Positions 1-64,000 of a stretch of DNA of 64,000 nucleotides are shown here, piece by piece. The notes under the pieces are model-generated. The model saw nothing but the letters and a program-made list of their open reading frames with translations, was not told where the DNA came from and made no database searches. Origin of the DNA: Spirochaeta thermophila DSM 6578. Its GTDB lineage: Bacteria; Spirochaetota; Spirochaetia; Winmispirales; Winmispiraceae. Location: assembly GCF_000184345.1 (NCBI RefSeq), contig NC_017583.1:2294001-2358000 (forward strand). Reading direction: 5' to 3'. How positions within the stretch are numbered: position 1 is the stretch's first letter; each line of letters starts with the position of its first letter. The position numbers and the translations under genes are program-made.

Positions 1-268
<268 letters not shown>

Positions 269-419
269 TTAAGGTTTTGAGTGTGTTGTGTGTAACGGAA
301 ATAGAATATGTGTAGTCTCTTTTGTCAGTAAATTAACAAGCTTTCCCTCAAACGGCAACTGGTTCCCGCAAAAAGGAGGCCCATTGCAGCGGGAAGGGTC
401 CTGTGGTAATAAGGTAGGC

Positions 420-1982
420 ATGAGAAAGATCCGGAACGCACGTTCCATCCTGTTCATCCCCGATCCTCCGGCCGATGCCGTGCCCCTTGGGGAACTGGAG
501 GAGTTCCTGGGGAGTCTCCCGGGGAAGGCCACGGCGACATGGAACATTCCCGTGTGTCCGTTTCTCGAAGATGAGCGGTGGAGGCGGTTCCTCGAACGGA
601 GGATAGCTGTGGGCGACGAACTCGTGAGCATGGGCTACGCAGGGGTGCCTCTCCACCTCCTCTCCCCGCAGGAACAGGAAGACGAGCTCGCCTGGGCCCT
701 CCACAACCCCTGGTGGAGCGGGACGTACGACCTCTGGCACTTCACCCCCCGCGCCTATCACCACCCCGCCGGCACCCTCTCCCCCCTCCCCCCCACCTTC
801 CCCCAAACGCCCCTCACCACCCTCCTCTCCCCCTCCCGCCCCTTCCACGGCCGGCTCGCCTCGCCCCAGGGCGCGCTCCCCCTCGTCCACCTCCCCTTCC
901 TCCTCCTCTCATCCTCCCCGCTCCGCACGCTCACCCGCGCCCTCCTCTCCCCCGACCCCCTCGTCCTCCTCATGACCCCCGGCCCCGACTTCGCCGCGCA
1001 GGCCGACCTCCTCCTCACCGTCCTCCTCGACCTCGACCGCAAGGGCCACACCTTCAGCTTCGAACCGCTCCCCGATCCCCTCCCCCTACCCCCCACCCAG
1101 CACCTCACCCCCCTCCTCGTGCCCCTGCCTTCGGTTCCCCACGTTGACCGCCTCCGCGCCATGGACGAGGACTCGGAGGAACACACCCGCCTCCTCCTGC
1201 AGACCCTCTCCGCCTACCACCCCACCCCCGCCGCTCCCCTCCCCCCCGCCGAGCGGACCCTCGGCGCCCACATGGAGGGCAGGGCCATCCTGTCGGACGA
1301 AGGGATACACGTGGAGTTCGAAGGCGGCCTCCCGGTACTCGTGGCCTCAGGTCCCGGCCCCGCCCATCGCCTCCCCGCCCCGCAGGTGGAACTCGCAGGC
1401 AAAAAGACCCGCATCACCGTACAGAGCGCCTTCTCGCTCGAGGGCGAGCACGTACGAGGGCTCCGGACCCTGCTGTCCGCAGCCGGCACCACGCCCCTCG
1501 CCACCGCGGATTTCCTCCTGGTGGAAGGCTTCCCCCACCTCATCCTCGACCTCGCCCTCTTTCCCGAAGCCCTGGACGCCCCCTGGATGAGCCGGCTCCA
1601 CCCCCTCTCCCTCCCCCTCCCCTCCTCCCCCTCGCCGCCGAAACTCACCCTCTTCCAGCACACCCTGAAGAGCCCCGCCACCCTCGAGACCCCCTCCCTC
1701 CTCTGTGCACCCACCGGCCTCCTCGTCCAGACCCCCGACTCCCACCTCCTCGTCCAGCCGCTCTCACCCTGGGCCCCCGTCCCCTGTCCCCTCCTCCTCC
1801 AGGCCTCGAACCGCGGCCACACCCTCTCCCTCACCCCCCTCCCCATCCCCGGCCCGGCATCACCCCGCACCCTTCCCACCCCCCTCCGCACCACCCTCCT
1901 CGTCTCCCCCACTCTCACCTCCCCCCTCCCCGCCGGAGACCTCCCGCCCCAGGTCCTCGCCGCCCTCTTCCCCTCTGACTAG
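420..1982 (+). CDS. Unidentified protein, 520 aa, Pro/Leu-rich
   Basis: I do not recognise the family. The ATG at 420 follows AAGGTAGGC; the reading frame is open further upstream to 288, but that part looks non-coding. The first 130 residues look like a folded domain (SILFIPDPP, ATWNIPVCPFLED, GYAGVPLHLLSPQEQEDELAW), vaguely like a polysaccharide-deacetylase-type barrel, but no catalytic motif is clear. The rest is dominated by proline and leucine because the coding strand is extremely C-rich. No signal peptide or obvious membrane segment is seen. It is divergent from groEL, and its stop overlaps the stop region of birA on the other strand (tail-to-tail). Confidence 0.6.
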   Translation: MRKIRNARSILFIPDPPADAVPLGELEEFLGSLPGKATATWNIPVCPFLEDERWRRFLERRIAVGDELVSMGYAGVPLHLLSPQEQEDELAWALHNPWWSGTYDLWHFTPRAYHHPAGTLSPLPPTFPQTPLTTLLSPSRPFHGRLASPQGALPLVHLPFLLLSSSPLRTLTRALLSPDPLVLLMTPGPDFAAQADLLLTVLLDLDRKGHTFSFEPLPDPLPLPPTQHLTPLLVPLPSVPHVDRLRAMDEDSEEHTRLLLQTLSAYHPTPAAPLPPAERTLGAHMEGRAILSDEGIHVEFEGGLPVLVASGPGPAHRLPAPQVELAGKKTRITVQSAFSLEGEHVRGLRTLLSAAGTTPLATADFLLVEGFPHLILDLALFPEALDAPWMSRLHPLSLPLPSSPSPPKLTLFQHTLKSPATLETPSLLCAPTGLLVQTPDSHLLVQPLSPWAPVPCPLLLQASNRGHTLSLTPLPIPGPASPRTLPTPLRTTLLVSPTLTSPLPAGDLPPQVLAALFPSD

Positions 1983-2719
1983 CCCCACTCCACCTCACCG
2001 CTCACGCACGCCTTCATCCCCTCATCCGTGCGGAGCAGGAGCTCTCCCGCCCCGCCCACCCCCTCCACCACCCCGCAGACCCTCACCCCCCGATCCGGAT
2101 CCCCCTCCAGGAAGACCACCTCCTCACCCCGCCTCCAGAGCCGACGCTCCACACCCTCACGCCACTCCTCATCCCCCAAGGCCGCCTTCACCTCGCTCAG
2201 CACCCCCAGCAGTACCTCCTCGAGGTCGGCCCGACGGTGCCGCTCCCTGCGGATCGACGTGGCCCGCCGCGAGAGCTCTCCGGGGAACGAACGCTGGTTC
2301 ACATTGAGACCGATACCCACGAACACCGCCTCGTACTTGACCTCGCAGAGGATGCCGCAGATCTTCCTGCCCCTCACGAGCACGTCGTTGGGCCACTTCA
2401 CCCGGGCGGGGAGATCCCAGACATCCTCCAGGTACCGGGCCACACCGAATCCCACCCGCACCGGCAGCGAGGTGAAGGGCTCGGGCGCTTCTTCCTTGCG
2501 GAGGAAGAAGGTGAAGAGGAGGTTCTCACCCGGTTCCGAGACCCACCGTCTTCCGGGAACCCTCCCCCTCCCCGACACCTGGTGATCGGCCCACACCACC
2601 GTACCGGAGGGCAGGCTCTGGAGGTAGAGGTTCTTGGCATCCACCATGGTGGAGGTGGTCTCGTCCTTGTGAAAGATGGGGGATCCATGGAACGGGCTGG
2701 TTCTCTCTATGGGCAGCAT
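1979..2719 (-). CDS. birA: Biotin--[acetyl-CoA-carboxylase] ligase BirA
   Basis: This 246-residue protein activates biotin as biotinyl-AMP and attaches it to a lysine of biotin carboxyl carrier proteins. Family motifs are GRGRVPGRRW (about 50-59, the adenylate-binding loop), KWPND (108-112) and GIGLNVN (135-141). It lacks the N-terminal winged helix of bifunctional E. coli BirA, so it should be a ligase only and not a repressor. There is no Shine-Dalgarno at the ATG. Instead TAGAAT lies exactly six bases before it, an arrangement repeated at other genes in this window that suggests a leaderless mRNA. Confidence 0.93.
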   Translation of the reverse strand: MLPIERTSPFHGSPIFHKDETTSTMVDAKNLYLQSLPSGTVVWADHQVSGRGRVPGRRWVSEPGENLLFTFFLRKEEAPEPFTSLPVRVGFGVARYLEDVWDLPARVKWPNDVLVRGRKICGILCEVKYEAVFVGIGLNVNQRSFPGELSRRATSIRRERHRRADLEEVLLGVLSEVKAALGDEEWREGVERRLWRRGEEVVFLEGDPDRGVRVCGVVEGVGGAGELLLRTDEGMKACVSGEVEWG

Positions 2720-2725
2720 GGAGAC

Positions 2726-2731
2726 ATTCTA
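2726..2731 (-). promoter_or_regulatory. TANNNT -10 element, birA
   Basis: TAGAAT, then GTCTCC, then the birA ATG. The six-base gap would put the transcription start at or near the start codon. No convincing -35 is visible. Confidence 0.45.
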
Positions 2732-2983
2732 GTATGGAACCGGTGTTTTGCACAGGGAAAAAACAGCGCCCCGGAGGGAGTGGAACCGAGGCACTCCTGC
2801 CGGCCGGAACCCTACGGGGGACCTCCCCGGTCCGCACGTGCGTTCCCTGCCCCTGCGGCTCAGGGCATGGGACCCTGACGAGGCGACTCCGCCCACCGCC
2901 TGCCGTGTTCCGGGTTTTCCGGCACCTGATGTATGACGACCTACCTCTTCTACATCCCCAGGTATCCCCGCCGATACGTTTTT
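2732..2983. other. GC-rich intergenic region, unassigned
   Basis: About 250 bases between the divergent birA and zwf genes. It is very GC-rich and contains several short inverted repeats: GGAGTG/CACTCC near 2778-2798, GGGG/CCCC near 2817-2828, and CCCTG/CAGGG near 2845-2866. On the minus strand it ends in a run of six T. I compared it by eye with SRP RNA, RNase P RNA, tmRNA and 6S RNA and found no convincing match. No coding frame looks real. It may be a structured leader or RNA, but nothing can be assigned. Confidence 0.35.
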
Positions 2984-2992
2984 TGCTATATT
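2984..2992 (+). promoter_or_regulatory. Extended -10 element, zwf (leaderless type)
   Basis: TGC-TATATT lies six bases before the zwf ATG at 2999. The TGN extension suits a promoter with a poor -35, and none is recognisable. No Shine-Dalgarno is present, consistent with a leaderless transcript. Confidence 0.5.
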
Positions 2993-2998
2993 ATTCCC

Positions 2999-4461
<1,463 letters not shown>

Positions 4462-4477
<16 letters not shown>

Positions 4478-5376
4478 GAGAACTCTTCGATCCCGAGACC
4501 ATGGAGGCGCGGCTCGCAGAGCTGCAGGAGGCGGCCTCGCCGGGGAAGCCGCGGGAGATCCTGTTCACCCTCATCGTGGTGCACGACGAGGAAGGACGGC
4601 GTCAGGTGGAGCAGGCCCTGGACGGGCTCATGGGGATGCGGGCGGCGCGGATCATCCGGCTCGACCTCTCCCCCCACGAGCGCACGCGGATCTCGCTTTC
4701 GGCGCGGTGCAGCGTGGATGCGGCGAAGCGGGGGGTGTGTTTCCAGGAGGTGATCGTGGAGAACGGGCCAGACGATGCAGGGTGTGCACCGGGCACGTGG
4801 GGTGCGCTCGTGGTACGCGATCTGCCGGTGGTGGCCTGGTGGGCGGCTCCCCTGGAGGGACGGGAGGGGCTCCTGGACGTGCTCCTCGACCGGGTGGACA
4901 AGGTGCTCATCGACAGCGAGGCCCTGGAACAGAGGGGGGTGGGGCTGGAGGGGTTCATGGAGGGGGTCGGCCGCACGGTGCCCGAGGCGCGGGGGGTGCT
5001 CGCGGATATGGCGTGGGCACGGTACCGGCCGGTGCGGGCGCAGGTGGCGCGGGCGTGCGGGGAACGGTGGCGGGTGTGGCGGGAGGAGGGGGCCCGGCTG
5101 CGCGTGGCGGCGCCGAGCGAGGCGGGGGCGCGGCTGATCGCGGGGTGGGTGTGCAGCAGGCTGGGATGGGGGGGGAGGGAGCCGGGGGTGGGGCTGGGAT
5201 GGGAAGGGGGTGCGGAAGAGGTGCGGGTGGCGTGGGAGGGGCGAGGAGGGGGGCGCGAGGAGGTGCGGGCGGGGGCGGCCGACCTGCCGGAGGACGCGGC
5301 GATATTGGCCGAGGAGTGCGAGAACCCGGTGAGCGACCCGCTCTACCGGGAGGCGCTGCGGTGCGCGGGGGTGTAG
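4462..5376 (+). CDS. opcA: OpcA-like glucose-6-phosphate dehydrogenase assembly protein
   Basis: A 304-residue protein translationally coupled to zwf. It matches the OpcA family, in which the protein promotes assembly or activity of G6PDH in cyanobacteria and actinobacteria. Recognisable parts are the PREILFTLIVV segment, the RIIRLDL strand, the LVVRDLPVVAWW core, and the IDSEAL segment typical of the family. The C-terminal third is unusually rich in Gly, Arg and Trp because the coding strand becomes very G-rich, with eight consecutive G-runs at 5163-5210. Assignment rests on family resemblance plus the zwf neighbour. The mechanism in spirochaetes is not established by this sequence. Confidence 0.85.
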
Positions 5377-5448
5377 GCGCGCGAGATCCCCGCCGAGGCA
5401 CCCCTTCGAGCGCACGAGTTCTCGAATAATCCTGCGTGGTACGCCCTC

Positions 5449-5485
5449 ACCCCCTTGCAGAAGGGGGTTGTTTTCTGTATTTTTA
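5449..5485 (+). terminator. Rho-independent terminator after opcA
   Basis: ACCCCCTT (5449-5456), loop GCAG, AAGGGGGT (5461-5468), followed by a T-rich tail. The tail is shared with the -35 to -10 region of the argR promoter, so the zwf-opcA and arg units are packed with no spare DNA. Confidence 0.8.
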
Positions 5486-5496
5486 TTCATTATTCT
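5468..5496 (+). promoter_or_regulatory. Sigma-70 promoter of the arg operon
   Basis: TTGTTT (5468-5473), 17-base spacer, TATTCT (5491-5496). The predicted start is near 5503. The upstream ARG box fills the spacer, so a bound ArgR should block RNA polymerase directly. Confidence 0.7.
5476..5489. promoter_or_regulatory. ARG box 1 (ArgR operator)
   Basis: TGTATTTTTATTCA matches the core ARG consensus TGNATWWWWATNCA at every defined position. It lies between -35 and -10 of the argR promoter. Confidence 0.75.
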
Positions 5497-5517
5497 CGGC
5501 ATCCGTGACCGTGAGAG

Positions 5518-5531
5518 AGCATAAATATACA
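5518..5531. promoter_or_regulatory. ARG box 2 (ArgR operator)
   Basis: AGCATAAATATACA matches TGNATWWWWATNCA except at the first base. Its centre is 42 bases from box 1, about four helical turns, and it overlaps the argR ribosome site. Two boxes on one DNA face fit a hexameric ArgR. Confidence 0.65.
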
Positions 5532-5540
5532 GGAGACGGT

Positions 5541-6017
5541 GTGAAAGGCAGGGAAGAGCGACTCAAACTCATCAGGCAGATCATCCGATCCTCGCGGGTC
5601 CGCAGCCAGGAGGAACTCCTCGAACGACTGGCCGCCTACGGGCACAGGATCACCCAGGCGACGCTCTCTCGCGACCTCAAGTTGCTCAAGGTGGGGAAGG
5701 TGGCCGAAGGGGAGAACGGGTACTACTACATCCTCCCCGGAGAGAACGAGACCGAGGGAGAGGTGGGCAACAACTTCGTCCAGGACTTCATCCGGGGCTT
5801 CAGGTCGCTCGAGTTCTCGGGAAATCTCGCGGTCATACGCACCCTGCCGGGGCACGCGAACAGCGTGGCCTTCGCCCTCGACACCTTTCAGATCCCCTCA
5901 CTCCTTGGTACCGTGGCAGGGGATGACACGATCATCGCTGTCCTCAAGGAAGGCACGTCAAGGGAGGCCTTTCTCGAAACCCTCTCCCGTTACATCCCAT
6001 CCTTCAGAGGAGCATAG
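5541..6017 (+). CDS. argR: Arginine repressor ArgR
   Basis: A 158-residue regulator. The N-terminal winged helix (about 1-65) includes the recognition segment TQATLSRDLK (38-47). The C-terminal hexamerisation/arginine-binding domain has the GTVAGDDT motif (123-130) whose acidic pair contacts arginine. The GTG at 5541 is preferred because it follows AGGAG and begins where the family begins; the frame is open upstream to 5436 through the promoter. It is the first gene of the arg operon and probably autoregulates through the two ARG boxes. Its stop codon is followed immediately by the argC ATG. Confidence 0.93.
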   Translation: MKGREERLKLIRQIIRSSRVRSQEELLERLAAYGHRITQATLSRDLKLLKVGKVAEGENGYYYILPGENETEGEVGNNFVQDFIRGFRSLEFSGNLAVIRTLPGHANSVAFALDTFQIPSLLGTVAGDDTIIAVLKEGTSREAFLETLSRYIPSFRGA

Positions 6018-7055
6018 ATGCGCATAGCTGTTCTCGGAGCCACAGGCTACACCGGGATGGTGCTGATGAGGTTGCTCGCACACCATCCGCGGGTCTCTTC
6101 CATCATTCCTGTCTCTCGATCAAAGACCGGTGCCCTGGTGGGCGAGGTCGACAGGGGCTTTGGCGAGGCACACTCCTCTCGCCTCTCGCTTACAGGGGGG
6201 CGCTACGTCGCGCTGGAAGAGGCCGAGGCCCTCTCCCCCGAGGTGGTCTTCTCCTGTCTCCCCCACCTCGCTTCGGCAAAGGCCTGCGCCTCCTTCGTGG
6301 GAAGGGCCCTGGTCATCGACCTCTCCGCCGACTTCCGGCTCAAAGACCCCCAACTCTTCAAGGCCACCTACGGGGAGAACCATCCGGCGCCCCACCTGCT
6401 TCCCCGTGCGGTCTACGGGCTCGCCGAGTGGAACCACGACGAGATCGCCCGGGCGGACTTGGTGGCGAATCCGGGCTGCTATCCCACCGCAACCCTTCTC
6501 CCCCTCCTTCCCCTCGTGAAGGAAGGCCTGGTCCGTGAGACCGTGACGGTGAACGCCCTCTCGGGCATCTCGGGGGCGGGGAGGAAGCTCGCCGACACGT
6601 ACCTGTTCACCGAGCGTACCGAGAACATGACCCCCTACCTTCCCGGGAGGAGCCACAGGCACCTCCCCGAGATGGAGCAGGAGCTGGGCGCCGTCTCGTC
6701 CCGGGTGCGTCTCCTGTTCACTCCGCACCTCGTCCCGCTCAAACAGGGTATGCTCGTCACCACGGTGTGCACCCTCACCCGAGAGGTCTCCGACGAGGAG
6801 CTGCGCGCATGCTACCAGGCGCACTACGGTTCACGCCCGTGGGTACGCATCATCCATCCCTCACTTCCCGAGACGAGGTGGGTGCGCGGCACCAACCGGT
6901 GCGATATAAGCTGGAAGAGAGAGGGCGACCACCTCCTGCTCTTCTCGGCGATCGACAACCTGGTGAAGGGGGCCTCGGGCCAGGCCGTACAGAACATGAA
7001 CATCCGCCTCGGGTTCCCCGAAACCGAGGGGTTGCCCGACGGTGGCGAGATATAG
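6018..7055 (+). CDS. argC: N-acetyl-gamma-glutamyl-phosphate reductase
   Basis: A 345-residue enzyme that reduces N-acetylglutamyl 5-phosphate with NADPH to the semialdehyde, the third step of arginine synthesis. The nucleotide-binding start is LGATGYTG (6-13) and the catalytic cysteine sits in NPGCYPT (Cys154). It begins directly after the argR stop, with GAGGAG as ribosome site inside argR. It is the first of four biosynthetic genes in pathway-related order (C, B, D, G). Confidence 0.96.
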   Translation: MRIAVLGATGYTGMVLMRLLAHHPRVSSIIPVSRSKTGALVGEVDRGFGEAHSSRLSLTGGRYVALEEAEALSPEVVFSCLPHLASAKACASFVGRALVIDLSADFRLKDPQLFKATYGENHPAPHLLPRAVYGLAEWNHDEIARADLVANPGCYPTATLLPLLPLVKEGLVRETVTVNALSGISGAGRKLADTYLFTERTENMTPYLPGRSHRHLPEMEQELGAVSSRVRLLFTPHLVPLKQGMLVTTVCTLTREVSDEELRACYQAHYGSRPWVRIIHPSLPETRWVRGTNRCDISWKREGDHLLLFSAIDNLVKGASGQAVQNMNIRLGFPETEGLPDGGEI

Positions 7056-7070
7056 GAGGGTATACATCAC

Positions 7071-7850
7071 ATGGACGAAGACGAGACCCACACCATCGTC
7101 GTCAAGATAGGCGGCCGCGCGGTGGAGGACGAAGCGTCCCTCCACCGGTTCCTCGAAGAGCTCTCCGGATTCCGGAGACTCGGCGGCAACGGGGTGCTGG
7201 TGCACGGCGGGGGGGCGGAGGTCTCCCGGATCAGCAGGCTGTTGGGGATAGAGCCGGTCTTCCGCGACGGCCTGCGCATCACGAGGCCGGAGGAGATCCC
7301 GATCCTGGAGATGGTGCTCGCAGGCAGGATGAACAAGTCCCTCGTACGGGCCGCCCATGCGGCCGGCATCAGGGCGGTGGGGCTCTCCGGTGCGGACGGC
7401 CCCATCCTCGTGGGCGAGGCGCTCTCCCCCGAGACGCGCACCGGGAGGGTGGTCTCCACCGATCCCTCCCTGCTCTCCCTCCTCATGGCGGCGGGGTACT
7501 TCCCCATCCTCTCCTCCACCACCATGGACTCCTCGGGAGAGGGCCTCAATATCAATGCCGATGAAGCCGCCCTCGCGGTGGCAGAGGCGCTGAAGGCCGA
7601 TGCCCTGATCTTCCTCTCCGACATACCGGGAATCCTCTCGGGAGGAGAAGTGCTCTCCTCCCTCACCCCTGAGGAGGCCGAAGAGGCCATTGCCCGGGGG
7701 ATCATCCAGGGCGGCATGATCCCCAAGGTGCGCTCGTCGCTCAGGGCCCTGGGAGCGGGCGTGGGGCACATCGTGATCGGACAGTACACCGGCGAAGGGG
7801 ACCTCCGCCGTCTCCTCGAGGGCAAGACAGGCACCACACTCCACACGTAA
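7071..7850 (+). CDS. argB: Acetylglutamate kinase
   Basis: A 259-residue member of the amino acid kinase family that phosphorylates N-acetylglutamate. Visible motifs are the phosphate-binding VVKIGG (10-15), LVHGGG (43-48) and the C-terminal GGMIPK. Length fits the short form. It does not carry an obvious N-terminal extension of the kind linked to arginine feedback inhibition, but the N-terminus (MDEDETHTIVV) is too short to decide this. It lies 15 bases after argC, with AGGAGG upstream. Confidence 0.94.
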   Translation: MDEDETHTIVVKIGGRAVEDEASLHRFLEELSGFRRLGGNGVLVHGGGAEVSRISRLLGIEPVFRDGLRITRPEEIPILEMVLAGRMNKSLVRAAHAAGIRAVGLSGADGPILVGEALSPETRTGRVVSTDPSLLSLLMAAGYFPILSSTTMDSSGEGLNINADEAALAVAEALKADALIFLSDIPGILSGGEVLSSLTPEEAEEAIARGIIQGGMIPKVRSSLRALGAGVGHIVIGQYTGEGDLRRLLEGKTGTTLHT

Positions 7851-7860
7851 GGGGTTTACC

Positions 7861-9060
7861 ATGAAGCTCAAAGACCAGTTCGCCACGAACACCGCACTCC
7901 CCCGTCAGTACGGGAACGAGTTCCTCGTCCTCGAGCGGGGTGAGGGGGTGTACCTCTACGACATCGCGGGCAACCGGTACCTGGACTTCACCGCAGGGAT
8001 CGCGGTGAACGCCCTGGGTTACGGCAGCGCAGAGATCTCCCGCATCATGGCCGAACAGGCGGAGAAACTCATCCACGTCTCCAACCTCTTCTCCACCATG
8101 CCCACGCTCACCCTGGCAGAACGCCTCTGCGCCTCGGGCGGATTCGCGGCTGCGCACCTGTGCAACAGCGGCACCGAGGCAAACGAGGCGGCCCTCAAGT
8201 ACGCACGCCTCTATGCCAAGGCCACCAAAGGGGAACACGCCGTACGGTTCCTGTGCTTCACCCATGGGTTCCACGGCAGGACCATGGGGAGCCTCTCGGT
8301 GACCCCCACCCCGGCCTACCAGGAGAAGTTCCTCCCCCTCGTGCCGGGGGTGGTGACCGCACCCTACAACGACGTGGAGGCCCTCGAGGCCCTTCTCGAC
8401 GAGCGGTACGCGGCCGTGATCGTGGAGCCGGTGCAGGGAGAGGGCGGCCTGGAGGTGATGAGCCGTGAGTTCGCCCAGGCCCTCAACCGGCTCTGCAGGA
8501 AGTACGACGTGCTCCTCATCGCCGACGAGGTGCAGACAGGGCTGGGCCGCACGGGGTACCTGTACGGATCCGAGGCAGTGGGGCTCGAGCCGGACATCAT
8601 CACCCTTGCCAAGCCTCTGGGGGCTGGGCTCCCGCTCGGTGCGGCGCTCATCCCCGATCGGGTGAACGACCTCCTGGTCGTGGGCGACCACGGGAGCACC
8701 TTCGGCGGCGGACCGCTCGCCTGCGCGGTGGGGCTCCACGTCTGGGAGACCGTCTCCCGGCCGGAGTTCCTCGCAGAGGTGCGGGAGAAGGGCGAGTTCC
8801 TCGCCCGAAAGCTCGAGGCCATGGTGGAGACCTTCCCCTTCGTGCTTCAACGAAAGGGCCTCGGACTCCTTCAGGGGGTCGAGCTCTCCGAGAAGGTACC
8901 GGTGAAGGAGGTGATCGCCCGCGCGAGGGAGAAGGGGCTCCTCGTGCTCAGGAGCGGGAAAAACGTGCTCCGCCTCGCCCCGCCCCTGGTGGTGAGCCGT
9001 GAGGAACTCGAGGAAGGCTGCGCCATCCTCGAAGCCATATTCGCAGAGGACGTTTCATAA
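7861..9060 (+). CDS. argD: Acetylornithine aminotransferase
   Basis: A 399-residue class-III PLP aminotransferase that makes N2-acetylornithine from the semialdehyde and glutamate. The cofactor site is clear: CNSGTEANEAALK (101-113), IADEVQTGLGRTG (220-232) and the Schiff-base lysine in LAKPLGAG (Lys251). It starts ten bases after argB. Class-III members can also act on succinyl-diaminopimelate; the operon position supports the arginine role. Confidence 0.94.
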   Translation: MKLKDQFATNTALPRQYGNEFLVLERGEGVYLYDIAGNRYLDFTAGIAVNALGYGSAEISRIMAEQAEKLIHVSNLFSTMPTLTLAERLCASGGFAAAHLCNSGTEANEAALKYARLYAKATKGEHAVRFLCFTHGFHGRTMGSLSVTPTPAYQEKFLPLVPGVVTAPYNDVEALEALLDERYAAVIVEPVQGEGGLEVMSREFAQALNRLCRKYDVLLIADEVQTGLGRTGYLYGSEAVGLEPDIITLAKPLGAGLPLGAALIPDRVNDLLVVGDHGSTFGGGPLACAVGLHVWETVSRPEFLAEVREKGEFLARKLEAMVETFPFVLQRKGLGLLQGVELSEKVPVKEVIARAREKGLLVLRSGKNVLRLAPPLVVSREELEEGCAILEAIFAEDVS

Positions 9061-9070
9061 GGAGTGAGAC

Positions 9071-10336
9071 ATGAAGGAGATCAAGAAGATCGTGCTCGCC
9101 TACTCGGGAGGGCTCGACACTTCCATCATCATTCCCTGGCTCAAGGAGCAGTATCCGGGCTGTGAGGTGGTGGCGGTGTGTACCGACGTGGGCCAAAAAG
9201 AAGACTGGGAGGCCCTCAAGCAGAAGGCCATCGCCTCCGGGGCATCGAAGATCTACGTACTCGACGTGAAAGAGGAGTTGGTGAGGGACTACATCTTCCC
9301 CATGCTCCGGGCCGGAGCCATCTACGAGGGAAAGTACCTCCTCGGGACCTCGATCGCCCGTCCCCTCCAGGCCAAGAAGCAGGTGGAAATCGCCCTCAAG
9401 GAGGGTGCCGACGCCGTGGCCCACGGCTGTACGGGCAAGGGCAACGACCAGGTGCGCTTCGAACTCACCTACAAGGCCCTCGCACCCCATCTCGAGATCA
9501 TCGCGCCCTGGCGGATGTGGGATATCCGCTCTCGGGAGCAGGCCATCGAGTACGCACAGAAGCACGGCATCCCCCTGGGCAACATCTCCAAAAAGAACAT
9601 CTACTCCCGGGACTGGAACATCTGGCACATAAGCCATGAGGGGGGCATACTGGAGGACCTGTGGAACAGGCCCGAGGAAGACATGTTCATGCTCACCCGG
9701 TCGCCCAAAGAGGCACCCGATCAGGAGGAAGAGATCACGGTGGAGTTCGAGCAGGGGATCCCCGTGGCCCTCGACGGCGAGCGGCTCGGTCCGGTGGAGC
9801 TCCTCACCCGGCTCAACGAGCTGGGAGGTAAGCACGGCATCGGAAGGGCCGACGTGGTGGAGACCCGCGTGGTGGGGATGAAGAGCAGGGGCGTGTACGA
9901 GACGCCGGGCGGGACCATTCTCTTCACCGCCTTACGGGAGCTCGAGATGATCACCCTGGACGCCGAGACACTGAGCCTCAAACGCCAGCTCGCCGCCAGG
10001 TATGCGGAACTCGTGTACCAGGGCAAGTGGTTCACGCTCCAGAGGGAGGCCCTCGACGCCTTCATGAAGAGCGTGGCCCGGTTCCTCACAGGGAAGATCA
10101 GGCTCGCCCTCTACAAGGGCAACATCATCGTCTGCGGGAGATCCTCGGAGTACTCGCTCTACCTCCAGGACCTCGCCTCCTTCGGCGAGAGCAGCTACGA
10201 TCACCGGGATGCCACCGGGTTCATCAAGCTCTACGGTCTCCCGGTAGGGGTGAGCGCCATGGTCCAGAAGAAGCTCGAGGCAGAGGGCGGGCCGGCAGAG
10301 GAGATGAAGGAGATGGCACGCTTCTCCGAGAAGTGA
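9071..10336 (+). CDS. argG: Argininosuccinate synthase
   Basis: A 421-residue enzyme that joins citrulline and aspartate using ATP. The ATP pyrophosphatase loop is AYSGGLDTS (10-18). AHGCTGKGNDQVRFE and the SRDWNIWH region follow as in the family. RBS AAGGAG lies before the ATG. argF and argH, needed on either side of this step, and argJ/argE/argA are not in the window. It is the last arg gene; pgi begins 43 bases later and may be co-transcribed. Confidence 0.96.
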   Translation: MKEIKKIVLAYSGGLDTSIIIPWLKEQYPGCEVVAVCTDVGQKEDWEALKQKAIASGASKIYVLDVKEELVRDYIFPMLRAGAIYEGKYLLGTSIARPLQAKKQVEIALKEGADAVAHGCTGKGNDQVRFELTYKALAPHLEIIAPWRMWDIRSREQAIEYAQKHGIPLGNISKKNIYSRDWNIWHISHEGGILEDLWNRPEEDMFMLTRSPKEAPDQEEEITVEFEQGIPVALDGERLGPVELLTRLNELGGKHGIGRADVVETRVVGMKSRGVYETPGGTILFTALRELEMITLDAETLSLKRQLAARYAELVYQGKWFTLQREALDAFMKSVARFLTGKIRLALYKGNIIVCGRSSEYSLYLQDLASFGESSYDHRDATGFIKLYGLPVGVSAMVQKKLEAEGGPAEEMKEMARFSEK

Positions 10337-10379
10337 GCGGCGACCCTCGAGCACACCACACACGAGACAAGGAGGACGC

Positions 10380-11975
10380 ATGGGATCGATTTCCTACAGG
10401 AACCTCGACCAGTGTGAGAGCTTTCACGCCCTCCTCAAGGAGAAGGGGGGGGCATCGCTCAGAGAGGTGCTCACACCCGAACGGGTGGGCTCGTACCAGG
10501 TGCCCGCAGGTGGAGGCCTCTTTTACAACTATGCGGCAAAGGCGGTGGACGAGCGCATCCTCTCCCTCCTCTCCGACCTCGCGAAGGAGCAGCAGCTCCT
10601 CGAGAAGTATCGGGCCCTGCTCGCAGGCGAGGTGATGAACACCGGAGAGAAGCGGAAGGTCCTCCACCACCTCCAGCGGGGTGAGCTCGCAGGCCCTGTG
10701 GTCCACGAAGGGGTGAACCTGAGGGAGTTCTACGTGGAGCAACACGAGAAGGCCTTCGAGTTCGCGCGGAAGGTCCACGAGGGGGTGGTGCGGGGCCCCT
10801 CGGGGGCACCCTTCACCACCGTGGTCCAGATCGGGATAGGGGGCTCCGACCTCGGCCCGCGCGCCCTCTACTATGCCCTCGAGGGGTATGTGCGGGCGAC
10901 GAAGGGGGCCCTCCCCATGGAGGCGCGCTTCATCTCCAACGTGGATCCGGACGATGCGGCCGCGGTCCTCTCCTCCATCGACCCTGCACGCACCCTCTTC
11001 ATCCTGGTCTCCAAGAGCGGGACCACGCAGGAGACCCTCACCAACGCGGCCCTCGTCTCCTCTTTCCTCCGGGAGAAGGGGATAACCGAGCCGAAGCGGC
11101 AGATGGTCGTGGTCACGAGCAAGACGAGCCCGCTCGCCCAGGATCCCGACTACCTCGCGGGGTTCTACATCGACGACTTCATCGGCGGCCGCTACTCGGC
11201 CACGAGCCCGGTGGGAGGAGTCGTCCTCTCGCTCGCCCTGGGGCCGGAGGTCTTCCAGGAGCTCCTCGCAGGGGCACACGAGGCGGACCGGTCGGCCCTC
11301 GAGCCCGATCCGCGTAAGAACGCGGCCATGCTCGACGCCCTCATCGGGGTGTACGAACGGAACGTGCTGAACCATCCCGCGACGGCCATCCTCCCCTACA
11401 GCCAGGCGCTCCACCGGTTCCCGGCCCACCTCCAGCAGCTCGACATGGAGAGCAACGGGAAGCGGGTGAACCGATGGGGTGAGCCCGTCGCCTATCCTAC
11501 CGGGCCCATCATCTTCGGTGAGCCCGGCACGAACGGCCAGCACTCCTTCTACCAGCTCCTCCACCAGGGGACCGACATCGTGCCTCTCCAGTTCATAGGC
11601 TTCGTCGAAGGCCAGACGGGCTTCGACAGAGAGATCGACGGCTCCACCAGTCAGCAGAAGCTCAACGCGAACCTCGCGGCCCAGATCGTGGCCTTCGCCA
11701 AGGGCAAGGACGCCGAGGACCAGAACAAGCACTTCCCCGGCGGCCGTCCCTCGAGCCTGCTCTACGGCGGGCGGCTCACTCCACGGACCGCGGGGGCCCT
11801 CCTCGCACACTACGAGAACAAGGTGATGTTCCAGGGATTCCTGTGGAACATCAACAGCTTCGATCAGGAGGGGGTGCAGCTCGGGAAGGTGCTCACCAAA
11901 GAAGTGCTCGCAGGCACCCCGACCGACCCGGTCCTCACGGCATACGCCCGGATCCTGGGGGTACGCCGATCTTGA
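10380..11975 (+). CDS. pgi: Glucose-6-phosphate isomerase
   Basis: A 531-residue cytoplasmic enzyme interconverting glucose 6-phosphate and fructose 6-phosphate. Signature segments are IGIGGSDLGPRAL, the SIS-domain VSKSGTTQETLTN and GGRYSATSPVGG, the NGQHSFYQLLHQGTD region, and a C-terminal catalytic-lysine region. AAGGAGG lies nine bases before the ATG. No terminator separates it from argG, so arginine control could extend into glycolysis by read-through; this is inference. eno follows with its own promoter. Confidence 0.94.
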   Translation: MGSISYRNLDQCESFHALLKEKGGASLREVLTPERVGSYQVPAGGGLFYNYAAKAVDERILSLLSDLAKEQQLLEKYRALLAGEVMNTGEKRKVLHHLQRGELAGPVVHEGVNLREFYVEQHEKAFEFARKVHEGVVRGPSGAPFTTVVQIGIGGSDLGPRALYYALEGYVRATKGALPMEARFISNVDPDDAAAVLSSIDPARTLFILVSKSGTTQETLTNAALVSSFLREKGITEPKRQMVVVTSKTSPLAQDPDYLAGFYIDDFIGGRYSATSPVGGVVLSLALGPEVFQELLAGAHEADRSALEPDPRKNAAMLDALIGVYERNVLNHPATAILPYSQALHRFPAHLQQLDMESNGKRVNRWGEPVAYPTGPIIFGEPGTNGQHSFYQLLHQGTDIVPLQFIGFVEGQTGFDREIDGSTSQQKLNANLAAQIVAFAKGKDAEDQNKHFPGGRPSSLLYGGRLTPRTAGALLAHYENKVMFQGFLWNINSFDQEGVQLGKVLTKEVLAGTPTDPVLTAYARILGVRRS

Positions 11976-12000
11976 CACCCCCCCTGTGCTCGGGTACGGT
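11972..12000 (+). promoter_or_regulatory. Promoter of eno
   Basis: TTGACA (11972-11977), 17 bases, TACGGT (11995-12000). The -35 is perfect and the -10 weak. The -35 overlaps the end of pgi. Confidence 0.5.
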
Positions 12001-12002
12001 GA

Positions 12003-13337
<1,335 letters not shown>

Positions 13338-13357
13338 AGAAACAGTTCCGCACCCAG

Positions 13358-13390
13358 GCGGGGCCTGTACGCCGCAGGCCCCGCTTTTTT
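13358..13390 (+). terminator. Terminator after eno
   Basis: GCGGGGCCTG (13358-13367), loop TACGCCG, CAGGCCCCGC (13375-13384), then six T. Confidence 0.92.
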
Positions 13391-13449
13391 ATCCTTGCAT
13401 GTGGTGTGTCCCCTGCCCGCTCCATGAGACATGAAGAGGCAGTGGGGCG

Positions 13450-13722
13450 TCAGTAGGCGATCCTGAACTCGTGATGCGTAGCGGTCGGCTGCATGGGGCG
13501 GATCTCCACGTTGAGGACCTGGGCGTAGAGCGGCCCCTTGTGGAGCCACCGGGCGAGCTCTTCCAGGGCCGCCTCGGGCCCTTCGGCGTACACCTCAACC
13601 GCGCCGTCGGGGGTGTTCCTCACCCATCCTACCAGGCCGAGGGCGCGTGCTTTCTGCAGACACGAGTACCTGAAACCCACGCCCTGTACCCGTCCTTCCA
13701 CCCGTGCGAAGAAGGCCTTCAT
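13450..13722 (-). CDS. acyP: Acylphosphatase
   Basis: A 90-residue enzyme that hydrolyses carboxyl-phosphate bonds such as acetyl phosphate. The phosphate cradle GRVQGVGFR with catalytic Arg18, and the catalytic Asn36 in GWVRNTPDG, are intact. The ATG at 13722 overlaps the stop of the response regulator upstream (ATGA). Coupling to response regulators is suggestive, because acetyl phosphate can phosphorylate receiver domains; this functional link is inference. Confidence 0.93.
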   Translation of the reverse strand: MKAFFARVEGRVQGVGFRYSCLQKARALGLVGWVRNTPDGAVEVYAEGPEAALEELARWLHKGPLYAQVLNVEIRPMQPTATHHEFRIAY

Positions 13723-14078
13723 TTCCCCAGACACTCCGATACGTTCCTCAATATCTCTTCGTAATCGAACGGCTTGTAGATGAGGGGGAATGGTATCTCG
13801 AATCCGGGCTCGAGGAATCCGCTTATGACGATGACGGGCAGGTGCCCGCAGAACTTCTTGAGGAATCTGATCCAGTAGTCCCCGCCGAGCCCCGAGAGCC
13901 GGTAGTCGGTGACGATGCACTGAATGTCATGGTCGATGAGGATCCTGAGGGCACCGAGACCGTCGGAGGCCACGTGGACGTGGAAACGTCCGTCTTTGGA
14001 GAGGAAGTCCCTGAGGCTGAGGCGTATGGCATCGTCGTCTTCCACGAGGAGTATGTGGGGGAGGTCTTTCTCACTCAT
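13719..14078 (-). CDS. Single-domain response regulator
   Basis: A 119-residue receiver domain with no output domain. The acidic pocket is EDDD (13-16), the phospho-acceptor is Asp58 in IVTDYRL, the conserved hydroxyl is Ser86 in VISGF, and the lysine is Lys102 in YKPFD. It lies between the HTH-receiver protein (8-base overlap) and acylphosphatase (4-base overlap). No histidine kinase is adjacent, so it may act as a phosphorelay intermediate or a target-binding switch. Confidence 0.9.
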   Translation of the reverse strand: MSEKDLPHILLVEDDDAIRLSLRDFLSKDGRFHVHVASDGLGALRILIDHDIQCIVTDYRLSGLGGDYWIRFLKKFCGHLPVIVISGFLEPGFEIPFPLIYKPFDYEEILRNVSECLGK

Positions 14079-14670
14079 TGTCGAACACCTTCCGTATCTC
14101 CGAAGCGAGGGCTTCGAACTCGAAGGGCTTCCTGAAGAAGGCGTCGGCCCCTTCGAGGAGGATCTGCTGTTTCTCTCCGTCCCCCTCCAGCCCTGTGATG
14201 GCGAATACCACGGGAGCCCCCCAGGCGGATTCCTCCTTGATGCGACGACACAGCTCGTGGCCGTTGATGCCGGGAAGATCGAGGTCGAGGAGCACGAGAT
14301 CGGGACGTTCGCGGGCGAGGAGCATGCCCGCCTCGAAGCCGTCGAAGGCCTGGAGTATGGTGTAGCCCGGGAACTGTTTCTCGAGATATCGGCGCAGGAG
14401 GTTGTTGAGCTGGCGGTCGTCGTCGATGATGAGGATGCTGCCGGCGTTGAGATCCGCGAGCTCCTGGAGTTCGAGGGGGATCTTCATGCCGCGCTTCTCG
14501 AGGAAGTGGAGGAGGTCTTCGAGATACACGCGGTAGTGTCCTCCGGGGGTGGTGAAGCCCTTGAGGTGTCCCTGCTTGATCCAGTTGATGGCGGTCTGGT
14601 TGACCACACCGCAGATGTTGGCCACCTCGAGCGCCGAGAAGGTACGCACTTTCATCTTTCTCTGCGCCAT
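14071..14670 (-). CDS. DNA-binding response regulator: MerR/excisionase-type helix-turn-helix plus receiver
   Basis: A 199-residue protein with the order reversed from most response regulators. Residues 8-62 form a MerR/excisionase-like HTH (FSALEVANICGVVNQTAINWIKQGHLKGFTTPGG is the span, ending in HYRV). Residues 78-195 are a receiver with DDD (83-85), phospho-Asp129, Thr159 and Lys181. The ATG at 14670 follows GGGAG; an upstream in-frame start at 14691 has no ribosome site. A palindrome just downstream of its promoter could be its own operator. Confidence 0.88.
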   Translation of the reverse strand: MAQRKMKVRTFSALEVANICGVVNQTAINWIKQGHLKGFTTPGGHYRVYLEDLLHFLEKRGMKIPLELQELADLNAGSILIIDDDRQLNNLLRRYLEKQFPGYTILQAFDGFEAGMLLARERPDLVLLDLDLPGINGHELCRRIKEESAWGAPVVFAITGLEGDGEKQQILLEGADAFFRKPFEFEALASEIRKVFDNE

Positions 14671-14713
14671 CCGAGAGCTCCCGACGTACAAACCATACTT
14701 TTTCTCTTATTCG

Positions 14714-14731
14714 CTATGATTCTATTCATAG
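14714..14731. promoter_or_regulatory. Palindromic candidate operator
   Basis: CTATGA-TTCTAT-TCATAG, perfect six-base arms. It lies just downstream of the start predicted for the leftward promoter at 14741-14769. Confidence 0.45.
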
Positions 14732-14740
14732 GATAAGTGT

Positions 14741-14769
14741 ATTATATCCAAAATCCCCGAAAAGTCAAT
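14741..14769 (-). promoter_or_regulatory. Promoter of the HTH-receiver operon
   Basis: On the minus strand TTGACT (14764-14769), 17 bases, consensus TATAAT (14741-14746). Its -35 abuts the -35 of the rightward promoter at 14770. Confidence 0.75.
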
Positions 14770-14798
14770 TGAAATAGGGTGCAATTCCAGATACCATG
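14770..14798 (+). promoter_or_regulatory. Promoter of the thioesterase gene
   Basis: TTGAAA (14770-14775), 17 bases, TACCAT (14793-14798). It is divergent from, and back to back with, the regulator promoter. Confidence 0.55.
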
Positions 14799-14819
14799 AG
14801 AAAATCCAGGAGGTTCCAT

Positions 14820-15314
14820 ATGGGAGATCGTATCAGAAATCCGTATGTGGGGATAGAGGGGTACCGGTGCTTCGGGTGTGCCCCCCACAATCCGGTGGGG
14901 CTCAGGATGTCGTTCGAGGTGGAGGGGGAGGAGGTGGTGTGCAGGTGGGAGCCGCGGGAGGAGTTGCAGGGCTACTACCGGGTGCTCCACGGCGGGATCC
15001 AGGCGACGCTCCTCGACGAGGCGGGGAGCTGGGTGGTCTTCGCCCTGGTGGGGACGTCCGGAACCACACAGGAGCTCCAGGTCTCCTACGAGCGGCCGGT
15101 CTACGTGGACAGGGGGGCCCTCACGGTGCGGGCGCGCCTTTCGCACATGGAGGGCCACCTGGCCCATGTGGAGGGGGTGATCGAGGACGGCGAGGGCCGG
15201 GTGTGCGCGAGGGGGCGGATGGTCTACTTCACGGTGCCCGAGCACATCGCGAGGCGCCGGTTCTTCTACCCGGGGCGGGAGGCCTTCCTGGAGGGGGCTA
15301 CCGGCGATCGGTGA
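14820..15314 (+). CDS. PaaI-like hotdog-fold thioesterase
   Basis: A 164-residue hotdog protein that probably hydrolyses an acyl-CoA or acyl-carrier thioester; the substrate is unknown. The core is VLHGGIQATLLDEAG (56-70), with HGG and the Asp/Glu pair where the family places them. An N-terminal CFGCAPHNPVGLRM (17-30) matches the FGCG-N-P-GL opening common in this subfamily. The ATG at 14820 is chosen because AGGAGG precedes it; a frame start at 14796 falls inside the -10. It converges with the Crp/Fnr gene and overlaps it by 17 bases. Confidence 0.85.
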   Translation: MGDRIRNPYVGIEGYRCFGCAPHNPVGLRMSFEVEGEEVVCRWEPREELQGYYRVLHGGIQATLLDEAGSWVVFALVGTSGTTQELQVSYERPVYVDRGALTVRARLSHMEGHLAHVEGVIEDGEGRVCARGRMVYFTVPEHIARRRFFYPGREAFLEGATGDR

Positions 15315-16011
15315 GGATGCGGGTGAGGGCCCCGCGGTCGAGGATGCGCACACGCCTGCCCGTCTTTTCGATGAGTCCTCCCCGGCGAAGCTGGGAAAAG
15401 AGGCGGGAGAGCGAGGGGCGCGTGGTACCGAGATAGGTGGCAAGGTGTTCCACGGTGGAGGGGAGGGTCACGGTGCCGTCGGGATCGGCGGGCAGGGAGA
15501 GCAGATAGCGGGAGAGGCGTTCACGGAGGGAGAGGAGGGTGAGGAACGAGAGGCGGCGGGAGAGGGCGAGGAGCTTGTCGGAGACGTCGGCGAGGAAGGA
15601 GGAGAGGAGGACCGGATAGTGGCGGAAGAGAAGAAGGAGGTCCTCTTTCTGGAAAATCGCGGCCTTCCCTGAGGTGAGGGCGCGGACCTGCACGGGAAGC
15701 CGGGGGTCGGGGGCGAAGAGCACGGCAGGGGCGAGGACCGAGGGTGCGTCAAAGCGCTCCACGGTGATGGTTCTGCCCTCGGGGTCGACGATCTCCCCTG
15801 CACAGGAGCCCTCGAGGAGGACCCAGAGCGCGGTGTAGGGTTCCTCCTGGAGGAGGAGGATCTGAGTGCGGCGAAAAGGGTGGAGGGTGGGGAGAGCGCG
15901 CGTGAAGGCGGTGCGGGCTTCGTGTGGGGAGAGGGGGGAGAAGAGGGGGACCTGGAGGAGGCGACGGAGGAGAGGGGGGAGGGGGGCGGAGGTATCCTTC
16001 CTGGCATTCAT
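15298..16011 (-). CDS. Crp/Fnr-family regulator, HcpR-like
   Basis: A 237-residue regulator with an N-terminal cyclic-nucleotide-binding-type sensory barrel (about 15-135) and a C-terminal winged helix. The recognition helix region is TYLGTTRPSLSRLFSQLRR. There is no cysteine set for an Fnr iron-sulphur cluster; HcpR proteins elsewhere sense nitrosative stress. It is divergent from the ferredoxin-hcp operon, and a perfect palindrome lies between them. The ATG at 16011 is preferred over the GTG-like upstream frame because homology starts after it. Naming it HcpR is inference from context. Confidence 0.8.
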   Translation of the reverse strand: MNARKDTSAPLPPLLRRLLQVPLFSPLSPHEARTAFTRALPTLHPFRRTQILLLQEEPYTALWVLLEGSCAGEIVDPEGRTITVERFDAPSVLAPAVLFAPDPRLPVQVRALTSGKAAIFQKEDLLLLFRHYPVLLSSFLADVSDKLLALSRRLSFLTLLSLRERLSRYLLSLPADPDGTVTLPSTVEHLATYLGTTRPSLSRLFSQLRRGGLIEKTGRRVRILDRGALTRILTDRR

Positions 16012-16040
16012 GATAAAAATATAACATTTTTTCTCAAGAA

Positions 16041-16058
16041 ATGTAACAAGCGTTACAT
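16041..16058. promoter_or_regulatory. HcpR-type operator
   Basis: ATGTAAC-AAGC-GTTACAT, perfect seven-base arms. Its centre is 32 bases from the centre of a TAGACT -10 (16079-16084), which places it at -41.5, the class-II activator position for Crp/Fnr proteins. Confidence 0.75.
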
Positions 16059-16078
16059 ACACCAGGTCTCCCCCTGTG

Positions 16079-16084
16079 TAGACT
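16079..16084 (+). promoter_or_regulatory. -10 element of the ferredoxin-hcp operon
   Basis: TAGACT with a start predicted near 16091. No -35 is recognisable, as expected for an activator-dependent promoter. Confidence 0.55.
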
Positions 16085-16112
16085 CGAGGCAGCACGATAC
16101 CGGGAGGAGATC

Positions 16113-16946
16113 ATGAAGCGTACGATCATCACCATAGACGAGGACCTGTGTACCGGATGCGGGGAGTGCATCCCCAATTGTCCGGAAGGGGCGCTCCAGA
16201 TCATCGACGGAAAGGCGCGCCTCATAAGCGACCTGTTCTGCGATGGGCTGGGGGCCTGCATCGGCCACTGCCCGGTGGGGGCCATCAGCTTCGAGGAACG
16301 TGAGGCCGAGCCCTACGACGAGCGGGCCGTCATCGCGAACATCGTGAAGCAGGGCCCGGAGGTGATCCGCGCCCACCTCACCCACCTCGCGGAACACGGC
16401 GAGGAGGAGTACCTCTCCGAGGCGATTGCCTACCTTCATGAGCACCACATCCCGGTGCCGGAGTACAGGCCCGCCGTGCCCCATGCCTTTGCGGGTTGTC
16501 CCTCGAGCGTGGCGCGCACCATCGAGCGGGCAGAAGAGCCATCCCAGATCTCCACACCTTCCGCTCTCTCCCAGTGGCCCATCCAGCTCCACCTCGTCCA
16601 TCCGGAGGCACCATTCTTCAGGGGAGCCCATCTGCTGGTGGCAGCCGACTGCACGGCCTTCGCCCTCGGCGGATTCCACCCCCAGCTCCTCGCAGGGAGG
16701 AAACTCCTCATCGCCTGTCCCAAGCTCGACGAAGGCCAGGACGTGTACCTCGAGAAACTCTCCCACCTCTTCACCCATGCCCGTCCTGCGAGCATCACGG
16801 TGGCCATCATGGAGGTTCCCTGCTGCAGGGGACTCCTCTACCTCGTGGAAGAGGCCCTGAAGCGATCGGGTACCGAGGTGCCACTCTCTCTCACCGTAGT
16901 GAGCATAGACGGTGAGCTCATATCCAGGGAGCAGATCACTCTCTGA
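16113..16946 (+). CDS. Ferredoxin-domain protein of the hcp operon
   Basis: A 277-residue cytoplasmic protein. Residues 10-60 form a ferredoxin module with Cys13, 16, 19, 23 (CTGCGECIPNCP) and Cys43, 49, 53 (CDGLGACIGHCP). The remaining 200 residues are a conserved domain of unknown function with further cysteines (ADCT, ACPK, VPCCRG). Proteins of this type occur beside hcp in many anaerobes and are presumed to supply electrons to it. GGGAGGAG precedes the ATG. Confidence 0.85.
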   Translation: MKRTIITIDEDLCTGCGECIPNCPEGALQIIDGKARLISDLFCDGLGACIGHCPVGAISFEEREAEPYDERAVIANIVKQGPEVIRAHLTHLAEHGEEEYLSEAIAYLHEHHIPVPEYRPAVPHAFAGCPSSVARTIERAEEPSQISTPSALSQWPIQLHLVHPEAPFFRGAHLLVAADCTAFALGGFHPQLLAGRKLLIACPKLDEGQDVYLEKLSHLFTHARPASITVAIMEVPCCRGLLYLVEEALKRSGTEVPLSLTVVSIDGELISREQITL

Positions 16947-16985
16947 TCTCCCTGTCCTACACCACAACCTACAGGAGGATGCACC

Positions 16986-18644
16986 ATGAGTATGTTCTGT
17001 TTCCAGTGTCAGGAGGCTGCCCGCGGCACAGGATGCGAGATCCGCGGGGTGTGCGGCAAGACTGACGAGGTATCGAACCTGCAAGATGTGCTCATTCACG
17101 TGCTTAAGGGAGTCGCTTTCTATCACAGAGCTGCCCGTGAGGCCGGCATTGAATCGCAGAAAGCTGAAGACCTCATTATCGAAGGACTCTTCACCACGGT
17201 CACCAACGTGAACTTCGACCCCGACGACTTCGTGAAAAGGATCCACCAGGCACTCCACGTCCGTGAAACCTTGAGGAAGAGCCTCCATGAGTCTGGTATT
17301 CGGCTGCAAGAGCCTGATTTCGCCCGATGGCACGAGGGCAGTCCCACCGAATGGAAGAGAAAGGGATACACGTGGGGACCGAGGCGGACTGAAGATCCGG
17401 ATGTACGGTCGCTCAAAGAGCTCCTTCTCTACGGTATCAAAGGTATGGCTGCCTACACCCACCATGCTGCAGTCCTCGGCTACAGGGACGAGAGGATCAT
17501 CTCCTTCATCGAGAGGGCATTGCTCGCCACAGAAGATACCACTCTCTCTCCCAACGAGCTCATCGATATGGTGATGGAGTGCGGCCGCACAGGTCTTCTC
17601 GCCATGGAGCTTCTCGACGAGGCCAACACATCCACCTATGGGAATCCCGAGGTGAGCACCGTGAACCTTGGGGTGAGGAACAGGCCGGGGATCCTGGTGA
17701 GCGGACACGACCTCAAGGATCTCGAGGACCTCCTCGAACAGTCGAAGGATGCGGGCATCGACATTTACACCCACGGAGAGATGCTCCCGGCCCACTACTA
17801 TCCTTTCTTCAAGAGGTATCCTCATTTCGCCGGCAACTATGGAAACGCATGGTGGAAACAGGTGGAGGAGTTCGAGGCTTTCGGCGGCCCCATCCTCATG
17901 ACCACCAACTGCCTCGTGCCGCCCCCTGCGAACGCCACCTACCGTTCCAGACTCTACACCACCGGTCCGGTGCGGTATCCCGGCGCGCGTCACATCCCTG
18001 AGAGGACACCAGGGGCTCGAAAGGACTTCTCGCGCCTTATCGAACACGCAAAGACCTGTCCACCTCCTACCCAGCTTGAGGAGGGCACCATCGTAGGGGG
18101 CTTCGCCCACCACCAGGTAGCGGCAGTGGCGGACAAGGTACTCGAGGCGATAAAGACCGGCAAGATCACCCGGTTCGTGGTGATGGCGGGCTGCGACGGC
18201 CGATCCCCCTCGCGCTCATACTACACCGAGTTCGCACGGAGCCTCCCCCAGGACGCCGTGATCCTGACCGCAGGGTGTGCGAAATATCGATACAACAAGC
18301 TCCCGCTGGGAGAGATCGACGGAATACCCCGTGTCCTCGACGCAGGGCAGTGCAACGACAGCTACTCGCTCATCAAGACCGCCCTCACCCTCAAGGAAGC
18401 GCTGGGCCTCACATCGGTGAACGATCTTCCCATCGTCTACAATATCGCCTGGTACGAACAGAAGGCGGTCATCGTCCTCCTCGCCCTCCTCTCCCTCGGG
18501 GTGAAACGCATTCACCTCGGTCCTTCTCTCCCCGCCTTTCTCTCCGAGAGAGTACGCGACATCCTCATCAGAGAATTCGAAATCGGCACCATCGCCACGG
18601 TGGACGATGATCTCGACCGGATGCTCGGTGCTGCAATGGTCTAG
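16986..18644 (+). CDS. hcp: Hybrid cluster protein (hydroxylamine/NO reductase)
   Basis: A 552-residue class-I hybrid cluster protein. The N-terminal cluster ligands are Cys5, Cys8, Cys17 and Cys23 (C-x2-C-x8-C-x5-C), as in Desulfovibrio. The hybrid-cluster region includes GHDLKDL and later conserved cysteine segments such as MAGCDGR and [11 protein letters not shown]. The family reduces hydroxylamine and, in E. coli, NO, and protects anaerobes from nitrosative stress. It lies 39 bases after the ferredoxin gene with AGGAGG upstream, in one operon under the HcpR-like site. Confidence 0.95.
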
Positions 18645-18670
18645 ACGAGGATGAACCCTCATTGCCCATG

Positions 18671-18697
18671 AGGAGGAGGTGGGAACCCCCTCCTCCT
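18671..18697 (+). terminator. Possible terminator after hcp
   Basis: A GC-rich hairpin pairs AGGAGGAGG with CCTCCTCCT around a short loop. No T-run follows, so it is only a weak terminator or a pause/processing structure. Confidence 0.35.
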
Positions 18698-18724
18698 TGA
18701 CCTCAAAGGGGATCTCCGCGCCGC

Positions 18725-18940
18725 ACGACTGCATCCAGCCAGGGCTCCCGCGTCGTCGACCCAGTGCCATATGCCTGAGTGCAAGATCGTCCCTCTCCTT
18801 CTCCTCCCGCTTCTTCCCCACCTTCTGCCCCCTTTTCCTCCTCGCATAGTACCGGCTCCGACTCACGCCAAACGCCTCACACGCATCCTTCACCCGGTAC
18901 CCTTCCCCCACCAGCCGCTCCACCGCCTCTATCTCCCCAA
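18725..18940 (-). pseudogene. IS3-family orfB, N-terminal fragment only
   Basis: In the -1 frame relative to orfA, the minus strand reads a short stretch with EAVERLVGEGYRVKDACEAF, then SRSRYYARRK, which is the HTH start of an IS3-type OrfB. Homology then stops and the whole DDE catalytic domain is missing. A run of eight A at the orfA-orfB junction is the usual slippery site. The element is therefore dead. Confidence 0.75.
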
Positions 18941-19213
18941 CAGCTCCTTCGTTTTTTTTAGTATCTCGATCTGGATCGCCTGCTTCGCTATGATCTTCTC
19001 AAGCTGCTCTATCTTCGCTCGATAGGTGTCCTTCTCCTTCCTGCCGTCTGCAAGGGCTCTCGTGCCCCCTTCCAGAAACCTGTCCCGCCATCGGTAGTAC
19101 ATCGTCTGGCTGATCTGGTGTTCCCGGCAGATCTCGGCGATCTGCCGTTCGCCTCGGAGTCCTTCCAGGACGATCGCAAGTTTCTCTTCAGTGGTCCATG
19201 TCCGCTTCTTCAT
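18929..19213 (-). CDS. IS3-family transposase OrfA
   Basis: A 94-residue OrfA with a typical N-terminal helix-turn-helix (TTEEKLAIVLEGLRGERQIA, then EICREHQISQTMYYRW) and a C-terminal leucine-zipper-like coiled coil (KIEQLEKIIAKQAIQIEIL). The ORF is intact but its partner OrfB is truncated, so it cannot transpose alone. It marks an old insertion next to the secreted-protein array. Confidence 0.88.
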   Translation of the reverse strand: MKKRTWTTEEKLAIVLEGLRGERQIAEICREHQISQTMYYRWRDRFLEGGTRALADGRKEKDTYRAKIEQLEKIIAKQAIQIEILKKTKELLGR

Positions 19214-19377
19214 CTGCGTCCTCCTCCCTTATTCCAGTCTTACCTCTACCATTTCTCCGTGTCCACTCCTACGGGACGCAGTATACACATGAACTCCAAC
19301 CTTCCCCCCATCCCCCTGTCGCCCACCACACACTCAGTAGGAGCACGCTCAGCTTCTTCATGCTTCCCCTCCTTCAC

Positions 19378-20028
19378 CTACCATGTCCTTCCTGGCCCAT
19401 ACAACGAGTAGAGCTTCAACAATTGCCAGTACCAGTCTGCCGGATACTGCACGTCCATCCACACCTCATACCCCTCCTTCACCCCCCACACATCATACAG
19501 GAACATCTCAACCATCTCCCGATCCTCCCGACTCATCATGGGACATCCATCACTCGCCCAATGCCCATACGGATCAGGCCCTTCATAGTCATGCTGGCGC
19601 CAACTTAACCCATCACCATCGTCATCCAGCCCCGAATAAAACACCACATCTCCATCCAATACCACAGTGTTATGAACTAGCCCTGAACTTATACATTTCC
19701 CTTCCAGCCAAGAATGTCCTTTCTCCAGTCTCAGCCACGCATCCGCCATGATCGTATTCCCCTGCAACTCCAACCCGGCCAACGGATGATCCGCACCAAG
19801 CGGCTGGTTATGTGACCCACTCTTCAAATTATCCACTGACTGCACCCCGTCTATCATCACTCCCTCCTGCCACCCCCTCTCCACATTTTCCTTGACCAGC
19901 CATATTGTATCCAACCCCAAAAACCTCTTCTCACCATAATCAGTAAAGATAGCTCCACATGTTCCGCTCCACCTTCTCCCCACACCACAAACCGCTCACG
20001 GATGATTCCTCACTCATCCACGCCCATC
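19378..20028 (-). pseudogene. Decayed second copy of the secreted C-terminal domain
   Basis: This is a diverged copy of the domain encoded at 21063-21893. Shared blocks are QGNTIMxDxWLRL, LxHNxVVxDGDxxxYxG, and YWASDGC/HWASDGC. The copy begins right after the stop of the preceding gene, then has a TGA within the GVDE-GI(I)RERFVVWGE segment and a frameshift just after it; only the last 202 codons (from 19983) remain open. The upstream part and any signal peptide are gone. The function of the domain is unknown. The SDGC motif recalls the SHGC of L,D-transpeptidases, but the rest does not align convincingly. Confidence 0.7.
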
Positions 20029-21060
20029 TTACTTCTTCTTACTCCTCTCCCACTCCGCTACCTCCCTTGCAGGTTCCCAGGTCCCTCTCACACGAGTATC
20101 CCAAACCCGCTCAAGGAAAAACCCCGTCACGCACGTGTCGTCCCACTTCGTCCCCCTGTACACCTCCCTGATCTCAAACTCCACCTCCTTCGCCGCCCGC
20201 GGCAGCTTCACCACGTGAAACTTCACCACATCAGGAAACGCCACCTCCACCTCAAACGGCTCACCCCCGTCCACCGACCGTATCACCGCACGCTTCACCC
20301 GGTTGTTCATCTTGTACAGGTGCGGCCGTAAAGGATCCACAAACCCGTTCAACACCACAAACCGATCAGCTCCCTCACCTTCTCCCTCAACCTCTCCAAT
20401 CAAATCCCCATCCACTCTCACGCGACGCCCTTTAAACCTAATCCGGATCTTCTCCCCTATGCCAGGACCTTCCACTCCTTCAACCCACGGTTCTACACTC
20501 GCACAGTTAAAATACCAGTTTTCTATATATGAGGGTGTTCTATGTAACACAAAAAGTTCTACCATCTTTTCACCTGTATAGTGTATTTCCCTCCCTCTCA
20601 CCTTTTCCCGCAGATACGAGGATACCCCAAGCCACTCCACACCTGGCTCATCGGGGATACCTCCTATAGGCTTCCCATCTTCTTCAAAAAATCCTTTTTC
20701 TTCCCATTTTCCCTCACGGGTGAACTCCAAAATTTTGTAAGGTTCCATAGCCCATGTCACACACATACTCCCCTTGGTATCAAGTGGGTGATAGATACTC
20801 CATCCGCCACCCCAAACCAGTCTTATCTTTACCCCTTCTACTGTTGCGTACATATACCCGTCGTCTTCTTCCTCAATCATTTCTCTGTATATCCACACAG
20901 ATTTATATCTTTCCATGTAGGGATTGATGTAAAAATACAGTTTATCCTCTGCAATTCTCATAAAAAGTATCCTCTCTGTCTCTCCATAATTCACAATAAA
21001 ATCTTCTGAGTTACCAATACCACTGCTCATGATCAATAACACAAATAGAAATCTCCTCAT
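20029..21060 (-). CDS. Secreted protein with discoidin-like (NADase-type) glycan-binding domain
   Basis: A 343-residue exported protein. MRRFLFVLLIMSSGIGNSE is a short signal peptide. The C-terminal half from about residue 185 shows the pattern EPWVEGVEGPGIGEKIRIRF, the NNRVKRAVI segment and VYRGTKWDDTCVTGF, which matches a discoidin-like domain called NADase-type glycan-binding in other bacteria; I recall this from memory, so the name is tentative. The N-terminal half is unrecognised. The start overlaps the stop of the upstream domain ORF, so the two are co-translated. It is probably periplasmic or surface-located. Confidence 0.65.
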   Translation of the reverse strand: MRRFLFVLLIMSSGIGNSEDFIVNYGETERILFMRIAEDKLYFYINPYMERYKSVWIYREMIEEEDDGYMYATVEGVKIRLVWGGGWSIYHPLDTKGSMCVTWAMEPYKILEFTREGKWEEKGFFEEDGKPIGGIPDEPGVEWLGVSSYLREKVRGREIHYTGEKMVELFVLHRTPSYIENWYFNCASVEPWVEGVEGPGIGEKIRIRFKGRRVRVDGDLIGEVEGEGEGADRFVVLNGFVDPLRPHLYKMNNRVKRAVIRSVDGGEPFEVEVAFPDVVKFHVVKLPRAAKEVEFEIREVYRGTKWDDTCVTGFFLERVWDTRVRGTWEPAREVAEWERSKKK

Positions 21061-21062
21061 TT

Positions 21063-21893
21063 TCACTCACCCCAAATTGATTCAGAGAATGTCCACCGCC
21101 AAGTTTCATACAGACCAAGATATATTTCATAATTATTCTTAAGACCCCATTCAGTATATAACGTATTTACCAGGTTACTATAAATCTCAGGAGGAAACAT
21201 AAAACATCCATCGCTTGCCCAATAGTATCCATTATGATCTGTATGAAGCCACCACCGACTATCTTCTTCGTCATCATATCCTGTATATTGTATGATATCC
21301 CCATCCATCACCACAGCATTATGCAATAAGCCAAGACCATCCCATCCACCACTGTTAACTTTAAAAAGTCTCAGCCACACATCGCTCATGATCGTATTCC
21401 CCTGCACCGTGCCAAGCACAGGATGCTCGTACGACTGGTTCCGTATCGTCCTATCAGGCCTATCCTTCCACAAAGAGTCCACAGTCTGCATCCCTGTGAA
21501 TACCCGTGCCTCACTCCCCTCCCCTTCAACACTCTCCTTCCTCAACACAAGACTATCCAACCCAAGATTCCTCCCTTCATGGAAGTTAGAAAAATAGCTC
21601 GCTCCCTGCCGGAATACTTCTCCCCACACCACAAACCGCTCACGCACTATCCCTTGCTCGTCCACCCCCAAGGCAAGCATCTTCTCCCCCAGATCCCACT
21701 CCACCCCCAACGCTTCCATCCCAATCATCACCTGCCCTCCATTCGCACTCTCCCTCCTCCTCTCCCTCTCATCCCACACACATCCCCTCTCCTTCAACAC
21801 CGCCTCCCCTCCAAGCCGCAACAGCTGCTCCTCACTCACCCCCACAGGAACCCGCCCCGTCCCGTAGATCGCCACCACCCCCGCATCATCCAC
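21063..21893 (-). CDS. Secreted-array domain protein (possible C-terminal half of the RCC1 protein)
   Basis: 276 residues if started at the GTG at 21893, which has AAGGAGG eight bases upstream. The frame is open back to a TAG at 21939-21941 and is the same frame as the RCC1-repeat gene. The intervening codons (ARHYDAQTLKEVLGV) look like protein-coding sequence. So this could be the rest of a larger RCC1 fusion split by a single amber codon, or a coupled second cistron. The domain contains GNTIMSDVWLRL, HNAVVMDGDIIQY and YYWASDGCFMF. It has a degenerate tandem paralogue at 19378. No function can be assigned. Confidence 0.65.
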   Translation of the reverse strand: MDDAGVVAIYGTGRVPVGVSEEQLLRLGGEAVLKERGCVWDERERRRESANGGQVMIGMEALGVEWDLGEKMLALGVDEQGIVRERFVVWGEVFRQGASYFSNFHEGRNLGLDSLVLRKESVEGEGSEARVFTGMQTVDSLWKDRPDRTIRNQSYEHPVLGTVQGNTIMSDVWLRLFKVNSGGWDGLGLLHNAVVMDGDIIQYTGYDDEEDSRWWLHTDHNGYYWASDGCFMFPPEIYSNLVNTLYTEWGLKNNYEIYLGLYETWRWTFSESIWGE

Positions 21894-21938
21894 CCCCAGC
21901 ACCTCCTTCAGCGTCTGCGCATCGTAGTGCCTCGCATC

Positions 21939-23108
21939 CTACTCCCCTTCCACTCCCTCAATCCCCAACTGCCCATCCCCATTCTCCCCCATCCCCCATA
22001 AGCTCCCATCCTCCTTCAGCACAAACGCGTGCCACTGCCCTGCCGCCATCGCCTTGGCCCCCTCCATCACCTTCACCCATGGATAGGCAGGATCCCTCTC
22101 CATCCATCCCCCCTTAGACAGCCATACACTCTCCTCGGGTACCCACACACTCCCATCCTCCTTCAACAGAAGCGTGTGCCACCCCCCCGTCGCCACCTCC
22201 TTCACATCCCCCTCGAATACCTTCGTCCACCTCCACACATATTCCTCGCCCATCCCATAGCTCTTCTCCTTCATTCTCACCCCCATTATCCCCATGTCGT
22301 TCCTTCCAGCACCCCATACGCTCCCATCCTCCTTCAGCACAAATGACTGGTCCCCTCCCGCCCACACCGCCTTCGCACCCTCCATCACCTTCGTCCACTC
22401 CTCTCTCCCCCTCCTCCCCCCCACCCCAAGCTGCCCTGAATGGTTCTCCCCCACCACCCACACACTCCCATCCGCCTTCAACGCCAGCGCGTGAGACTCC
22501 CCTGTCGCCACGTCCACTACCCCCTCCATCACCTTCTTCCATCCAAACCCCTCCTTCCAATTCATCGCAGGCTCCACTCCAAACTTTGTCTCCTCCTCCC
22601 ACCCCGCTACCCACAGGCTCCCATCCTCCTTTATTATAAACGAATGCACCGAACGCGCTGCGATCTTCACCACCCCCTCCGCCACCTTCACCCACTCCAT
22701 CCTCACCCACTTCTCCCTGTCCCACTTGTCCTCCTCCACAAGCCCAAGCTGCCCATATACGTTCGATCCTATCCCCCACACAGTCCCATCCTCCTTCAAC
22801 ACCAGAATGTGACCTCCGCCCATGGCTATGTCCTTCACCCCATCCCACTCCCGTATCTTCACCCACTTCCGCACCTCCTCCTCCCTCCCCATCAGCCACT
22901 TCGCCAACGGCCCCACCCCCCACAAGCTCCCATCCTTCTTCAGCACCACCGAACTGTACCTCTCAGCCGCCACCTCCCTCACCCCCTCCATCACCTTCAC
23001 CCACTCCCCCACCCAGTCCTCCACCCACTCCTTCCACTCCTCCTCTCCACTCACCACTCCCACCATCAACAGGACCATCACGAACACCACTGCTCTCTTC
23101 ATCTTCAT
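21939..23108 (-). CDS. Secreted RCC1-repeat beta-propeller protein
   Basis: 389 residues with a clear signal peptide (MKMKRAVVFVMVLLMVGVVSG) followed by about seven RCC1-type repeats of 45-50 residues. Each carries a form of VLKEDGSVWGxGxNxxGQLG. RCC1 propellers usually bind proteins; in bacteria they appear in secreted or surface proteins, and no enzymatic role is implied. The protein ends at a TAG after GQLGIEGVEGE, with an in-frame open extension beyond it. The upstream DNA has been altered by an IS256 insertion ending 60 bases before the start, so expression is uncertain. Confidence 0.75.
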   Translation of the reverse strand: MKMKRAVVFVMVLLMVGVVSGEEEWKEWVEDWVGEWVKVMEGVREVAAERYSSVVLKKDGSLWGVGPLAKWLMGREEEVRKWVKIREWDGVKDIAMGGGHILVLKEDGTVWGIGSNVYGQLGLVEEDKWDREKWVRMEWVKVAEGVVKIAARSVHSFIIKEDGSLWVAGWEEETKFGVEPAMNWKEGFGWKKVMEGVVDVATGESHALALKADGSVWVVGENHSGQLGVGGRRGREEWTKVMEGAKAVWAGGDQSFVLKEDGSVWGAGRNDMGIMGVRMKEKSYGMGEEYVWRWTKVFEGDVKEVATGGWHTLLLKEDGSVWVPEESVWLSKGGWMERDPAYPWVKVMEGAKAMAAGQWHAFVLKEDGSLWGMGENGDGQLGIEGVEGE

Positions 23109-23130
23109 ACCTCCTCACTCACTAGTATGT

Positions 23131-23160
23131 TGTACTGCGCCCATTAAGTCAAGACAAAAA
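23131..23160. repeat. Possible IS3-type terminal repeat, orphan
   Basis: TGTACTGCGCCCATTAAGTC and the next ten bases resemble IS3-family ends. No transposase in the right orientation follows; the sequence is cut by the IS256 copy. Confidence 0.35.
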
Positions 23161-23167
23161 GGGTAGG
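23160..23167. repeat. Target-site duplication, IS256 copy 1 (left)
   Basis: AGGGTAGG, repeated exactly at 24513-24520. Confidence 0.8.
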
Positions 23168-24512
23168 GGCACTGTCAAGGAGGAGTGTTGAAATTGAGCT
23201 GGAGCTGATAAGGGGTGCGTCTCCCCACCTCTTGTATCACCTGCATGCCCACCACGTAGAGGCCTACCACCTCATCTGCATGGGCATGGCTCATATACCC
23301 AGGATACCTCCGTAGAAAGCTTCTCATGTGCCGAAACATGTTCTCCGCAAGGTTGCTCGTCCTCACCTTCTCCTTCCACTCATAGGGTAACTCCAGATAG
23401 GAGAAGAGCCGCTCCTTCCGCCACAGGAGGGAGGCCGTCATCCGGGGAGCCTTCGCCGCCCACTTCTTCACGAATGCCTCCAACGCACGTGCTGCGTCCT
23501 CCTTCCCTCCTGCCTCAAAGAGCTTCCAGTACTCCGCTCGAAAAGCTCGCCTCTCCTTCTGGAGGTCTGCGTTCTTCCCCTTCCGTTCCCCCATGTCCTG
23601 CAGGAGCTTCTGCTCAAGCGTACCCTGCAGGTGCCACAGACATATCTGCTTTTTCGCCTCGGGATACACGGTCTCCACCGCCTGCCAGATGCCTTCTGCC
23701 TCATCGGCCACCACCAGCTCCACCTCCTCAAGCCCCCGCTCGTAGAGCCCGGTAAGGAGTCGCTCGTAGCTCGCTCGGTCCTCCTGCTCCGCAACGACCC
23801 AGTCGAGGAGCTCATGAGATCCGTCCTCCTTCACCCCCACGGCACTCAGGACAACCAGCTTCTTCTGACCCCTCCCACGCCTCTTTGCCCACACTCCATC
23901 CAGCACGAGCGCCTTCACCCCACCAAGCGGCCGCCTCCGCCACTGCTCCTTCTCCTCACGAAGACGCTTTATGAGCCGCAGGAGTGTCTGCGGGTGAGCC
24001 TCGCCTATCCCCAGCTCCCGTAACAGGATGGCCCACGTCCGCGCGCTCATCCCTCCCACATACCCGAGAAGGAGCTGCTCGGCGAGGGCCACGAGCCTCT
24101 GCTCATAGGCGACCAGCTTCACCTCCTTCCCCCCGCCGGTGCGGATGCGGGGCACGCGTACATCCTCGATCGGCCCCCAGGGGGTCTGCACGGTCTTCCA
24201 TTTCCTGTAGCCGTACCGGTAGTACTGCCCTTTCTCAGGCTCCCCTCGTGCATATCGTGGTCGTCCTACTGCCTCCTCTCTCAGCGTCTCAAGGAGGTGT
24301 TCCAGGTACGTCTTGTAGGTGTGGCGCACCTCCTCCCGTAGCTGGTCTTCCACTTGTTTCATCAGATCAGAGAGGGTATACTGTGTCTCAATCAGTGTGC
24401 GTGTGTTACCACGCTTCATGGGGTATCTCCTCCTTGAAAAAAGGATTAGTGTGGTGGGAGATACCCCTTATCTTTTTTCCCCGCCTTTTTCAACACTCGA
24501 TGTTACAATCCC
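23168..24512 (-). mobile_element. IS256-family insertion sequence, copy 1
   Basis: 1345 bases, bounded by an exact eight-base target duplication. The ends are imperfect inverted repeats beginning GGCACTGT (left) and GGGATTGT (right, reverse strand) and sharing GAGTGTTGAAA inside. Length and structure equal copy 2 at 32598-33942. It landed exactly at the left edge of the neighbouring IS4/IS1182-like element. Confidence 0.9.
23175..24419 (-). CDS. IS256-family (mutator-type) transposase
   Basis: A 414-residue DDE transposase. Visible features are the N-terminal region with YRYGYRKWKTVQTPWG, the first catalytic Asp in ALVLDGVWAKRRGRG, the second in VVADEAEGIWQAV, the C-x2-H motif CLWHLQ typical of the mutator family, and the C-terminal Glu in TSNLAENMFRHMR. 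The gene is intact, so the element may be active. It differs from copy 2 by a modest number of substitutions, for example LYERGLEEV versus LYERGLHEV. Confidence 0.95.
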   Translation of the reverse strand: MKRGNTRTLIETQYTLSDLMKQVEDQLREEVRHTYKTYLEHLLETLREEAVGRPRYARGEPEKGQYYRYGYRKWKTVQTPWGPIEDVRVPRIRTGGGKEVKLVAYEQRLVALAEQLLLGYVGGMSARTWAILLRELGIGEAHPQTLLRLIKRLREEKEQWRRRPLGGVKALVLDGVWAKRRGRGQKKLVVLSAVGVKEDGSHELLDWVVAEQEDRASYERLLTGLYERGLEEVELVVADEAEGIWQAVETVYPEAKKQICLWHLQGTLEQKLLQDMGERKGKNADLQKERRAFRAEYWKLFEAGGKEDAARALEAFVKKWAAKAPRMTASLLWRKERLFSYLELPYEWKEKVRTSNLAENMFRHMRSFLRRYPGYMSHAHADEVVGLYVVGMQVIQEVGRRTPYQLQLNFNTPP

Positions 24513-24520
24513 AGGGTAGG
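24513..24520. repeat. Target-site duplication, IS256 copy 1 (right)
   Basis: AGGGTAGG, matching 23160-23167. Its last base is also the first base of the next element's inverted repeat. Confidence 0.8.
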
Positions 24521-24720
24521 AGCCTTTTGCGCTGTTTTCACGCAACGATAGGTAAAGACATTACAAGCGGGTGGGGATTTATTTTACCCCAAAAAAGCGG
24601 TCCAACGGTGCGATAGTAAGGGGAAAACGAGGTCGGAGTTGAAAAATTGACCCCAAAAAAGAGGGCCCCCGGGTTTTTCCATGATAGAATCATGGTAGCA
24701 GAAAACCGACGGAGGGGCCC

Positions 24721-26043
24721 ATGGCAAGTATAGCACAGAAATCACTTTTTTGCTGGCACGATGTAGAAGCATTGGGGGATTTACATCGGCTTCGGCTGGT
24801 GTTGGAGAACCTGCCGGATGAGGAACTGATGCAGCAGCTGGAACAGAGGCGGGGGAGAGGCCGGAATGAGTATCCGGTACGGGCGATGTGGAACTCGCTC
24901 GTTGCGGGGATAGTGTTTCAGCACCCGAGCATCGAGCAGCTACGCCGGGAGCTCTTGCGGAACGGGCAACTGAGGGACCTGTGTGGATTTGATCCTACCC
25001 GGGGAAGCGATGCGGTACCCAGTGCCAGCGCGTACAGCCGGTTTCTTTCCACCTTGAGGAAGCGGAGTATCCGGGAAGCACTGGTAAGGGTGTTTACCAG
25101 CCTGGTGGATCAGTGCTACCGGGAGCTGCCTGGATTTGGGCGGCGGCTGGGAGCCGATGGGAAGGGGATAGCAAGCGTTGCCCGTCGAAGGGGGAAGGGT
25201 GCCGGAGACCGGCGAGGGGAGCACGATGCGGACTGGGGGTGTCATGAGTATGTGTATCAGAATGAACGGGGGGAGGTGCAGAAGTCGGTAAAGAAATGGT
25301 TCGGGTTTACGGTGCACCTCCTTGCGGATACAGCGTATGAACTGCCGGTGGCCTTTACGGTGAGTCGGGCCTCAAAGCACGAGGTGCCGGTGATGCGAAA
25401 GCTGATTCGGTCCCTGGATCGCCATCGGCCGCATATACTCAAGGCGGCGGAAGTGTTCACGGCCGACCGGGGCTATGATGATGGCACGTTGATAGATCTG
25501 TTGTGGCACGAGCACCGGATCAAACCGGTCATCGATATTCGCAACCTGTGGAAAGATGGAGAACAGACCAGGCTGGTCCCGGGGACAAGAAATGTGGTGT
25601 ATGACTACCAAGGGACGGTGAGTTGTGTCTGTATGGCCACGGGGACGCAGCGGGAGATGGCCTACCGGGGATTTGAAGAGAAGCGGGGCACGTTGAAGTA
25701 CGGCTGTCCTGCGGTGCACTATGGGTATGGATGTGAGGGCAAAGCCTCCTGTCCCTTGGCCTCCTGTATTCGGATCCCCCTCTCCACGGACCGCAGAGTC
25801 TTCACGCCTCTCGCCCAGTCTTCGTATCGGTGGAAGCGGGAGTATGCCAAGCGAACGGCCTTGGAGCGGATCCACAGCCGGCTGGATCGAAGCTTTAGCC
25901 TGGAACTCCACACGATCCGGGGGCAGGAGAAACTGTCGGTTCACCTTACGCTGGTGTTTTCTGTCATGAGTGCCCTTGCCCTGGGACGAGTGCGAGAGAA
26001 CCAGCCAAACCAGATGCGCTCCCTGGTCAGGCCTGCGGCCTAA
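24721..26043 (+). CDS. DDE transposase of IS4/IS1182-like element
   Basis: A 440-residue transposase. The N-terminal part (NEYPVRAMWNSLVAGIVFQH) is the helical DUF772-type domain. Catalytic acidic residues lie in LGADGKGIASV, FTADRGYDDG and the C-terminal KRTALERIHSRLDRS. A Cys-rich insert (YGCPAVHYGYGCEGKASCP) is typical of one IS1182/ISNCY branch. The ATG follows GGAGGGGCCC. The gene is full length and probably functional. The precise IS family needs a database search. Confidence 0.88.
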   Translation: MASIAQKSLFCWHDVEALGDLHRLRLVLENLPDEELMQQLEQRRGRGRNEYPVRAMWNSLVAGIVFQHPSIEQLRRELLRNGQLRDLCGFDPTRGSDAVPSASAYSRFLSTLRKRSIREALVRVFTSLVDQCYRELPGFGRRLGADGKGIASVARRRGKGAGDRRGEHDADWGCHEYVYQNERGEVQKSVKKWFGFTVHLLADTAYELPVAFTVSRASKHEVPVMRKLIRSLDRHRPHILKAAEVFTADRGYDDGTLIDLLWHEHRIKPVIDIRNLWKDGEQTRLVPGTRNVVYDYQGTVSCVCMATGTQREMAYRGFEEKRGTLKYGCPAVHYGYGCEGKASCPLASCIRIPLSTDRRVFTPLAQSSYRWKREYAKRTALERIHSRLDRSFSLELHTIRGQEKLSVHLTLVFSVMSALALGRVRENQPNQMRSLVRPAA

Positions 26044-26281
26044 CGAGCGGTCTTACCGAAACCGATCCCCCGTATCCACGTTCCCTTGAGGAATCCTGAG
26101 GGAAGGTGTGTCCAGTTCGGATACAGAACCGCCGTGGTGGAGTGAACGCGAGCAAACCATCGTGCATAGTGTACCGTTGTGAGCACTATTCCGGATGAGA
26201 ATACGGTAACGTTGACACCCTAAGCAGGCATTACAGCGCGTTGTTGCCCAGGATTCCCGTTGGGTTACTACAAAAAGCAGT
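26044..26281 (+). other. Non-coding 3' part of the IS4/IS1182-like element
   Basis: No gene is seen. Short inverted segments occur (for example GGAATCCTGAGGG near 26090), but no terminator with a T-run stands out. The macrodomain gene begins 60 bases after the element's right end. Confidence 0.4.
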
Positions 26282-26357
26282 ACAGCGCAAAAGGCTCTCC
26301 CCACATTCCTCTTCACATGGTAGACTTCTTTCATACCTTCCATCCAGAGGAGGGACT

Positions 26358-26903
26358 ATGGCGAGGATCACCTACAGGGACATCGTGATAGAGACACGAC
26401 AGGGGGACATCGCCTCACAACCCGACCTTGAGGCGATCGTGAACGCGGCCAATGCCATGCTCATGCCGGGTGGAGGGGTCGCAGGTGCCATTCACCGCGC
26501 CGCAGGCCCAGGGCTCGCAGAGGAGTGTCGCACATACGCGCCCATCAAGCCCGGTGAGGCGGTGATCACCGGAGGTCACAATCTCCCAAATCGTTACGTC
26601 ATTCACACCCTCGGGCCTGTCTACGGCCAGGACAAGCCTGAGGCCGACATTCTCGCCCGGTGTTATGAAAACTCCCTCACGTTGTGCGAGAAACACCAGA
26701 TAGAGAGTGTGGGGTTTCCCGCCATCTCCACCGGTGTCTTCGGCTATCCCATGAGAGAGGCGGCCGAGGTGGCCTTTGCCACGATCAAATCGATGATCGA
26801 GAAGGGGCTCACCTACCCCAAGAGGATCGTCTTCGTCCTCTACCGGTCCCAGGACCAGGCCCTCCACGACGAGGTGCTCTCCCGCATCTTCCCCTCGTCA
26901 TGA
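26358..26903 (+). CDS. Macrodomain protein (O-acetyl-ADP-ribose deacetylase type)
   Basis: A 181-residue stand-alone macrodomain. The signature NAANAMLMPGGGVAGAIHRAAG and the distal loop FPAISTGVFGYP bind ADP-ribose. This subfamily (YmdB/MacroD) removes O-acetyl or mono-ADP-ribosyl groups; the substrate here is unknown. GAGGAGGG precedes the ATG at 26358. The gene lies right after an insertion sequence and faces the next gene tail-to-tail. Confidence 0.92.
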   Translation: MARITYRDIVIETRQGDIASQPDLEAIVNAANAMLMPGGGVAGAIHRAAGPGLAEECRTYAPIKPGEAVITGGHNLPNRYVIHTLGPVYGQDKPEADILARCYENSLTLCEKHQIESVGFPAISTGVFGYPMREAAEVAFATIKSMIEKGLTYPKRIVFVLYRSQDQALHDEVLSRIFPSS

Positions 26904-26913
26904 GGACCCGCCA

Positions 26914-27246
26914 CTACGTGAGGTCCTCCAGCGTGATGAGCGGAAAAGCGCCGTAGGCCGGTTCCTCGTAGGGGTGGGCCTCCACGAGGGCACGTAACAC
27001 GTTCTTCAGCACCTCTTCCCTGCAGATGCACTCCACCTTCACCTCCCGTACGTGCTCCACCTTTCCCTTTTCGCCGATGAACGGATCGCTCCCCTCGAGG
27101 GGTCGGAACTGGCCCGTTCCCTCGGTCTGCCAGGCACAACTGTCGTAGGCCTCGTACCGCCCGGCTCCGGCGGCAAAGACCGCCTCCTTCACCTTCTCTG
27201 CATGCTCCACAGGCACGTACCATTCCACCTTATAGAGACGCGGCAT
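26914..27246 (-). CDS. PII/CutA-like NIF3-domain protein
   Basis: 110 residues resembling the PII-like domain inserted in NIF3/YqfO proteins and found alone in many bacteria. Typical segments are YKVEWYVPVEHAEKVKEAVFAAGAG at the start, then GTGQFRPLEGSDPFIG, and AHPYEEPAYGAFPL at the end. The role is unknown; the fold suggests metal or small-molecule binding. The ATG at 27246 has GAGGAGG six bases upstream, better than the ATG at 27252. Confidence 0.8.
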   Translation of the reverse strand: MPRLYKVEWYVPVEHAEKVKEAVFAAGAGRYEAYDSCAWQTEGTGQFRPLEGSDPFIGEKGKVEHVREVKVECICREEVLKNVLRALVEAHPYEEPAYGAFPLITLEDLT

Positions 27247-27333
27247 GCACACCTCCTCGGCTCATAAGGTGCATCCCCGTACTCCTCGTGTCAACCCTTT
27301 CCAGTATAGTGTTTTTGAGGTATCTTCCATACC

Positions 27334-28248
27334 ATGGAAACGATCGTACGGGTGGAACACTGCCACAAGACCTATGGAACCTTCCGGGCCCTCACCGATC
27401 TCTCCTTCTCCGCCGGACGGGGCGAGTGCGTGGCACTCCTCGGCCCCAATGGGGCGGGGAAGACCACCATGATCAAGATCCTCTACGGCAAGGCACGCCG
27501 TGATCCGCACCCCGAGACCCGGGTGGAAGTCTTCGGGCTCGACCCGGAGGAACACGAACTCACCATCAAACAGCGTACCGGCGTGGTGCAGCAGGAGAAT
27601 AACCTCGACGACGAACTCAACGTGGTGCAGAACCTCAAGATCTTCGCACGTTTTTACAGGATGAAACCCTCCCGCGCCAGAGCGCGCATCGAAGAGCTCC
27701 TGGAGTTCATGGAGCTTTCGGAGAAGAGGGATCAGCCGGTGAAGGCCCTCTCCGGCGGGATGAAACGGAGACTCGTCATCGCCCGGGCCCTCCTCAATCA
27801 GCCCGAGCTTCTCTTCCTCGATGAACCCACCACGGGGCTCGATCCGCAGGTGCGCCAACTCATCTGGGACAGGATTCGGGCCCTCACCAGACAGGGAGTG
27901 ACGGTCCTCCTCACCACCCACTACATGGAGGAGGCCTACCACATCGCCGACAGGATCATCATCATGGACCACGGCAAGTCGCTCCTCGAAGGCAACCCGA
28001 GGGAACTCGTGGAGAAGCACATAGAACCCCAGGTGGTGGAGGTCCTCATCCCCTCCTACACCCCGCCGTCGGGCGATTCCCTCAGAGTGGAACATTCCGA
28101 GGAGCGGACCCTCGTCTACGCCCCCTCGAGAGAGGAACTCGAAACCTTTACCGCCGAACTCCCGGCCGGGAGCTATTTCATCCGCCCCTCCACACTCGAG
28201 GACCTGTTTCTCAAGATCACCGGAAGGAGGCTGAAAGATGGTCAATGA
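27334..28248 (+). CDS. ABC-2 type exporter, ATP-binding subunit
   Basis: A 304-residue ATPase of the DrrA/NodI group. Walker A is GPNGAGKTTMIK, the Q-loop VVQQENNLDDELNV, the signature LSGGMKRRLVIARAL, Walker B LLFLDEPTTGLDP, and the switch His LLTTHYMEEA. It energises export by the membrane subunit encoded next (11-base overlap). The substrate is unknown; relatives export drugs, lipids or polysaccharides. No good Shine-Dalgarno is present; TATCTT lies seven bases before the ATG. Confidence 0.92.
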   Translation: METIVRVEHCHKTYGTFRALTDLSFSAGRGECVALLGPNGAGKTTMIKILYGKARRDPHPETRVEVFGLDPEEHELTIKQRTGVVQQENNLDDELNVVQNLKIFARFYRMKPSRARARIEELLEFMELSEKRDQPVKALSGGMKRRLVIARALLNQPELLFLDEPTTGLDPQVRQLIWDRIRALTRQGVTVLLTTHYMEEAYHIADRIIIMDHGKSLLEGNPRELVEKHIEPQVVEVLIPSYTPPSGDSLRVEHSEERTLVYAPSREELETFTAELPAGSYFIRPSTLEDLFLKITGRRLKDGQ

Positions 28249-29026
28249 AGCCCTCTCCCTTCACGCCCCGTTCTTGTACCGGATCTACAGCGTGTGGTTC
28301 AGACACGTGCGCGTGTACTCCCAGAATCTCCTCGCCAACGCCTTTCCTCCCTTCGTGGAGCCGATCATCTTCCTCATCGGGATCGGCCTGGGACTGGGAC
28401 GCTTCGTCCCCGACATCAACGGCCAGCCCTTCGTCCAGTATCTCGCCATCGGGATCATCGTCACACCCGCCATGTTCACCGCAGCCTACGAGTGCACCTT
28501 CGGTACCTTCATCAGGCTCAAGTACGAAAAGATCTACGACGGCATGCTTGCCGCCCCTCTCACCGCACACGATCTCCTCATCGGAGAGATCCTCTGGGCG
28601 GGAACCAAGGGGTTCTTCTTCTCCTCAAGCGTACTCGTCGTGGTGAGCATCTTCGGCATCCTGAACCCACTCCAGGTGATCATCGCCCCCCTCGTGGGAT
28701 TCCTGACCGCGAGCATGTTCGCCACCATCGCCTTCATCATCACTTCCATCGTGGACAACCTCGAACAGTTCAACTTCTTCTTCACAGGGTTCATAGAACC
28801 CATGTTCTTCCTCTCCGGGGTGGTGTTCCCCATAGAGCAGCTCCCGGACTGGCTCAGGCCAGTGGCGGAGGTCTTCCCCCTCACCCACCCCGTCCGTCTC
28901 CTCAGGGCATACTCCATGGGTGATATGGGTCTCACCCAATTGTGGGACATCCTCTACTGTGTGGTACTCATTGTACTTGCAGGATGGTTCGGGATGCGCA
29001 GGCTCAGACGCCAGATGGTGGACTGA
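28238..29026 (+). CDS. ABC-2 type exporter, permease subunit
   Basis: A 262-residue integral membrane protein with about six helices (for example FPPFVEPIIFLIGIGLGLG at 40-58 and IVLAGWFGM near the end). The FLSGVVFPIEQLPDWL segment is characteristic of the NodJ/DrrB permease family. It completes a two-gene exporter with the preceding ATPase. A small-RNA promoter begins five bases after its stop. Confidence 0.9.
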   Translation: MVNEALSLHAPFLYRIYSVWFRHVRVYSQNLLANAFPPFVEPIIFLIGIGLGLGRFVPDINGQPFVQYLAIGIIVTPAMFTAAYECTFGTFIRLKYEKIYDGMLAAPLTAHDLLIGEILWAGTKGFFFSSSVLVVVSIFGILNPLQVIIAPLVGFLTASMFATIAFIITSIVDNLEQFNFFFTGFIEPMFFLSGVVFPIEQLPDWLRPVAEVFPLTHPVRLLRAYSMGDMGLTQLWDILYCVVLIVLAGWFGMRRLRRQMVD

Positions 29027-29030
29027 AAAT

Positions 29031-29059
29031 TTGACGAATCCGCAGGATCGGGGTACAAT
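29031..29059 (+). promoter_or_regulatory. Strong promoter of the candidate small RNA
   Basis: TTGACG (29031-29036), exactly 17 bases, TACAAT (29054-29059). It is one of the best sigma-70 sites in the window and has no gene directly after it. The start is expected near 29066. Confidence 0.8.
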
Positions 29060-29065
29060 AGTCTA

Positions 29066-29161
29066 TTGAAAAAAGAAAAGCTTCCGATAGCGAGGAGGTG
29101 ACACTATCGGAAGCCAGAAAAAAAGGAGGCTGAAGGAGAGCGCGACGCGCTCTCCTTTTTA
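29066..29161 (+). ncRNA. Candidate small RNA, about 95 nt, with GGA-rich hairpins
   Basis: The unit runs from a near-consensus promoter to a strong terminator with no credible gene. Hairpin 1 is GCTTCCGATAG (29080-29090) paired with CTATCGGAAGC (29104-29114), a perfect 11-base stem around a 13-base loop that displays GAGGAGGTGA. A single-stranded linker follows with AAAAGGAGGC. The terminator stem also starts AAGGAGAG. Repeated GGA motifs, one in a loop, resemble CsrA-sequestering RNAs; the loop also mimics a ribosome-binding site. An 11-codon frame starting at a GTG in the loop exists but has no spacing for its own ribosome site. Function is inference. Confidence 0.65.
29133..29160 (+). terminator. 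Terminator of the candidate small RNA
   Basis: AAGGAGAGCGC (29133-29143), loop GAC, GCGCTCTCCTT (29147-29157), continuing into a T-run. Confidence 0.9.
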
Positions 29162-29266
29162 CGTTATTATAAACATCGGAAGGAGGAGAAAGTTACACAA
29201 GGCCCTTTCCGGCACTCTCTTTTTTGAGTAGAGTGTAAGGAGAGACCACAGATCAGGGAGGGAGCC

Positions 29267-29971
29267 ATGCTCGCACGACCACAGGCACTCACCGGACCTC
29301 AGACCGGTGCGCTTCAAAGGATCCTCACCAATATCTACCTCTGGATGACGGGAGGCCTCGCCCTCACCGGCGTGGTGTCCCTGGGAGTGGCAAGTTCACC
29401 GACACTCCTCAGGACGTTCTTCAGCAATCCCCTCATCTTCTTCCTCCTCATAGGAGGAGAGCTCGCCCTCGTCTTCTACCTCTCTCTCCGGATACAGAAG
29501 ATGAGCCCCTTCGCGGCCACGGTGGCGTTCGCATCCTATTCGGCGCTCAACGGGGTGACCCTCGCCCCCCTCTTCCTCGTCTACACGGGAACGAGCATCG
29601 CCCAGGTGTTCTTCATCACCGCAGCCACCTTCGCGGGGATGAGCGCCTACGGCTATCTCACGAAGCGCGATCTCTCCAGGGTGGGGAGCATCGTGGGGAT
29701 GGCTCTGTGGGGGCTCATCATCGCCTCTCTCGTGAATATCTTCCTGCGAAGCGAAGGCTTCTCACTCATCATCTCCTACGTGGGTGTGCTCATCTTCGTA
29801 GGACTCACGGCGTACGATACCCAGATCCTCAAACAGTGGGCCACCCAGATCGATCCCTCCGACGAGAGCGTCTACGTGAGGTTCTCCATCATGGGCGCGC
29901 TCAAACTCTACCTGGACTTCATCAATCTGTTCCTGTTCCTCCTCAGGATCATGGGGAGCCGGAGGGATTAG
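29267..29971 (+). CDS. BAX-inhibitor-1 family membrane protein
   Basis: A 234-residue protein with seven predicted membrane helices, matching the BI-1/YbhL/YccA family (the YNP/YSALNGVTLAP helix, the TKRDLSRVG loop, and the TAYDTQILKQW segment with its conserved Asp). Family members are pH-sensitive calcium leak channels or modulators of membrane proteases such as FtsH; the role here is unknown. GGGAGGGAG is the ribosome site. It is followed by a strong bidirectional terminator. Confidence 0.92.
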   Translation: MLARPQALTGPQTGALQRILTNIYLWMTGGLALTGVVSLGVASSPTLLRTFFSNPLIFFLLIGGELALVFYLSLRIQKMSPFAATVAFASYSALNGVTLAPLFLVYTGTSIAQVFFITAATFAGMSAYGYLTKRDLSRVGSIVGMALWGLIIASLVNIFLRSEGFSLIISYVGVLIFVGLTAYDTQILKQWATQIDPSDESVYVRFSIMGALKLYLDFINLFLFLLRIMGSRRD

Positions 29972-29993
29972 GAGAAAGAACCTTCATCAGGAA

Positions 29994-30032
29994 AGAGATG
30001 AGGGCCGTCCGTGACGGCCCTCATCTCTTTTT
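29994..30032. terminator. Bidirectional terminator
   Basis: AGAGATGAGGGCCGTC (29994-30009) pairs with GACGGCCCTCATCTCT (30013-30028), with T-run on the right and A-run on the left. It serves the converging units on both sides. Confidence 0.92.
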
Positions 30033-30078
30033 GCACGCATGGCTTCTGGTCCTGCCCAAGAACCGCTGTACCGAATGG

Positions 30079-31110
30079 TCATTGAGGCTGAGTCACAAGG
30101 TGATGAATGATCTCCCGGTTGTACACCTTTACCACTATCTCGGCATTGACCGGAAGGAGGTAAGGAAAGCTCAGCCGTCCTCCCGGATGTTTCATGGAGA
30201 AGAGCACCTCACGCTCTCCGCCGGGGATGATCACCTCCACCGAGAGATCGACCGGTACGGGATAGGTCGGGAGGGCATAGTCGAAGAGACCGGCGATCTC
30301 AGTCCGGGTGTTCCGGTAGGGTACGTACTTCAGCTCCACCCTCGTACCGGGAGCGACCCGCGTACCCGCCTCCGGGAGTTGCTCCCTGATCATGCCCGGA
30401 TCGGATGGGGTGTCCTCTTCCTCCACGGGAGAGAAGGTGAAGGGGAGGGCGAGGGACGCGAGTGCCTCTATTGCCTCATCCGGGAGCTTACCCACCAGTT
30501 CCGGTACGGCCACCCGCTGCGGCGCAGGCCCACGGCTCACCACCAGTTCGAGATCCACAGGACCGGTGATCCGGGTGCCAGGCTCGGGTTTCTGTTCGAG
30601 CACGGTTCCCACAGGCTTGTCGCTGTACACGTAGACAAGAGGCTGCTTTATGGTGATGAGCGGCTCATAAGGGGCGAAGAGGCTCCTGAGCTCGAGGGAT
30701 ACCTCTTCGACGAGCTTACCCCTGTAGTCCTGCACCTCTTCCACCACGGCTCCCCTGCTCACCACGAGCGTCACTTCCTTACCCACCTTCATGAGAGAAC
30801 CGGGTGGAGGGCTCTGTGCGATGACCTTCCCTTTGGTGGTGGGGTCAGAGCTGTACCTGAGCTGCACATAGGGATAGAGCTTGTATTTCTGGAGGGCGAG
30901 GAGGGCGTCTTCGAGCTCCTGGCCTTCCACGGCGGGCACGAGCACCTCTTCAGGCGCCCGGATGGCCAGCATGAAAGCGCCCACCCCTCCCAGGGCCATG
31001 AGGAGCATGAGAAAGATGCTCGCGTAGATGAAGAACGAGAACCACTTCTTCGCCGGTTCATCAGGAGAACGGGGAATCGCTTCTCGCACCTTACGGACCA
31101 GTCGTTTCAC
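30079..31110 (-). CDS. Membrane-anchored PASTA-domain protein
   Basis: 343 residues: a short cytoplasmic start, one transmembrane helix (WFSFFIYASIFLMLLMALGG and the residues after it), then three periplasmic PASTA repeats (roughly 58-125, 126-200, 200-270) with the PxPGxxVxxGxxVxLxVSxG pattern, and a C-terminal all-beta segment. PASTA modules bind peptidoglycan fragments or partners. There is no kinase domain, unlike PknB. The GTG at 31110 is preferred because GGGAGG lies five bases upstream; it overlaps fmt by 20 bases. Third gene of def-fmt-PASTA. Confidence 0.85.
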   Translation of the reverse strand: MKRLVRKVREAIPRSPDEPAKKWFSFFIYASIFLMLLMALGGVGAFMLAIRAPEEVLVPAVEGQELEDALLALQKYKLYPYVQLRYSSDPTTKGKVIAQSPPPGSLMKVGKEVTLVVSRGAVVEEVQDYRGKLVEEVSLELRSLFAPYEPLITIKQPLVYVYSDKPVGTVLEQKPEPGTRITGPVDLELVVSRGPAPQRVAVPELVGKLPDEAIEALASLALPFTFSPVEEEDTPSDPGMIREQLPEAGTRVAPGTRVELKYVPYRNTRTEIAGLFDYALPTYPVPVDLSVEVIIPGGEREVLFSMKHPGGRLSFPYLLPVNAEIVVKVYNREIIHHLVTQPQ

Positions 31111-32068
31111 CAGTTCCTCCCAGCCGCAGCCCGACAAGATCCGGCATACCGTTGAGGAATTCCTTCCATCCCAGGGGGTTGCGACCCTCTCTCTGGAGCT
31201 TGAGGACCCCGAGGAGGCCCTTCCCGGTTTGTATCAGAATTCCGTAGTCCTTGTCTACTCCTGCCACCGTACCGGGAGATGCATCCGCCTCCCGGTCTTC
31301 CAGAGGGACGGTTTCCAGAAGATAGAGTCTGTGCTGGTTGAGGGACGTGTAGGCCCGCGGCCAGGGGTAGAAGGCCCTCACCTTCGCATCAATCCTGACG
31401 GCTGTTTCCTCCCAGAGGATGAGTCCGTCTTCTTTCTTCAACAACGCACAGTAGGTGGCCGCAGTCTCGTCCTGGGGGACGGGAGTGGCTTTCCCCTCCT
31501 CGATGAGGTGGAGGGCCTCCACCAGGAGCTCGGCCCCCCGCTCCGAGGCCCAGAGAGAAAGGCTCTCCGAGGTCTCCCGGCCGGTGAGGGATATGCGTTC
31601 CTGAAGGATGATGTCACCGGCATCCATCCTGAGATCGAGTTTCTGCACGGTGATGCCGGTCTCAGGCTCCAGGTTGAGTATGGCCGCGGGGATGGGAGCA
31701 GGTCCCCGATACTTGGGAAGCAGGGAAGGATGGAGGTTGATGCCCCCTTTGGGGAAGAGCGCGAGAAACTTCGGGCCGAAGATCTTTCCGTACGCCACCA
31801 CTACCAGGATGTCGGGCGCCAGGCGGGCCACCTGCTCACGGAACGCTGCATCGAGTCGTTCAGGCTGAAAGACACGAAGCCCCAACCTGAGGGCCTCCTC
31901 TTTCACCGGAGGACTCTGGAGGCGACGGCCCCTCCCTCGAGGGGCATCGGGATTGGTGAGCACCCCCACGACAGGAAAGCGTGAGGCCACCGCCCGGAGC
32001 GAAGGGACGGCGAACGCAGGGGTGCCTGCGAACAGGACCCTCAGCGAGCCACGCGCGTTCGTCTCCAA
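31091..32068 (-). CDS. fmt: Methionyl-tRNA formyltransferase
   Basis: A 325-residue enzyme that formylates initiator Met-tRNA using 10-formyltetrahydrofolate. Motifs: LFAGTPAFAVPSL near the start, INLHPSLLPKYRGPAPI with the catalytic Asn-His, and LDLRMDAGDII with the conserved Asp. The start codon appears to be TTG at 32068, inside the end of def (28-base overlap), so the pair is translationally coupled. Confidence 0.94.
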   Translation of the reverse strand: METNARGSLRVLFAGTPAFAVPSLRAVASRFPVVGVLTNPDAPRGRGRRLQSPPVKEEALRLGLRVFQPERLDAAFREQVARLAPDILVVVAYGKIFGPKFLALFPKGGINLHPSLLPKYRGPAPIPAAILNLEPETGITVQKLDLRMDAGDIILQERISLTGRETSESLSLWASERGAELLVEALHLIEEGKATPVPQDETAATYCALLKKEDGLILWEETAVRIDAKVRAFYPWPRAYTSLNQHRLYLLETVPLEDREADASPGTVAGVDKDYGILIQTGKGLLGVLKLQREGRNPLGWKEFLNGMPDLVGLRLGGTGETTGP

Positions 32069-32532
32069 TAGAGCTGCTCCAGTCTCTCACGTTTTTTGGA
32101 GGGAAGCCTATCGAGGAAGAGCACACCGTTGAGGTGATCGAACTCGTGCTGGATCACCCGTGCGAGCAGGCCATCGGCCTCCATCCTGAACGGCTTTCCC
32201 TGCAGGTTCCAGGCAGACACCTCCACCGCGGCAGGCCGCACCACGTCGGCGTAGATCTGGGGGATGCTGAGGCACCCCTCCTCAAAGGTGGCGAGCTCCG
32301 GTGAGGTCGCGGTGATCTCGGGGTTTATGAAGACGAGGGGTTCCCCCTCGGGGACGTGACAGATGAAGAAACGCTGGGAGATCCCCACCTGAGGGGCGGC
32401 GAGCCCTATCCCGTTGGCCTCGTGCATGAGGTCGAACATCCCCTCGACCACCCGGGCGAGCCGTCCGTCTATCTCCGGAACGAGGACCGCACGCTTCCTC
32501 AGGGTCTCGTCTCCAAGATATCTCAACTCCAT
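32041..32532 (-). CDS. def: Peptide deformylase
   Basis: A 163-residue metalloenzyme that removes the formyl group from nascent proteins. All three motifs are intact: GIGLAAPQVG, EGCLSIP (metal Cys) and QHEFDHLNG (two metal His and catalytic Glu). AAGGAGGAG precedes the ATG. A good promoter survives between the start and the IS256 copy inserted just upstream. Confidence 0.96.
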   Translation of the reverse strand: MELRYLGDETLRKRAVLVPEIDGRLARVVEGMFDLMHEANGIGLAAPQVGISQRFFICHVPEGEPLVFINPEITATSPELATFEEGCLSIPQIYADVVRPAAVEVSAWNLQGKPFRMEADGLLARVIQHEFDHLNGVLFLDRLPSKKRERLEQLYWRRTRVAR

Positions 32533-32552
32533 ACTACATACTCCTCCTTGTT

Positions 32553-32581
32553 ATAGTACGAAAAACAGCCCTCCCTGACAA
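32553..32581 (-). promoter_or_regulatory. Promoter of def-fmt-PASTA
   Basis: On the minus strand TTGTCA (32576-32581), 17 bases, TACTAT (32553-32558). The IS256 copy ends 16 bases upstream of the -35. Confidence 0.75.
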
Positions 32582-32588
32582 CGCGGGG

Positions 32589-32597
32589 AGTGGACAA
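32589..32597. repeat. Target-site duplication, IS256 copy 2 (left)
   Basis: AGTGGACAA, repeated exactly at 33943-33951. Confidence 0.85.
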
Positions 32598-33942
32598 GGG
32601 ATTGTCAAGGGGGAGTGTTGAAATTGAGCTGGAGCTGATAAGGGGTGCGTCTCCCCACCTCTTGTATCACCTGCATGCCCACCACGTAGAGGCCTACCAC
32701 CTCATCTGCATGGGCATGGCTCATATACCCAGGATACCTCCGTAGAAAGCTTCTCATGTGCCGAAACATGTTCTCCGCAAGGTTGCTCGTCCTCACCTTC
32801 TCCTTCCACTCATAGGGTAACTCCAGATAGGAGAAAAGCCGGTCCTTCCGCCACAGGAGGGAGGCCGTCATCCGGGGAGCCTTCGCCGCCCACTTCTTCA
32901 CGAATGCCTCCAACGCACGTGCTGCGTCCTCCTTCCCTCCTGCCTCAAAGAGCTTCCAGTACTCCGCTCGAAAAGCTCGCCTCTCCTTCTGGAGGTCTGC
33001 GTTCTTCCCCTTCCGTTCCCCCATGTCCTGCAGGAGCTTCTGCTCAAGCGTACCCTGCAGGTGCCAGAGGCATACCTGCTTCTTCGCCTCAGGATACACC
33101 GTCTCCACGGCCTGCCGGATCCCCTCAGCCTCATCGGCCACCACCAGCTCCACCTCATGAAGCCCTCGCTCATAGAGCCTGGTAAGGAGTCGCTCGTAGC
33201 TCGCCTGGTCCTCCTGCTCCGCAACGACCCAGTCGAGGAGCTCATGAGATCCGTCCTCCTTCACCCCCACGGCACTCAGGACAACCAGCTTCTTCTGACC
33301 CCTCCCACGCCTCTTTGCCCACACTCCATCCAGCACAAGGGCCTTCACTCCTCTAAGGGACCTCCTCCGCCACTGCTCCTTCTCCTCACGAAGACGCTTT
33401 ATGAGCCGCAGGAGTGTCTGCGGGTGAGCCTCGCCTATCCCCAGCTCCCGTAACAGGATGGCCCACGTCCGCGCGCTCATCCCTCCCACATACCCGAGAA
33501 GGAGCTGCTCGGCGAGGGCCACGAGCCTCTGCTCGTAGGTCACCAGCTTTACCTCCTTCCCCCCGCCGGTGCGAATGCGGGGCACGCGTACCTCCTCGAT
33601 CGGCCCCCAGGGGGTCTGCACGCTCTTCCACTTTCTGTAGCCGTACCGGTAGTACTGCCCTTTCTCAGGCTCCCCTCGTGCATATCGTGGTCGTCCTACT
33701 GCCTCCTCTCTCAGCGTCTCAAGGAGGTGTTCCAGGTACGTCTTGTAGGTGTGGCGCACCTCCTCCCGTAGCTGGTCTTCCACTTGTTTCATCAGATCAG
33801 AGAGGGTATACTGTGTCTCAATCAGTGTGCGTGTGTTACCACGCTTCATGGGGTATCTCCTCCTTGAAAAAAGGATTAGTGTGGTGGGAGATACCCCTTA
33901 TCTTTTTTCCCCGCCTTTTTCAACACTCGATGTTACAGTCCC
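32598..33942 (-). mobile_element. IS256-family insertion sequence, copy 2
   Basis: 1345 bases, the same length as copy 1, flanked by a perfect nine-base duplication. Ends are GGGATTGT (left) and GGGACTGT (right, reverse strand). It sits between the divergent def and tRNA-Cys promoters. Confidence 0.92.
32605..33849 (-). CDS. IS256-family transposase, copy 2
   Basis: 414 residues, intact, nearly identical to the copy at 23175. Catalytic segments ALVLDGVWAKRRGRG, VVADEAEGIRQAV and TSNLAENMFRHMR are all present. Nucleotide differences cluster around 33070-33200 and 33340-33360 and change only a few residues, so the copies have diverged somewhat or been partly exchanged. Confidence 0.95.
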   Translation of the reverse strand: MKRGNTRTLIETQYTLSDLMKQVEDQLREEVRHTYKTYLEHLLETLREEAVGRPRYARGEPEKGQYYRYGYRKWKSVQTPWGPIEEVRVPRIRTGGGKEVKLVTYEQRLVALAEQLLLGYVGGMSARTWAILLRELGIGEAHPQTLLRLIKRLREEKEQWRRRSLRGVKALVLDGVWAKRRGRGQKKLVVLSAVGVKEDGSHELLDWVVAEQEDQASYERLLTRLYERGLHEVELVVADEAEGIRQAVETVYPEAKKQVCLWHLQGTLEQKLLQDMGERKGKNADLQKERRAFRAEYWKLFEAGGKEDAARALEAFVKKWAAKAPRMTASLLWRKDRLFSYLELPYEWKEKVRTSNLAENMFRHMRSFLRRYPGYMSHAHADEVVGLYVVGMQVIQEVGRRTPYQLQLNFNTPP

Positions 33943-33951
33943 AGTGGACAA
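33943..33951. repeat. Target-site duplication, IS256 copy 2 (right)
   Basis: AGTGGACAA. It contains TGGACA, which lies 17 bases before TAATAC and could act as the -35 of tRNA-Cys. Confidence 0.85.
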
Positions 33952-33987
33952 AGCTCTCTTTTTTTAGTAATACTCTATATCGAACGG

Positions 33988-34059
33988 GGCGCCGTACCCA
34001 AGTGGTAAGGGAGGGGCCTGCAAAGCCCTTATTCGCCGGTTCGAATCCGGCCGGCGCCT
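33988..34059 (+). tRNA. tRNA-Cys (anticodon GCA)
   Basis: 72 bases. Acceptor stem GGCGCCG pairs with CGGCGCC, the anticodon loop is CTGCAAA with GCA at 34-36, and the T arm reads CCGG-TTCGAAT-CCGG. CCA is not encoded. A candidate promoter TGGACA-17-TAATAC lies at 33945-33973, with its -35 in the IS256 target duplication. T-rich sequence after the gene may terminate it. Confidence 0.95.
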
Positions 34060-34139
34060 CTTTTCATCTCCACGGACATGCCCCTGCAATCCGATAGAAA
34101 ACCCTTGCGCAGAGAGAAAATCTGATACATCATATACCC

Positions 34140-35132
34140 ATGCGGAAGCTCTTCTTCCTGCTTCTCCTCGTGTGCGTGATGGTGGCGGTCTTTCCCTCCT
34201 GCTCCCTCAACAAGATGATCACCCGGGCTGTGGTCTCTTCTCTCGGCACGGGGGGGGCCGATCCCTTCTCGACGGAGGAAGACCCTCAGCTCGTGGCAGA
34301 GGCATTACCCTTCGCCCTCAAACTCTACGAAACGCTCCTCCAGTCGGATCCCGACAACCGGGAGCTGCTCCTCACCCTTGCCCAGGGGTATGTCTCCTAT
34401 GCGAAGGCCTTCGTGGAGGAACCGGCCCGTAGACTTCCCCTCTCCTCGTACGCGGCACAGAAGAAGGCGTACCGGAGAGCGAGGCTCCTCTACCTCCGGG
34501 GGGCGCGTTACGCCCTCCACGCCCTGGAGGAGGCCCATCCTCGCGCCTTTGCCGAATGGGAAGGAGGGGACCTCTCGACCTTCCTCGGCACGGTACGGGA
34601 GGAGGACGTCGCCGCCCTCTACTGGGGGGCCGCGGGGCTCCTTTCAGCCATCTCCCTCGACCCGTCGGATCCGGAACTCTCGCTCTCGATACCCAAGGCC
34701 GTGAGCCTGGCTGCGACGATCCTGCTCTCCTTTCCCGATTCCCAGGAGGGGGCGGTCCACGAGATGTTCATCTCCCTCTATGGGGGCCTCCCGGAGGCCC
34801 TGTGGTGGGGACCGAACCCTCCGGAGCTCCTCGTGGAGGGTCTCCGCCGTTACTACGAGAGTGAAGGTCTGGCCGACGCGACTCCCGAGGGAAAGGCCCG
34901 CCACCACTTCGAGCGGGCGGTGGCCTTGAGCGGGGGGAAGAAGCTCTCCCCCTACATCACGTACGCGGAGAGCATCGTGTATCCGAGACAGGACAAGGAT
35001 ACCTACCGGAACCTGCTCGAGAGGGCGCTTTCCATACCTCCCGGCGACACACCGGAGCACGCCCTGGAGAACGCCGTTGCACGGGAGAAGGCGGAGTGGC
35101 TTCTCGAGACCCTCGACGACCGATTCTTCTAG
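34140..35132 (+). CDS. tatT: TatT-like lipoprotein with TPR repeats (TRAP-associated)
   Basis: A 330-residue lipoprotein. The signal ends in a lipobox with Cys21 (VFPSC). The mature part is alpha-helical with TPR-like repeats (LKLYETLLQSDPDNRELLLTLAQGYVSYA, then repeated A/L-rich helices). It matches the T component of TPAT transporters, best known as Tp0956 of Treponema pallidum, which trimerises around the binding protein. Followed directly by the binding protein and the membrane subunit. Confidence 0.85.
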   Translation: MRKLFFLLLLVCVMVAVFPSCSLNKMITRAVVSSLGTGGADPFSTEEDPQLVAEALPFALKLYETLLQSDPDNRELLLTLAQGYVSYAKAFVEEPARRLPLSSYAAQKKAYRRARLLYLRGARYALHALEEAHPRAFAEWEGGDLSTFLGTVREEDVAALYWGAAGLLSAISLDPSDPELSLSIPKAVSLAATILLSFPDSQEGAVHEMFISLYGGLPEALWWGPNPPELLVEGLRRYYESEGLADATPEGKARHHFERAVALSGGKKLSPYITYAESIVYPRQDKDTYRNLLERALSIPPGDTPEHALENAVAREKAEWLLETLDDRFF

Positions 35133-35146
35133 AAAAAGGAGTGCCT

Positions 35147-36139
35147 ATGCGACACCTGGTCAAGCTCTTCTTCCTCTTCCTGGGGATCCCTCTGTGGGCT
35201 CTCACCATCAAGGTGGCGAGTCTGGCGCCAGTAGGAACACCTTGGGACGAGGCCCTCAGAGAGGTGGCCCAAAAGTGGGCGGAGCTCTCGAACGGTGAGG
35301 TGGAGATGAAGATATATCCGGGAGGGATCGCAGGCGATGAGATCGACGTGATTCGAAAGATGAGGCTCGGCCAGCTGCAGGGCGCGGTTCTCACCTCGGT
35401 GGGTCTCAATAAGATTCACCCGGACATGATCACCATGGCGCTCCCCATGATCGCCCAGAGCGACGAGGAGGTCTCCTACCTCCTCGAGAAGATGGGTCCT
35501 CGCTGGGAAGGGCTTCTCGTCCAGAAGGGCTTCGTCCCCGTGGTGTGGCAGGTGGCGGGGTGGGTCAACTTCTTCACCAAGGTCCCGGCCTATACTCCTG
35601 ACGAACTGAAAAAACTCAAGCTACGCACCTACCCCGACGAGCCGGAGATGAACCAGACGTTCAAGGAGTTCGGATTCCACATCGTCCCCCTCACCCAGAA
35701 CGAGGTGCTCGCAGGACTCCAGACCGGTATCGTGGAGGCGGTGTACGCACCCCCCGTGCTGGTCGCTACGCTGCAGTGGTTCGCCCTCGCACCCCACTAC
35801 ACCACGCTCAAATTCGCACCGGTGGTGGGTGCGCTCGTGATAGAGGAACGTACCTGGAACCGGATCCCCGAACGCTACCGCGATCCCTTCAGGAGGGCGG
35901 CCGCCGAGGCGGCGGAGGCCCTCAACGACAAGGTGAAGGAGGTGGACGAGAAGGCACTTTCCATCATGAAACAGCACGGACTCGTCATACACGAGGCCAC
36001 CCAAGAGGAGATCGCCCAGTGGGAGGCCATAAGCAGGGAAGGGCTCGCCCGACTCGCCGGGACGCTCTTCTCCCGGGACATCTATGAACAGGTCATCCAC
36101 CACATAGAAGACTACAGGGCTGGCCATGAGGATCGATGA
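35147..36139 (+). CDS. tatP: TRAP transporter periplasmic binding protein TatP (DctP family)
   Basis: 330 residues with an N-terminal signal (LVKLFFLFLGIPLWA). DctP-family features include LAPVGTPWDEALREVAQKW at the mature start, the LRTYPDEPEMNQTFKEFG segment, which holds the usual Arg-containing ligand site region, and GIVEAVYAPPV. TRAP systems import acids using ion gradients rather than ATP; TPAT versions have been linked to hydrophobic ligands. AAAAAGGAG precedes the ATG at 35147. Confidence 0.9.
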   Translation: MRHLVKLFFLFLGIPLWALTIKVASLAPVGTPWDEALREVAQKWAELSNGEVEMKIYPGGIAGDEIDVIRKMRLGQLQGAVLTSVGLNKIHPDMITMALPMIAQSDEEVSYLLEKMGPRWEGLLVQKGFVPVVWQVAGWVNFFTKVPAYTPDELKKLKLRTYPDEPEMNQTFKEFGFHIVPLTQNEVLAGLQTGIVEAVYAPPVLVATLQWFALAPHYTTLKFAPVVGALVIEERTWNRIPERYRDPFRRAAAEAAEALNDKVKEVDEKALSIMKQHGLVIHEATQEEIAQWEAISREGLARLAGTLFSRDIYEQVIHHIEDYRAGHEDR

Positions 36140-38018
36140 GACTTCCTCCCGACACCTGCTTCACAGGGTCGAAACCATCCTGGGAGGAGGTGCGCTCCTC
36201 GTCCTCACCACGCTCCCTCTGCTTGAAATGGGGGCCCGTCTCCTCTTCTCCACCGGCATCCCGGGGAGCAGCGACTTCCTCCACCACCTGGTGATCTGGG
36301 TCACCTTTTTCGGTGCCATGATGGGGAGCAGGATGAAGAGTCATCTCTCCATCGCCTTCTTTGAGAGCATACTCCCCCGCAGGTGGAAGACCGTCCTCCT
36401 CGTCCTCATCTCCTGGTTCGCCGGCGTACTCACCACGGTGCTCGCCCTCAGCGCCGTATCCCACTATGTGCTCGCCTTCGACCCCCACGCTCACATAGAG
36501 GGGGTCCCCTTGAGAGCGATCACCTGGGTGATCCCCCTGGGATTCTCGGTGATCGCAGCGAGGTTCTTCCTTCGGGCACCCGTCTCCTCACCCTCGGCCC
36601 GCGCCCTCCTCATGGGGGCCGGACTGTGCACAGGTCTCGCCCTCGGCGCCCCCGCCGTCTCCAACCTCCTCTCCGCGGGCGGCCTGGAACACCCACTTCT
36701 CACCGCCGTCTCCGAGGCCATCGCGGCCCTCTCGGCGCGCCACGGGGTCTGGGTGGTCCTCGGCCTCGTCCTCCTCATCCTCCTGGGACTCCCCCTCTTC
36801 GTGGGCATCGCGGGGATCAGCCTCTTCCTCCTCCTCGGGAGCTGGGGCGTCCCCGAAGTGGTTCCGGACGAAATCTACACCCTCCTCACCGACACCCCGA
36901 TCCCCCCCATCCCGCTCTTCACCCTGGTGGGATTCCTCCTCTCGGCGAGCAAAGCCGGCGACAGGTTCATCGCCTTCTTCAGACGCCTCTTCCACCACCT
37001 TCCGGGAGGCGTGGCGATCGTGGCGATCCTCGTGTCGGCCTTCTTCACCACCTTCACCGGTGCCTCGGGCGTGGCCATCCTCGCCCTCGGTGGCGTGCTT
37101 TCCTATGTGATGATCCAGAGCAGACAGTATTCGCGGCCCTTCACCCACGGGTTGCTCACGGCCTCCGGGACCATAGGTCTGCTCTTTCCTCCCAGCCTCC
37201 CTATCATCATCTACGGCTCGGTGGCCCATGTGAGCATCAAGGACCTCTTCATCGGCGGATTCATCCCCGGTCTCATCCTGGTGGGGTCGCTCATCATCTA
37301 CAGCATCGTGTGGAGCCTGCGGCATCCGTCTCCCGAAGGCACGACCGGGAAAGAGAACAAGACCAGGGGAAGGCTGCTCGACGTCATATGGGAGGTGCTC
37401 CTCCCGCTCATCATCGTGGCGGGATTCTTCAGCGGCATCTTCACCTTGGTGGAGACCGCGGCCTTTTCGGTGGTCTACATCTTCATCGTGGAGGTCTTCA
37501 TCACGAAGGAGGTCTCCCTCAGGGAGGCGTGGAAGACCATCGAACGGGCCCTCCCCATCATCGGGGGGATCCTCCTGCTCCTGGGAGCGGCGAAGGCCCT
37601 CTCCTACTACATCGTCGACACCCAGTTCCCCCTCGTGCTCACCGCCTGGATGAAGGCGCACGTCGGTTCGAAGTATCTCTTCCTCCTCCTGGTGACGATC
37701 ATCCTCCTCATCACCGGGTGCCTCATGGACATCTTTTCGGCCATCATGATCGTCGCCCCGCTCCTCGTGCCCCTCTCGGAGGCCTACGACATCCACCCCG
37801 TCCACATGGGGGTGCTCTTCCTCGCCAACCTCGCCGTGGGATACCTCACCCCTCCGGTGGGACTCAACCTCTTCCTGGCCTCCTACAGGTTCGAGGAACA
37901 TCTCCTCTCCATATACAAGCAGGTGATCCCATTCTTCCTCGTCCTCTTCGCGGCGGTACTGCTCATCACCTATGTTCCGGCCCTCTCCCTCGGGCTGCTC
38001 CACCTCCTGGGAGGGTAG
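36126..38018 (+). CDS. tatQM: Fused TRAP transporter membrane subunit (DctQ-DctM)
   Basis: 630 residues, all membrane helices. About 1-170 corresponds to the small DctQ subunit; the rest is the large DctM subunit with typical segments LGLPLFVGIAGISLFLLLGSW, ASGTIGLLFPPSLP, and FLANLAVGYLTPPVGLNLF. Q and M are one polypeptide, as in some TRAP and TPAT systems. The start overlaps tatP by 14 bases, so the three genes form one unit. Confidence 0.93.
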   Translation: MRIDETSSRHLLHRVETILGGGALLVLTTLPLLEMGARLLFSTGIPGSSDFLHHLVIWVTFFGAMMGSRMKSHLSIAFFESILPRRWKTVLLVLISWFAGVLTTVLALSAVSHYVLAFDPHAHIEGVPLRAITWVIPLGFSVIAARFFLRAPVSSPSARALLMGAGLCTGLALGAPAVSNLLSAGGLEHPLLTAVSEAIAALSARHGVWVVLGLVLLILLGLPLFVGIAGISLFLLLGSWGVPEVVPDEIYTLLTDTPIPPIPLFTLVGFLLSASKAGDRFIAFFRRLFHHLPGGVAIVAILVSAFFTTFTGASGVAILALGGVLSYVMIQSRQYSRPFTHGLLTASGTIGLLFPPSLPIIIYGSVAHVSIKDLFIGGFIPGLILVGSLIIYSIVWSLRHPSPEGTTGKENKTRGRLLDVIWEVLLPLIIVAGFFSGIFTLVETAAFSVVYIFIVEVFITKEVSLREAWKTIERALPIIGGILLLLGAAKALSYYIVDTQFPLVLTAWMKAHVGSKYLFLLLVTIILLITGCLMDIFSAIMIVAPLLVPLSEAYDIHPVHMGVLFLANLAVGYLTPPVGLNLFLASYRFEEHLLSIYKQVIPFFLVLFAAVLLITYVPALSLGLLHLLGG

Positions 38019-38042
38019 TACTGGATGGATCACGCATCCCTG

Positions 38043-38051
38043 TGCTAGGAT
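38043..38051 (+). promoter_or_regulatory. Extended -10 element, sphingoid-base genes (leaderless type)
   Basis: TGC-TAGGAT, then CAGGCT, then the ATG at 38058. Same arrangement and same TGC extension as at zwf and fumC. No Shine-Dalgarno is present. Confidence 0.5.
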
Positions 38052-38057
38052 CAGGCT

Positions 38058-38876
38058 ATGACATCGTTCGAAAACAGGTGGATCTACATCACGGGCGGCT
38101 CGAGCGGCATAGGCAAGGCCTGCGCCCGGCTCTTCGCCGGAGAAGGGGCGCACATCGTGCTCATCGCCCGGAACCAGGAGCGCCTCGCCCGAGCGAAGGA
38201 GGAGGTGGCCGCCGCCTGCAGGAGTCCGAACCAGGAGGTACTCACGCTCCCCCTCGACGTCTCACAGGGGGCTCGGATCCGCGAGACGCTCGGGAAGTGG
38301 ATGAGGGAACACCCCGCCCCGGACGTGCTCATCACCTCGGCCGGCGTGGCCTATCCCAACTACTTCGAACGGATCCCCGACGAGTGGTTCGAACGGACCA
38401 TCGACACCAACCTCAAGGGTACCTGGTACACGGTGCACTCGCTGTACCCCGCCATGAAGCAGAGGGGGAGCGGCTACATCGTGATGGTCTCCTCGATGGC
38501 AGGCTACATCGGTGTCTTCGGGTACACCGCCTACAGCGCCTCGAAGTTCGGCATCATCGGCTTCGCCTCGTGCCTCAGGAGCGAGGCGGAACTGCACGGG
38601 ATCACCGTGTCGGTCCTCTGCCCCCCGGACACCGACACCCCCCAGCTCCACGAGGAGGAGAAGACCAAGCCGCCCGAGACCAAGGCCGTGAGCGGTACGG
38701 TGAAACCCGTGCCGCCCCAGTTCGTGGCCCGGGAACTCCTCAAAGGGATGAGGAAGCGACGCTTTCTCATCACTCCGGGGCTCGAGGGCACACTCATAGA
38801 GAAGATCAACCGTCACTTCCCGAACCTCGTCTATACGATCAATCAGGCACAAGTGAAAAGAACAGCACACCACTAA
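38058..38876 (+). CDS. Short-chain dehydrogenase, 3-ketodihydrosphingosine reductase type
   Basis: 272 residues. The Rossmann start is TGGSSGIGKACARLFAGEG and the catalytic Tyr-Lys is in YSASK. The decisive segment is CPPDTDTPQLHEEEKTKP, followed by ETKAVSG, which is the hallmark of the KDSR/TSC10 group that reduces 3-ketosphinganine to sphinganine. The neighbour 12 bases downstream is a serine palmitoyltransferase-like enzyme, which supports the assignment. A general ketoreductase of fatty-acyl type is the main alternative. Confidence 0.8.
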   Translation: MTSFENRWIYITGGSSGIGKACARLFAGEGAHIVLIARNQERLARAKEEVAAACRSPNQEVLTLPLDVSQGARIRETLGKWMREHPAPDVLITSAGVAYPNYFERIPDEWFERTIDTNLKGTWYTVHSLYPAMKQRGSGYIVMVSSMAGYIGVFGYTAYSASKFGIIGFASCLRSEAELHGITVSVLCPPDTDTPQLHEEEKTKPPETKAVSGTVKPVPPQFVARELLKGMRKRRFLITPGLEGTLIEKINRHFPNLVYTINQAQVKRTAHH

Positions 38877-38888
38877 ACGGAGGAGCGC

Positions 38889-40103
38889 ATGGCACAGACC
38901 ACACGGACGGATATCTTCAAAAAGTGCTACGAGTTCAAGGAAGCAGAGAAGGCCAGGCAGGAGGGGTGGTATCCCTACTTCAGACCCATCAACGAGAACC
39001 ACGGCAACACGGTGATCATCGAAGGGAAGAAGTTCATCATGGCGGGGTCGAACAACTACCTGGGTCTGTCGCAGGACCCGAGGGTGATAGAGGCTGCGAA
39101 GAAGGCCGTGGAACGCTACGGGACGAGCTGCTCGGGCTCTCGATTCATGAACGGCACCCTCGCCCTCCACGAGGAACTCGAGCACCGCATCGCCAGGTTC
39201 GTCGGGAAAGAGGCGGCACTCTGCTTCACGACGGGATACCAGACCAACCTCGGCTCCATTTCGGCCCTCATGGAGACGAATGGCCATATCGTCACCGACA
39301 AGCTCAACCACGCCTCCATCATGGATGGGATCATGCTGGGCTCCGCCTTCACGCGCTGCCGGAACATACACCGGTTCAAGCACAACAACATGGACGATCT
39401 GAGGGAGGTGCTCTCCCGCATCCCGCCGGACGAGCCGGTGCTCATCGTGACCGACGGGGTCTTCAGCATGGAGGGGGACATCGCGAAGCTCCCCGAGATG
39501 AAGAAGATCGCCGACGAGTTCGGCGCCAGGATCTACCTCGACGAGGCCCACGCCATGGGAGTGCTGGGGAAGACCGGACGGGGGACCCTCGAGCACTACG
39601 GAGATCCCAACCTCGCGGACCTGGTGATGTGCACCTTTTCCAAGTCATTCGGCTCCATCGGCGGGTTCATCGCCGGGGATGCGGAGGTCATCGACTACAT
39701 CCAGCACCACTCCCGGCCGCTCATCTTCAGCGCGAGCATGCCGCCCGCCCAGATCGCCGCAGCCCTCGCGGCACTCGACATCATCGAAAAGGAGCCGGAA
39801 CGCGTACACAGGCTTCAGGAGATCGGCCGGAGGATGATCCAGGGGTTCAAGGACCTCGGGTTCGACGTGGGGGACACCGAGACGCCCATCGTTCCCCTCA
39901 TCATCGGCGACAACGAGAAGACCTTCAAGTTCTGGTACACCATGTACCAGGAAGGGCTCTACACCAACCCCGTGATCTCACCGGCGGTCCCGCCCAACCG
40001 GGCTCTCATCCGTACCTCGTTCATGGCAACCCACACCGACGAGGAGCTGGAGGCCACCCTGGAGATCGCAGGGAGGGTGGGCAAGGCCATGGGGCTCATC
40101 TAG
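38889..40103 (+). CDS. Serine palmitoyltransferase-like alpha-oxoamine synthase
   Basis: 404 residues, PLP-dependent. Features: YFRPINENHG start, GSNNYLGLSQDP, SGSRFMNGTLALHEELE, the cofactor-stacking NHASIMDG, LDEAHAMGVLG and the Schiff-base lysine in TFSKSFGSIGG. It condenses an amino acid with an acyl-CoA. Candidates are serine palmitoyltransferase, glycine C-acetyltransferase (Kbl) and BioF. Pairing with a KDSR-type reductase and the N-terminal YPYFRxI pattern favour serine palmitoyltransferase. RBS is GGAGGAG. Confidence 0.8.
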   Translation: MAQTTRTDIFKKCYEFKEAEKARQEGWYPYFRPINENHGNTVIIEGKKFIMAGSNNYLGLSQDPRVIEAAKKAVERYGTSCSGSRFMNGTLALHEELEHRIARFVGKEAALCFTTGYQTNLGSISALMETNGHIVTDKLNHASIMDGIMLGSAFTRCRNIHRFKHNNMDDLREVLSRIPPDEPVLIVTDGVFSMEGDIAKLPEMKKIADEFGARIYLDEAHAMGVLGKTGRGTLEHYGDPNLADLVMCTFSKSFGSIGGFIAGDAEVIDYIQHHSRPLIFSASMPPAQIAAALAALDIIEKEPERVHRLQEIGRRMIQGFKDLGFDVGDTETPIVPLIIGDNEKTFKFWYTMYQEGLYTNPVISPAVPPNRALIRTSFMATHTDEELEATLEIAGRVGKAMGLI

Positions 40104-40137
40104 CCGAAGGAGAACACCAGACACGTCGTGAAAACCG

Positions 40138-40167
40138 CACACCGTCCCGGCCGGGACGGTGTGTTTC
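40138..40167. terminator. Bidirectional terminator
   Basis: A perfect 26-base palindrome, CACACCGTCCCGG followed by its complement (40138-40163), with TTT on the right and AAAA just to the left. It lies between converging genes. Confidence 0.85.
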
Positions 40168-40930
40168 ATGTTCGGCCCGCCTCGGAAGACCCCCTCGCGA
40201 GGAGATAGCGCACCTGTCCTTCCTTGGTGAGGGGGATGATCACATCTCGATAGAACGAGAGGATGAATTCGGGATCAACCACCTTCCGGATCCGCCTGTC
40301 CACCTTTGACTGGAGCCAGTCAGCCTTCTCCCGCACGCGGGCGAGGATCCGCTGTTCCACTTCGGGCCTGGAGAGGAGGGCGAGGACCGCCTCCCGATCG
40401 CCCTTCTCGATGAGGGGTCGATAGAGGGCCGCATCTTTCCGATACTTGGCCTCGGCCACGAAGTACGAACCGAAGTGCACCCTTCGTGAGATGGCCTGAA
40501 GCACCATCACGTCATGCTCCACACTCGAACCATACTGGCCGTCATCCCCTGGAGGACAGAACGAAGGGATGGCGGCGAGGTAGGCCTCCACGATCCGGGG
40601 CATGAGATTGACGGTGTCGTAGTCGTCCACCCCCAGACCGTAGTCCGGAAGGATGACCTTTCTCCTGGGCGCGGGGAGATCCCGGTAGAAGGGGCGCTCC
40701 TCGGGCACACAGAAGCGCCCGAATACCGCGTCCATCTCCTCCTGGTATCTGAGGCGCAATTCGAACAGAGAGGCCTCCCCACCTCCCTCGAAGCCGCTCT
40801 TCCCCTTCTCGTAGGCCATCCTGTTCTCGTGGAACTGGGCCCTGTCCAGGAAACGAGCGATGATCGTCTCCTCGAGGCCCGAGAGCCGGGCCGCGATGAG
40901 GTCCACGTCGAACGAGATGGTCGGGACCAT
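40166..40930 (-). CDS. Chorismate mutase, eukaryotic (AroQ-beta) type
   Basis: 254 residues that align along their whole length with yeast and plant chorismate mutases rather than the 90-residue bacterial AroQ. Conserved stretches are LEETIIARFLDRAQF near the start, SSVEHDVMVLQAISRRVHFG in the middle, VAEAKYRKD, and FYRDVIIPLTKEGQVRYLL at the end. The enzyme converts chorismate to prephenate for Phe and Tyr. Eukaryotic relatives are allosteric dimers controlled by Trp and Tyr; whether this one is cannot be read here. ATG at 40930 has GGTGAGG upstream. Confidence 0.85.
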   Translation of the reverse strand: MVPTISFDVDLIAARLSGLEETIIARFLDRAQFHENRMAYEKGKSGFEGGGEASLFELRLRYQEEMDAVFGRFCVPEERPFYRDLPAPRRKVILPDYGLGVDDYDTVNLMPRIVEAYLAAIPSFCPPGDDGQYGSSVEHDVMVLQAISRRVHFGSYFVAEAKYRKDAALYRPLIEKGDREAVLALLSRPEVEQRILARVREKADWLQSKVDRRIRKVVDPEFILSFYRDVIIPLTKEGQVRYLLARGSSEAGRT

Positions 40931-40937
40931 AGACACC

Positions 40938-41462
40938 TCACCAGTATCCGCATCGTTTGAGGAGGGAAATCTCCCGGGCGAGTCCAGGGGTCACGCGGTC
41001 GTCGCCGACCGAGGTCTCCACCTCCTCCTTCTTCCAGAATCTGAGCTCCTCTATCTCCTCTGGATCGGGAGAGAACGGCCCATCGTGGACCGTGATGAAC
41101 ACCCCCACGAGTTCGGTCTCCCAGGGGGTCTCCACCTTCATGCGCCCCACCCATACGAGGGGGAGCCCCTCCAGACCGAGCTCCTCCCTGAGTTCCCTCC
41201 GCGCGGCCTCCTCGTGGTCCTCTCCAGGCCGGACGTGACCGCCCACAGCGGTATCCCACCGCCCCGGGCACACGTCCTTCCGTATGGAACGCCGCTGCAG
41301 GAGCACCTCTCCCCTCCGGTTCATGACCACCACGTGCACCGTGCGGTGCATGAGTCCCGGATCCCTGTGGCAGGCCTCTCTCGGGGCCGTGCCCACCACC
41401 CTGTCCTGGTCGTCTACCAGGACGCAGGTCTCACTCCCCCCCTGTTCGAGCCCGTGGTCCAC
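40938..41462 (-). CDS. Nudix hydrolase (IDI/YfcD-like)
   Basis: 174 residues with a complete Nudix box GGHVRPGEDHEEAARRELREELG, split here as GGHVRPGEDHEEAARR and ELREELG. The N-terminal VDDQDRVVGTAPREACHRDP and LMHRTVHVVV are typical of the YfcD/isopentenyl-diphosphate-isomerase-like branch. The substrate is unknown. GTG start at 41462 with AAGGAGG upstream. It lies eight bases before the chorismate mutase gene and overlaps the small zinc protein upstream. Confidence 0.88.
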   Translation of the reverse strand: MDHGLEQGGSETCVLVDDQDRVVGTAPREACHRDPGLMHRTVHVVVMNRRGEVLLQRRSIRKDVCPGRWDTAVGGHVRPGEDHEEAARRELREELGLEGLPLVWVGRMKVETPWETELVGVFITVHDGPFSPDPEEIEELRFWKKEEVETSVGDDRVTPGLAREISLLKRCGYW

Positions 41463-41649
41463 GTTCCCTCCTTATCCTCGGGGACTCCTCGAACACCGGG
41501 CATGCCCGGCCCGTGGCACGGAGCACCTCGAGACTCGGGAGTTCCCTGCTCTTGATCCCGAAGACCATGCAGGCACGGGGGAATCGGGGATCCCAGCTCA
41601 CCCTGAAGTGCCTGCACGCGGGACAGTACGGCACCCTGGCTCCCGCCAT
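41431..41649 (-). CDS. Small zinc-ribbon-like protein
   Basis: 72 residues with four cysteines arranged as PYCPACRHF, RACMVFG and RACPVFE, a pattern of a small conserved family of unknown function (C-x2-C-x-F-x-x-x-W-D-P...C-x-x-F-G-x-K-S). It probably binds zinc. The ATG at 41649 is chosen because homology starts there. TATAGA lies six bases upstream and no Shine-Dalgarno is present. The end overlaps the Nudix gene by 32 bases. Confidence 0.7.
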   Translation of the reverse strand: MAGARVPYCPACRHFRVSWDPRFPRACMVFGIKSRELPSLEVLRATGRACPVFEESPRIRRERGPRARTGGE

Positions 41650-41655
41650 GTCTTC

Positions 41656-41661
41656 TCTATA
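41656..41661 (-). promoter_or_regulatory. -10 element, zinc protein-Nudix-chorismate mutase operon
   Basis: TATAGA, then GAAGAC, then ATG. A TTGAAG lies 18 bases upstream on the minus strand. Confidence 0.45.
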
Positions 41662-41696
41662 CCCCGACACCACGGTGTCCTTCAAGCCCCATACAC

Positions 41697-41721
41697 GAAA
41701 AGGGCGGCCACCCGGCCGCCC
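41697..41721 (-). terminator. Terminator after hppA
   Basis: On the minus strand GGGCGGCC-GGGT-GGCCGCCC, then TTTTC. Confidence 0.88.
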
Positions 41722-41744
41722 GTGGATTCCGAAGCCCACCCCTC

Positions 41745-43781
41745 CTAGCGCAGGTTGGGAGCGATCACCAGAGAGACCACGCTCATGAGCTTGATCACGA
41801 TGTCCATGGCGGGTCCCGCGGTATCCTTGAAGGGATCCCCCACGGTGTCACCCACCACCGCCGCCTTGTGAGACTCGGAGCCCTTCCCGCCGTAGGCGCC
41901 GCCCTCGATGTATTTCTTGGCGTTGTCCCAGGCCCCTCCGGCGTTCGCCATGAACAGGGCGAGCATCACCGCAGAGACCATAGCCCCCACGAGCAGGCCT
42001 CCGAGCATCTCGGCCCCTCCCAGGTACCCCACGAGAGGGGGTATCACCACCGCGGAGAGTCCCGGGATGATCATCTCTCGGATCGCCGCCTTGGTGGCGA
42101 TGTCCACACACGCCACGTAGTCGGGCTTCTCCTTGCCTTCGAGGAGCCCCTTGATGGAGCGGAACTGCCGGCGCACCTCCTCGATCATCGCGAAGGCCGC
42201 CCGACCCACCGCCCCGATCACGAACGAGGAGAACACGTAGGGGAGCATGGCCCCCATGAGCACGCCCACGATGACTTTCGGCTGGGTGATGTCGATACCG
42301 GGAAGCCCTGCGGCCTCCTCGTAGGCCACGAAGAGCGAGAGGGCGGTGAAGGTGGCCGACCCTATCGCAAACCCCTTTCCGATGGCGGCCGTGGTGTTGC
42401 CCACCGCGTCGAGCTTGTCGGTCCTCATCCGCACCTCGGGATCGAGCTTGGCCATCTCCGCCAGACCGCCCGCGTTGTCGGCGATGGGGCCATAGGCGTC
42501 CACCGAAACCTGGTACCCCACGGTGGAGAGCATGCCCACCGCCGCGATGGCGATACCGTAGAGGCCGGCGGCGAGGTAGGCGAGGTACGTGGCCAGTCCG
42601 AGCACGATCACCGGGAGACCGGTGGACTGCATCCCCACCTCTATCCCCGCGATGATGTTGGTCGCCGTCCCGGTGTGCGAGGAGCGCGCCACCGCGAGCA
42701 CGGGCTTCTTCCCGTCACCGGTGTAGTACTCGGTGATGATCCCCACGAGCACCCCGGCCACGAGGCCCGAGAGCACGGCGAGGAATAGTCCCAGGGGCGT
42801 GACGACGAGTCCCTGCTCGGGAGAGAGGATCCAGAAGACGGCAGGGTACGTGAAGAGGAGCATGAGCCCTGCGGCCACGAAGCTCCCCAGGTTGAGGGCC
42901 TTCTGCGGATGCCCCCCTTCCCTCGTCCGGACGAAGAAGGTCCCGATGATCGAAGCGATGATACCGACGCCTGCTATGAGGAGGGGGAGGATCGCGAGCC
43001 GGAAGGACCCGAGGGCACCACCGAGCACCACCGAACCGATGATCGCCCCGATGTACGACTCGCAAAGATCGGATCCCAGGCCCGCCACATCGCCCACGTT
43101 GTCGCCCACGTTGTCGGCGATCACCGCAGGGTTGCGGGGATCGTCCTCGGGGATACCCGCCTCCACCTTTCCCACGAGGTCGGCGCCCACGTCGGCCCCC
43201 TTGGTGAAGATCCCCCCGCCCACACGGGCGAAGAGGGCGATGGAACTCGCGCCCATCGAGTACCCCGAGATGATGGGGATCACCAGGCCGTTGAGTACCT
43301 GCACCTCCGAGCCGAAGACCCGCGAATAGACGAGGAAGAGTGCGGAGAGTCCCAGGATCCCAAACCCCACCACCGAAAGGCCCATCACGCTCCCGCCGTT
43401 GAAGGCCACCGTGAGGGCCGGGACCAGCCCTCTCTCGGCGGCGTGGGCGGTACGGACATTGGCCTGGGTGGCCGCCCGCATACCCACGAAGCCCGCGAGG
43501 GCCGACATGAGGGCGCCCACGAGGAAGGACACCGCCACCAGTCGTTCGTAGCCCTGTTCTCCGAGGACGAGCACCATCGTCACCGCGGCTGCGAACAGGA
43601 CGATCACCTTGTACTCACGGGCCAGGAAGGCCATCGCCCCCGCCCTTATGGCAGCGGCGATCTCCTGCAGACGGTCCGCCCCTGTCTCCTGTTTCTTTAT
43701 CCAGAAATAACGGAAGAACGCAACTACAAGTGCCGCCAGTCCTGCTCCCAGGGGGAACAGGAGCAAGAGTTGATCCTGCAT
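41745..43781 (-). CDS. hppA: Membrane ion-pumping pyrophosphatase (K+-dependent type)
   Basis: 678 residues with about 16 membrane helices. It couples PPi hydrolysis to ion export. Catalytic loops [11 protein letters not shown] (195-205), [13 protein letters not shown] (222-234) and the C-terminal DNAKKYIE and [13 protein letters not shown] are intact. [10 protein letters not shown] (461-470) has Ala465 where K+-independent enzymes carry Lys, so it should need K+. Glu241 in SDLCESY occupies the gate position found in Na+-pumping members. So it may pump Na+ or both Na+ and H+, which the sequence alone cannot settle. ATG at 43781 with GAGGAG; longer upstream frame rejected. Confidence 0.93.
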
Positions 43782-43995
43782 ACGTCGCTCCTCGTAAGGA
43801 TGAATATTTATGCATACCTTGTAGCACCTTTGAGGAACCTTTTCAAGGGCATCCGGTGATCGATAGTCCACACTTTTTCGTATTTTATTCCCAAAAAAAG
43901 AGATAATTATTCAAACCCCCAGCCGAAAACGCTCACTTTACTTTTCGGCCCCATTGATCTACACTTTTCAATAGCCACAAGAAAAAGGAGTGAGC

Positions 43996-44760
43996 ATGAT
44001 ACGGTACTACCTTTCCATCTTCCCCACGGAGGGACTCATCGCATCACAGCTTTCACCCGAGGACTTCGGGGCCTACATGGCCACCGGGACGAGGAAAGGG
44101 GCCTACGAGGGAATCATGTTCATCGAAGTGGAGGGCGAATTCGGCAGTTTCTTCGACTGGGAGTACGCACGGAAGCGGTGTGTCCCCCATCCCAACGGGG
44201 AACCCAAGCACTCGGTGTACCTGGGAGTCTACAGAGTGCTCGAGCACGTCCCCCTCGAGAGCTTGAAGGATCTCTACCTCACCACCCGTGATGGTCGTAC
44301 CCTCAAGTTGCAACAGGCTCCCTATCGCCCCGGTGCACCACGATCGTACTACCTCTACCAGGAACTCTGTCCCATCACCCCCCTGGTGGTGAGCTCCCTC
44401 CCTCCCGGAGATTTCGCCGCCAAGATCTCCGACGGCTCGAGCAAGATCTACGTCCCCACCATCGCCTTCGCAGACATCAAGACCATCGACTTCGACCACC
44501 CCGAGGAGACCGGGAACATAGGGGCGATCTACGACAGGAACATCGAACACCTCGAGGACTGCATCAAAACCGTGGTGGAGAACAAAGAGAAACCCACCAA
44601 GACCATCGAACGGTCCCACATCGGGTCGTTCTCCTACCAGATCATCAACACCGGTGTGTACGTGGGGAACAAGGACGGGATCGTCTTCTACCCCATGAAA
44701 TCGGTGGACGAACTGCGCCGTCACCACTACGACTGGGCGAAATCGGCTCTCATCATCTAG
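43996..44760 (+). CDS. Conserved protein of unknown function
   Basis: 254 residues; I do not recognise the family. It is soluble with no signal peptide, mixed alpha/beta and rich in aromatic residues. It begins MIRYYLSIFPTEGLIASQLSPEDFG, contains GAYEGIMFIEVEG and FADIKTIDFDHPEETGNIGA, and ends YPMKSVDELRRHHYDWAKSALII. The ATG at 43996 follows AAAAAGGAG. hflX starts 13 bases later, so the two are probably co-transcribed. Confidence 0.7.
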   Translation: MIRYYLSIFPTEGLIASQLSPEDFGAYMATGTRKGAYEGIMFIEVEGEFGSFFDWEYARKRCVPHPNGEPKHSVYLGVYRVLEHVPLESLKDLYLTTRDGRTLKLQQAPYRPGAPRSYYLYQELCPITPLVVSSLPPGDFAAKISDGSSKIYVPTIAFADIKTIDFDHPEETGNIGAIYDRNIEHLEDCIKTVVENKEKPTKTIERSHIGSFSYQIINTGVYVGNKDGIVFYPMKSVDELRRHHYDWAKSALII

Positions 44761-44773
44761 GAATGGAGGCACG

Positions 44774-46000
44774 ATGTACGACACGGGGCAAGAGGCCCCA
44801 CGCTGCATCCTCGTAGGACGCAAAACCGGAAGGGAGGAGACCTCCTCCCTTCCGGAGCTCTCCCTCCTCGTGGAAGAACTCGGCTATATCCCGGAGACGA
44901 TCCTCTCCTTCCCCCTCAGAACGCCTGAGAGGAAGTTCCTCTTCGGGCCCGGCCAGGCAGAGGTGGTAGCACGGGAGGCCCGTATGCGGGGGATCGATCT
45001 CGTGGTCTTCGACGAGGACCTCACCCCGGCGCAACAGCGCAACTGGGAACATCTGGTGAAGAGCCGGGTGATGGATCGTACCGAGGTGATCATCGAGATA
45101 TTCTCCCGCCATGCCCGGACCAAGCAGGCCCAGCTTCAGACGGAGAAGGCCCGTCTCGAGTATCTTCTCCCACGACTGCGGGGAGCCTGGTCACACCTCG
45201 ACCGACAACGAGGTGGTGCCCGAGGTACGAGGGGTGAGGGTGAGCGTCAGATCGAGCTCGACAGACGGATGATCCTCTCCAGACTCGCGAGGATACGAAG
45301 GGAGATGGAGGCCATAGAGCGCCACCAGACCACCACCCGTTCCCGGCGTCTCGAGGCAGGCATCCCCCGCGTCTCGCTTGTGGGCTACACCAATGCAGGG
45401 AAATCCTCCCTCTTCACCCGCCTCACCGGCCAGGCCGTGCGTATACAGGACCGACCGTTCGTCACCCTGGACACCACCACCCGGACGTGCCTGATTCCGG
45501 GATGGGGGCGGGTGGTGGTGAGCGACACCGTGGGCTTCATCCAACATCTGCCCCACACCCTGGTCGATGCCTTCCACGCTACCCTCGAGGAGGTGCGCGA
45601 CGCCCACCTCCTCCTCGAGGTGGTCGACCTGTCGAGCCCGAACCTCCTCCTCCACCTCTCCACCACCGAGGAGGTCCTCACCGAGATAGGAGCCCACCAC
45701 ATCCCACGAATCAGGGTCTACAACAAGGTCGATCGATCCTCCCCCCACCCCCTCCTTCCCCCTTCGAATCATCCGGAAATCCTCGTCTCCGCAAAGACCG
45801 GGGAGGGGATCGAGGGACTCCTCTCCCTCATCGTCCGGGAGATGGAACGCCACTACCCCATAGAAACCCTGGAGCTTCCTTATCACAGGCTGGGGGAATC
45901 CCACGAAGTCCTCTCCCGCGCCGCCATCATCCATCAGGAATACACCGATGTGGGACTCTTCGTGAGGTACGCCCCCTCCGTCCCATCTGTTCATGAGTAA
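44774..46000 (+). CDS. hflX: Ribosome-associated GTPase HflX
   Basis: 408 residues. The N-terminal HflX domain has FGPGQAEVV and VVFDEDLTPAQQRNWE; the coiled linker includes LDRQRGG and RGEGERQIELDRR; the G domain has G1 GYTNAGKSS, G3 DTVGF and G4 NKVD. HflX rescues or splits stalled or heat-damaged ribosomes. GGAGGCACG precedes the ATG. Confidence 0.94.
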   Translation: MYDTGQEAPRCILVGRKTGREETSSLPELSLLVEELGYIPETILSFPLRTPERKFLFGPGQAEVVAREARMRGIDLVVFDEDLTPAQQRNWEHLVKSRVMDRTEVIIEIFSRHARTKQAQLQTEKARLEYLLPRLRGAWSHLDRQRGGARGTRGEGERQIELDRRMILSRLARIRREMEAIERHQTTTRSRRLEAGIPRVSLVGYTNAGKSSLFTRLTGQAVRIQDRPFVTLDTTTRTCLIPGWGRVVVSDTVGFIQHLPHTLVDAFHATLEEVRDAHLLLEVVDLSSPNLLLHLSTTEEVLTEIGAHHIPRIRVYNKVDRSSPHPLLPPSNHPEILVSAKTGEGIEGLLSLIVREMERHYPIETLELPYHRLGESHEVLSRAAIIHQEYTDVGLFVRYAPSVPSVHE

Positions 46001-46024
46001 AAAGATGAGGTATATTTCCCAATC

Positions 46025-47155
46025 ATGATCCACACAAGTGAGCATCACACACCGTTTCAGGATATTCGTGACACACGGAGACCCCGGCGTCTTGTAGTGG
46101 CGATGAGCGGAGGGGTCGACTCTTCCGTGACCGCCCACCTCCTCCTCTCGGCGGGGATAGAGGTGGTGGGCCTCACCTTCATCCGCGTGAACACCCCTGC
46201 AGAGGTGGACCACGAGGGTTTTTCCGAAGAAGCGAGGGCCGCGCGGGAGGTGGCCTCACACCTGGGGATCGAACACCACGTGCTCAACCTCCACGACCTG
46301 TACACCTCGCGGGTACTGCGGCGTGCATGGGAGGAATATCGGTCGGGGCGCACCCCCAACCCCTGCGTGCTCTGCAACCGCACCCTCAAGTTCGGACATC
46401 TGGTACGATACGCACGGGAGGTGCTGCGCGCGGACGGCATCGCCACCGGTCACTATGCCCGCATCTACGTCGACGCGGAGGGATGCGTCCATCTCCTGAG
46501 AGGGAAGGCCGGAACCAAGGAGCAGAGCTACTTCCTCGCCCAGACGAGACCAGAGGATCTGCGGCACGCCTACTTCCCCCTCGGAGACCAGACCAAGAAC
46601 GAGATACGGACCTACGCCCGGCACCATGGCATCCCCACGGCCGAGAGGCCGGAGAGCCAGGACGTGTGCTTCAACACCACGGGCCTCAGGTTCGGGGAGT
46701 TCCTGCAGGAGTTCTTCGAGGAAGGGGGAGAGTCCGGCCCCATCCTCGACGAACGGGGCAACGTCCTGGGGCGCCACAGAGGGATCCACGTCTTCACCAT
46801 AGGCCAGCGGAGAGGGCTCGGGGTGGCGCTTGGCCGCCCGGTCTACGTGAAGGCCATAGATCCCGAACGGAACGCGGTGATCGTCACGGACCGGGAGGAG
46901 GCCCTCCTCCATCGGGTGGTGGAGGCCGCAGGGGTGAACTGGTTCGCGCCGCCTCCACCACGTCCGATGGAAGTGCTCGCCCAGATCCGATACGCCCATC
47001 GCGCGGCGCCGGCCGTACTCACCCATGAGGGGGACCGGATCCGGGTGAGGTTTCACGAGCCCCAGCGCGCCGTCACCCCGGGCCAGCTCCTCGTGGCCTA
47101 CGTGGGCGATGAGGTCCTCTGCAGCGGGTTCATCTTGCAGACGGAGGAGGGGTGA
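46025..47155 (+). CDS. mnmA: tRNA-specific 2-thiouridylase
   Basis: 376 residues. It thiolates U34 of Lys, Glu and Gln tRNAs. The PP-loop is SGGVDSS (28-34), the catalytic cysteines are in NPCVLCN and ESQDVCF, and GTKEQSYFL is typical. The first 22 residues are an extension before the usual start. No good Shine-Dalgarno is seen; TATATT lies eight bases before the ATG, again suggesting a very short or absent leader. Confidence 0.94.
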   Translation: MIHTSEHHTPFQDIRDTRRPRRLVVAMSGGVDSSVTAHLLLSAGIEVVGLTFIRVNTPAEVDHEGFSEEARAAREVASHLGIEHHVLNLHDLYTSRVLRRAWEEYRSGRTPNPCVLCNRTLKFGHLVRYAREVLRADGIATGHYARIYVDAEGCVHLLRGKAGTKEQSYFLAQTRPEDLRHAYFPLGDQTKNEIRTYARHHGIPTAERPESQDVCFNTTGLRFGEFLQEFFEEGGESGPILDERGNVLGRHRGIHVFTIGQRRGLGVALGRPVYVKAIDPERNAVIVTDREEALLHRVVEAAGVNWFAPPPPRPMEVLAQIRYAHRAAPAVLTHEGDRIRVRFHEPQRAVTPGQLLVAYVGDEVLCSGFILQTEEG

Positions 47156-47163
47156 TCCCCTCC
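47146..47163. terminator. Weak bidirectional hairpin between mnmA and araD
   Basis: GGAGGGG-TGAT-CCCCTCC, overlapping the mnmA stop. No T-run is present. Confidence 0.3.
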
Positions 47164-47170
47164 CACCCCA

Positions 47171-47878
47171 TCAGGAACCCTGCCCGTAGTAGGCGTGAGG
47201 CCCGTGCTTCCGCTCCCAGTGCTTCCGGGCGATGTAGGAGGGGAGGGAGGAGACTTCCGGATTGGTCATCCTCGTCCACAGGGCCATCTTGCATATCTCC
47301 TCGAGGATCACCGCGTGCCGGACCGATTCCTCAGGGCTGCTCCCCCAGGTGAAAGGGCCGTGGCCCGCGACGAGTACCATGGGGGTATGGAGCGGTTGAA
47401 CCCCCCGTGCCTTGAAGGTCCGGACGATGAGTCGTCCCGTCTCCTCCTCGTAGGCCTCCTGCACCTCGCCCTCGCTCAGATAGGGGGTACACGGCACCGG
47501 CCCCACACAGTGATCCGCATGGGTGGTCCCGTAGAGGGGCACGTCCACACCCGCCTGGGCCCAGGAAACGGAAAAAGGGGCGTGGGTGTGGGTCACGCCC
47601 CTCAGGCCGGGAAACTCACGGTAAAGCACGAGATGCGTGGGCGTATCCGAGGAGGGCTTGAGCGATCCCCACACCTTCTCTCCCTCGAGGGAGACCACCA
47701 CGATGTCCTCGGGAGTGAGCGCATCGTAGGGCACCCCGGACGGTTTGATGGCCACCACGCCTGCATCGGGGTCATAGCCTGAGACATTCCCCCAGGTGAA
47801 CAACGCGAGCCTGTGTTCCGAGAGAAGGAGGTTGGCCTTCCACACCTCCCTCCTGAGTTCCTCGTACGTGTTCATCAT
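47171..47878 (-). CDS. araD: L-ribulose-5-phosphate 4-epimerase
   Basis: 235 residues of the class-II aldolase family. It converts L-ribulose 5-phosphate to D-xylulose 5-phosphate, the last arabinose step. [16 protein letters not shown], the zinc histidines in HTHAPF and the TTHADHC segment are present. Two adjacent ATG codons (47878, 47875) overlap the araA stop; either could be used. Last gene of the arabinose operon. Confidence 0.93.
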
Positions 47879-49380
47879 CCCCCCTGGTTCATCGAGGCGA
47901 GCGACCAGTACACCTCGTTCCACCTGAGCTCCCGTTTGAAGGTCTCGAGATCGTCGAGCCTTTCGTCGATGAGCACGTACTCCAGGCCCATCATCTCCGC
48001 CCAGTCCTCAAGATACTCCCTGGTGATGGACGTAGAAAACACGGTGTGATGTGCGCCTCCGGCGAGGATCCATGCCCCGGCCGCCGTGAGGAAGTCGGGT
48101 TTCGGACGCCAGAGCACGCGTGCCACCGGGAGCTTCGGCATGGGCTGAGGGATGGGAATGGACTCCACCTCATTGATGAGGAGGCGGAACCTGTTGCCCA
48201 GGTCGATGAGGGAGGCGTTGAGCGCAGGGCCAGGAGCCGCTTCAAAGACGAGTCTCGCCGGATCGGCCTTCCCTCCGATGGAGAGCGGGTGCACCTCTAT
48301 CCGAGGCCTGTCTCCGGCGATCGAGGGACACACCTCCAGCATGTGGGCCCCCAACACCGCTTCCTGTCCCGACTCGAGATGATACGTGTAGTCCTCCATG
48401 AACGAGGTGCCGCCGGAAAGGCCGGTCGACATGACCTTCACCGCCCTCACCAGGGCTGCAGTCTTCCAGTCTCCTTCCGCACCGAACCCGTACCCGTCCT
48501 CCATGAGGCGCTGTACGGCGAGCCCCGGGAGCTGGGGGAGTCCGTGCAGGTCTTCGAAGGTGGTGGTGAAGGCGATCCCCCGGTGCTCTTCGAGGAACCT
48601 CCTGAGGGCGCATTCGATCCGCGCCTGCTCACGTATGGAGGCCAGGGCGCCCTCGTCCTTGGGGAACTCATATCGTTCCCTGTAGACATCGAGGATCTCC
48701 TCCACCTCGTTCTCAGGGATCTCCTGGAGGAGCCTCGCGAGTTCCCCCACCCCCCATCCGTTCACGGACCATCCGAACCTGATCTGCGCCGCCACCTTGT
48801 CGCCCTCGGTGACGGCCACCTCACGCATGTTGTCTCCGAAACGGACCACCTGCCCCTCCCGACCGTCCGCCACCGCGCAGGCCACACGCATCCACACCCC
48901 GATCCGCTCCCTCACGTGGGGAGCCTCCCAGTGGCCCACCACCACCTTCCGAGGAAGCCGCATCCGCGCGTGGAGGAAGCCGTGCTCCCTGTCTCCATGT
49001 GCCGATTGGTTGAGATTCATGAAGTCCATGTCGATGGCATCCCACGGGATGTCACGATTGAACTGGGTGTGGAGGTGGAGGAGCGGTTTCCTGTTGATGG
49101 AGAGACCGCCCACCCACATCTTGGACGGGGAGAAGGTGTGCATCCACGTGATCACTCCGGCACACGAGGGATCGGCGTTCGCCTCTTCGAATACCCGGCG
49201 TATCTCATCGGGACTCTTCAACACCGGCTTCCATTCGACGGGACACGGGAGGAGGGGATCGGCGTTGAGCCCCTCTACCATCCGCTTCGCATGCGCGTCG
49301 ACCTTCTCGAGTGTCTCCATGCCATAGAGGTACTGACTCCCGGTGAGGAACCAGAACCGATACCTGGAAAGGTCTATCAT
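47875..49380 (-). CDS. araA: L-arabinose isomerase
   Basis: 501 residues, the usual length. It interconverts L-arabinose and L-ribulose. Features: [12 protein letters not shown] start, [44 protein letters not shown] split as [21 protein letters not shown], and the metal His near GGAHHTVFS. The start overlaps the araB stop. Confidence 0.96.
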
Positions 49381-51071
49381 GACTCCCTCCCTTCTTCGGG
49401 ATAAGTGGTAAACTCGGACTCTATGAAACGCCCGAGCATCCGGTACTTCTCATATCGCGGGGCATACAGATCTGCCTTGCTCTTCTCCGGCACGTAGGTA
49501 CGTTCCACGGGAGGCACCATCACCTCCTGCGCCTCCTCCACCGAGGAGAAGACGCCCGCAGCCACTGCGCCGAACAACCCCGCCCCGATCGCCACGGTTT
49601 GATCGTTGGCGAGCACATCGATCGGCGCTCCGAGCACATCCGCCATCATCTGCATCACGAGGGGGGACTTTCTCGCCACCCCGCCTATCCCTACGATGCT
49701 CTCGATCTCCACCCCTTCTTCCCTGAAGCGGTCCACGATGGCCTTCGAACCGAACACCGTCCCCTCTATGAGGATCCTGTAGAACAGGGAGGCATCCACC
49801 CCCAGATCCAGACCGGCCACCGCACCGGTGAGGAGTTGGTTGGCGTAGGGAGTCCTGCGTCCGTTGAACCAGTCGAGAGCCACCGGATCCTCGGGATGAA
49901 GCTCAAGGGCTGCGGCAGCCGCCTCGAGATCGACGAGAAGGGAATCATCGATCCTGGTGAGGACATCCCGGGAGATCATGCCTTTATCCGCGTATACCCG
50001 GAGAGGCCAGAGGAGCACCCTCTTGAACCAGGCGTAGACATCACCAAAGGCGCTCTGTCCCGCCTCGTACCCGATGAGCCCGGGAATCACCGACCCGTCC
50101 ACCTGTCCACAAATCCCCCCCACGGCGTGCTCCGGCCCATCGGGACGGGGCCCGACTGTGATGTCGCAGGTACTCGTCCCCACCACCTTCACCAGCACCC
50201 CTGGTTTCACCCCGGCCCCAACTGCACCCATATGCGCATCGTAGGCACCCACAGCCACCGCGATCCCGGGCCTGAGGCCGAGCCGCTTCGCCCATTCGGG
50301 AGTGAGCTCGCCCGCCTTCACATCGCTCGTCCATGTCTCCGTCCCCAGGGACGCTCTGATCCGGGGAAGCTCAGGGTGGAGCAGCGAAAGAAACTCATCG
50401 GAGGGATATCCCCCCCACTCCCTGTGCCACATGGCCTTGTGACCCATGGCACACCGGCTCCGCTTCACCGCGGCGGCGTCCTCCACACCGGTCAGGAGAG
50501 CGGGCATCCAGTCGCAGTGCTCGATGAAGGTGTAGGCCTCCTTCATGATCCGCTCGTTCGTGCGGAAAACGTGGAGGATCTTCGCCCAGAACCACTCCGC
50601 GGAGTAGACGCCGCCTATGAACTTCGTATAGTCCGTCCCTCCCCACGTCCCCGCCTTCTTCGTGATCTCCACCGCCTCGAAAGCCGCGGTGTGATCCTTC
50701 CAGAGTATGAACATCGCATCAGGATCCTCTGCAAAGGCCGGATCGAGAGCGAGAGGTCTCCCCTTTTCATCGCACGCGCAGGGGGTGGACCCCGTGGTGT
50801 CGATGCCGATTCCCACCACCCGGTCTCCCGCCCCGGCTCCGGCCTTCTCCACCGCACCCCTCACGGCCTCCTCCATCGCCTCGAGGTAGTCGAGCGGGTG
50901 TTGACGGAACCGGTTCTCCCGGGGATTGCAGAAGGCCCCCTCCTTCCAACGCCGGTAGTAGGCGACATGGGAAGCCACCTCGCTGCCGTTCGAGAGGTCG
51001 ATGAGCACCGCCCGGCAGGAGTCGGTCCCGAAATCCATCCCCAGGACGAGATCGCCGTTGCTACCTGTCAT
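49377..51071 (-). CDS. araB: Ribulokinase
   Basis: 564 residues of the FGGY sugar kinase family. It phosphorylates L-ribulose. [13 protein letters not shown] near the start, [12 protein letters not shown], the [13 protein letters not shown] segment and [20 protein letters not shown] are characteristic. Overlaps the ATPase gene upstream by 11 bases and araA downstream by 4, so the operon is tightly coupled. Confidence 0.95.
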
Positions 51072-52575
51072 GTACTTCCTCCCTTCCTCGGAGTATCGTG
51101 TTCATGATGTCCTCCTGAGAGAGGCTCCCGTCGTTCTCCAGGACGCCTCTCACCCTCCCTTCATGCATCACGAGCACCCTGTCGGAGAGGGCGAGTATCT
51201 CGGGGAGCTCGGACGAGATGAGCATGATGGACACCCCGTTGTCAGCGAGCTCGGTGATGATTCGGTGCACCTCCGCCTTTGCATTCACGTCGATCCCCCG
51301 AGTGGGCTCGTCGAGGATGAGGATGAGGGGTTCGGCGGCGAGACAGCGGGCGATCACCACCTTTTGCTGGTTCCCGCCCGAGAGGTTCTTCACTCTCTGG
51401 GAAGGTCCAGAAGTCTTGACCTGGAGAAGATCGATGTACTGCCTGCACAGCTCGTCTTCCTTCTTCCGGTTGATCACGTGGAGGAACTCCGAGAGCCTGT
51501 CGAGCACACTGATACTCATGTTCTCACGGACGGACATCTCGAGGATGAGGGACTTGTTCTTCCTGTCCTCCGAAAGATAGACGATACCGCGGGAGACGGC
51601 GTCGGCAGGCGAAGAGATCTCCACCCGTTCGCCGTTGAGCCGGATCGTGCCCGCAGTAGGACGAACGGCCCCGATCAGGAGGAGTGCCGTCTCGGTACGG
51701 CCCGCACCGATGAGGCCGGCCACGCCGAGGATCTCCCCTCTCCTCAGGGTGAAGCTCACATCCTCGATGTACGGCGGTCCGGAGAGTCCCTCCACCTCGA
51801 GCACCACCTCTTCCTGCGGCTTCTTCCGCCGGTGCGAGAAGAAGTCGGAGAGTTCCCTCCCGACCATGAGACGGACCAGGGACTCCTCGGTGGCCTCACG
51901 GGTGGGCGTCTCCCCCACCCGTTCACCATCCCTGAGCACCACGACCCGATCCGTGATGGCGAGCACCTCCTCCAGCTTGTGGGAGATGAAGATCACCGAG
52001 ATCCCCTGTTCCTTGAGATCCCTTATCACCTGGAACAGCTTGGCGATCTCCTTCTCGGTGAGGGCCGAGGTGGGCTCGTCCATGACGAGCACCCTCACCT
52101 TCATGAGAAGGGCCTTCGCGATCTCCACCATCTGCTGGAGGGCCACCGAGAGTTCTCCCACCGGCCTGTCGAGAGGAATGTCCACGTCGAGGTAGGAGAA
52201 TATCCCCCGGGCCTCCTCCCTCATCTTCCGGTAGTCGAGAAACAGACCTCTGGAGACCTCCCTCCCGAGAAAGAGGTTGTCGAGCACACTCGTGTTGGGG
52301 CAGAGGTTGAACTCCTGGAAGATGATGGAGATACCCTGTCGCTGCGCATCGAGCACGCTCTGGAACTGGACGGGCGTTCCCTCCCACAGTATCTCCCCCT
52401 CGTCGGGTGCGTACACACCGCTCAAAATCTTCATGAGCGTGGACTTGCCCGCACCGTTCTCACCCAGGAGACCCACCACCTCTCCCGGATGGATCTCGAG
52501 ATCCACACCCTTGAGGGCCTGAACCCCTGGAAACGATTTCTTTATCCCACGAAGGGAGACGACCGGACGGCTCAT
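51061..52575 (-). CDS. araG: Sugar ABC importer, double ATP-binding subunit (AraG type)
   Basis: 504 residues with two ABC domains. Domain 1 has GENGAGKSTLMK and LSVALQQMVEIAKAL; domain 2 has the degenerate Walker A AGLIGAGRTETAL and LSGGNQQKVVIARCL, LILDEPTRGID. This arrangement is typical of arabinose, ribose and xylose importers. ATG at 52575 with CAGGAGGG upstream; the frame open to 53022 beyond it is a shadow of the permease. Arabinose specificity is inferred from araBAD. Confidence 0.92.
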   Translation of the reverse strand: MSRPVVSLRGIKKSFPGVQALKGVDLEIHPGEVVGLLGENGAGKSTLMKILSGVYAPDEGEILWEGTPVQFQSVLDAQRQGISIIFQEFNLCPNTSVLDNLFLGREVSRGLFLDYRKMREEARGIFSYLDVDIPLDRPVGELSVALQQMVEIAKALLMKVRVLVMDEPTSALTEKEIAKLFQVIRDLKEQGISVIFISHKLEEVLAITDRVVVLRDGERVGETPTREATEESLVRLMVGRELSDFFSHRRKKPQEEVVLEVEGLSGPPYIEDVSFTLRRGEILGVAGLIGAGRTETALLLIGAVRPTAGTIRLNGERVEISSPADAVSRGIVYLSEDRKNKSLILEMSVRENMSISVLDRLSEFLHVINRKKEDELCRQYIDLLQVKTSGPSQRVKNLSGGNQQKVVIARCLAAEPLILILDEPTRGIDVNAKAEVHRIITELADNGVSIMLISSELPEILALSDRVLVMHEGRVRGVLENDGSLSQEDIMNTILRGREEVHDR

Positions 52576-53543
52576 GCAGCCCTCCTGTTCTTGATCCTGT
52601 CGAGCACCGCGGCGAGCACGATGATGATACCGATGATCGCGGTCTGCCAGTAGGGAGACACCTTCATGAGCACGAGTCCGTTGCGGATCACTCCCATGAT
52701 CGCCGCACCGATGAGCACCCCGAGCACGGTGCCGCTCCCGCCCGAGAGGGAGGTACCACCTATCACCGCCGCGGCGATGGCGTCGAGCTCCCATCCCGTA
52801 CCGGTGTCGGGCTGAGCCGAATTGAAACGGGCCACCAGGATCACGCCCACCACGGCAGCGGCGAGCCCCGAGATCATGTAAATGGCAAGCTTTATCTTTT
52901 TCACCCTCACCCCCGAGAGAAAGGCCGCTTCCTCGTTTCCTCCGATTGCGTAGAGTCGTCTTCCGAAAGAGGTGTACTGGAGCACGAAGTGAGCCACCAC
53001 CGCGAGGACGATCATGACCCACACGGGGATGGGAATACCGAGGAAATCACCCTGACCCACGACGAGAAAGGGCTTCGGTATCTCGGTGATAGGCCATCCC
53101 TTGGTGAGGATGAGAATGGTCCCTCTGGCGAACGAAAGCATACCCAGGGTCACGATGAAGGGAGCGATCCCCACATACGAGATGAGCACACCGTTTATGA
53201 GGCCGAGGAGCACACCGCTTGCGAGGCCCACGAGCACGCTCAACCAGATGGGCAGCCCCATGGCCATGGCCCCCGCGGCGATGATGCCGGAGAGTCCCAT
53301 GATCGAGCCCACGGAAAGGTCGATGCCTGCACTCAGTATCACGAAGAGTTCACCCATGGCCACGATGGCCACGAAAGATATCTGACGGAACACCAGATAG
53401 AGGTTGCTCCCGGTGAGAAACGTGGGGGCGAAGAACCAGATACCCGCCATGAGAAGGATGAGGGCGAGGAAGATGGCTGACTCCCTCAAGGCGAACACCC
53501 TCCGCACGATCCCTGTACGACTCTCCACGAGCGTCTCTTTCAT
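52572..53543 (-). CDS. araH: Sugar ABC importer, permease subunit (AraH type)
   Basis: 323 residues with eight to ten membrane helices. Family stretches are LSAGIDLSVGSIMGLSG, the AIGGNEEAAFLSGV loop and GELDAIAAAVIGGTSLSGG-like GWELDAIAAAVIGGTSL. The start is preceded by GAGGAGGAATGA. It overlaps the ATPase start by four bases. Confidence 0.92.
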   Translation of the reverse strand: MKETLVESRTGIVRRVFALRESAIFLALILLMAGIWFFAPTFLTGSNLYLVFRQISFVAIVAMGELFVILSAGIDLSVGSIMGLSGIIAAGAMAMGLPIWLSVLVGLASGVLLGLINGVLISYVGIAPFIVTLGMLSFARGTILILTKGWPITEIPKPFLVVGQGDFLGIPIPVWVMIVLAVVAHFVLQYTSFGRRLYAIGGNEEAAFLSGVRVKKIKLAIYMISGLAAAVVGVILVARFNSAQPDTGTGWELDAIAAAVIGGTSLSGGSGTVLGVLIGAAIMGVIRNGLVLMKVSPYWQTAIIGIIIVLAAVLDRIKNRRAA

Positions 53544-53615
53544 TCATTCCTCCTCAACTGAAGATAAAGGGGGTTCCACCCCACGACAGGGCGGAACCCT
53601 CGAGGCGCCGCTGCC

Positions 53616-54572
53616 TCACTGCGCGGCGAATTCCTTTCTCATCTCTTCCATGTAGGTATCCACGTTCTCCTTGGTGACGAACAGGACACCGGTGTCGATC
53701 ACTTTGGGGATTTCCTCACCGTTGAGAGCCTTGAGAAGCATCTCCACCGAGAGCCACCCCATCTTGTAGGTCTTCTGCACCACACAGAAGGCCACCGAAC
53801 CGTCTCGGATCCCTTCCAGGGTATCCTTGAGGTCGTCGAACCCTCCGAGGATGATCTTACCCGCCTTACCCTGCTGCTTGAGCACGCTCGCAGCTGCAGG
53901 GGCACCCTCGGCCGATACCGCGAAGATGGCCTTCAGGTTCGGGTAGGCCTGGAGCACCGCCTCGGTCTTGTTCACGGCCACTGCAAAGTCGCCCTGCACG
54001 TCCACCACGTCGAGCACCTTGATGTTGGGGGCCACCTCGGCAATGGCACGCTTGAAGCCCTTGGTCCTGAGGTTGAGGTTGGTGGCGCCCAATCCGCCCT
54101 GGAGGATGATGATCTCACCCTCGCCGCCCATGAGTTCGGCCATCTTCTTCCCTGCTTCGTAGCCGGCGCTCTCGTTGTCGGTGCCGATATAGGTGAGGGC
54201 CGCACTTGAGGGAGCAGGGGCATCGAAGGTGATGACTTTGATACCGGCCTTGGTGGCCTCGTCGATCACCGGTACGAGCCCCTTGTCGTCGAGCGCGGAA
54301 ATCGCGATCCCATCCACTTTACGGGCGATGAGATCTTCGATAACCTTCACCTGAAGAGGAAGCTCGAACTTCTGGGGGTCCACCTTCTCGGCTATGACGC
54401 CATACTTCTCGGCAGCGTCCTTAAAGCCCTCGAAGCACGGCTCATAGTAGGGGTGGACTCCTTTCGTCACCATCACGAGGACGGGTTTCCCCGACTCCTC
54501 CTGTCCACCACGGGCGAAGACCATCCCGGTGACGAGCACGAGGAGCATCAAGACACCAAGAATCCTTTTCAT
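53616..54572 (-). CDS. Periplasmic sugar-binding protein of the arabinose ABC importer
   Basis: 318 residues with a signal peptide ending near GMVFARGGQEE, the usual style in spirochaetes. The mature part is a type-I periplasmic binding protein of the ribose/LacI fold: GVHPYYEPCFEGFKDAAEKYG, then IAISALDDKGLVPVIDEATKAGI, and GTDNESAGYEAGKKM. AGGAGGG precedes the ATG. First structural gene of the operon. Confidence 0.92.
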   Translation of the reverse strand: MKRILGVLMLLVLVTGMVFARGGQEESGKPVLVMVTKGVHPYYEPCFEGFKDAAEKYGVIAEKVDPQKFELPLQVKVIEDLIARKVDGIAISALDDKGLVPVIDEATKAGIKVITFDAPAPSSAALTYIGTDNESAGYEAGKKMAELMGGEGEIIILQGGLGATNLNLRTKGFKRAIAEVAPNIKVLDVVDVQGDFAVAVNKTEAVLQAYPNLKAIFAVSAEGAPAAASVLKQQGKAGKIILGGFDDLKDTLEGIRDGSVAFCVVQKTYKMGWLSVEMLLKALNGEEIPKVIDTGVLFVTKENVDTYMEEMRKEFAAQ

Positions 54573-54635
54573 ATTCCCTCCTCACAAGGGATAAAATATT
54601 GTGACGCCCAACGGGCGTATCGCTCACATCGAGAG

Positions 54636-55709
54636 CTATTCCGATGCAAGAGCCAGCCCCTCATACACGAGGTCGGGAACCGCTCCTGCCGGCAGGTTCT
54701 CTTTCATGTAGATATGGAGGGGCACGGGGATCGATGGGGGCACGTGCTGCTGAAGGACCACCTTCCGGTAGAGCTGGTACACGGCCTGGTATCCCTGATA
54801 GGCCGGCCGCTGAGAGATGAGCGCGTCTATCTTCCCCTCCCGAAGAAGCCGTTCGTTCTCTGGAACGAGATCGTATCCCACGATGGGAACGTGACGGCCC
54901 CCGGTCCTGTTCACCACTTCCGCCACGCGATGTACCGAGGCATTGGCCACGAAGATCCCCCGCGGGTCGGGGATCTCCTCGAACAACGTCGTGAGAAAGG
55001 CCTCTCGCGTCCTCTTGTGGTCGAGGTCTTCACAGGTACGAACCAGGATTCTGAAATCCCTCCCCTTCGCTTGCCAGAACGTCTGGAAGCCCTCGATCCT
55101 CCTCCTGATGTGGAAATCCTCTCCATGAGGACCTATCACAGAATAGGTCCCCGGCCGACCCATCCCGAACAGATAGAGGAGCTTTCCCGCGAGGAAACCT
55201 CCCGCAAACGGGTCCTGCATGATCGAGGTGAGAGGACGCACATGGGGAATGGTGGCATCGAAGAAGACGAACGGAAGGTGAGAGGGGAGGCGTTGGAGAA
55301 GGGCGAGGGAATCGGCAGGACGAACGGGCGCGAGGAGGAGCCCGTCGCACCCTTCGAAGGGGATGGTCTCGGCGGCCTTGGAGAAGGAGGATCCGCTGTA
55401 ACGATCGTATTCGACGAACCGCACCTGGATTCCGAACGGTCCCAGCTCCTCGGCCGCCCGATGCACCCCTTTACAGATGAGCCTCCAATAGCCTGAGTCC
55501 TCGTCCTTCCGGGGGAGGAATACGTAGAAGAGATACCCCTTCCTCCGCTTGAGGTGACGAGCGATGGGATTGGGTGTGTACCCGAGCTCCTCGATGAGGG
55601 CCTCTACACGCTTTCGGGTCTCGGGTGCGACCCTCCCGCGCTTGTGGATCACCCGATCGACGGTGCCTATTGAGACCCCCGCCCGACGCGCGATCTCTCG
55701 GATCGTCAC
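54636..55709 (-). CDS. LacI-family regulator of the arabinose operon
   Basis: 357 residues. The N-terminal HTH is VTIREIARRAGVSIGTVDRV with the hinge LGYTPNPIARHL; the rest is a sugar-binding domain related to the adjacent binding protein. The GTG at 55709 is chosen because the frame to 55796 contains a perfect promoter and cannot be translated. It probably controls the downstream importer and araBAD genes with an arabinose-derived signal; this is inference from position. Confidence 0.88.
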   Translation of the reverse strand: MTIREIARRAGVSIGTVDRVIHKRGRVAPETRKRVEALIEELGYTPNPIARHLKRRKGYLFYVFLPRKDEDSGYWRLICKGVHRAAEELGPFGIQVRFVEYDRYSGSSFSKAAETIPFEGCDGLLLAPVRPADSLALLQRLPSHLPFVFFDATIPHVRPLTSIMQDPFAGGFLAGKLLYLFGMGRPGTYSVIGPHGEDFHIRRRIEGFQTFWQAKGRDFRILVRTCEDLDHKRTREAFLTTLFEEIPDPRGIFVANASVHRVAEVVNRTGGRHVPIVGYDLVPENERLLREGKIDALISQRPAYQGYQAVYQLYRKVVLQQHVPPSIPVPLHIYMKENLPAGAVPDLVYEGLALASE

Positions 55710-55767
55710 CCGAGCCTGTTCCTCAGGTACTCTCTGTTGGTCCTCTGCGTTATCGTACACGCATACC

Positions 55768-55796
55768 AGTATACACGCACTTCCCCGGGTTGTCAA
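55768..55796 (-). promoter_or_regulatory. Promoter of the arabinose regulator/operon
   Basis: On the minus strand TTGACA (55791-55796), 17 bases, TATACT (55768-55773). A direct repeat TACACGCA at 55756-55763 and 55772-55779 overlaps it and could bind a regulator. Confidence 0.8.
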
Positions 55797-55855
55797 ATTT
55801 TTCTTTACCTTTTCACCTCATTTGCACTCGACAATCCTCGCCTGTCTCCTCCTGC

Positions 55856-56692
55856 TCACTCCTTTAGTGCACCCCCTGTGAGCCCGGAGATGATGTAACG
55901 CTGCGCAAAGAAGTAGAGCAGGACCGCAGGAATCAACGCGAGCGTCACAAAGGCCAACACGAGATTCCAGTCAGTCTGATAGCGCCCCTGAAATGCCATT
56001 ACCCCCATCGGGAGCGTAAAGAGCTTCTCGTCATCCAGTACGAGAAGCGGAAGGAAGAAATTGTTCCAACTTCCTACCATGCCTAGGACCGCAATGGTGG
56101 TCAGTACCGGGGTGGAAAGGGGGTACATAATGGTAAAGAGGAAGCGAAGGTGCCCACATCCATCCATGCGAGCTGCCTCTTCTAACTCCAGAGGAATTTG
56201 AAGAAAGAAATTTCTCGTAAGCATAATATGCCAGGGTAGTGCAAACGCCACCTGGGGGATGATGACAGCCCAATAGGTGTTTAAAACCCCCATAGATCTA
56301 ATCTGGATGTAGAGCGGGAGCATTGCTACTGCAAAAGGGAAAAGCAGGCCGAAGAGAAAGATATTGAAGACCACTTCTCTTCCTGGAAACACGAGACGGG
56401 AGAGTGCATAGGAGGCAAATCCTACCAACAGGATGTCTATTCCCACTGTGATCACCATGATAATCAACGAATTCATCAAATTTCTGAGGAATCGAGCATC
56501 GGTAAAGACCTCAAGGTAGTTCTCCCATCTGGGAGGAATAGGAAGACCAAAAGGATCTGTTCGAAGCTGGACGAGGGTTTTAAGACCCCCGAAGACTGTT
56601 ACCATAAGGGGGAAAATGGTGACGAGACTCCAGAAGATGAGAAAGGAATAAATGATCAGCTTACTGAAGCCATATCTTTTCACACCCCTCAT
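55856..56692 (-). CDS. Sugar ABC importer permease (MalG type)
   Basis: 278 residues with six membrane helices. It carries the coupling motif EEAARMDGCGHLRFLFTIMYPL (EAA-G form, shown here as EEAARMDGCG). The ATG at 56692 follows AAGGGGG and overlaps the stop of the other permease; the frame upstream is a shadow. The DNA of this operon is visibly less GC-rich than its neighbours, suggesting later acquisition. Confidence 0.9.
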   Translation of the reverse strand: MRGVKRYGFSKLIIYSFLIFWSLVTIFPLMVTVFGGLKTLVQLRTDPFGLPIPPRWENYLEVFTDARFLRNLMNSLIIMVITVGIDILLVGFASYALSRLVFPGREVVFNIFLFGLLFPFAVAMLPLYIQIRSMGVLNTYWAVIIPQVAFALPWHIMLTRNFFLQIPLELEEAARMDGCGHLRFLFTIMYPLSTPVLTTIAVLGMVGSWNNFFLPLLVLDDEKLFTLPMGVMAFQGRYQTDWNLVLAFVTLALIPAVLLYFFAQRYIISGLTGGALKE

Positions 56693-56694
56693 AC

Positions 56695-57582
56695 TCACCC
56701 CCTTTGGGCTTTCAGGATCACACGCTGATAGGCGATGCTGAAGCTGAGGCAGATGAAAAAGATCACAAGGGCCACAGCACTCCCATATCCAAGCTTGAAC
56801 CTCTGGAATCCAAATTTGTACAGATAGGTCACCATGGTCTCTGCTGCATGAACAGGATCCCCCTTTCCCATTGCCCATATGATATCAAAGAGTTGAAGGG
56901 ATCCTATGATACTGAAGAAGACACTTATCAGTATGGTGGGAAGGAGAAGGGGAAGAATCACATGCCAGTTTAATTGCCAGGAGTTTGCTCCATCAATAAG
57001 TGCGGCCTCTTTGAGTTCCTGGGGGATGTTCTGAAGCCCGGCAATGTAGATCACCATGTGGAGGCCAAAGTATTTCCATACTATTACGAAAAAGATCGCA
57101 TAGAACACATATCGAGGATCCCCAAGAAATGCGATTCCCTTTATGGCCGGGAAGATCTCTCCCAAAAACGTATGTGGCAACCCATATTGAGGATTGTAGA
57201 TGAATGACCAGATCACCCCTGCAATCACTTCGGAAATGATATAGGGCAAAAAGAATATCGTCCGGAAAAGGATCTTCCCCCTCTCCAGACCTTCTACGAG
57301 GAATGCAAGCACAAGCGCGAGAGGAAGCTGGATAACGAGGGAAAGGATGATCACTCTGATATTGTTTAAAAGGGCGATCCTGAATACCTCGTCTTTGAAT
57401 ATGTTTACGAAATTTTTGAATCCCACGTAATTGGTGAGCGGCCCCAATCCATTCCAGGAATACACGCTGTACCGTGCTGCCTGAAAAACCGGAACGAAAA
57501 CGAAGAGCACGAACAACCCAAAGGGTATCACAAGAAATCCTATTGCAGCGAGCACGTCCTGTTGCACACGCCTCATACTCAT
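56695..57582 (-). CDS. Sugar ABC importer permease (MalF type)
   Basis: 295 residues with six membrane helices. The EAA loop reads KEAALIDGANSWQLNWHV, here EAALIDGANSW. AGGAGG lies seven bases before the ATG. Together with the MalG-type permease and the binding protein it forms a CUT1 importer for an oligosaccharide. No ATPase is encoded nearby, so a shared MsmK/UgpC-type ATPase must serve it. Confidence 0.92.
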   Translation of the reverse strand: MSMRRVQQDVLAAIGFLVIPFGLFVLFVFVPVFQAARYSVYSWNGLGPLTNYVGFKNFVNIFKDEVFRIALLNNIRVIILSLVIQLPLALVLAFLVEGLERGKILFRTIFFLPYIISEVIAGVIWSFIYNPQYGLPHTFLGEIFPAIKGIAFLGDPRYVFYAIFFVIVWKYFGLHMVIYIAGLQNIPQELKEAALIDGANSWQLNWHVILPLLLPTILISVFFSIIGSLQLFDIIWAMGKGDPVHAAETMVTYLYKFGFQRFKLGYGSAVALVIFFICLSFSIAYQRVILKAQRG

Positions 57583-57613
57583 GTGGTACCTCCTCCAATT
57601 ACATAAAGAGAAA

Positions 57614-57637
57614 GGGGATCAGGGAGCCCTGATCCCC
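57614..57637 (-). terminator. Intercistronic hairpin after the binding-protein gene
   Basis: GGGGATCAGGG pairs with CCCTGATCCCC around a minimal loop, followed on the minus strand by a T-rich tract. Such hairpins after binding-protein genes usually stabilise the upstream mRNA and let fewer transcripts reach the permease genes. Confidence 0.7.
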
Positions 57638-57650
57638 TAAAAACTTTACT

Positions 57651-58943
57651 TTATTGAGCTTCTGCAGCCATTGCCTCTTCGATCATCTGAGCGGCTTTCT
57701 CGGGAGTAATCGCCTTGGCAAAAAGCCCCTGTGAGGCATCCTTCACCGCTTCACCCACCGCAGGAGGTAAGAACTGATCATAGTACAGCTGGTAATAGGG
57801 AGCCTTCACCACCATCTTTGCGAGCTCCTTCAGGAAAGGACTCTCCACATACTGTTCTGCACCTTCAATGACAGGCACAAAGGAAAGTTCAGGAGTCAAC
57901 ACGCTGTAGATATCATCTCTGAAGATGAACTTGAGGAACTCCACAGCCTCGGGAGGCGCGTTCTTACCAATAGCAAGACCATCTCCTCCTCCGAGCAGGT
58001 CATCAGGCGAGCCCTTACCTCCTTCCACCAGGGGGAACGGCATCATACCGAGGTTTTCAAGTTCAGTGCCGATGCCATCCTCGGTAGCGTTCGCTTCGTA
58101 TACGAATGTAGCCCACTGTCCCATAAGTTCCATTGCAGCCTCGCCTGTTGCCATGAGGAGCGCAGCATCGTTGTACGTGGCCCCAAGATATCCCTGCTGG
58201 AATGGATCGAGGTTCACTAGCTCCATGAGCTTTTCTCCTGCCTTAATAAAGGAAGGATCAGTGAACTTTCCCTTGCGAGTGTACGCTCGCTCGAAGTCTT
58301 CCTTCCCTCCAAGACGGATCGCAAGATAGCACCACCAATAGTGAGCAGGCCACTTATCACCTGCTCCTACAGTGATGGGGGTAATACCTGCAGCCTTTAA
58401 CTTTTTGACCCCAGCAAGGAAATCATCCCATGTCCTGAAGGGAACGTTCACCCCTGCCTTTTCAAAGAGCTTCTTGTTGTACCAGAGGACCACCCCTCCC
58501 ATGGTATAAGGCACTCCATAGACCCTCCCATTCATGCTGTATACGCCAAGGGCTCCTTTGGAGATTTTCTTCCCCACGTCGCTGTTCATAATCTCTTCAG
58601 TAATGTCCTTTACGAGCCCTGCCTTGGCATAAGAGAAGAGCACACCCCCTCCCCAGCTCCTGAAAACATCTGGAGGATTGCCCGACTGCATGGTAGTAGC
58701 AAGTTTCTGCTTGAAGGCCTCGTTCTCGAGTACCGTGATTTCGATCTTCACGCCCGGATTCTCTTCCATGAACTTCGCTGCCACATTATCCCACAGCTCT
58801 TTGAAATCCCCTTGCGTATCCAGATGCCAGAAAGTAATAGTCTTTACCCCACCCTGTGAAGCGGCTCCACCTCCCTGCCCTTGAGCCCATACCCCGGTGA
58901 GGGCAATGGAAAAGACTAACAGCACTGAGAAGATGCGTTTCAT
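57651..58943 (-). CDS. Extracellular solute-binding protein (CUT1 type)
   Basis: 430 residues with a signal peptide (MKRIFSVLLVFSIALTGVWA). The mature part is a type-1 sugar-binding protein: TFWHLDTQGDFKELWDNVAA, the VYGVPYTMGGVVLWYNKKLFEKAG hinge segment (shown in part), and GDGLAIGKNAPPEAVEFLKF. Substrate unknown; a plant-derived oligosaccharide is plausible given the cellulases nearby. ATG at 58943 with AGGAGG upstream. Confidence 0.9.
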   Translation of the reverse strand: MKRIFSVLLVFSIALTGVWAQGQGGGAASQGGVKTITFWHLDTQGDFKELWDNVAAKFMEENPGVKIEITVLENEAFKQKLATTMQSGNPPDVFRSWGGGVLFSYAKAGLVKDITEEIMNSDVGKKISKGALGVYSMNGRVYGVPYTMGGVVLWYNKKLFEKAGVNVPFRTWDDFLAGVKKLKAAGITPITVGAGDKWPAHYWWCYLAIRLGGKEDFERAYTRKGKFTDPSFIKAGEKLMELVNLDPFQQGYLGATYNDAALLMATGEAAMELMGQWATFVYEANATEDGIGTELENLGMMPFPLVEGGKGSPDDLLGGGDGLAIGKNAPPEAVEFLKFIFRDDIYSVLTPELSFVPVIEGAEQYVESPFLKELAKMVVKAPYYQLYYDQFLPPAVGEAVKDASQGLFAKAITPEKAAQMIEEAMAAEAQ

Positions 58944-58971
58944 AGACAGCACCTCCTGTTAGAAGTTTTAA

Positions 58972-58993
58972 TACCATTGATCAGTCAATGGTA
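58972..58993. promoter_or_regulatory. Palindromic operator of the CUT1 operon
   Basis: TACCATTGA-TCAG-TCAATGGTA, perfect nine-base arms. It covers the predicted transcription start of the leftward promoter, so it is probably a repressor site. Confidence 0.65.
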
Positions 58994-58999
58994 CAATAT

Positions 59000-59028
59000 A
59001 GTGTATCATCGGAATCTTCAGCAGTCAA
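59000..59028 (-). promoter_or_regulatory. Promoter of the CUT1 operon
   Basis: On the minus strand TTGACT (59023-59028), 17 bases, TACACT (59000-59005). The IS1595-type element begins about ten bases upstream of the -35. Confidence 0.7.
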
Positions 59029-59038
59029 GAAAAAAGTT

Positions 59039-59973
59039 GGTGATTACCATTTTTGAGCCACTTGTGGTATAATGTGGTATAATACCGAAGAGAGAGGTGG
59101 CACGGATATGGACGTCGTAAGTCTTTCAACACTTGCAAGCGATAGAGAGAAAACGGTCTCCTATCTGAGAGAGAAAGGACTCCTCGTCACGTACACCCGG
59201 TGTCCCTTCTGTGGAAGTGAGCATATAGGCGAGGTGAGACGAGAGAAGTACAAGTGCTACCAGTGCAGGAAAGAGTGGAGCATACGACGAGGGAGCATCT
59301 TCGAGGGGATGAAGCTCTCCTGGGAGAAGATCCTGTGGGCAATGAAGCTCTTTGAGATGGAAGTTACCGCCCACAAGGCGGCTTTGCAGTTACGGCTCTC
59401 CTATGAGGTGACGCTGAGGCTCTACACATTGTTTCGGAAGGCGATATGGGTCCACACCCAGAAGGAGGGGAAGAGCCTGCTCGAAGGTGAAGTAGAGATG
59501 GACGAAAGTTATTTTGGAGGAAAGAGAAAGGGGAAGAGGGGGAGAGGGGCGGCAGGGAAGATTCCTGTGTTTGGGATTCTCGAGCGAGGGGGAAAAGTGC
59601 AGGTGGAAGTGGTGGAGCAGGTAAGTGCGGAGGAGCTTGTACGACTGGCAGTGGCCAAAGTGAAGCGGGGATCGCTTGTGTATACCGACCGGTTCAAGAG
59701 CTATGATGGGCTTGTGAGCTATGGATTCAGGCACAAGCGGATTGATCACGGGAAGCGATTTGCGAATGGGAAAGTGTACATCAATGGGATAGAGGGGTTT
59801 TGGAGTTATGCGAAAGGGCGGCTGCTCCAGCATCACGGGGTGAGTGTAGAACGTTTTCCGCTGTACTTGAAAGAATTGGAGTGGCGGTATAATCATAGGG
59901 AGGAGGATCTATTCGAGCTTCTGCTGGATGTGCTTAGAGAATACTCTCAGGTGGCAGATAATAGATAATCACC
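59039..59973 (+). mobile_element. IS1595-family insertion sequence
   Basis: 935 bases. Imperfect terminal repeats start GGTGATTA at the left and at the right on the opposite strand, agreeing at about 16 of 23 positions and ending GCCAC. No target duplication is recognisable. A tandem 10-base repeat GTGGTATAAT (59064-59083) gives two TATAAT boxes in front of the transposase. Confidence 0.75.
59108..59968 (+). CDS. IS1595-family (ISXO2-like) transposase
   Basis: 286 residues. The N-terminal zinc ribbon is CPFCGSEHIG with KCYQCRKEW; the ISXO2 catalytic domain has VEMDESYFGGKRKGKRGRG, VYTDRFKSYDGL, and NGIEGFWSYAKGRL. The ATG at 59108 is chosen after GAGAGGTGG. The gene is full length. Confidence 0.9.
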   Translation: MDVVSLSTLASDREKTVSYLREKGLLVTYTRCPFCGSEHIGEVRREKYKCYQCRKEWSIRRGSIFEGMKLSWEKILWAMKLFEMEVTAHKAALQLRLSYEVTLRLYTLFRKAIWVHTQKEGKSLLEGEVEMDESYFGGKRKGKRGRGAAGKIPVFGILERGGKVQVEVVEQVSAEELVRLAVAKVKRGSLVYTDRFKSYDGLVSYGFRHKRIDHGKRFANGKVYINGIEGFWSYAKGRLLQHHGVSVERFPLYLKELEWRYNHREEDLFELLLDVLREYSQVADNR

Positions 59974-60034
59974 TTTTTTTGGTAAATCTGTAGTTTGTAG
60001 TTAGAGAATTTGAATGTTTTAGAGTTTTTGGAAG

Positions 60035-61414
60035 TTACACCATCCCCTTGGGGTCCACGAACTGGTCGAACTCCTCCTCGGTGAGGTACCCCAGCTCGTG
60101 GGCGGCTTGCTTGAGGGTTTTCCTCTCTTCGTAGGCCTTTTTCGCCACCTGTGCGGCCCGCTCGTAGCCTATCTTCGGGGTGAGTGCGGTGACCAGCATG
60201 AGGGTCTTCTCGAGATACTCCTCGATCCGTCGGGTATCTGGTCGCAGGCCTTCCAGACACCGGGTTCGGAAACTCTCCACTGCATCGGAGAGAAGGCGGA
60301 TGGAAAGAAGGGTATCGTGGATGATGAGAGGCTTGTAGGTGTTGAGTTCCAGGTGGCCTTGAGAACAGGCGAAGGTCACGGCCTGGGAGAGCCCCATCAC
60401 CTGGATGCACACCATGGTGAGGGCCTCTGCCTGGGTGGGGTTGACCTTGCCGGGCATGATGGAACTGCCCGGTTCGTTGGCGGGGAGTATGAGTTCACCG
60501 AGCCCGCACCGTGGACCTGAGCCCATGAGCCTGATGTCGGAGGCAATCTTGTAGAGGGCAGCGGCCAGGCGGGAGAGTGAGCCTGCGAGGGAGGCGAAGA
60601 CATCGTGGGCCGCGATGAGGGCGTAGCGGTTACGGGCAGGCCTCACCAGGAGGTGGGTCTGTTCCCTCAGGTAGGCACAGGCCTTCTCTGTAAACCCTTC
60701 CGGCGCGTTGATGCCTGTCCCCACAGCCGTACCCCCCAGGGGGAGCTCGCACAGTTCCTCTGTCACGGCCGAGAGGGCCTCCCGCGCGCTTCTCACCTGG
60801 TGGAGATAGCCTGAAAACTCCTGCCCCAGGGTGAGGGGCACCGCATCCTGCAGGTGGGTTCTCCCTACCTTCACCACCTCCTTGAAGGCCTCTACCTTCT
60901 GGGAGAGTGTGGTGATAAGGGCATCGAGCGCGGGGTAGATCTGCTCGTTGAGGGCCATGAGGGTGGAAAGGTGCATGGCTGCGGGGAAAGTGTCATTGGA
61001 GGACTGGGATCTGTTCACATGGTCGTTGGGGTGCACCGGACTCTTTGACCCCTTTGGGTTCCCCAGCAGCTCGTTTGCCCGATTGGCAATGACCTCGTTG
61101 AGGTTCATGTTCGTCTGCGTGCCGCTCCCTGTCTGCCACACCTTGAGGGGGAACTGATCGAGGAGCCTGCCTTCGATGATTTCATCGCACGCGACACAGA
61201 TGGCCTCAGCAAGTCGGCTCTCGAGCACGCCGAGGGATTCATTTGCCCGGGCGGCCGCCTTTTTGATGTGTGCATAGGCCTGAATGAAGAGAGGGGGAAA
61301 GACATCCTCTCCTATGGGAAAGTTCTCGAGCGAACGTTGGGTCTGCGCCCCCCAGTAGGCGGAGGCGGGGACCCTCACCTCTCCCATGGTGTCGGTCTCG
61401 ATCCGGTGGTCCAT
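60035..61414 (-). CDS. fumC: Class II fumarate hydratase
   Basis: 459 residues. It interconverts fumarate and malate. Signatures: VWQTGSGTQTNMN, VHPNDHVNRSQSSND, GRTHLQDAVPLTLGQE, PLGGTAVGTG, and the catalytic loop GSSIMPGKVNP. No Shine-Dalgarno precedes the ATG. TGC-TACACT lies six bases upstream, matching the zwf arrangement. An AT-rich stretch of about 60 bases separates its end from the IS1595 element. Confidence 0.95.
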   Translation of the reverse strand: MDHRIETDTMGEVRVPASAYWGAQTQRSLENFPIGEDVFPPLFIQAYAHIKKAAARANESLGVLESRLAEAICVACDEIIEGRLLDQFPLKVWQTGSGTQTNMNLNEVIANRANELLGNPKGSKSPVHPNDHVNRSQSSNDTFPAAMHLSTLMALNEQIYPALDALITTLSQKVEAFKEVVKVGRTHLQDAVPLTLGQEFSGYLHQVRSAREALSAVTEELCELPLGGTAVGTGINAPEGFTEKACAYLREQTHLLVRPARNRYALIAAHDVFASLAGSLSRLAAALYKIASDIRLMGSGPRCGLGELILPANEPGSSIMPGKVNPTQAEALTMVCIQVMGLSQAVTFACSQGHLELNTYKPLIIHDTLLSIRLLSDAVESFRTRCLEGLRPDTRRIEEYLEKTLMLVTALTPKIGYERAAQVAKKAYEERKTLKQAAHELGYLTEEEFDQFVDPKGMV

Positions 61415-61420
61415 AGATAA

Positions 61421-61429
61421 AGTGTAGCA
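61421..61429 (-). promoter_or_regulatory. Extended -10 element, fumC (leaderless type)
   Basis: On the minus strand TGC-TACACT, then TTATCT, then ATG. Confidence 0.5.
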
Positions 61430-61455
61430 GAAACCGCGGAAAAAGAGGAGGGTAT

Positions 61456-61480
61456 GAAAAAGCCCCGCCAGCCGGCGGGG
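61456..61480 (-). terminator. Terminator of the tRNA-Pro/tRNA-Arg unit
   Basis: CCCCGCC-GGCT-GGCGGGG on the minus strand, then CTTTTTC. Confidence 0.88.
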
Positions 61481-61481
61481 A

Positions 61482-61555
61482 TACGCCCAAGAGGATTCGA
61501 ACCTCTGACCCGCTGCTTAGAAGGCAGCTGCTCTATCCAGCTGAGCTATGGGCGC
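61482..61555 (-). tRNA. tRNA-Arg (anticodon TCT)
   Basis: 74 bases. Acceptor GCGCCCA pairs with TGGGCGT, the anticodon loop is CTTCTAA, and the T arm is AGAGG-TTCGAAT-CCTCT. CCA is not encoded. Transcribed after tRNA-Pro. Confidence 0.95.
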
Positions 61556-61561
61556 ACGGTC

Positions 61562-61634
61562 TCGGGATGAGAGGATTCGAACCTCCGATCTCCTGCTCCC
61601 AAAGCAGGCGCCTTAGCCACTAGGCTACATCCCG
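61562..61634 (-). tRNA. tRNA-Pro (anticodon TGG)
   Basis: 73 bases. Acceptor CGGGATG pairs with CATCCCG, the anticodon stem-loop is CCTGC-TTTGGGA-GCAGG, and the T arm is GGAGG-TTCGAAT-CCTCT with one G-T pair. CCA is not encoded. Six bases separate it from tRNA-Arg. Confidence 0.95.
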
Positions 61635-61643
61635 GTGCGGGAA

Positions 61644-61673
61644 AGTATACAAAAACCTTCTTTCTCAGGTCAA
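61644..61673 (-). promoter_or_regulatory. Promoter of the tRNA unit
   Basis: On the minus strand TTGACC (61668-61673), 18 bases, TATACT (61644-61649), about ten bases before tRNA-Pro. Confidence 0.75.
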
Positions 61674-61788
61674 GACAATGGCTCATAGGCGATCACCCAG
61701 GAAGTTTAGCCCCTCACCCTCGAAGTTTATTCTCTTTTTCCGTCCGGATGGTAATATGACACAACAAACCATCGTGGGGAGGTGTTCT

Positions 61789-63090
61789 ATGAAACTGCTC
61801 TATTATGGGGGAGGCATTCTCCTGGTGTTGGCCCTGGTGGCCTGTTCTCTGGGGCCAGTGGATGTCACAGGGGATCAATCCCTGGTCTCGAGAGCGGTGA
61901 CCACTGTCACTGCTACCAGTAGCAACCGGTATCCTTCAGCCACCATCGATTCCGATGGTGATGGGCAGGTCAACTGGGTGATTGAGCCCAATCTCTGGAA
62001 TGTCGTGGGAGGTTCTGGAAGTGTCACCATGACTTTCGATGATGCAGAGGGGTTTGATCTGGATGTGCAGATCGATCTTTCCAATATCCAGCAGGAAGAC
62101 CCGTCGGGTTGGGTACATGCATATCCAGAGATATGGTACGGAATTAAAATCTGGAATACCGTGGGACCTGCTCAGGATGGACCGGTGCCCTTGCCTCGGA
62201 AGCTTTCCGAGCTCAATGACTTCTATACCACAGTAGACTTTTCTATCCAGCGTCTTGATCCCGAGCTTCCTTTTAATTTCCCGTTCGAGACATGGCTCAC
62301 AAGAGATACCAGTCGAGGTCGAGATGTACGCTCGGATGAGGTTGAGATTATGGTGTGGTTCAACTACTACGGCCTCCAGGGGGCGGGTTCCCAGGTGGAC
62401 ACGCTCACGGTGCCCATCGAGGTGAACGGTCAGACGCGGGACATGACGTTCGAGGTGTGGCGCTCGGATGCGGTAGGGAACGGCGGATGGGAGTACTTCG
62501 CCTTCAGGCCCACCACTCCCGTAAGTGAGGGAACGGTGCGGTTCAACTGGGCCCCCTTCATCCAGAGGGCACGATCCCTCTCCAACAGGGCCGACTGGGA
62601 GAATCTCTATTTCACCAGTGTGGAGCTTGGCACCGAGTTCGGGACCCCCGACTATCTCAACGCGCAGCTCGCATGGCACGTGTACGACCTCCAGCTCGAG
62701 TACACCACCACTCCCATCCTCGGAGGTGGTGGAGGGACGACCCCCACTCCTACGCCGACTCCGACCCCCACCGCCACGCCCACCCCCACTCCAACGCCTA
62801 CTGCCACACCTACGCCTACTCCCACACCTTCCGGGGAGTACACCGAGATCACGCTTCCCTTCAGCTACGATGGGGCGGGTGAGTACTACTGGAAGACCCA
62901 CCAGTTCTCCACGGATCCGAACGACTGGAGCAGGTACGTGAACTCGTGGAACCTGGATCTGCTGGAGATCAACGGGACGGACTATGCCAACGTGTGGGTG
63001 GCGGAGCACCAGATTCCAGCAGCCTCGGACGGCTACTGGTACATCCACTACAAGGGCTCCTATCCGTGGAGCCACGTGGAGATGAAGTAA
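61789..63090 (+). CDS. GH12 endoglucanase lipoprotein with CBM64-type cellulose-binding module
   Basis: 433 residues. A lipoprotein signal ends at Cys19 (LALVAC). Residues about 40-320 form a GH12 domain: WVHAYPEIWYGIKIW, the nucleophile Glu in DEVEIMVWFNYYG, and the acid/base region FTSVELGTEFG. A Thr-Pro linker (TPTPTPTATP repeats) follows. The last 85 residues, with spaced Trp (YYWKTHQFS, NDWSRYVNSWN, GYWYIHYKG, YPWSHVEMK), match CBM64, first described in Spirochaeta thermophila. It probably cuts beta-1,4-glucan at the cell surface. GGGGAGG precedes the ATG. Confidence 0.88.
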   Translation: MKLLYYGGGILLVLALVACSLGPVDVTGDQSLVSRAVTTVTATSSNRYPSATIDSDGDGQVNWVIEPNLWNVVGGSGSVTMTFDDAEGFDLDVQIDLSNIQQEDPSGWVHAYPEIWYGIKIWNTVGPAQDGPVPLPRKLSELNDFYTTVDFSIQRLDPELPFNFPFETWLTRDTSRGRDVRSDEVEIMVWFNYYGLQGAGSQVDTLTVPIEVNGQTRDMTFEVWRSDAVGNGGWEYFAFRPTTPVSEGTVRFNWAPFIQRARSLSNRADWENLYFTSVELGTEFGTPDYLNAQLAWHVYDLQLEYTTTPILGGGGGTTPTPTPTPTPTATPTPTPTPTATPTPTPTPSGEYTEITLPFSYDGAGEYYWKTHQFSTDPNDWSRYVNSWNLDLLEINGTDYANVWVAEHQIPAASDGYWYIHYKGSYPWSHVEMK

Positions 63091-63100
63091 CGCAGGCAAG

Positions 63101-63124
63101 GGGGAAGGGAGTCTTCCCTTCCCC
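63101..63124 (+). terminator. Hairpin between the two cellulase genes
   Basis: GGGGAAGGGA-GTCT-TCCCTTCCCC. The tail is only moderately T-rich, so partial termination or mRNA end protection is likely. Confidence 0.55.
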
Positions 63125-63148
63125 TGATTCCTTCTTAAGGAGGGTTGT

Positions 63149-64000
63149 ATGAAACGGTGTGTCATCGTCATCGGCATGCTGGGGGCCTTCCTCCTCCTCT
63201 TTGCCTTCTGTGGGGTCTTCTTCGAGGGGGAGACGGGCTCCTCCGGTGTTCGTTCGCGTGCTGCAGCCTCGTTCAACTATGTGGATGCCTTTGCAAAGTC
63301 CATCCTCTTCTACGAGGCGAACTGGTGTGGTCCTGATGCAGGGGAGAATCGCCTCGCGTGGCGAGGCCCCTGTCACTGGGAGGATGGGGCCGATGTGGGT
63401 CTCGACCTCACGGGGGGGTTCCACGACGCCGGGGACCACGTGAAGTTCGGACTTCCCCAGGCCTATGCCGCCTCCACCCTTGGCTGGGCCTACTACGAGT
63501 TCAAGGATGTCTTTGTTGAGACAGGCCAGGATCAGTACATCCTCAAGATCCTCAAGCACTTCACCGACTATTTCCTCAAGTGTTACCCCAATCCCACGAC
63601 GTTTTACTATCAGGTGGGTGACGGTACGGTCGATCACAGCTACTGGGGGCCACCTGAGCTTCAGGATACCGACCGGCCTGCGCTCTACGTGGCCACTCCT
63701 GAGACCCCTGCCTCGGATATCGCAGGGGGAACCGCTGCGGCCCTGGCCCTCATGTACCTCAACTACCAGGATGTCGATCCCTCCTATGCCCAGCAGTGCC
63801 TCGAGGCTGCGCAAAGCCTCTACGAGTTCGGAAAGACCTATCGGGGGTTGAGCGAGAGCGGCGGGTTCTACGGATCGTCCGGCTATCTGGATGAGCTCAC
63901 GTGGGGTGCGATCTGGCTCTACATCGCCACCGGGGATGCCTCCTACATGCAGGATGTGGAGGGGTTTCTGGAGGAGAAAGGCATAGACGAACAGAACGGT
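63149..64000 (+). CDS. GH9 cellulase, N-terminal part
   Basis: 284 residues to the window edge, no stop. The start is an ATG after AAGGAGGG. A hydrophobic signal ends with a lipobox-like Cys (LLFAFC). The GH9 catalytic domain begins NYVDAFAKSILFYEANWCG, with the catalytic aspartates in GGFHDAGDHVKFGLP; ETPASDIAGGTAAALA and the LTWGAIWLY segment follow. It should degrade cellulose, endo- or processively. The C-terminal catalytic Glu and any CBM lie outside the window. Confidence 0.93.
   Translation, partial: MKRCVIVIGMLGAFLLLFAFCGVFFEGETGSSGVRSRAAASFNYVDAFAKSILFYEANWCGPDAGENRLAWRGPCHWEDGADVGLDLTGGFHDAGDHVKFGLPQAYAASTLGWAYYEFKDVFVETGQDQYILKILKHFTDYFLKCYPNPTTFYYQVGDGTVDHSYWGPPELQDTDRPALYVATPETPASDIAGGTAAALALMYLNYQDVDPSYAQQCLEAAQSLYEFGKTYRGLSESGGFYGSSGYLDELTWGAIWLYIATGDASYMQDVEGFLEEKGIDEQNG

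Follow-up and report, generated by a model that had tools for sequence, protein, structure and literature searches.

The DNA analysed here (the window) is a stretch of 64,000 nucleotides from Spirochaeta thermophila DSM 6578, whose genome is a single contig of 2.56 Mb. In the window's family, a small RNA gene lies between an ABC-2 transporter permease gene (in the window species) and a gene of the Bax1-I (BI-1) family. Two near-identical insertion-sequence copies flank the region, at about 24437 and 33867; insertion-sequence genes lie near 23.7-24.4 kb and at 32605-33849 on the minus strand, with a transposase like MKRGNTRTLIETQYTLSD... The features of the locus are these:

28224-28235, plus strand: candidate target site AAGGAGGCTGAA in the Shine-Dalgarno (SD) region of the ABC-2 permease gene (ATG at 28238), a 12-nt perfect complement of the small RNA's linker.
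29031-29059, plus strand: sigma70-like promoter TTGACG-17-TACAAT, scoring 10/12 in the window, in a same-genus genome and in the sister genus.
29069-29164, minus strand: small RNA of about 94 nt, its start predicted near 29163 from the promoter and its end set by the U-tract; models R2 and R3 match the minus strand only.
29069-29079, minus strand: U-tract UUUUCUUUUUU of the minus-strand terminator, by direct reading.
29080-29114, minus strand: terminator hairpin of 11 bp with loop UGUCACCUCCUCG and the second anti-SD copy (29099-29092), supported by covariation in 61 sequences.
29115-29132, minus strand: linker, unpaired in the fold, with the first anti-SD copy, CCUCC (29129-29125).
29133-29157, minus strand: 5' hairpin of the small RNA, a 12-bp inverted repeat that is also the plus-strand terminator; the sister genus keeps the hairpin with a different loop.
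29166-29197, minus strand: ECF-type promoter, TGTAAC (29197-29192), a 16-nt spacer and TGTTTATAAT (29175-29166), a 9/9 match.
29267-29971, plus strand: gene for a Bax1-I (BI-1) family membrane protein (PF01027, E 2.9e-62), with an orthologue in locus L004 and synteny kept in the sister genus.

An earlier note on this DNA had described a candidate small RNA on the plus strand at 29031-29161, and the elements it named are all present where it placed them. The promoter (29031-29059, 10/12) is followed by a perfect 11-bp stem (29080-29090 with 29104-29114), whose 13-nt loop CGAGGAGGTGACA (29091-29103) contains the motif GAGGAGGTGA to which the note had drawn attention. Next come the linker AAGGAGG, with its last base at 29129, and a terminator with a 12-bp stem (29133-29144 with 29146-29157) and a run of T residues. 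No fitting open reading frame occupies the interval, which bears out the note's view that it holds no convincing gene. The interval folds at -37.9 kcal/mol, against -21.6 kcal/mol in shuffles (z = -5.4), and sigma70-like sites of at least 10/12 are rare, at 7 per 128 kb of strand in the 64-kb window. Both the plus-strand promoter and the terminator are kept in the same-genus genome and in the sister genus, where the promoter reads TTGACC-17-TACAAT. At the other small-RNA family loci tested this promoter is absent; it is present only in the window's own family.

The earlier reading had missed that the same palindromic features make up a complete minus-strand transcription unit with an ECF-type promoter at 29197-29172. 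The claim of a small RNA gene at the locus therefore stands, but the strand does not: the conserved RNA is the minus strand. Both palindromes read equally well on either strand. Only one stem position differs in the sister genus; it still pairs, as G-U, when read from the minus strand, whereas the plus strand has an A.C mismatch there. Among 30 distinct sequences compared earlier, the G-U pairs agree with the minus strand by 14:1. Compensatory stem changes among relatives, which the note had named as its own test, are found: in an alignment of 61 distinct sequences, 93% of cells are paired and double changes number 150, against 44 in shuffles, and the covariation score is 0.637, compared with 0.235 when shuffled and at most 0.21 for slid structures. 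These alignments had been fitted to the covariance model, and we therefore built an independent model, R3, from 36 sequences, leaving out the window's family, G016 and G299. R3 matches the window once, on the minus strand at 29131-29070 (45.8 bits, E 3e-10), and gives zero matches on the plus strand.

The minus-strand RNA is C/U-rich and runs from the 5' hairpin through the CCUCC linker to an intrinsic terminator with a CACCUCCU loop, whose hairpin is followed directly by the U-tract. Because the RNA is read from this strand, its exposed motif is CACCUCCU and not GAGGAGGUGA; the SD mimic on the plus strand that the earlier note had proposed is unsupported outside three genomes. We take CACCUCCU, or ACCUCCU, to be the 3'-end, anti-SD sequence of 16S rRNA, and the 16S 3' end of the window genome is presumed, from general knowledge, to be of the CACCUCCUUU type. 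The CCUCCU loop motif occurs in all 33 of the 33 sequences of set A7, ACCUCCUUUU stands at the linker position in most family members, and a U-tract lies 3' of the hairpin in every member inspected.

Searches with R2, a covariance model of the minus strand, place this RNA across the spirochaetes. At E<=0.01 there are matches in 114 of 395 Spirochaetia genomes (54 at E<=1e-4); among 31 non-spirochaete control genomes there are three matches only, at E 0.14-0.2, and none at E<=0.01. A phylum sample yielded matches in 44 of 393 genomes at E<=0.01, 43 of these in class Spirochaetia. Eleven of 17 named spirochaete genomes have a match, and Alkalispirochaeta alkalica and Marispirochaeta associata carry two copies each. 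The recurring layout is a ACCUCCUUUU linker, a GC-rich stem enclosing a ACCUCCUUU loop, and a U-tract. One locus (L201, 1449-1561, plus strand) has a tandem pair of anti-SD hairpins, and the family may include multi-hairpin versions. Outside the window's family, matches of the plus-strand model, R1, were set aside: they were terminators, stretches resembling an SD, or the minus-strand RNA read in reverse. No family in Rfam 15 matches the small RNA and none reaches its own cut-off at the RNA in any scanned locus, one of the scans having been run at E<=0.5, with below-threshold matches attributable to chance or mere analogy; the open-licence papers searched contain no description of it.

The R1 search also revealed that each of the three genomes in the window's family carries a paralogue; that of the window genome is located outside the window, at G000:C1:1374357-1374417 on the minus strand (locus L111). 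The window genome holds no second near-identical DNA copy, and the paralogue is detectable by covariance model only. A consensus sigma70 promoter (TTGACA-17 followed by TATAGT or TATATT) lies on its minus-equivalent strand, and its C/U-rich transcript of about 64 nt, near-invariant between two genera, consists of a 5' leader with CCUCC followed by a terminator hairpin with loop UUUUCCUCCUUU. A distant match in G016 (L094) has the same layout. The paralogue adjoins a gene for an RRM RNA-binding protein.

The promoter of the small RNA in the window recurs at other family loci. A full 9/9 match to TGTAAC-N16-KGTT lies upstream of the RNA at 25 of 60 loci, against 0.04 in Markov shuffles, and a match of at least 8/9 at 34 of 60, against 1.4, although this test is post hoc since the motif was recognised by comparing the loci. 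On the opposite side of the 60 loci there are no full matches, and no spacing other than 16 yields comparable numbers apart from 13, a sub-register of GTTGTT. The motif is present in the window (29197-29172), in the same-genus relative and in the sister genus. We take TGTAAC to be an ECF-type -35 element, as in B. subtilis SigX. Treponema-like loci (group f8) have, by eye, a sigma70-like promoter instead, so ECF control of the small RNA is not universal.

Five sites in the window genome fit the strict form TGTAACY-N15-KGTT, a count not enriched over the three of a reversed-pattern control. One is the promoter of the small RNA in the window. Another, at G000:C1:2091831-2091856 on the minus strand and found after the motif had been recognised, lies directly upstream of an ECF sigma factor gene (981-1493, minus strand, of locus L241; PF04542, E 4.7e-14; PF08281, E 6.5e-16). 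That gene is followed by genes for a one-helix membrane protein, a putative anti-sigma factor, and a secreted protein; it is autoregulated-looking and lies downstream of a tRNA-synthetase-like gene. Two further sites precede genes for an outer-membrane-like protein and a small membrane protein. The fifth, inside a gene, is the only one not kept in the same-genus relative. A pattern with a stricter -35, GTAACTTT-N16-TTATA, showed no enrichment against its reversed form in 41 genomes and gave way to TGTAAC-N16-KGTT. The stricter pattern does stand upstream of related small envelope beta-barrel-like (outer-membrane protein) genes in three other spirochaetes (L119, L120 and L124) and may represent this ECF promoter or one related to it; its -10 element differs, and we did not count it as support for the small-RNA promoter.

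The genomic neighbours of the RNA vary. A phosphofructokinase (PFK) gene adjoins it in 16 of 48 loci, and in 11 of 48 a phosphoglucose isomerase (PGI)-type gene, checked by Pfam in 2 of the 11, converges on it from the other side (for example L166, L170, L183, L185, L193 and L195). The placement between PFK and convergent PGI genes is a hint of a link to glycolysis. In the window, the interval 29174-29255 upstream of the BI-1 gene contains a hairpin-like sequence with TTACAC...TGTAA elements that are also found in the sister genus (L004); it is a possible leader element.

Computation thus establishes a conserved RNA gene with its strand, structure and promoter class, and a common promoter before an ECF sigma gene. 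We consider it likely that the RNA is an ECF-sigma-controlled, Hfq-independent anti-SD sRNA that blocks translation initiation, and that it represents a spirochaete-wide family. An ECF sigma factor would recognise TGTAAC-N16-KGTT and transcribe the C/U-rich RNA of about 94 nt. The linker and terminator loop, which copy the 16S rRNA 3' end (ACCUCCU), would stay unpaired and could pair with the SD sequences of target mRNAs, blocking translation initiation; the RNA would then form the repressive, non-coding part of an envelope-stress regulon. We infer its transcription, the SD pairing in the cell, the repression and the mainly-envelope nature of its targets. A perfect complement of at least 6 nt in the -25 to -1 region occurs in 38 of 55 window genes, compared with 8 of 55 in a control stretch, and SD complementarity alone gives little target specificity. 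The best site in the window is that of the ABC-2 permease gene, although at least one shuffle matches or betters its computed duplex gain. Hfq (PF17209) has no match in G000, G001, G002 and G016, where controls were detected. The potential for SD pairing and the failure to find Hfq in these four genomes together lead us to prefer a mechanism, under ECF control, in which translation starts are blocked without Hfq.

Alternative readings of the locus centre on its plus strand. The earlier note had suggested an RNA whose GGA motifs sequester CsrA in the manner of CsrB/RsmZ. The genome does encode CsrA (PF02599, E 3.2e-26), the plus-strand loop presents GGA, and the TTGAC(G/C)-17-TACAAT promoter, the GAGGAGGT loop and the AAGGAGG linker are kept in three genomes. 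Beyond those three the idea finds no support: the conservation seen across the class belongs to the other strand, the G-U pairs of the family hairpins become A.C mismatches on the plus strand, and the other family loci have no plus-strand promoter. CsrB/RsmZ RNAs carry several loop GGA motifs on the transcribed strand, whereas here the conserved strand shows CCUCC, and GGA appears on its complement only, in a single loop. Since any strong SD sequence contains GGA, the motif is also unspecific for CsrA, and we regard a decoy as very improbable. Given the CsrA gene and the promoter kept within the family, there may still be an additional plus-strand RNA. Such a transcript, specific to the window's family, would start from TTGACG/TACAAT, stop at 29133-29157 and act, alongside the anti-SD RNA proposed above, as an antisense or sponge RNA that titrates the minus-strand RNA. 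Its promoter and terminator are kept, the U-tract of the sister genus being the stronger one, and it is by position fully complementary to the minus-strand RNA and partly to the paralogue. The computed pairing gain with the paralogue RNA is -18.8 kcal/mol against a shuffle mean of -11.4, but shuffles go as far as -19.3; the corresponding values for the sister genus are a gain of -14.4, a shuffle mean of -9.8 and a best shuffle of -19.5. Pairing with the paralogue therefore does not decide the matter. The arrangement is found in three genomes only, and we view the sponge as possible but doubtful. Slightly less probable still is that, in the window's family, the locus encodes a fully overlapping pair of small RNAs: the anti-SD RNA of the minus strand, driven by an ECF factor, and opposite it an SD-like sponge under a housekeeping promoter on the plus strand, the two sharing their palindromes as each other's terminators. 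If true, the overlapping pair would be a self-contained, tunable switch for translation initiation.

The plus-strand promoter could instead drive the BI-1 gene, with the hairpins forming an attenuator within its leader. In both genera BI-1 follows downstream, and no sigma70 site of at least 9/12 occurs between 29161 and 29267. An R1 search of BI-1 loci, though, shows that the small-RNA family does not precede BI-1 elsewhere, and in the sister genus TTTTCA-16-TATAAA could serve as a separate promoter for BI-1. The two hairpins are, moreover, not mutually exclusive, which leaves no alternative antiterminator pairing, and this arrangement seems unlikely to us. Two palindromic hairpins with U-tracts on opposite sides could also mean simply that a bidirectional terminator separates the transcription units and that the locus has no small RNA at all. 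Both adjoining genes lie on the plus strand, so a minus-strand terminator would be unneeded; conservation extends to the loop, the linker and the upstream promoter at fixed spacing, and the invariant CCUCCU loop would be unaccounted for. We find this reading scarcely credible. The anti-SD sRNA on the minus strand remains our preferred interpretation.

Similar modes of action have been described in other phyla. NfeR1/alpha-r14 RNAs expose anti-SD motifs in unpaired loops and repress at translation start sites, in the case of NfeR1 independently of Hfq; they are defined by three hairpins, each with CCUCCUCCC in unpaired regions (PMC10746234). In Fusobacterium, the sigma-E-driven FoxI and FoxJ repress the porin FomA through C-stretch seeds (PMC11005410). 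Like NfeR1/alpha-r14 (RF02344) and cuckoo/CcsR, the spirochaete RNA combines anti-SD sequences in unpaired regions with variable stems and an intrinsic terminator, and by analogy would share their repression at translation starts. Instead of three CCUCCUCCC hairpins, it has two hairpins, with one CACCUCCUC loop and one CCUCC linker copy of ACCUCCU. The RF02344 model scores 28.1 bits on the minus strand of the window (E 0.0018), below its gathering cut-off of 58.8. The alphaproteobacterial alpha-r14/cuckoo RNAs also belong to a different phylum, and the spirochaete RNA is set apart by its ECF promoter; cuckoo/CcsR are linked to DUF1127 genes, while the spirochaete RNA is found beside ABC-2 permease and BI-1 genes in the window, where no DUF1127 neighbour was seen, and beside PFK and PGI genes elsewhere. 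An ECF-type promoter common to the sigma gene and the sRNA, as for MicA/RybB of Enterobacteria and FoxI/FoxJ, is found here, with TGTAAC-N16-TGTT before both. We know of no sequence relation of the small RNA to MicA/RybB or FoxI/FoxJ. Unlike these, it is present across a bacterial class, and whereas MicA/RybB use Hfq, no Hfq was found in the window genome. The spirochaete RNA most likely acts in the manner of NfeR1/alpha-r14 and FoxI/FoxJ, and it falls in none of the families tested.

A review tallied 6 distinct annotated sRNAs in Spirochaetes, against 345 in Proteobacteria (PMC9029176). The RNA would add another independent case in which bacteria reuse the tail sequence of 16S rRNA as a regulatory seed, apparently without Hfq. 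An RNA conserved in much of the class, with a recognisable ECF promoter and a candidate sigma factor, would open envelope-stress control in spirochaetes to study.

Follow-up and report, generated by a model that had tools for sequence, protein, structure and literature searches.

Sphingolipids are fats familiar mainly from animals and fungi. The eukaryotic pathway runs from serine palmitoyltransferase (SPT) through the 3-ketosphinganine reductase KDSR (the fungal TSC10, PDB 8jat) to a ceramide synthase, CerS. Known bacterial ceramide routes, as PMC9386255 presents them, pair SPT with the ceramide synthase bCerS and, in Caulobacter, also with CerR. The pathway of Caulobacter and E. coli BL21 (spt, acpR, aasR, cerR, bCerS) is described as using an epimerase-like CerR and an acyltransferase of the bCerS/YghO family; in E. 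coli BL21(DE3), one locus holds spt, ACP, epimerase and yghO genes. Bacteroides thetaiotaomicron is reported to have an SPT (BT_0870) and a KDSR (BT_0972) encoded by unlinked genes, the SDR reducing 3-ketosphinganine before acylation (PMC9278070). The Pseudomonas SgaABC system clusters an SPT-type enzyme with a KDSR homologue, and its chain is supplied by a polyketide synthase cluster, according to PMC12134224.

Here, we analyzed a window of 64,000 nucleotides (2294001-2358000) from Spirochaeta thermophila DSM 6578, whose genome is a single contig of 2,560,222 bases rated 100% complete. It carries a KDSR-type reductase gene directly followed by an SPT-like gene. The locus has the SPT first step in common with the Caulobacter and E. 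coli BL21 pathway, but no bCerS was found in its genome. Its SPT is of the same clade type as that of B. thetaiotaomicron, whereas the two genes are adjacent here. It clusters the same two enzyme types as SgaABC, where the chain comes from a polyketide synthase cluster. With the eukaryotic pathway it shares the KDSR segment E..TKP..TK, but the SPT is of bacterial type and no LAG1-type ceramide synthase was found. Three features are unusual: the KDSR is of eukaryotic type, the single-contig genome is missing the known ceramide synthases, and a transporter stands in front. Among the matches listed in our literature searches, none was a paper dealing with sphingolipids in free-living spirochaetes or in Spirochaeta thermophila.

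The two genes lie head to tail, separated by 12 nt, just as a sequence-only reading of this DNA had described them. That reading began the first gene at 38043; the open reading frame is real, and its ATG lies 15 nt further downstream. It had also taken the DNA to be from a spirochaete, which agrees with the named Spirochaetes records closest to it in our SPT tree. Features of the locus are listed in Table 1.

Table 1. Features in and around the KDSR-SPT gene pair, in window coordinates
Feature	Position	Strand	Remarks
ORF resembling IS256/Mutator-type transposase	32605-33849	-	Judged by reading the sequence
tRNA-Cys (gca)	33988-34060		Just upstream of TatT
TatT-like T component, TPAT (TRAP) transporter	34140..35132	+	Pfam TAtT 8e-71; Tp0956 match
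TatP-like periplasmic binding protein	35096..36139	+	Start may be ATG at 35147
Fused DctQM membrane component	36126..38018	+	Pfam DctQ and DctM
KDSR-type 3-ketosphinganine reductase (SDR)	38058..38876	+	ATG start, 272 aa
Ribosome-binding-like GGAGGAG, between KDSR and SPT	38879..38885	+	Sequence
SPT-like alpha-oxoamine synthase	38889..40103	+	ATG start, 404 aa
Terminator-like hairpin, 12 pairs, 33 nt past SPT stop	40137..40164	+	Pattern scan; T-poor tail
Chorismate-mutase protein, convergent with SPT	40166-40936	-	Plant/yeast-type model 165.3 bits vs cut-off 170.9
256-aa ORF	43990-44760	+	No match in Pfam or NCBIfam

The best PDB matches of the SPT-like protein are the Sphingobacterium SPT entries 8guh and 3a2b (E ~7e-124, 417 bits), with Kbl (1fc4) at 232 bits, BioF at 212 and cysteate-C-fatty acyltransferase at 209 (208.8). 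The top NCBIfam model is NF047600 (Bacteroidota SPT) at 517.8 bits, followed by BioF at 378.8 and the best Kbl model at 371.2. Since 517.8 bits falls short of the curated cut-off of 640, we file the protein as SPT-like and expect it to work like an SPT. In a 79-row tree, it sits among 15 spirochaete rows that form a starred clade, nested in a 63-row clade (SH-aLRT 99), although this was a quick tree with several long rows, so single deep branches should be read with caution. The 63-row clade includes Bacteroidota SPTs (such as those of a Sphingobacterium, Bacteroides and Porphyromonas) as well as the SPT annotated in E. coli BL21; outside it lie HemA and the rows for Kbl (three) and BioF (two). 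A phylogeny against SPT, Kbl and BioF had been proposed as a check on this gene, and it gave no placement with glycine C-acetyltransferase. The only other alpha-oxoamine synthase of the genome is 31% identical to the SPT and groups with a BioF. Clade, best PDB match and top NCBIfam model thus agree with the original assignment, and the data support a predicted SPT-clade alpha-oxoamine synthase rather than Kbl, BioF or HemA.

Residues N55, S84, H141, S193, D218, H221, T249, S251 and K252 are conserved in the protein. R375, which we take to have a role in SPT, is present as well. For the S. multivorum SPT, PMC10196870 names N52, S81, H138, S185, D210, A212, H213, T241, S243 and K244 as residues for PLP and L-Ser, and by residue mapping all ten are kept here. 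Departures from the S. multivorum enzyme are S82 in place of Ala79, I279 in place of Met271, and C248 in place of the G of GTFSKS.

The KDSR protein carries the SDR cofactor motif TGGSSGIG together with R38 and the catalytic residues S146, Y159 and K163; R38 suggests NADPH as the cofactor. The segments PPDTDTP (residues 189-195) and KTKP (202-205), which had first marked the gene as a KDSR, are both in place, and we take them to be similar to human KDSR. The best single-sequence PDB match is TSC10, the fungal 3-ketosphinganine reductase (4e-31), which shares the segment noted above. With a profile of 16 KDSR relatives (A3), however, TSC10 ranks only fifth among 716 PDB sequences. The PDB ranking is thus weak when taken by itself, and SDRs are hard to assign. 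The same profile gives 6.1e-125 for the KDSR here vs 4.4e-35 for the best SDR match in a Bacteroides acidifaciens genome, which, unlike that of S. thermophila, has bCerS.

TSC10, the one eukaryotic sequence included and on a long branch, forms a 17-row clade with 16 bacterial KDSRs in two trees (support 100/99 and 99/99) and falls in the bacterial KDSR clade. Ten SDRs that adjoin SPT in Bacteroidota, Bacillota and Mycoplasmatota stand apart from this clade and have no PPDTDTP; L254 and L249, which offered no usable ORF, were left out of the SDR tree. Grouping TSC10 with these ten SDRs was rejected in a topology test (p-AU 0.0125), and a position immediately outside the 16 bacterial KDSRs was not (p-AU 0.113). 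The grouping with TSC10 bears on the origin of eukaryotic KDSR. For CerR, our search of the genome returned only partial epimerase matches at the N-terminus, about 112 residues long, the best at 3.7e-12 over residues 3-114 of 304. Clade and SDR residues support a putative KDSR-type SDR and not CerR, as had been proposed. Separately, in L035, L036, L037, L038, L041 and L050 the KDSR with PPDTDTP comes with another SDR, which bears TGAAGGIG and stands away from SPT.

Bacterial sphingolipids had been described in the sequence-only reading as known from a few groups; SPT-like genes prove more widespread than this implied. An SPT-family match at 1e-60 is present in 144 of 392 Spirochaetota genomes, and 59 have a strong match (E <= 1.2e-107), a count that omits three split matches (G028, G057, G162). 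SPT-like genes have been reported in 40 phyla, according to PMC11334938. KDSR is found at 1e-40 in 20 of the 59 genomes and the ceramide-synthase family at 1e-15 in 46. The SPT-KDSR partnership is therefore not obligatory, as 39 of the 59 have no KDSR at E <= 1e-40. Over all 392 genomes the odds ratio for co-occurrence with SPT is 13.7 for KDSR (E <= 1e-60) and 18.7 for ceramide synthase, and because the genomes are related, the p-values overstate.

In nine of the 20 Spirochaetota genomes having both (S. thermophila, which is G000, and G006, G138, G262, G255, G328, G369, G375 and G087), and also in the Chloroflexota loci L113, L115 and L116, KDSR immediately precedes SPT on the same strand. 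The same order and strand across homologues argue that the adjacency is not chance. A KDSR next to SPT, which had been flagged as notable, is thus real but not unique, since it recurs in both phyla. Among the best 80 loci from named records, a KDSR-like SDR stands within 400 nt of SPT in 27 and a ceramide-synthase-family gene in 23; none has both at that distance and 30 have neither. Ceramide synthase, KDSR and SPT stand in a row in L103 (a Spirochaetes MAG), G255 and G087.

A profile of the bCerS (YghO/CC_1154) family, A2, in which one sequence occurs twice (L065 and L083), found no match at E <= 10 in S. thermophila or in G006, G138, G262, G328, G280 and G056; the control genomes G255 and G087 gave matches of about 1e-147 or better. 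These seven come from the 13 SPT genomes with no bCerS at 1e-15, the retest leaving out G186, G207, G317, G325, G366 and G391, with G186 and G207 being incomplete genomes. Named loci led us to 14 other genomes with SPT, and 13 of these match bCerS at 1e-87 or better (among them Bacteroides, Porphyromonas, Dysgonomonas, Sphingobacterium, Mucilaginibacter and Corallococcus); the lone exception is a Clostridium MAG. The LAG1-type ceramide synthase family (PF03798) has no match in the S. thermophila genome. Judged by homology, then, the first two steps appear to be present and none of the known third-step enzymes searched for is detectable, and since no ceramide synthase was found we do not predict a finished sphingolipid. 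In G262 and G328, the genes around the pair, read by eye from the sequence, revealed no evident acyltransferase.

We also considered a 375-aa GNAT-like gene that adjoins SPT in several spirochaetes as a new ceramide synthase. Its product and E. coli YghO share 28% identity over 369 aa (3e-47), and PMC9386255 describes YghO as an aca N-acyltransferase homologous to Caulobacter CC_1154. Being homologous to YghO, it is not a new ceramide synthase but belongs to the bCerS family already known, which is missing in S. thermophila. PF04339 as the bCerS family was a wrong lead, as YghO matches no Pfam family; PF04339 has no match in the S. thermophila genome, and this absence says nothing about bCerS. 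The E. coli K-12 yghO gene (L187:9044-10216) carries the annotation of a putative DNA-binding transcriptional regulator, yet it is homologous to the bCerS family.

Gene order, homology, catalytic residues, the SPT-clade placement and the recurrence of the pair are direct observations, and on this footing the two genes most probably form a sphingoid-base module leading from 3-ketosphinganine, made by SPT, to sphinganine, made by the KDSR-type SDR. SPT would condense L-serine with a long-chain acyl thioester, using PLP on K252, with decarboxylation and release of CoA or ACP. The SDR would reduce the ketone of 3-ketosphinganine with NADPH at S146-Y159-K163. Reduction would come before acylation, as in eukaryotes, an order that we infer, as we do the substrates and products. 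The pair would also be a simple source of SPT and KDSR, and one from a thermophile if the sequence-only reading is right.

Sphinganine is the most likely predicted product, and we weighed three alternatives. It is unlikely that the synthase takes an amino acid other than serine (such as alanine, glycine or cysteate) and that the pair yields 1-deoxy bases, capnine-like or other amino-alcohol lipids. The S. multivorum SPT is reported to accept alanine and glycine too (PMC10196870), Ser82 here replaces its Ala79 near the substrate side chain, and a genome with no ceramide synthase found would fit; yet all residues whose side chains are named as contacting PLP or L-Ser are conserved, and the cysteate-C-fatty acyltransferase match has half the bits of SPT (208.8 vs 417). 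We consider it very improbable that the two genes are what remains of a decayed pathway that lost its ceramide synthase and whose products have no use: bCerS is missing in the seven retested genomes vs present in 46 of 59 SPT genomes, but both ORFs are intact and retain their catalytic residues, and three lineages lacking bCerS (family f1, G262 of f7 and G328 of f17) have kept the pair whole, with SPTs 66-79% identical. That the second gene is glycine C-acetyltransferase (Kbl) or BioF beside an unrelated SDR, with no sphingoid base made, can be dismissed as similarly improbable: these enzymes share the superfamily and their models score 371-379 bits, but HMM scores (the SPT model is ~140 bits higher) and the tree, which sets Kbl and BioF apart, reject this, no threonine dehydrogenase or biotin genes occur among the scanned neighbours, and the KDSR pairing recurs in other genomes.

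For sphinganine as the product, the failure to detect bCerS, CerR or a LAG1-type synthase in a single-contig genome points to another N-acylating enzyme or to unacylated use. Of the two, N-acylation by some other enzyme would be the more likely. In this genome, SPT with a eukaryote-type KDSR and neither bCerS nor CerR leads one to expect either that the acyltransferase is a new one or that the sphingoid lipid is no ceramide.

Upstream of the pair stand genes for TatT, TatP and a fused DctQM, which make up a TPAT transporter with the same three components as the T. pallidum TPAT (TatT/TatP(T)/TatQM, Tp0956/Tp0957). The only PDB sequence match of the TatT-like protein is TatT Tp0956 (8.1e-40), and the best matches of the TatP-like protein are Tp33 / TatP(T) Tp0957 (3e-33 to 5e-33). 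The DctQM stop lies 39 nt upstream of KDSR, and a pattern scan, which is weak evidence, found no promoter-like site between them; TatT to SPT probably form one transcription unit, judging from the layout. G006 and G138 share the five-gene order TatT-TatP-DctQM-KDSR-SPT, the gaps being wider in G138. Of the 392 genomes, 129 have TatT, and it stands near SPT in just three of them, S. thermophila, G006 and G138, all of family f1. By comparing the lists by eye, we rejected a TPAT-SPT linkage as a general rule, as among the 392 genomes it is confined to this family, and the link may be a chance of neighbourhood.

The review PMC5812351 proposes hydrophobic molecules as the cargo of TPAT systems, that of T. 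pallidum included. We tentatively suggest, as a less than likely extension, that sphinganine made with no known ceramide route feeds an undescribed N-acyltransferase or an unacylated lipid, and that a co-transcribed TPAT moves a long-chain base or acyl precursor between membranes. If true, this would give the orphan TPAT family a lipid substrate; the locus offers a genetic hint toward the ligand of these transporters, which T. pallidum also has.

SPT genes were also seen in other settings. In the Acholeplasmataceae (wall-less bacteria) loci L147 and L153, SPT is followed 24-51 nt later by an SDR, and the L153 genome has a bCerS-family gene. L218 and L219 (G042 and G166) hold SPT paralogues, ~40% identical, that adjoin a bCerS-family gene and lie outside the main SPT clade; the paralogue of G042 is also near a KDSR.
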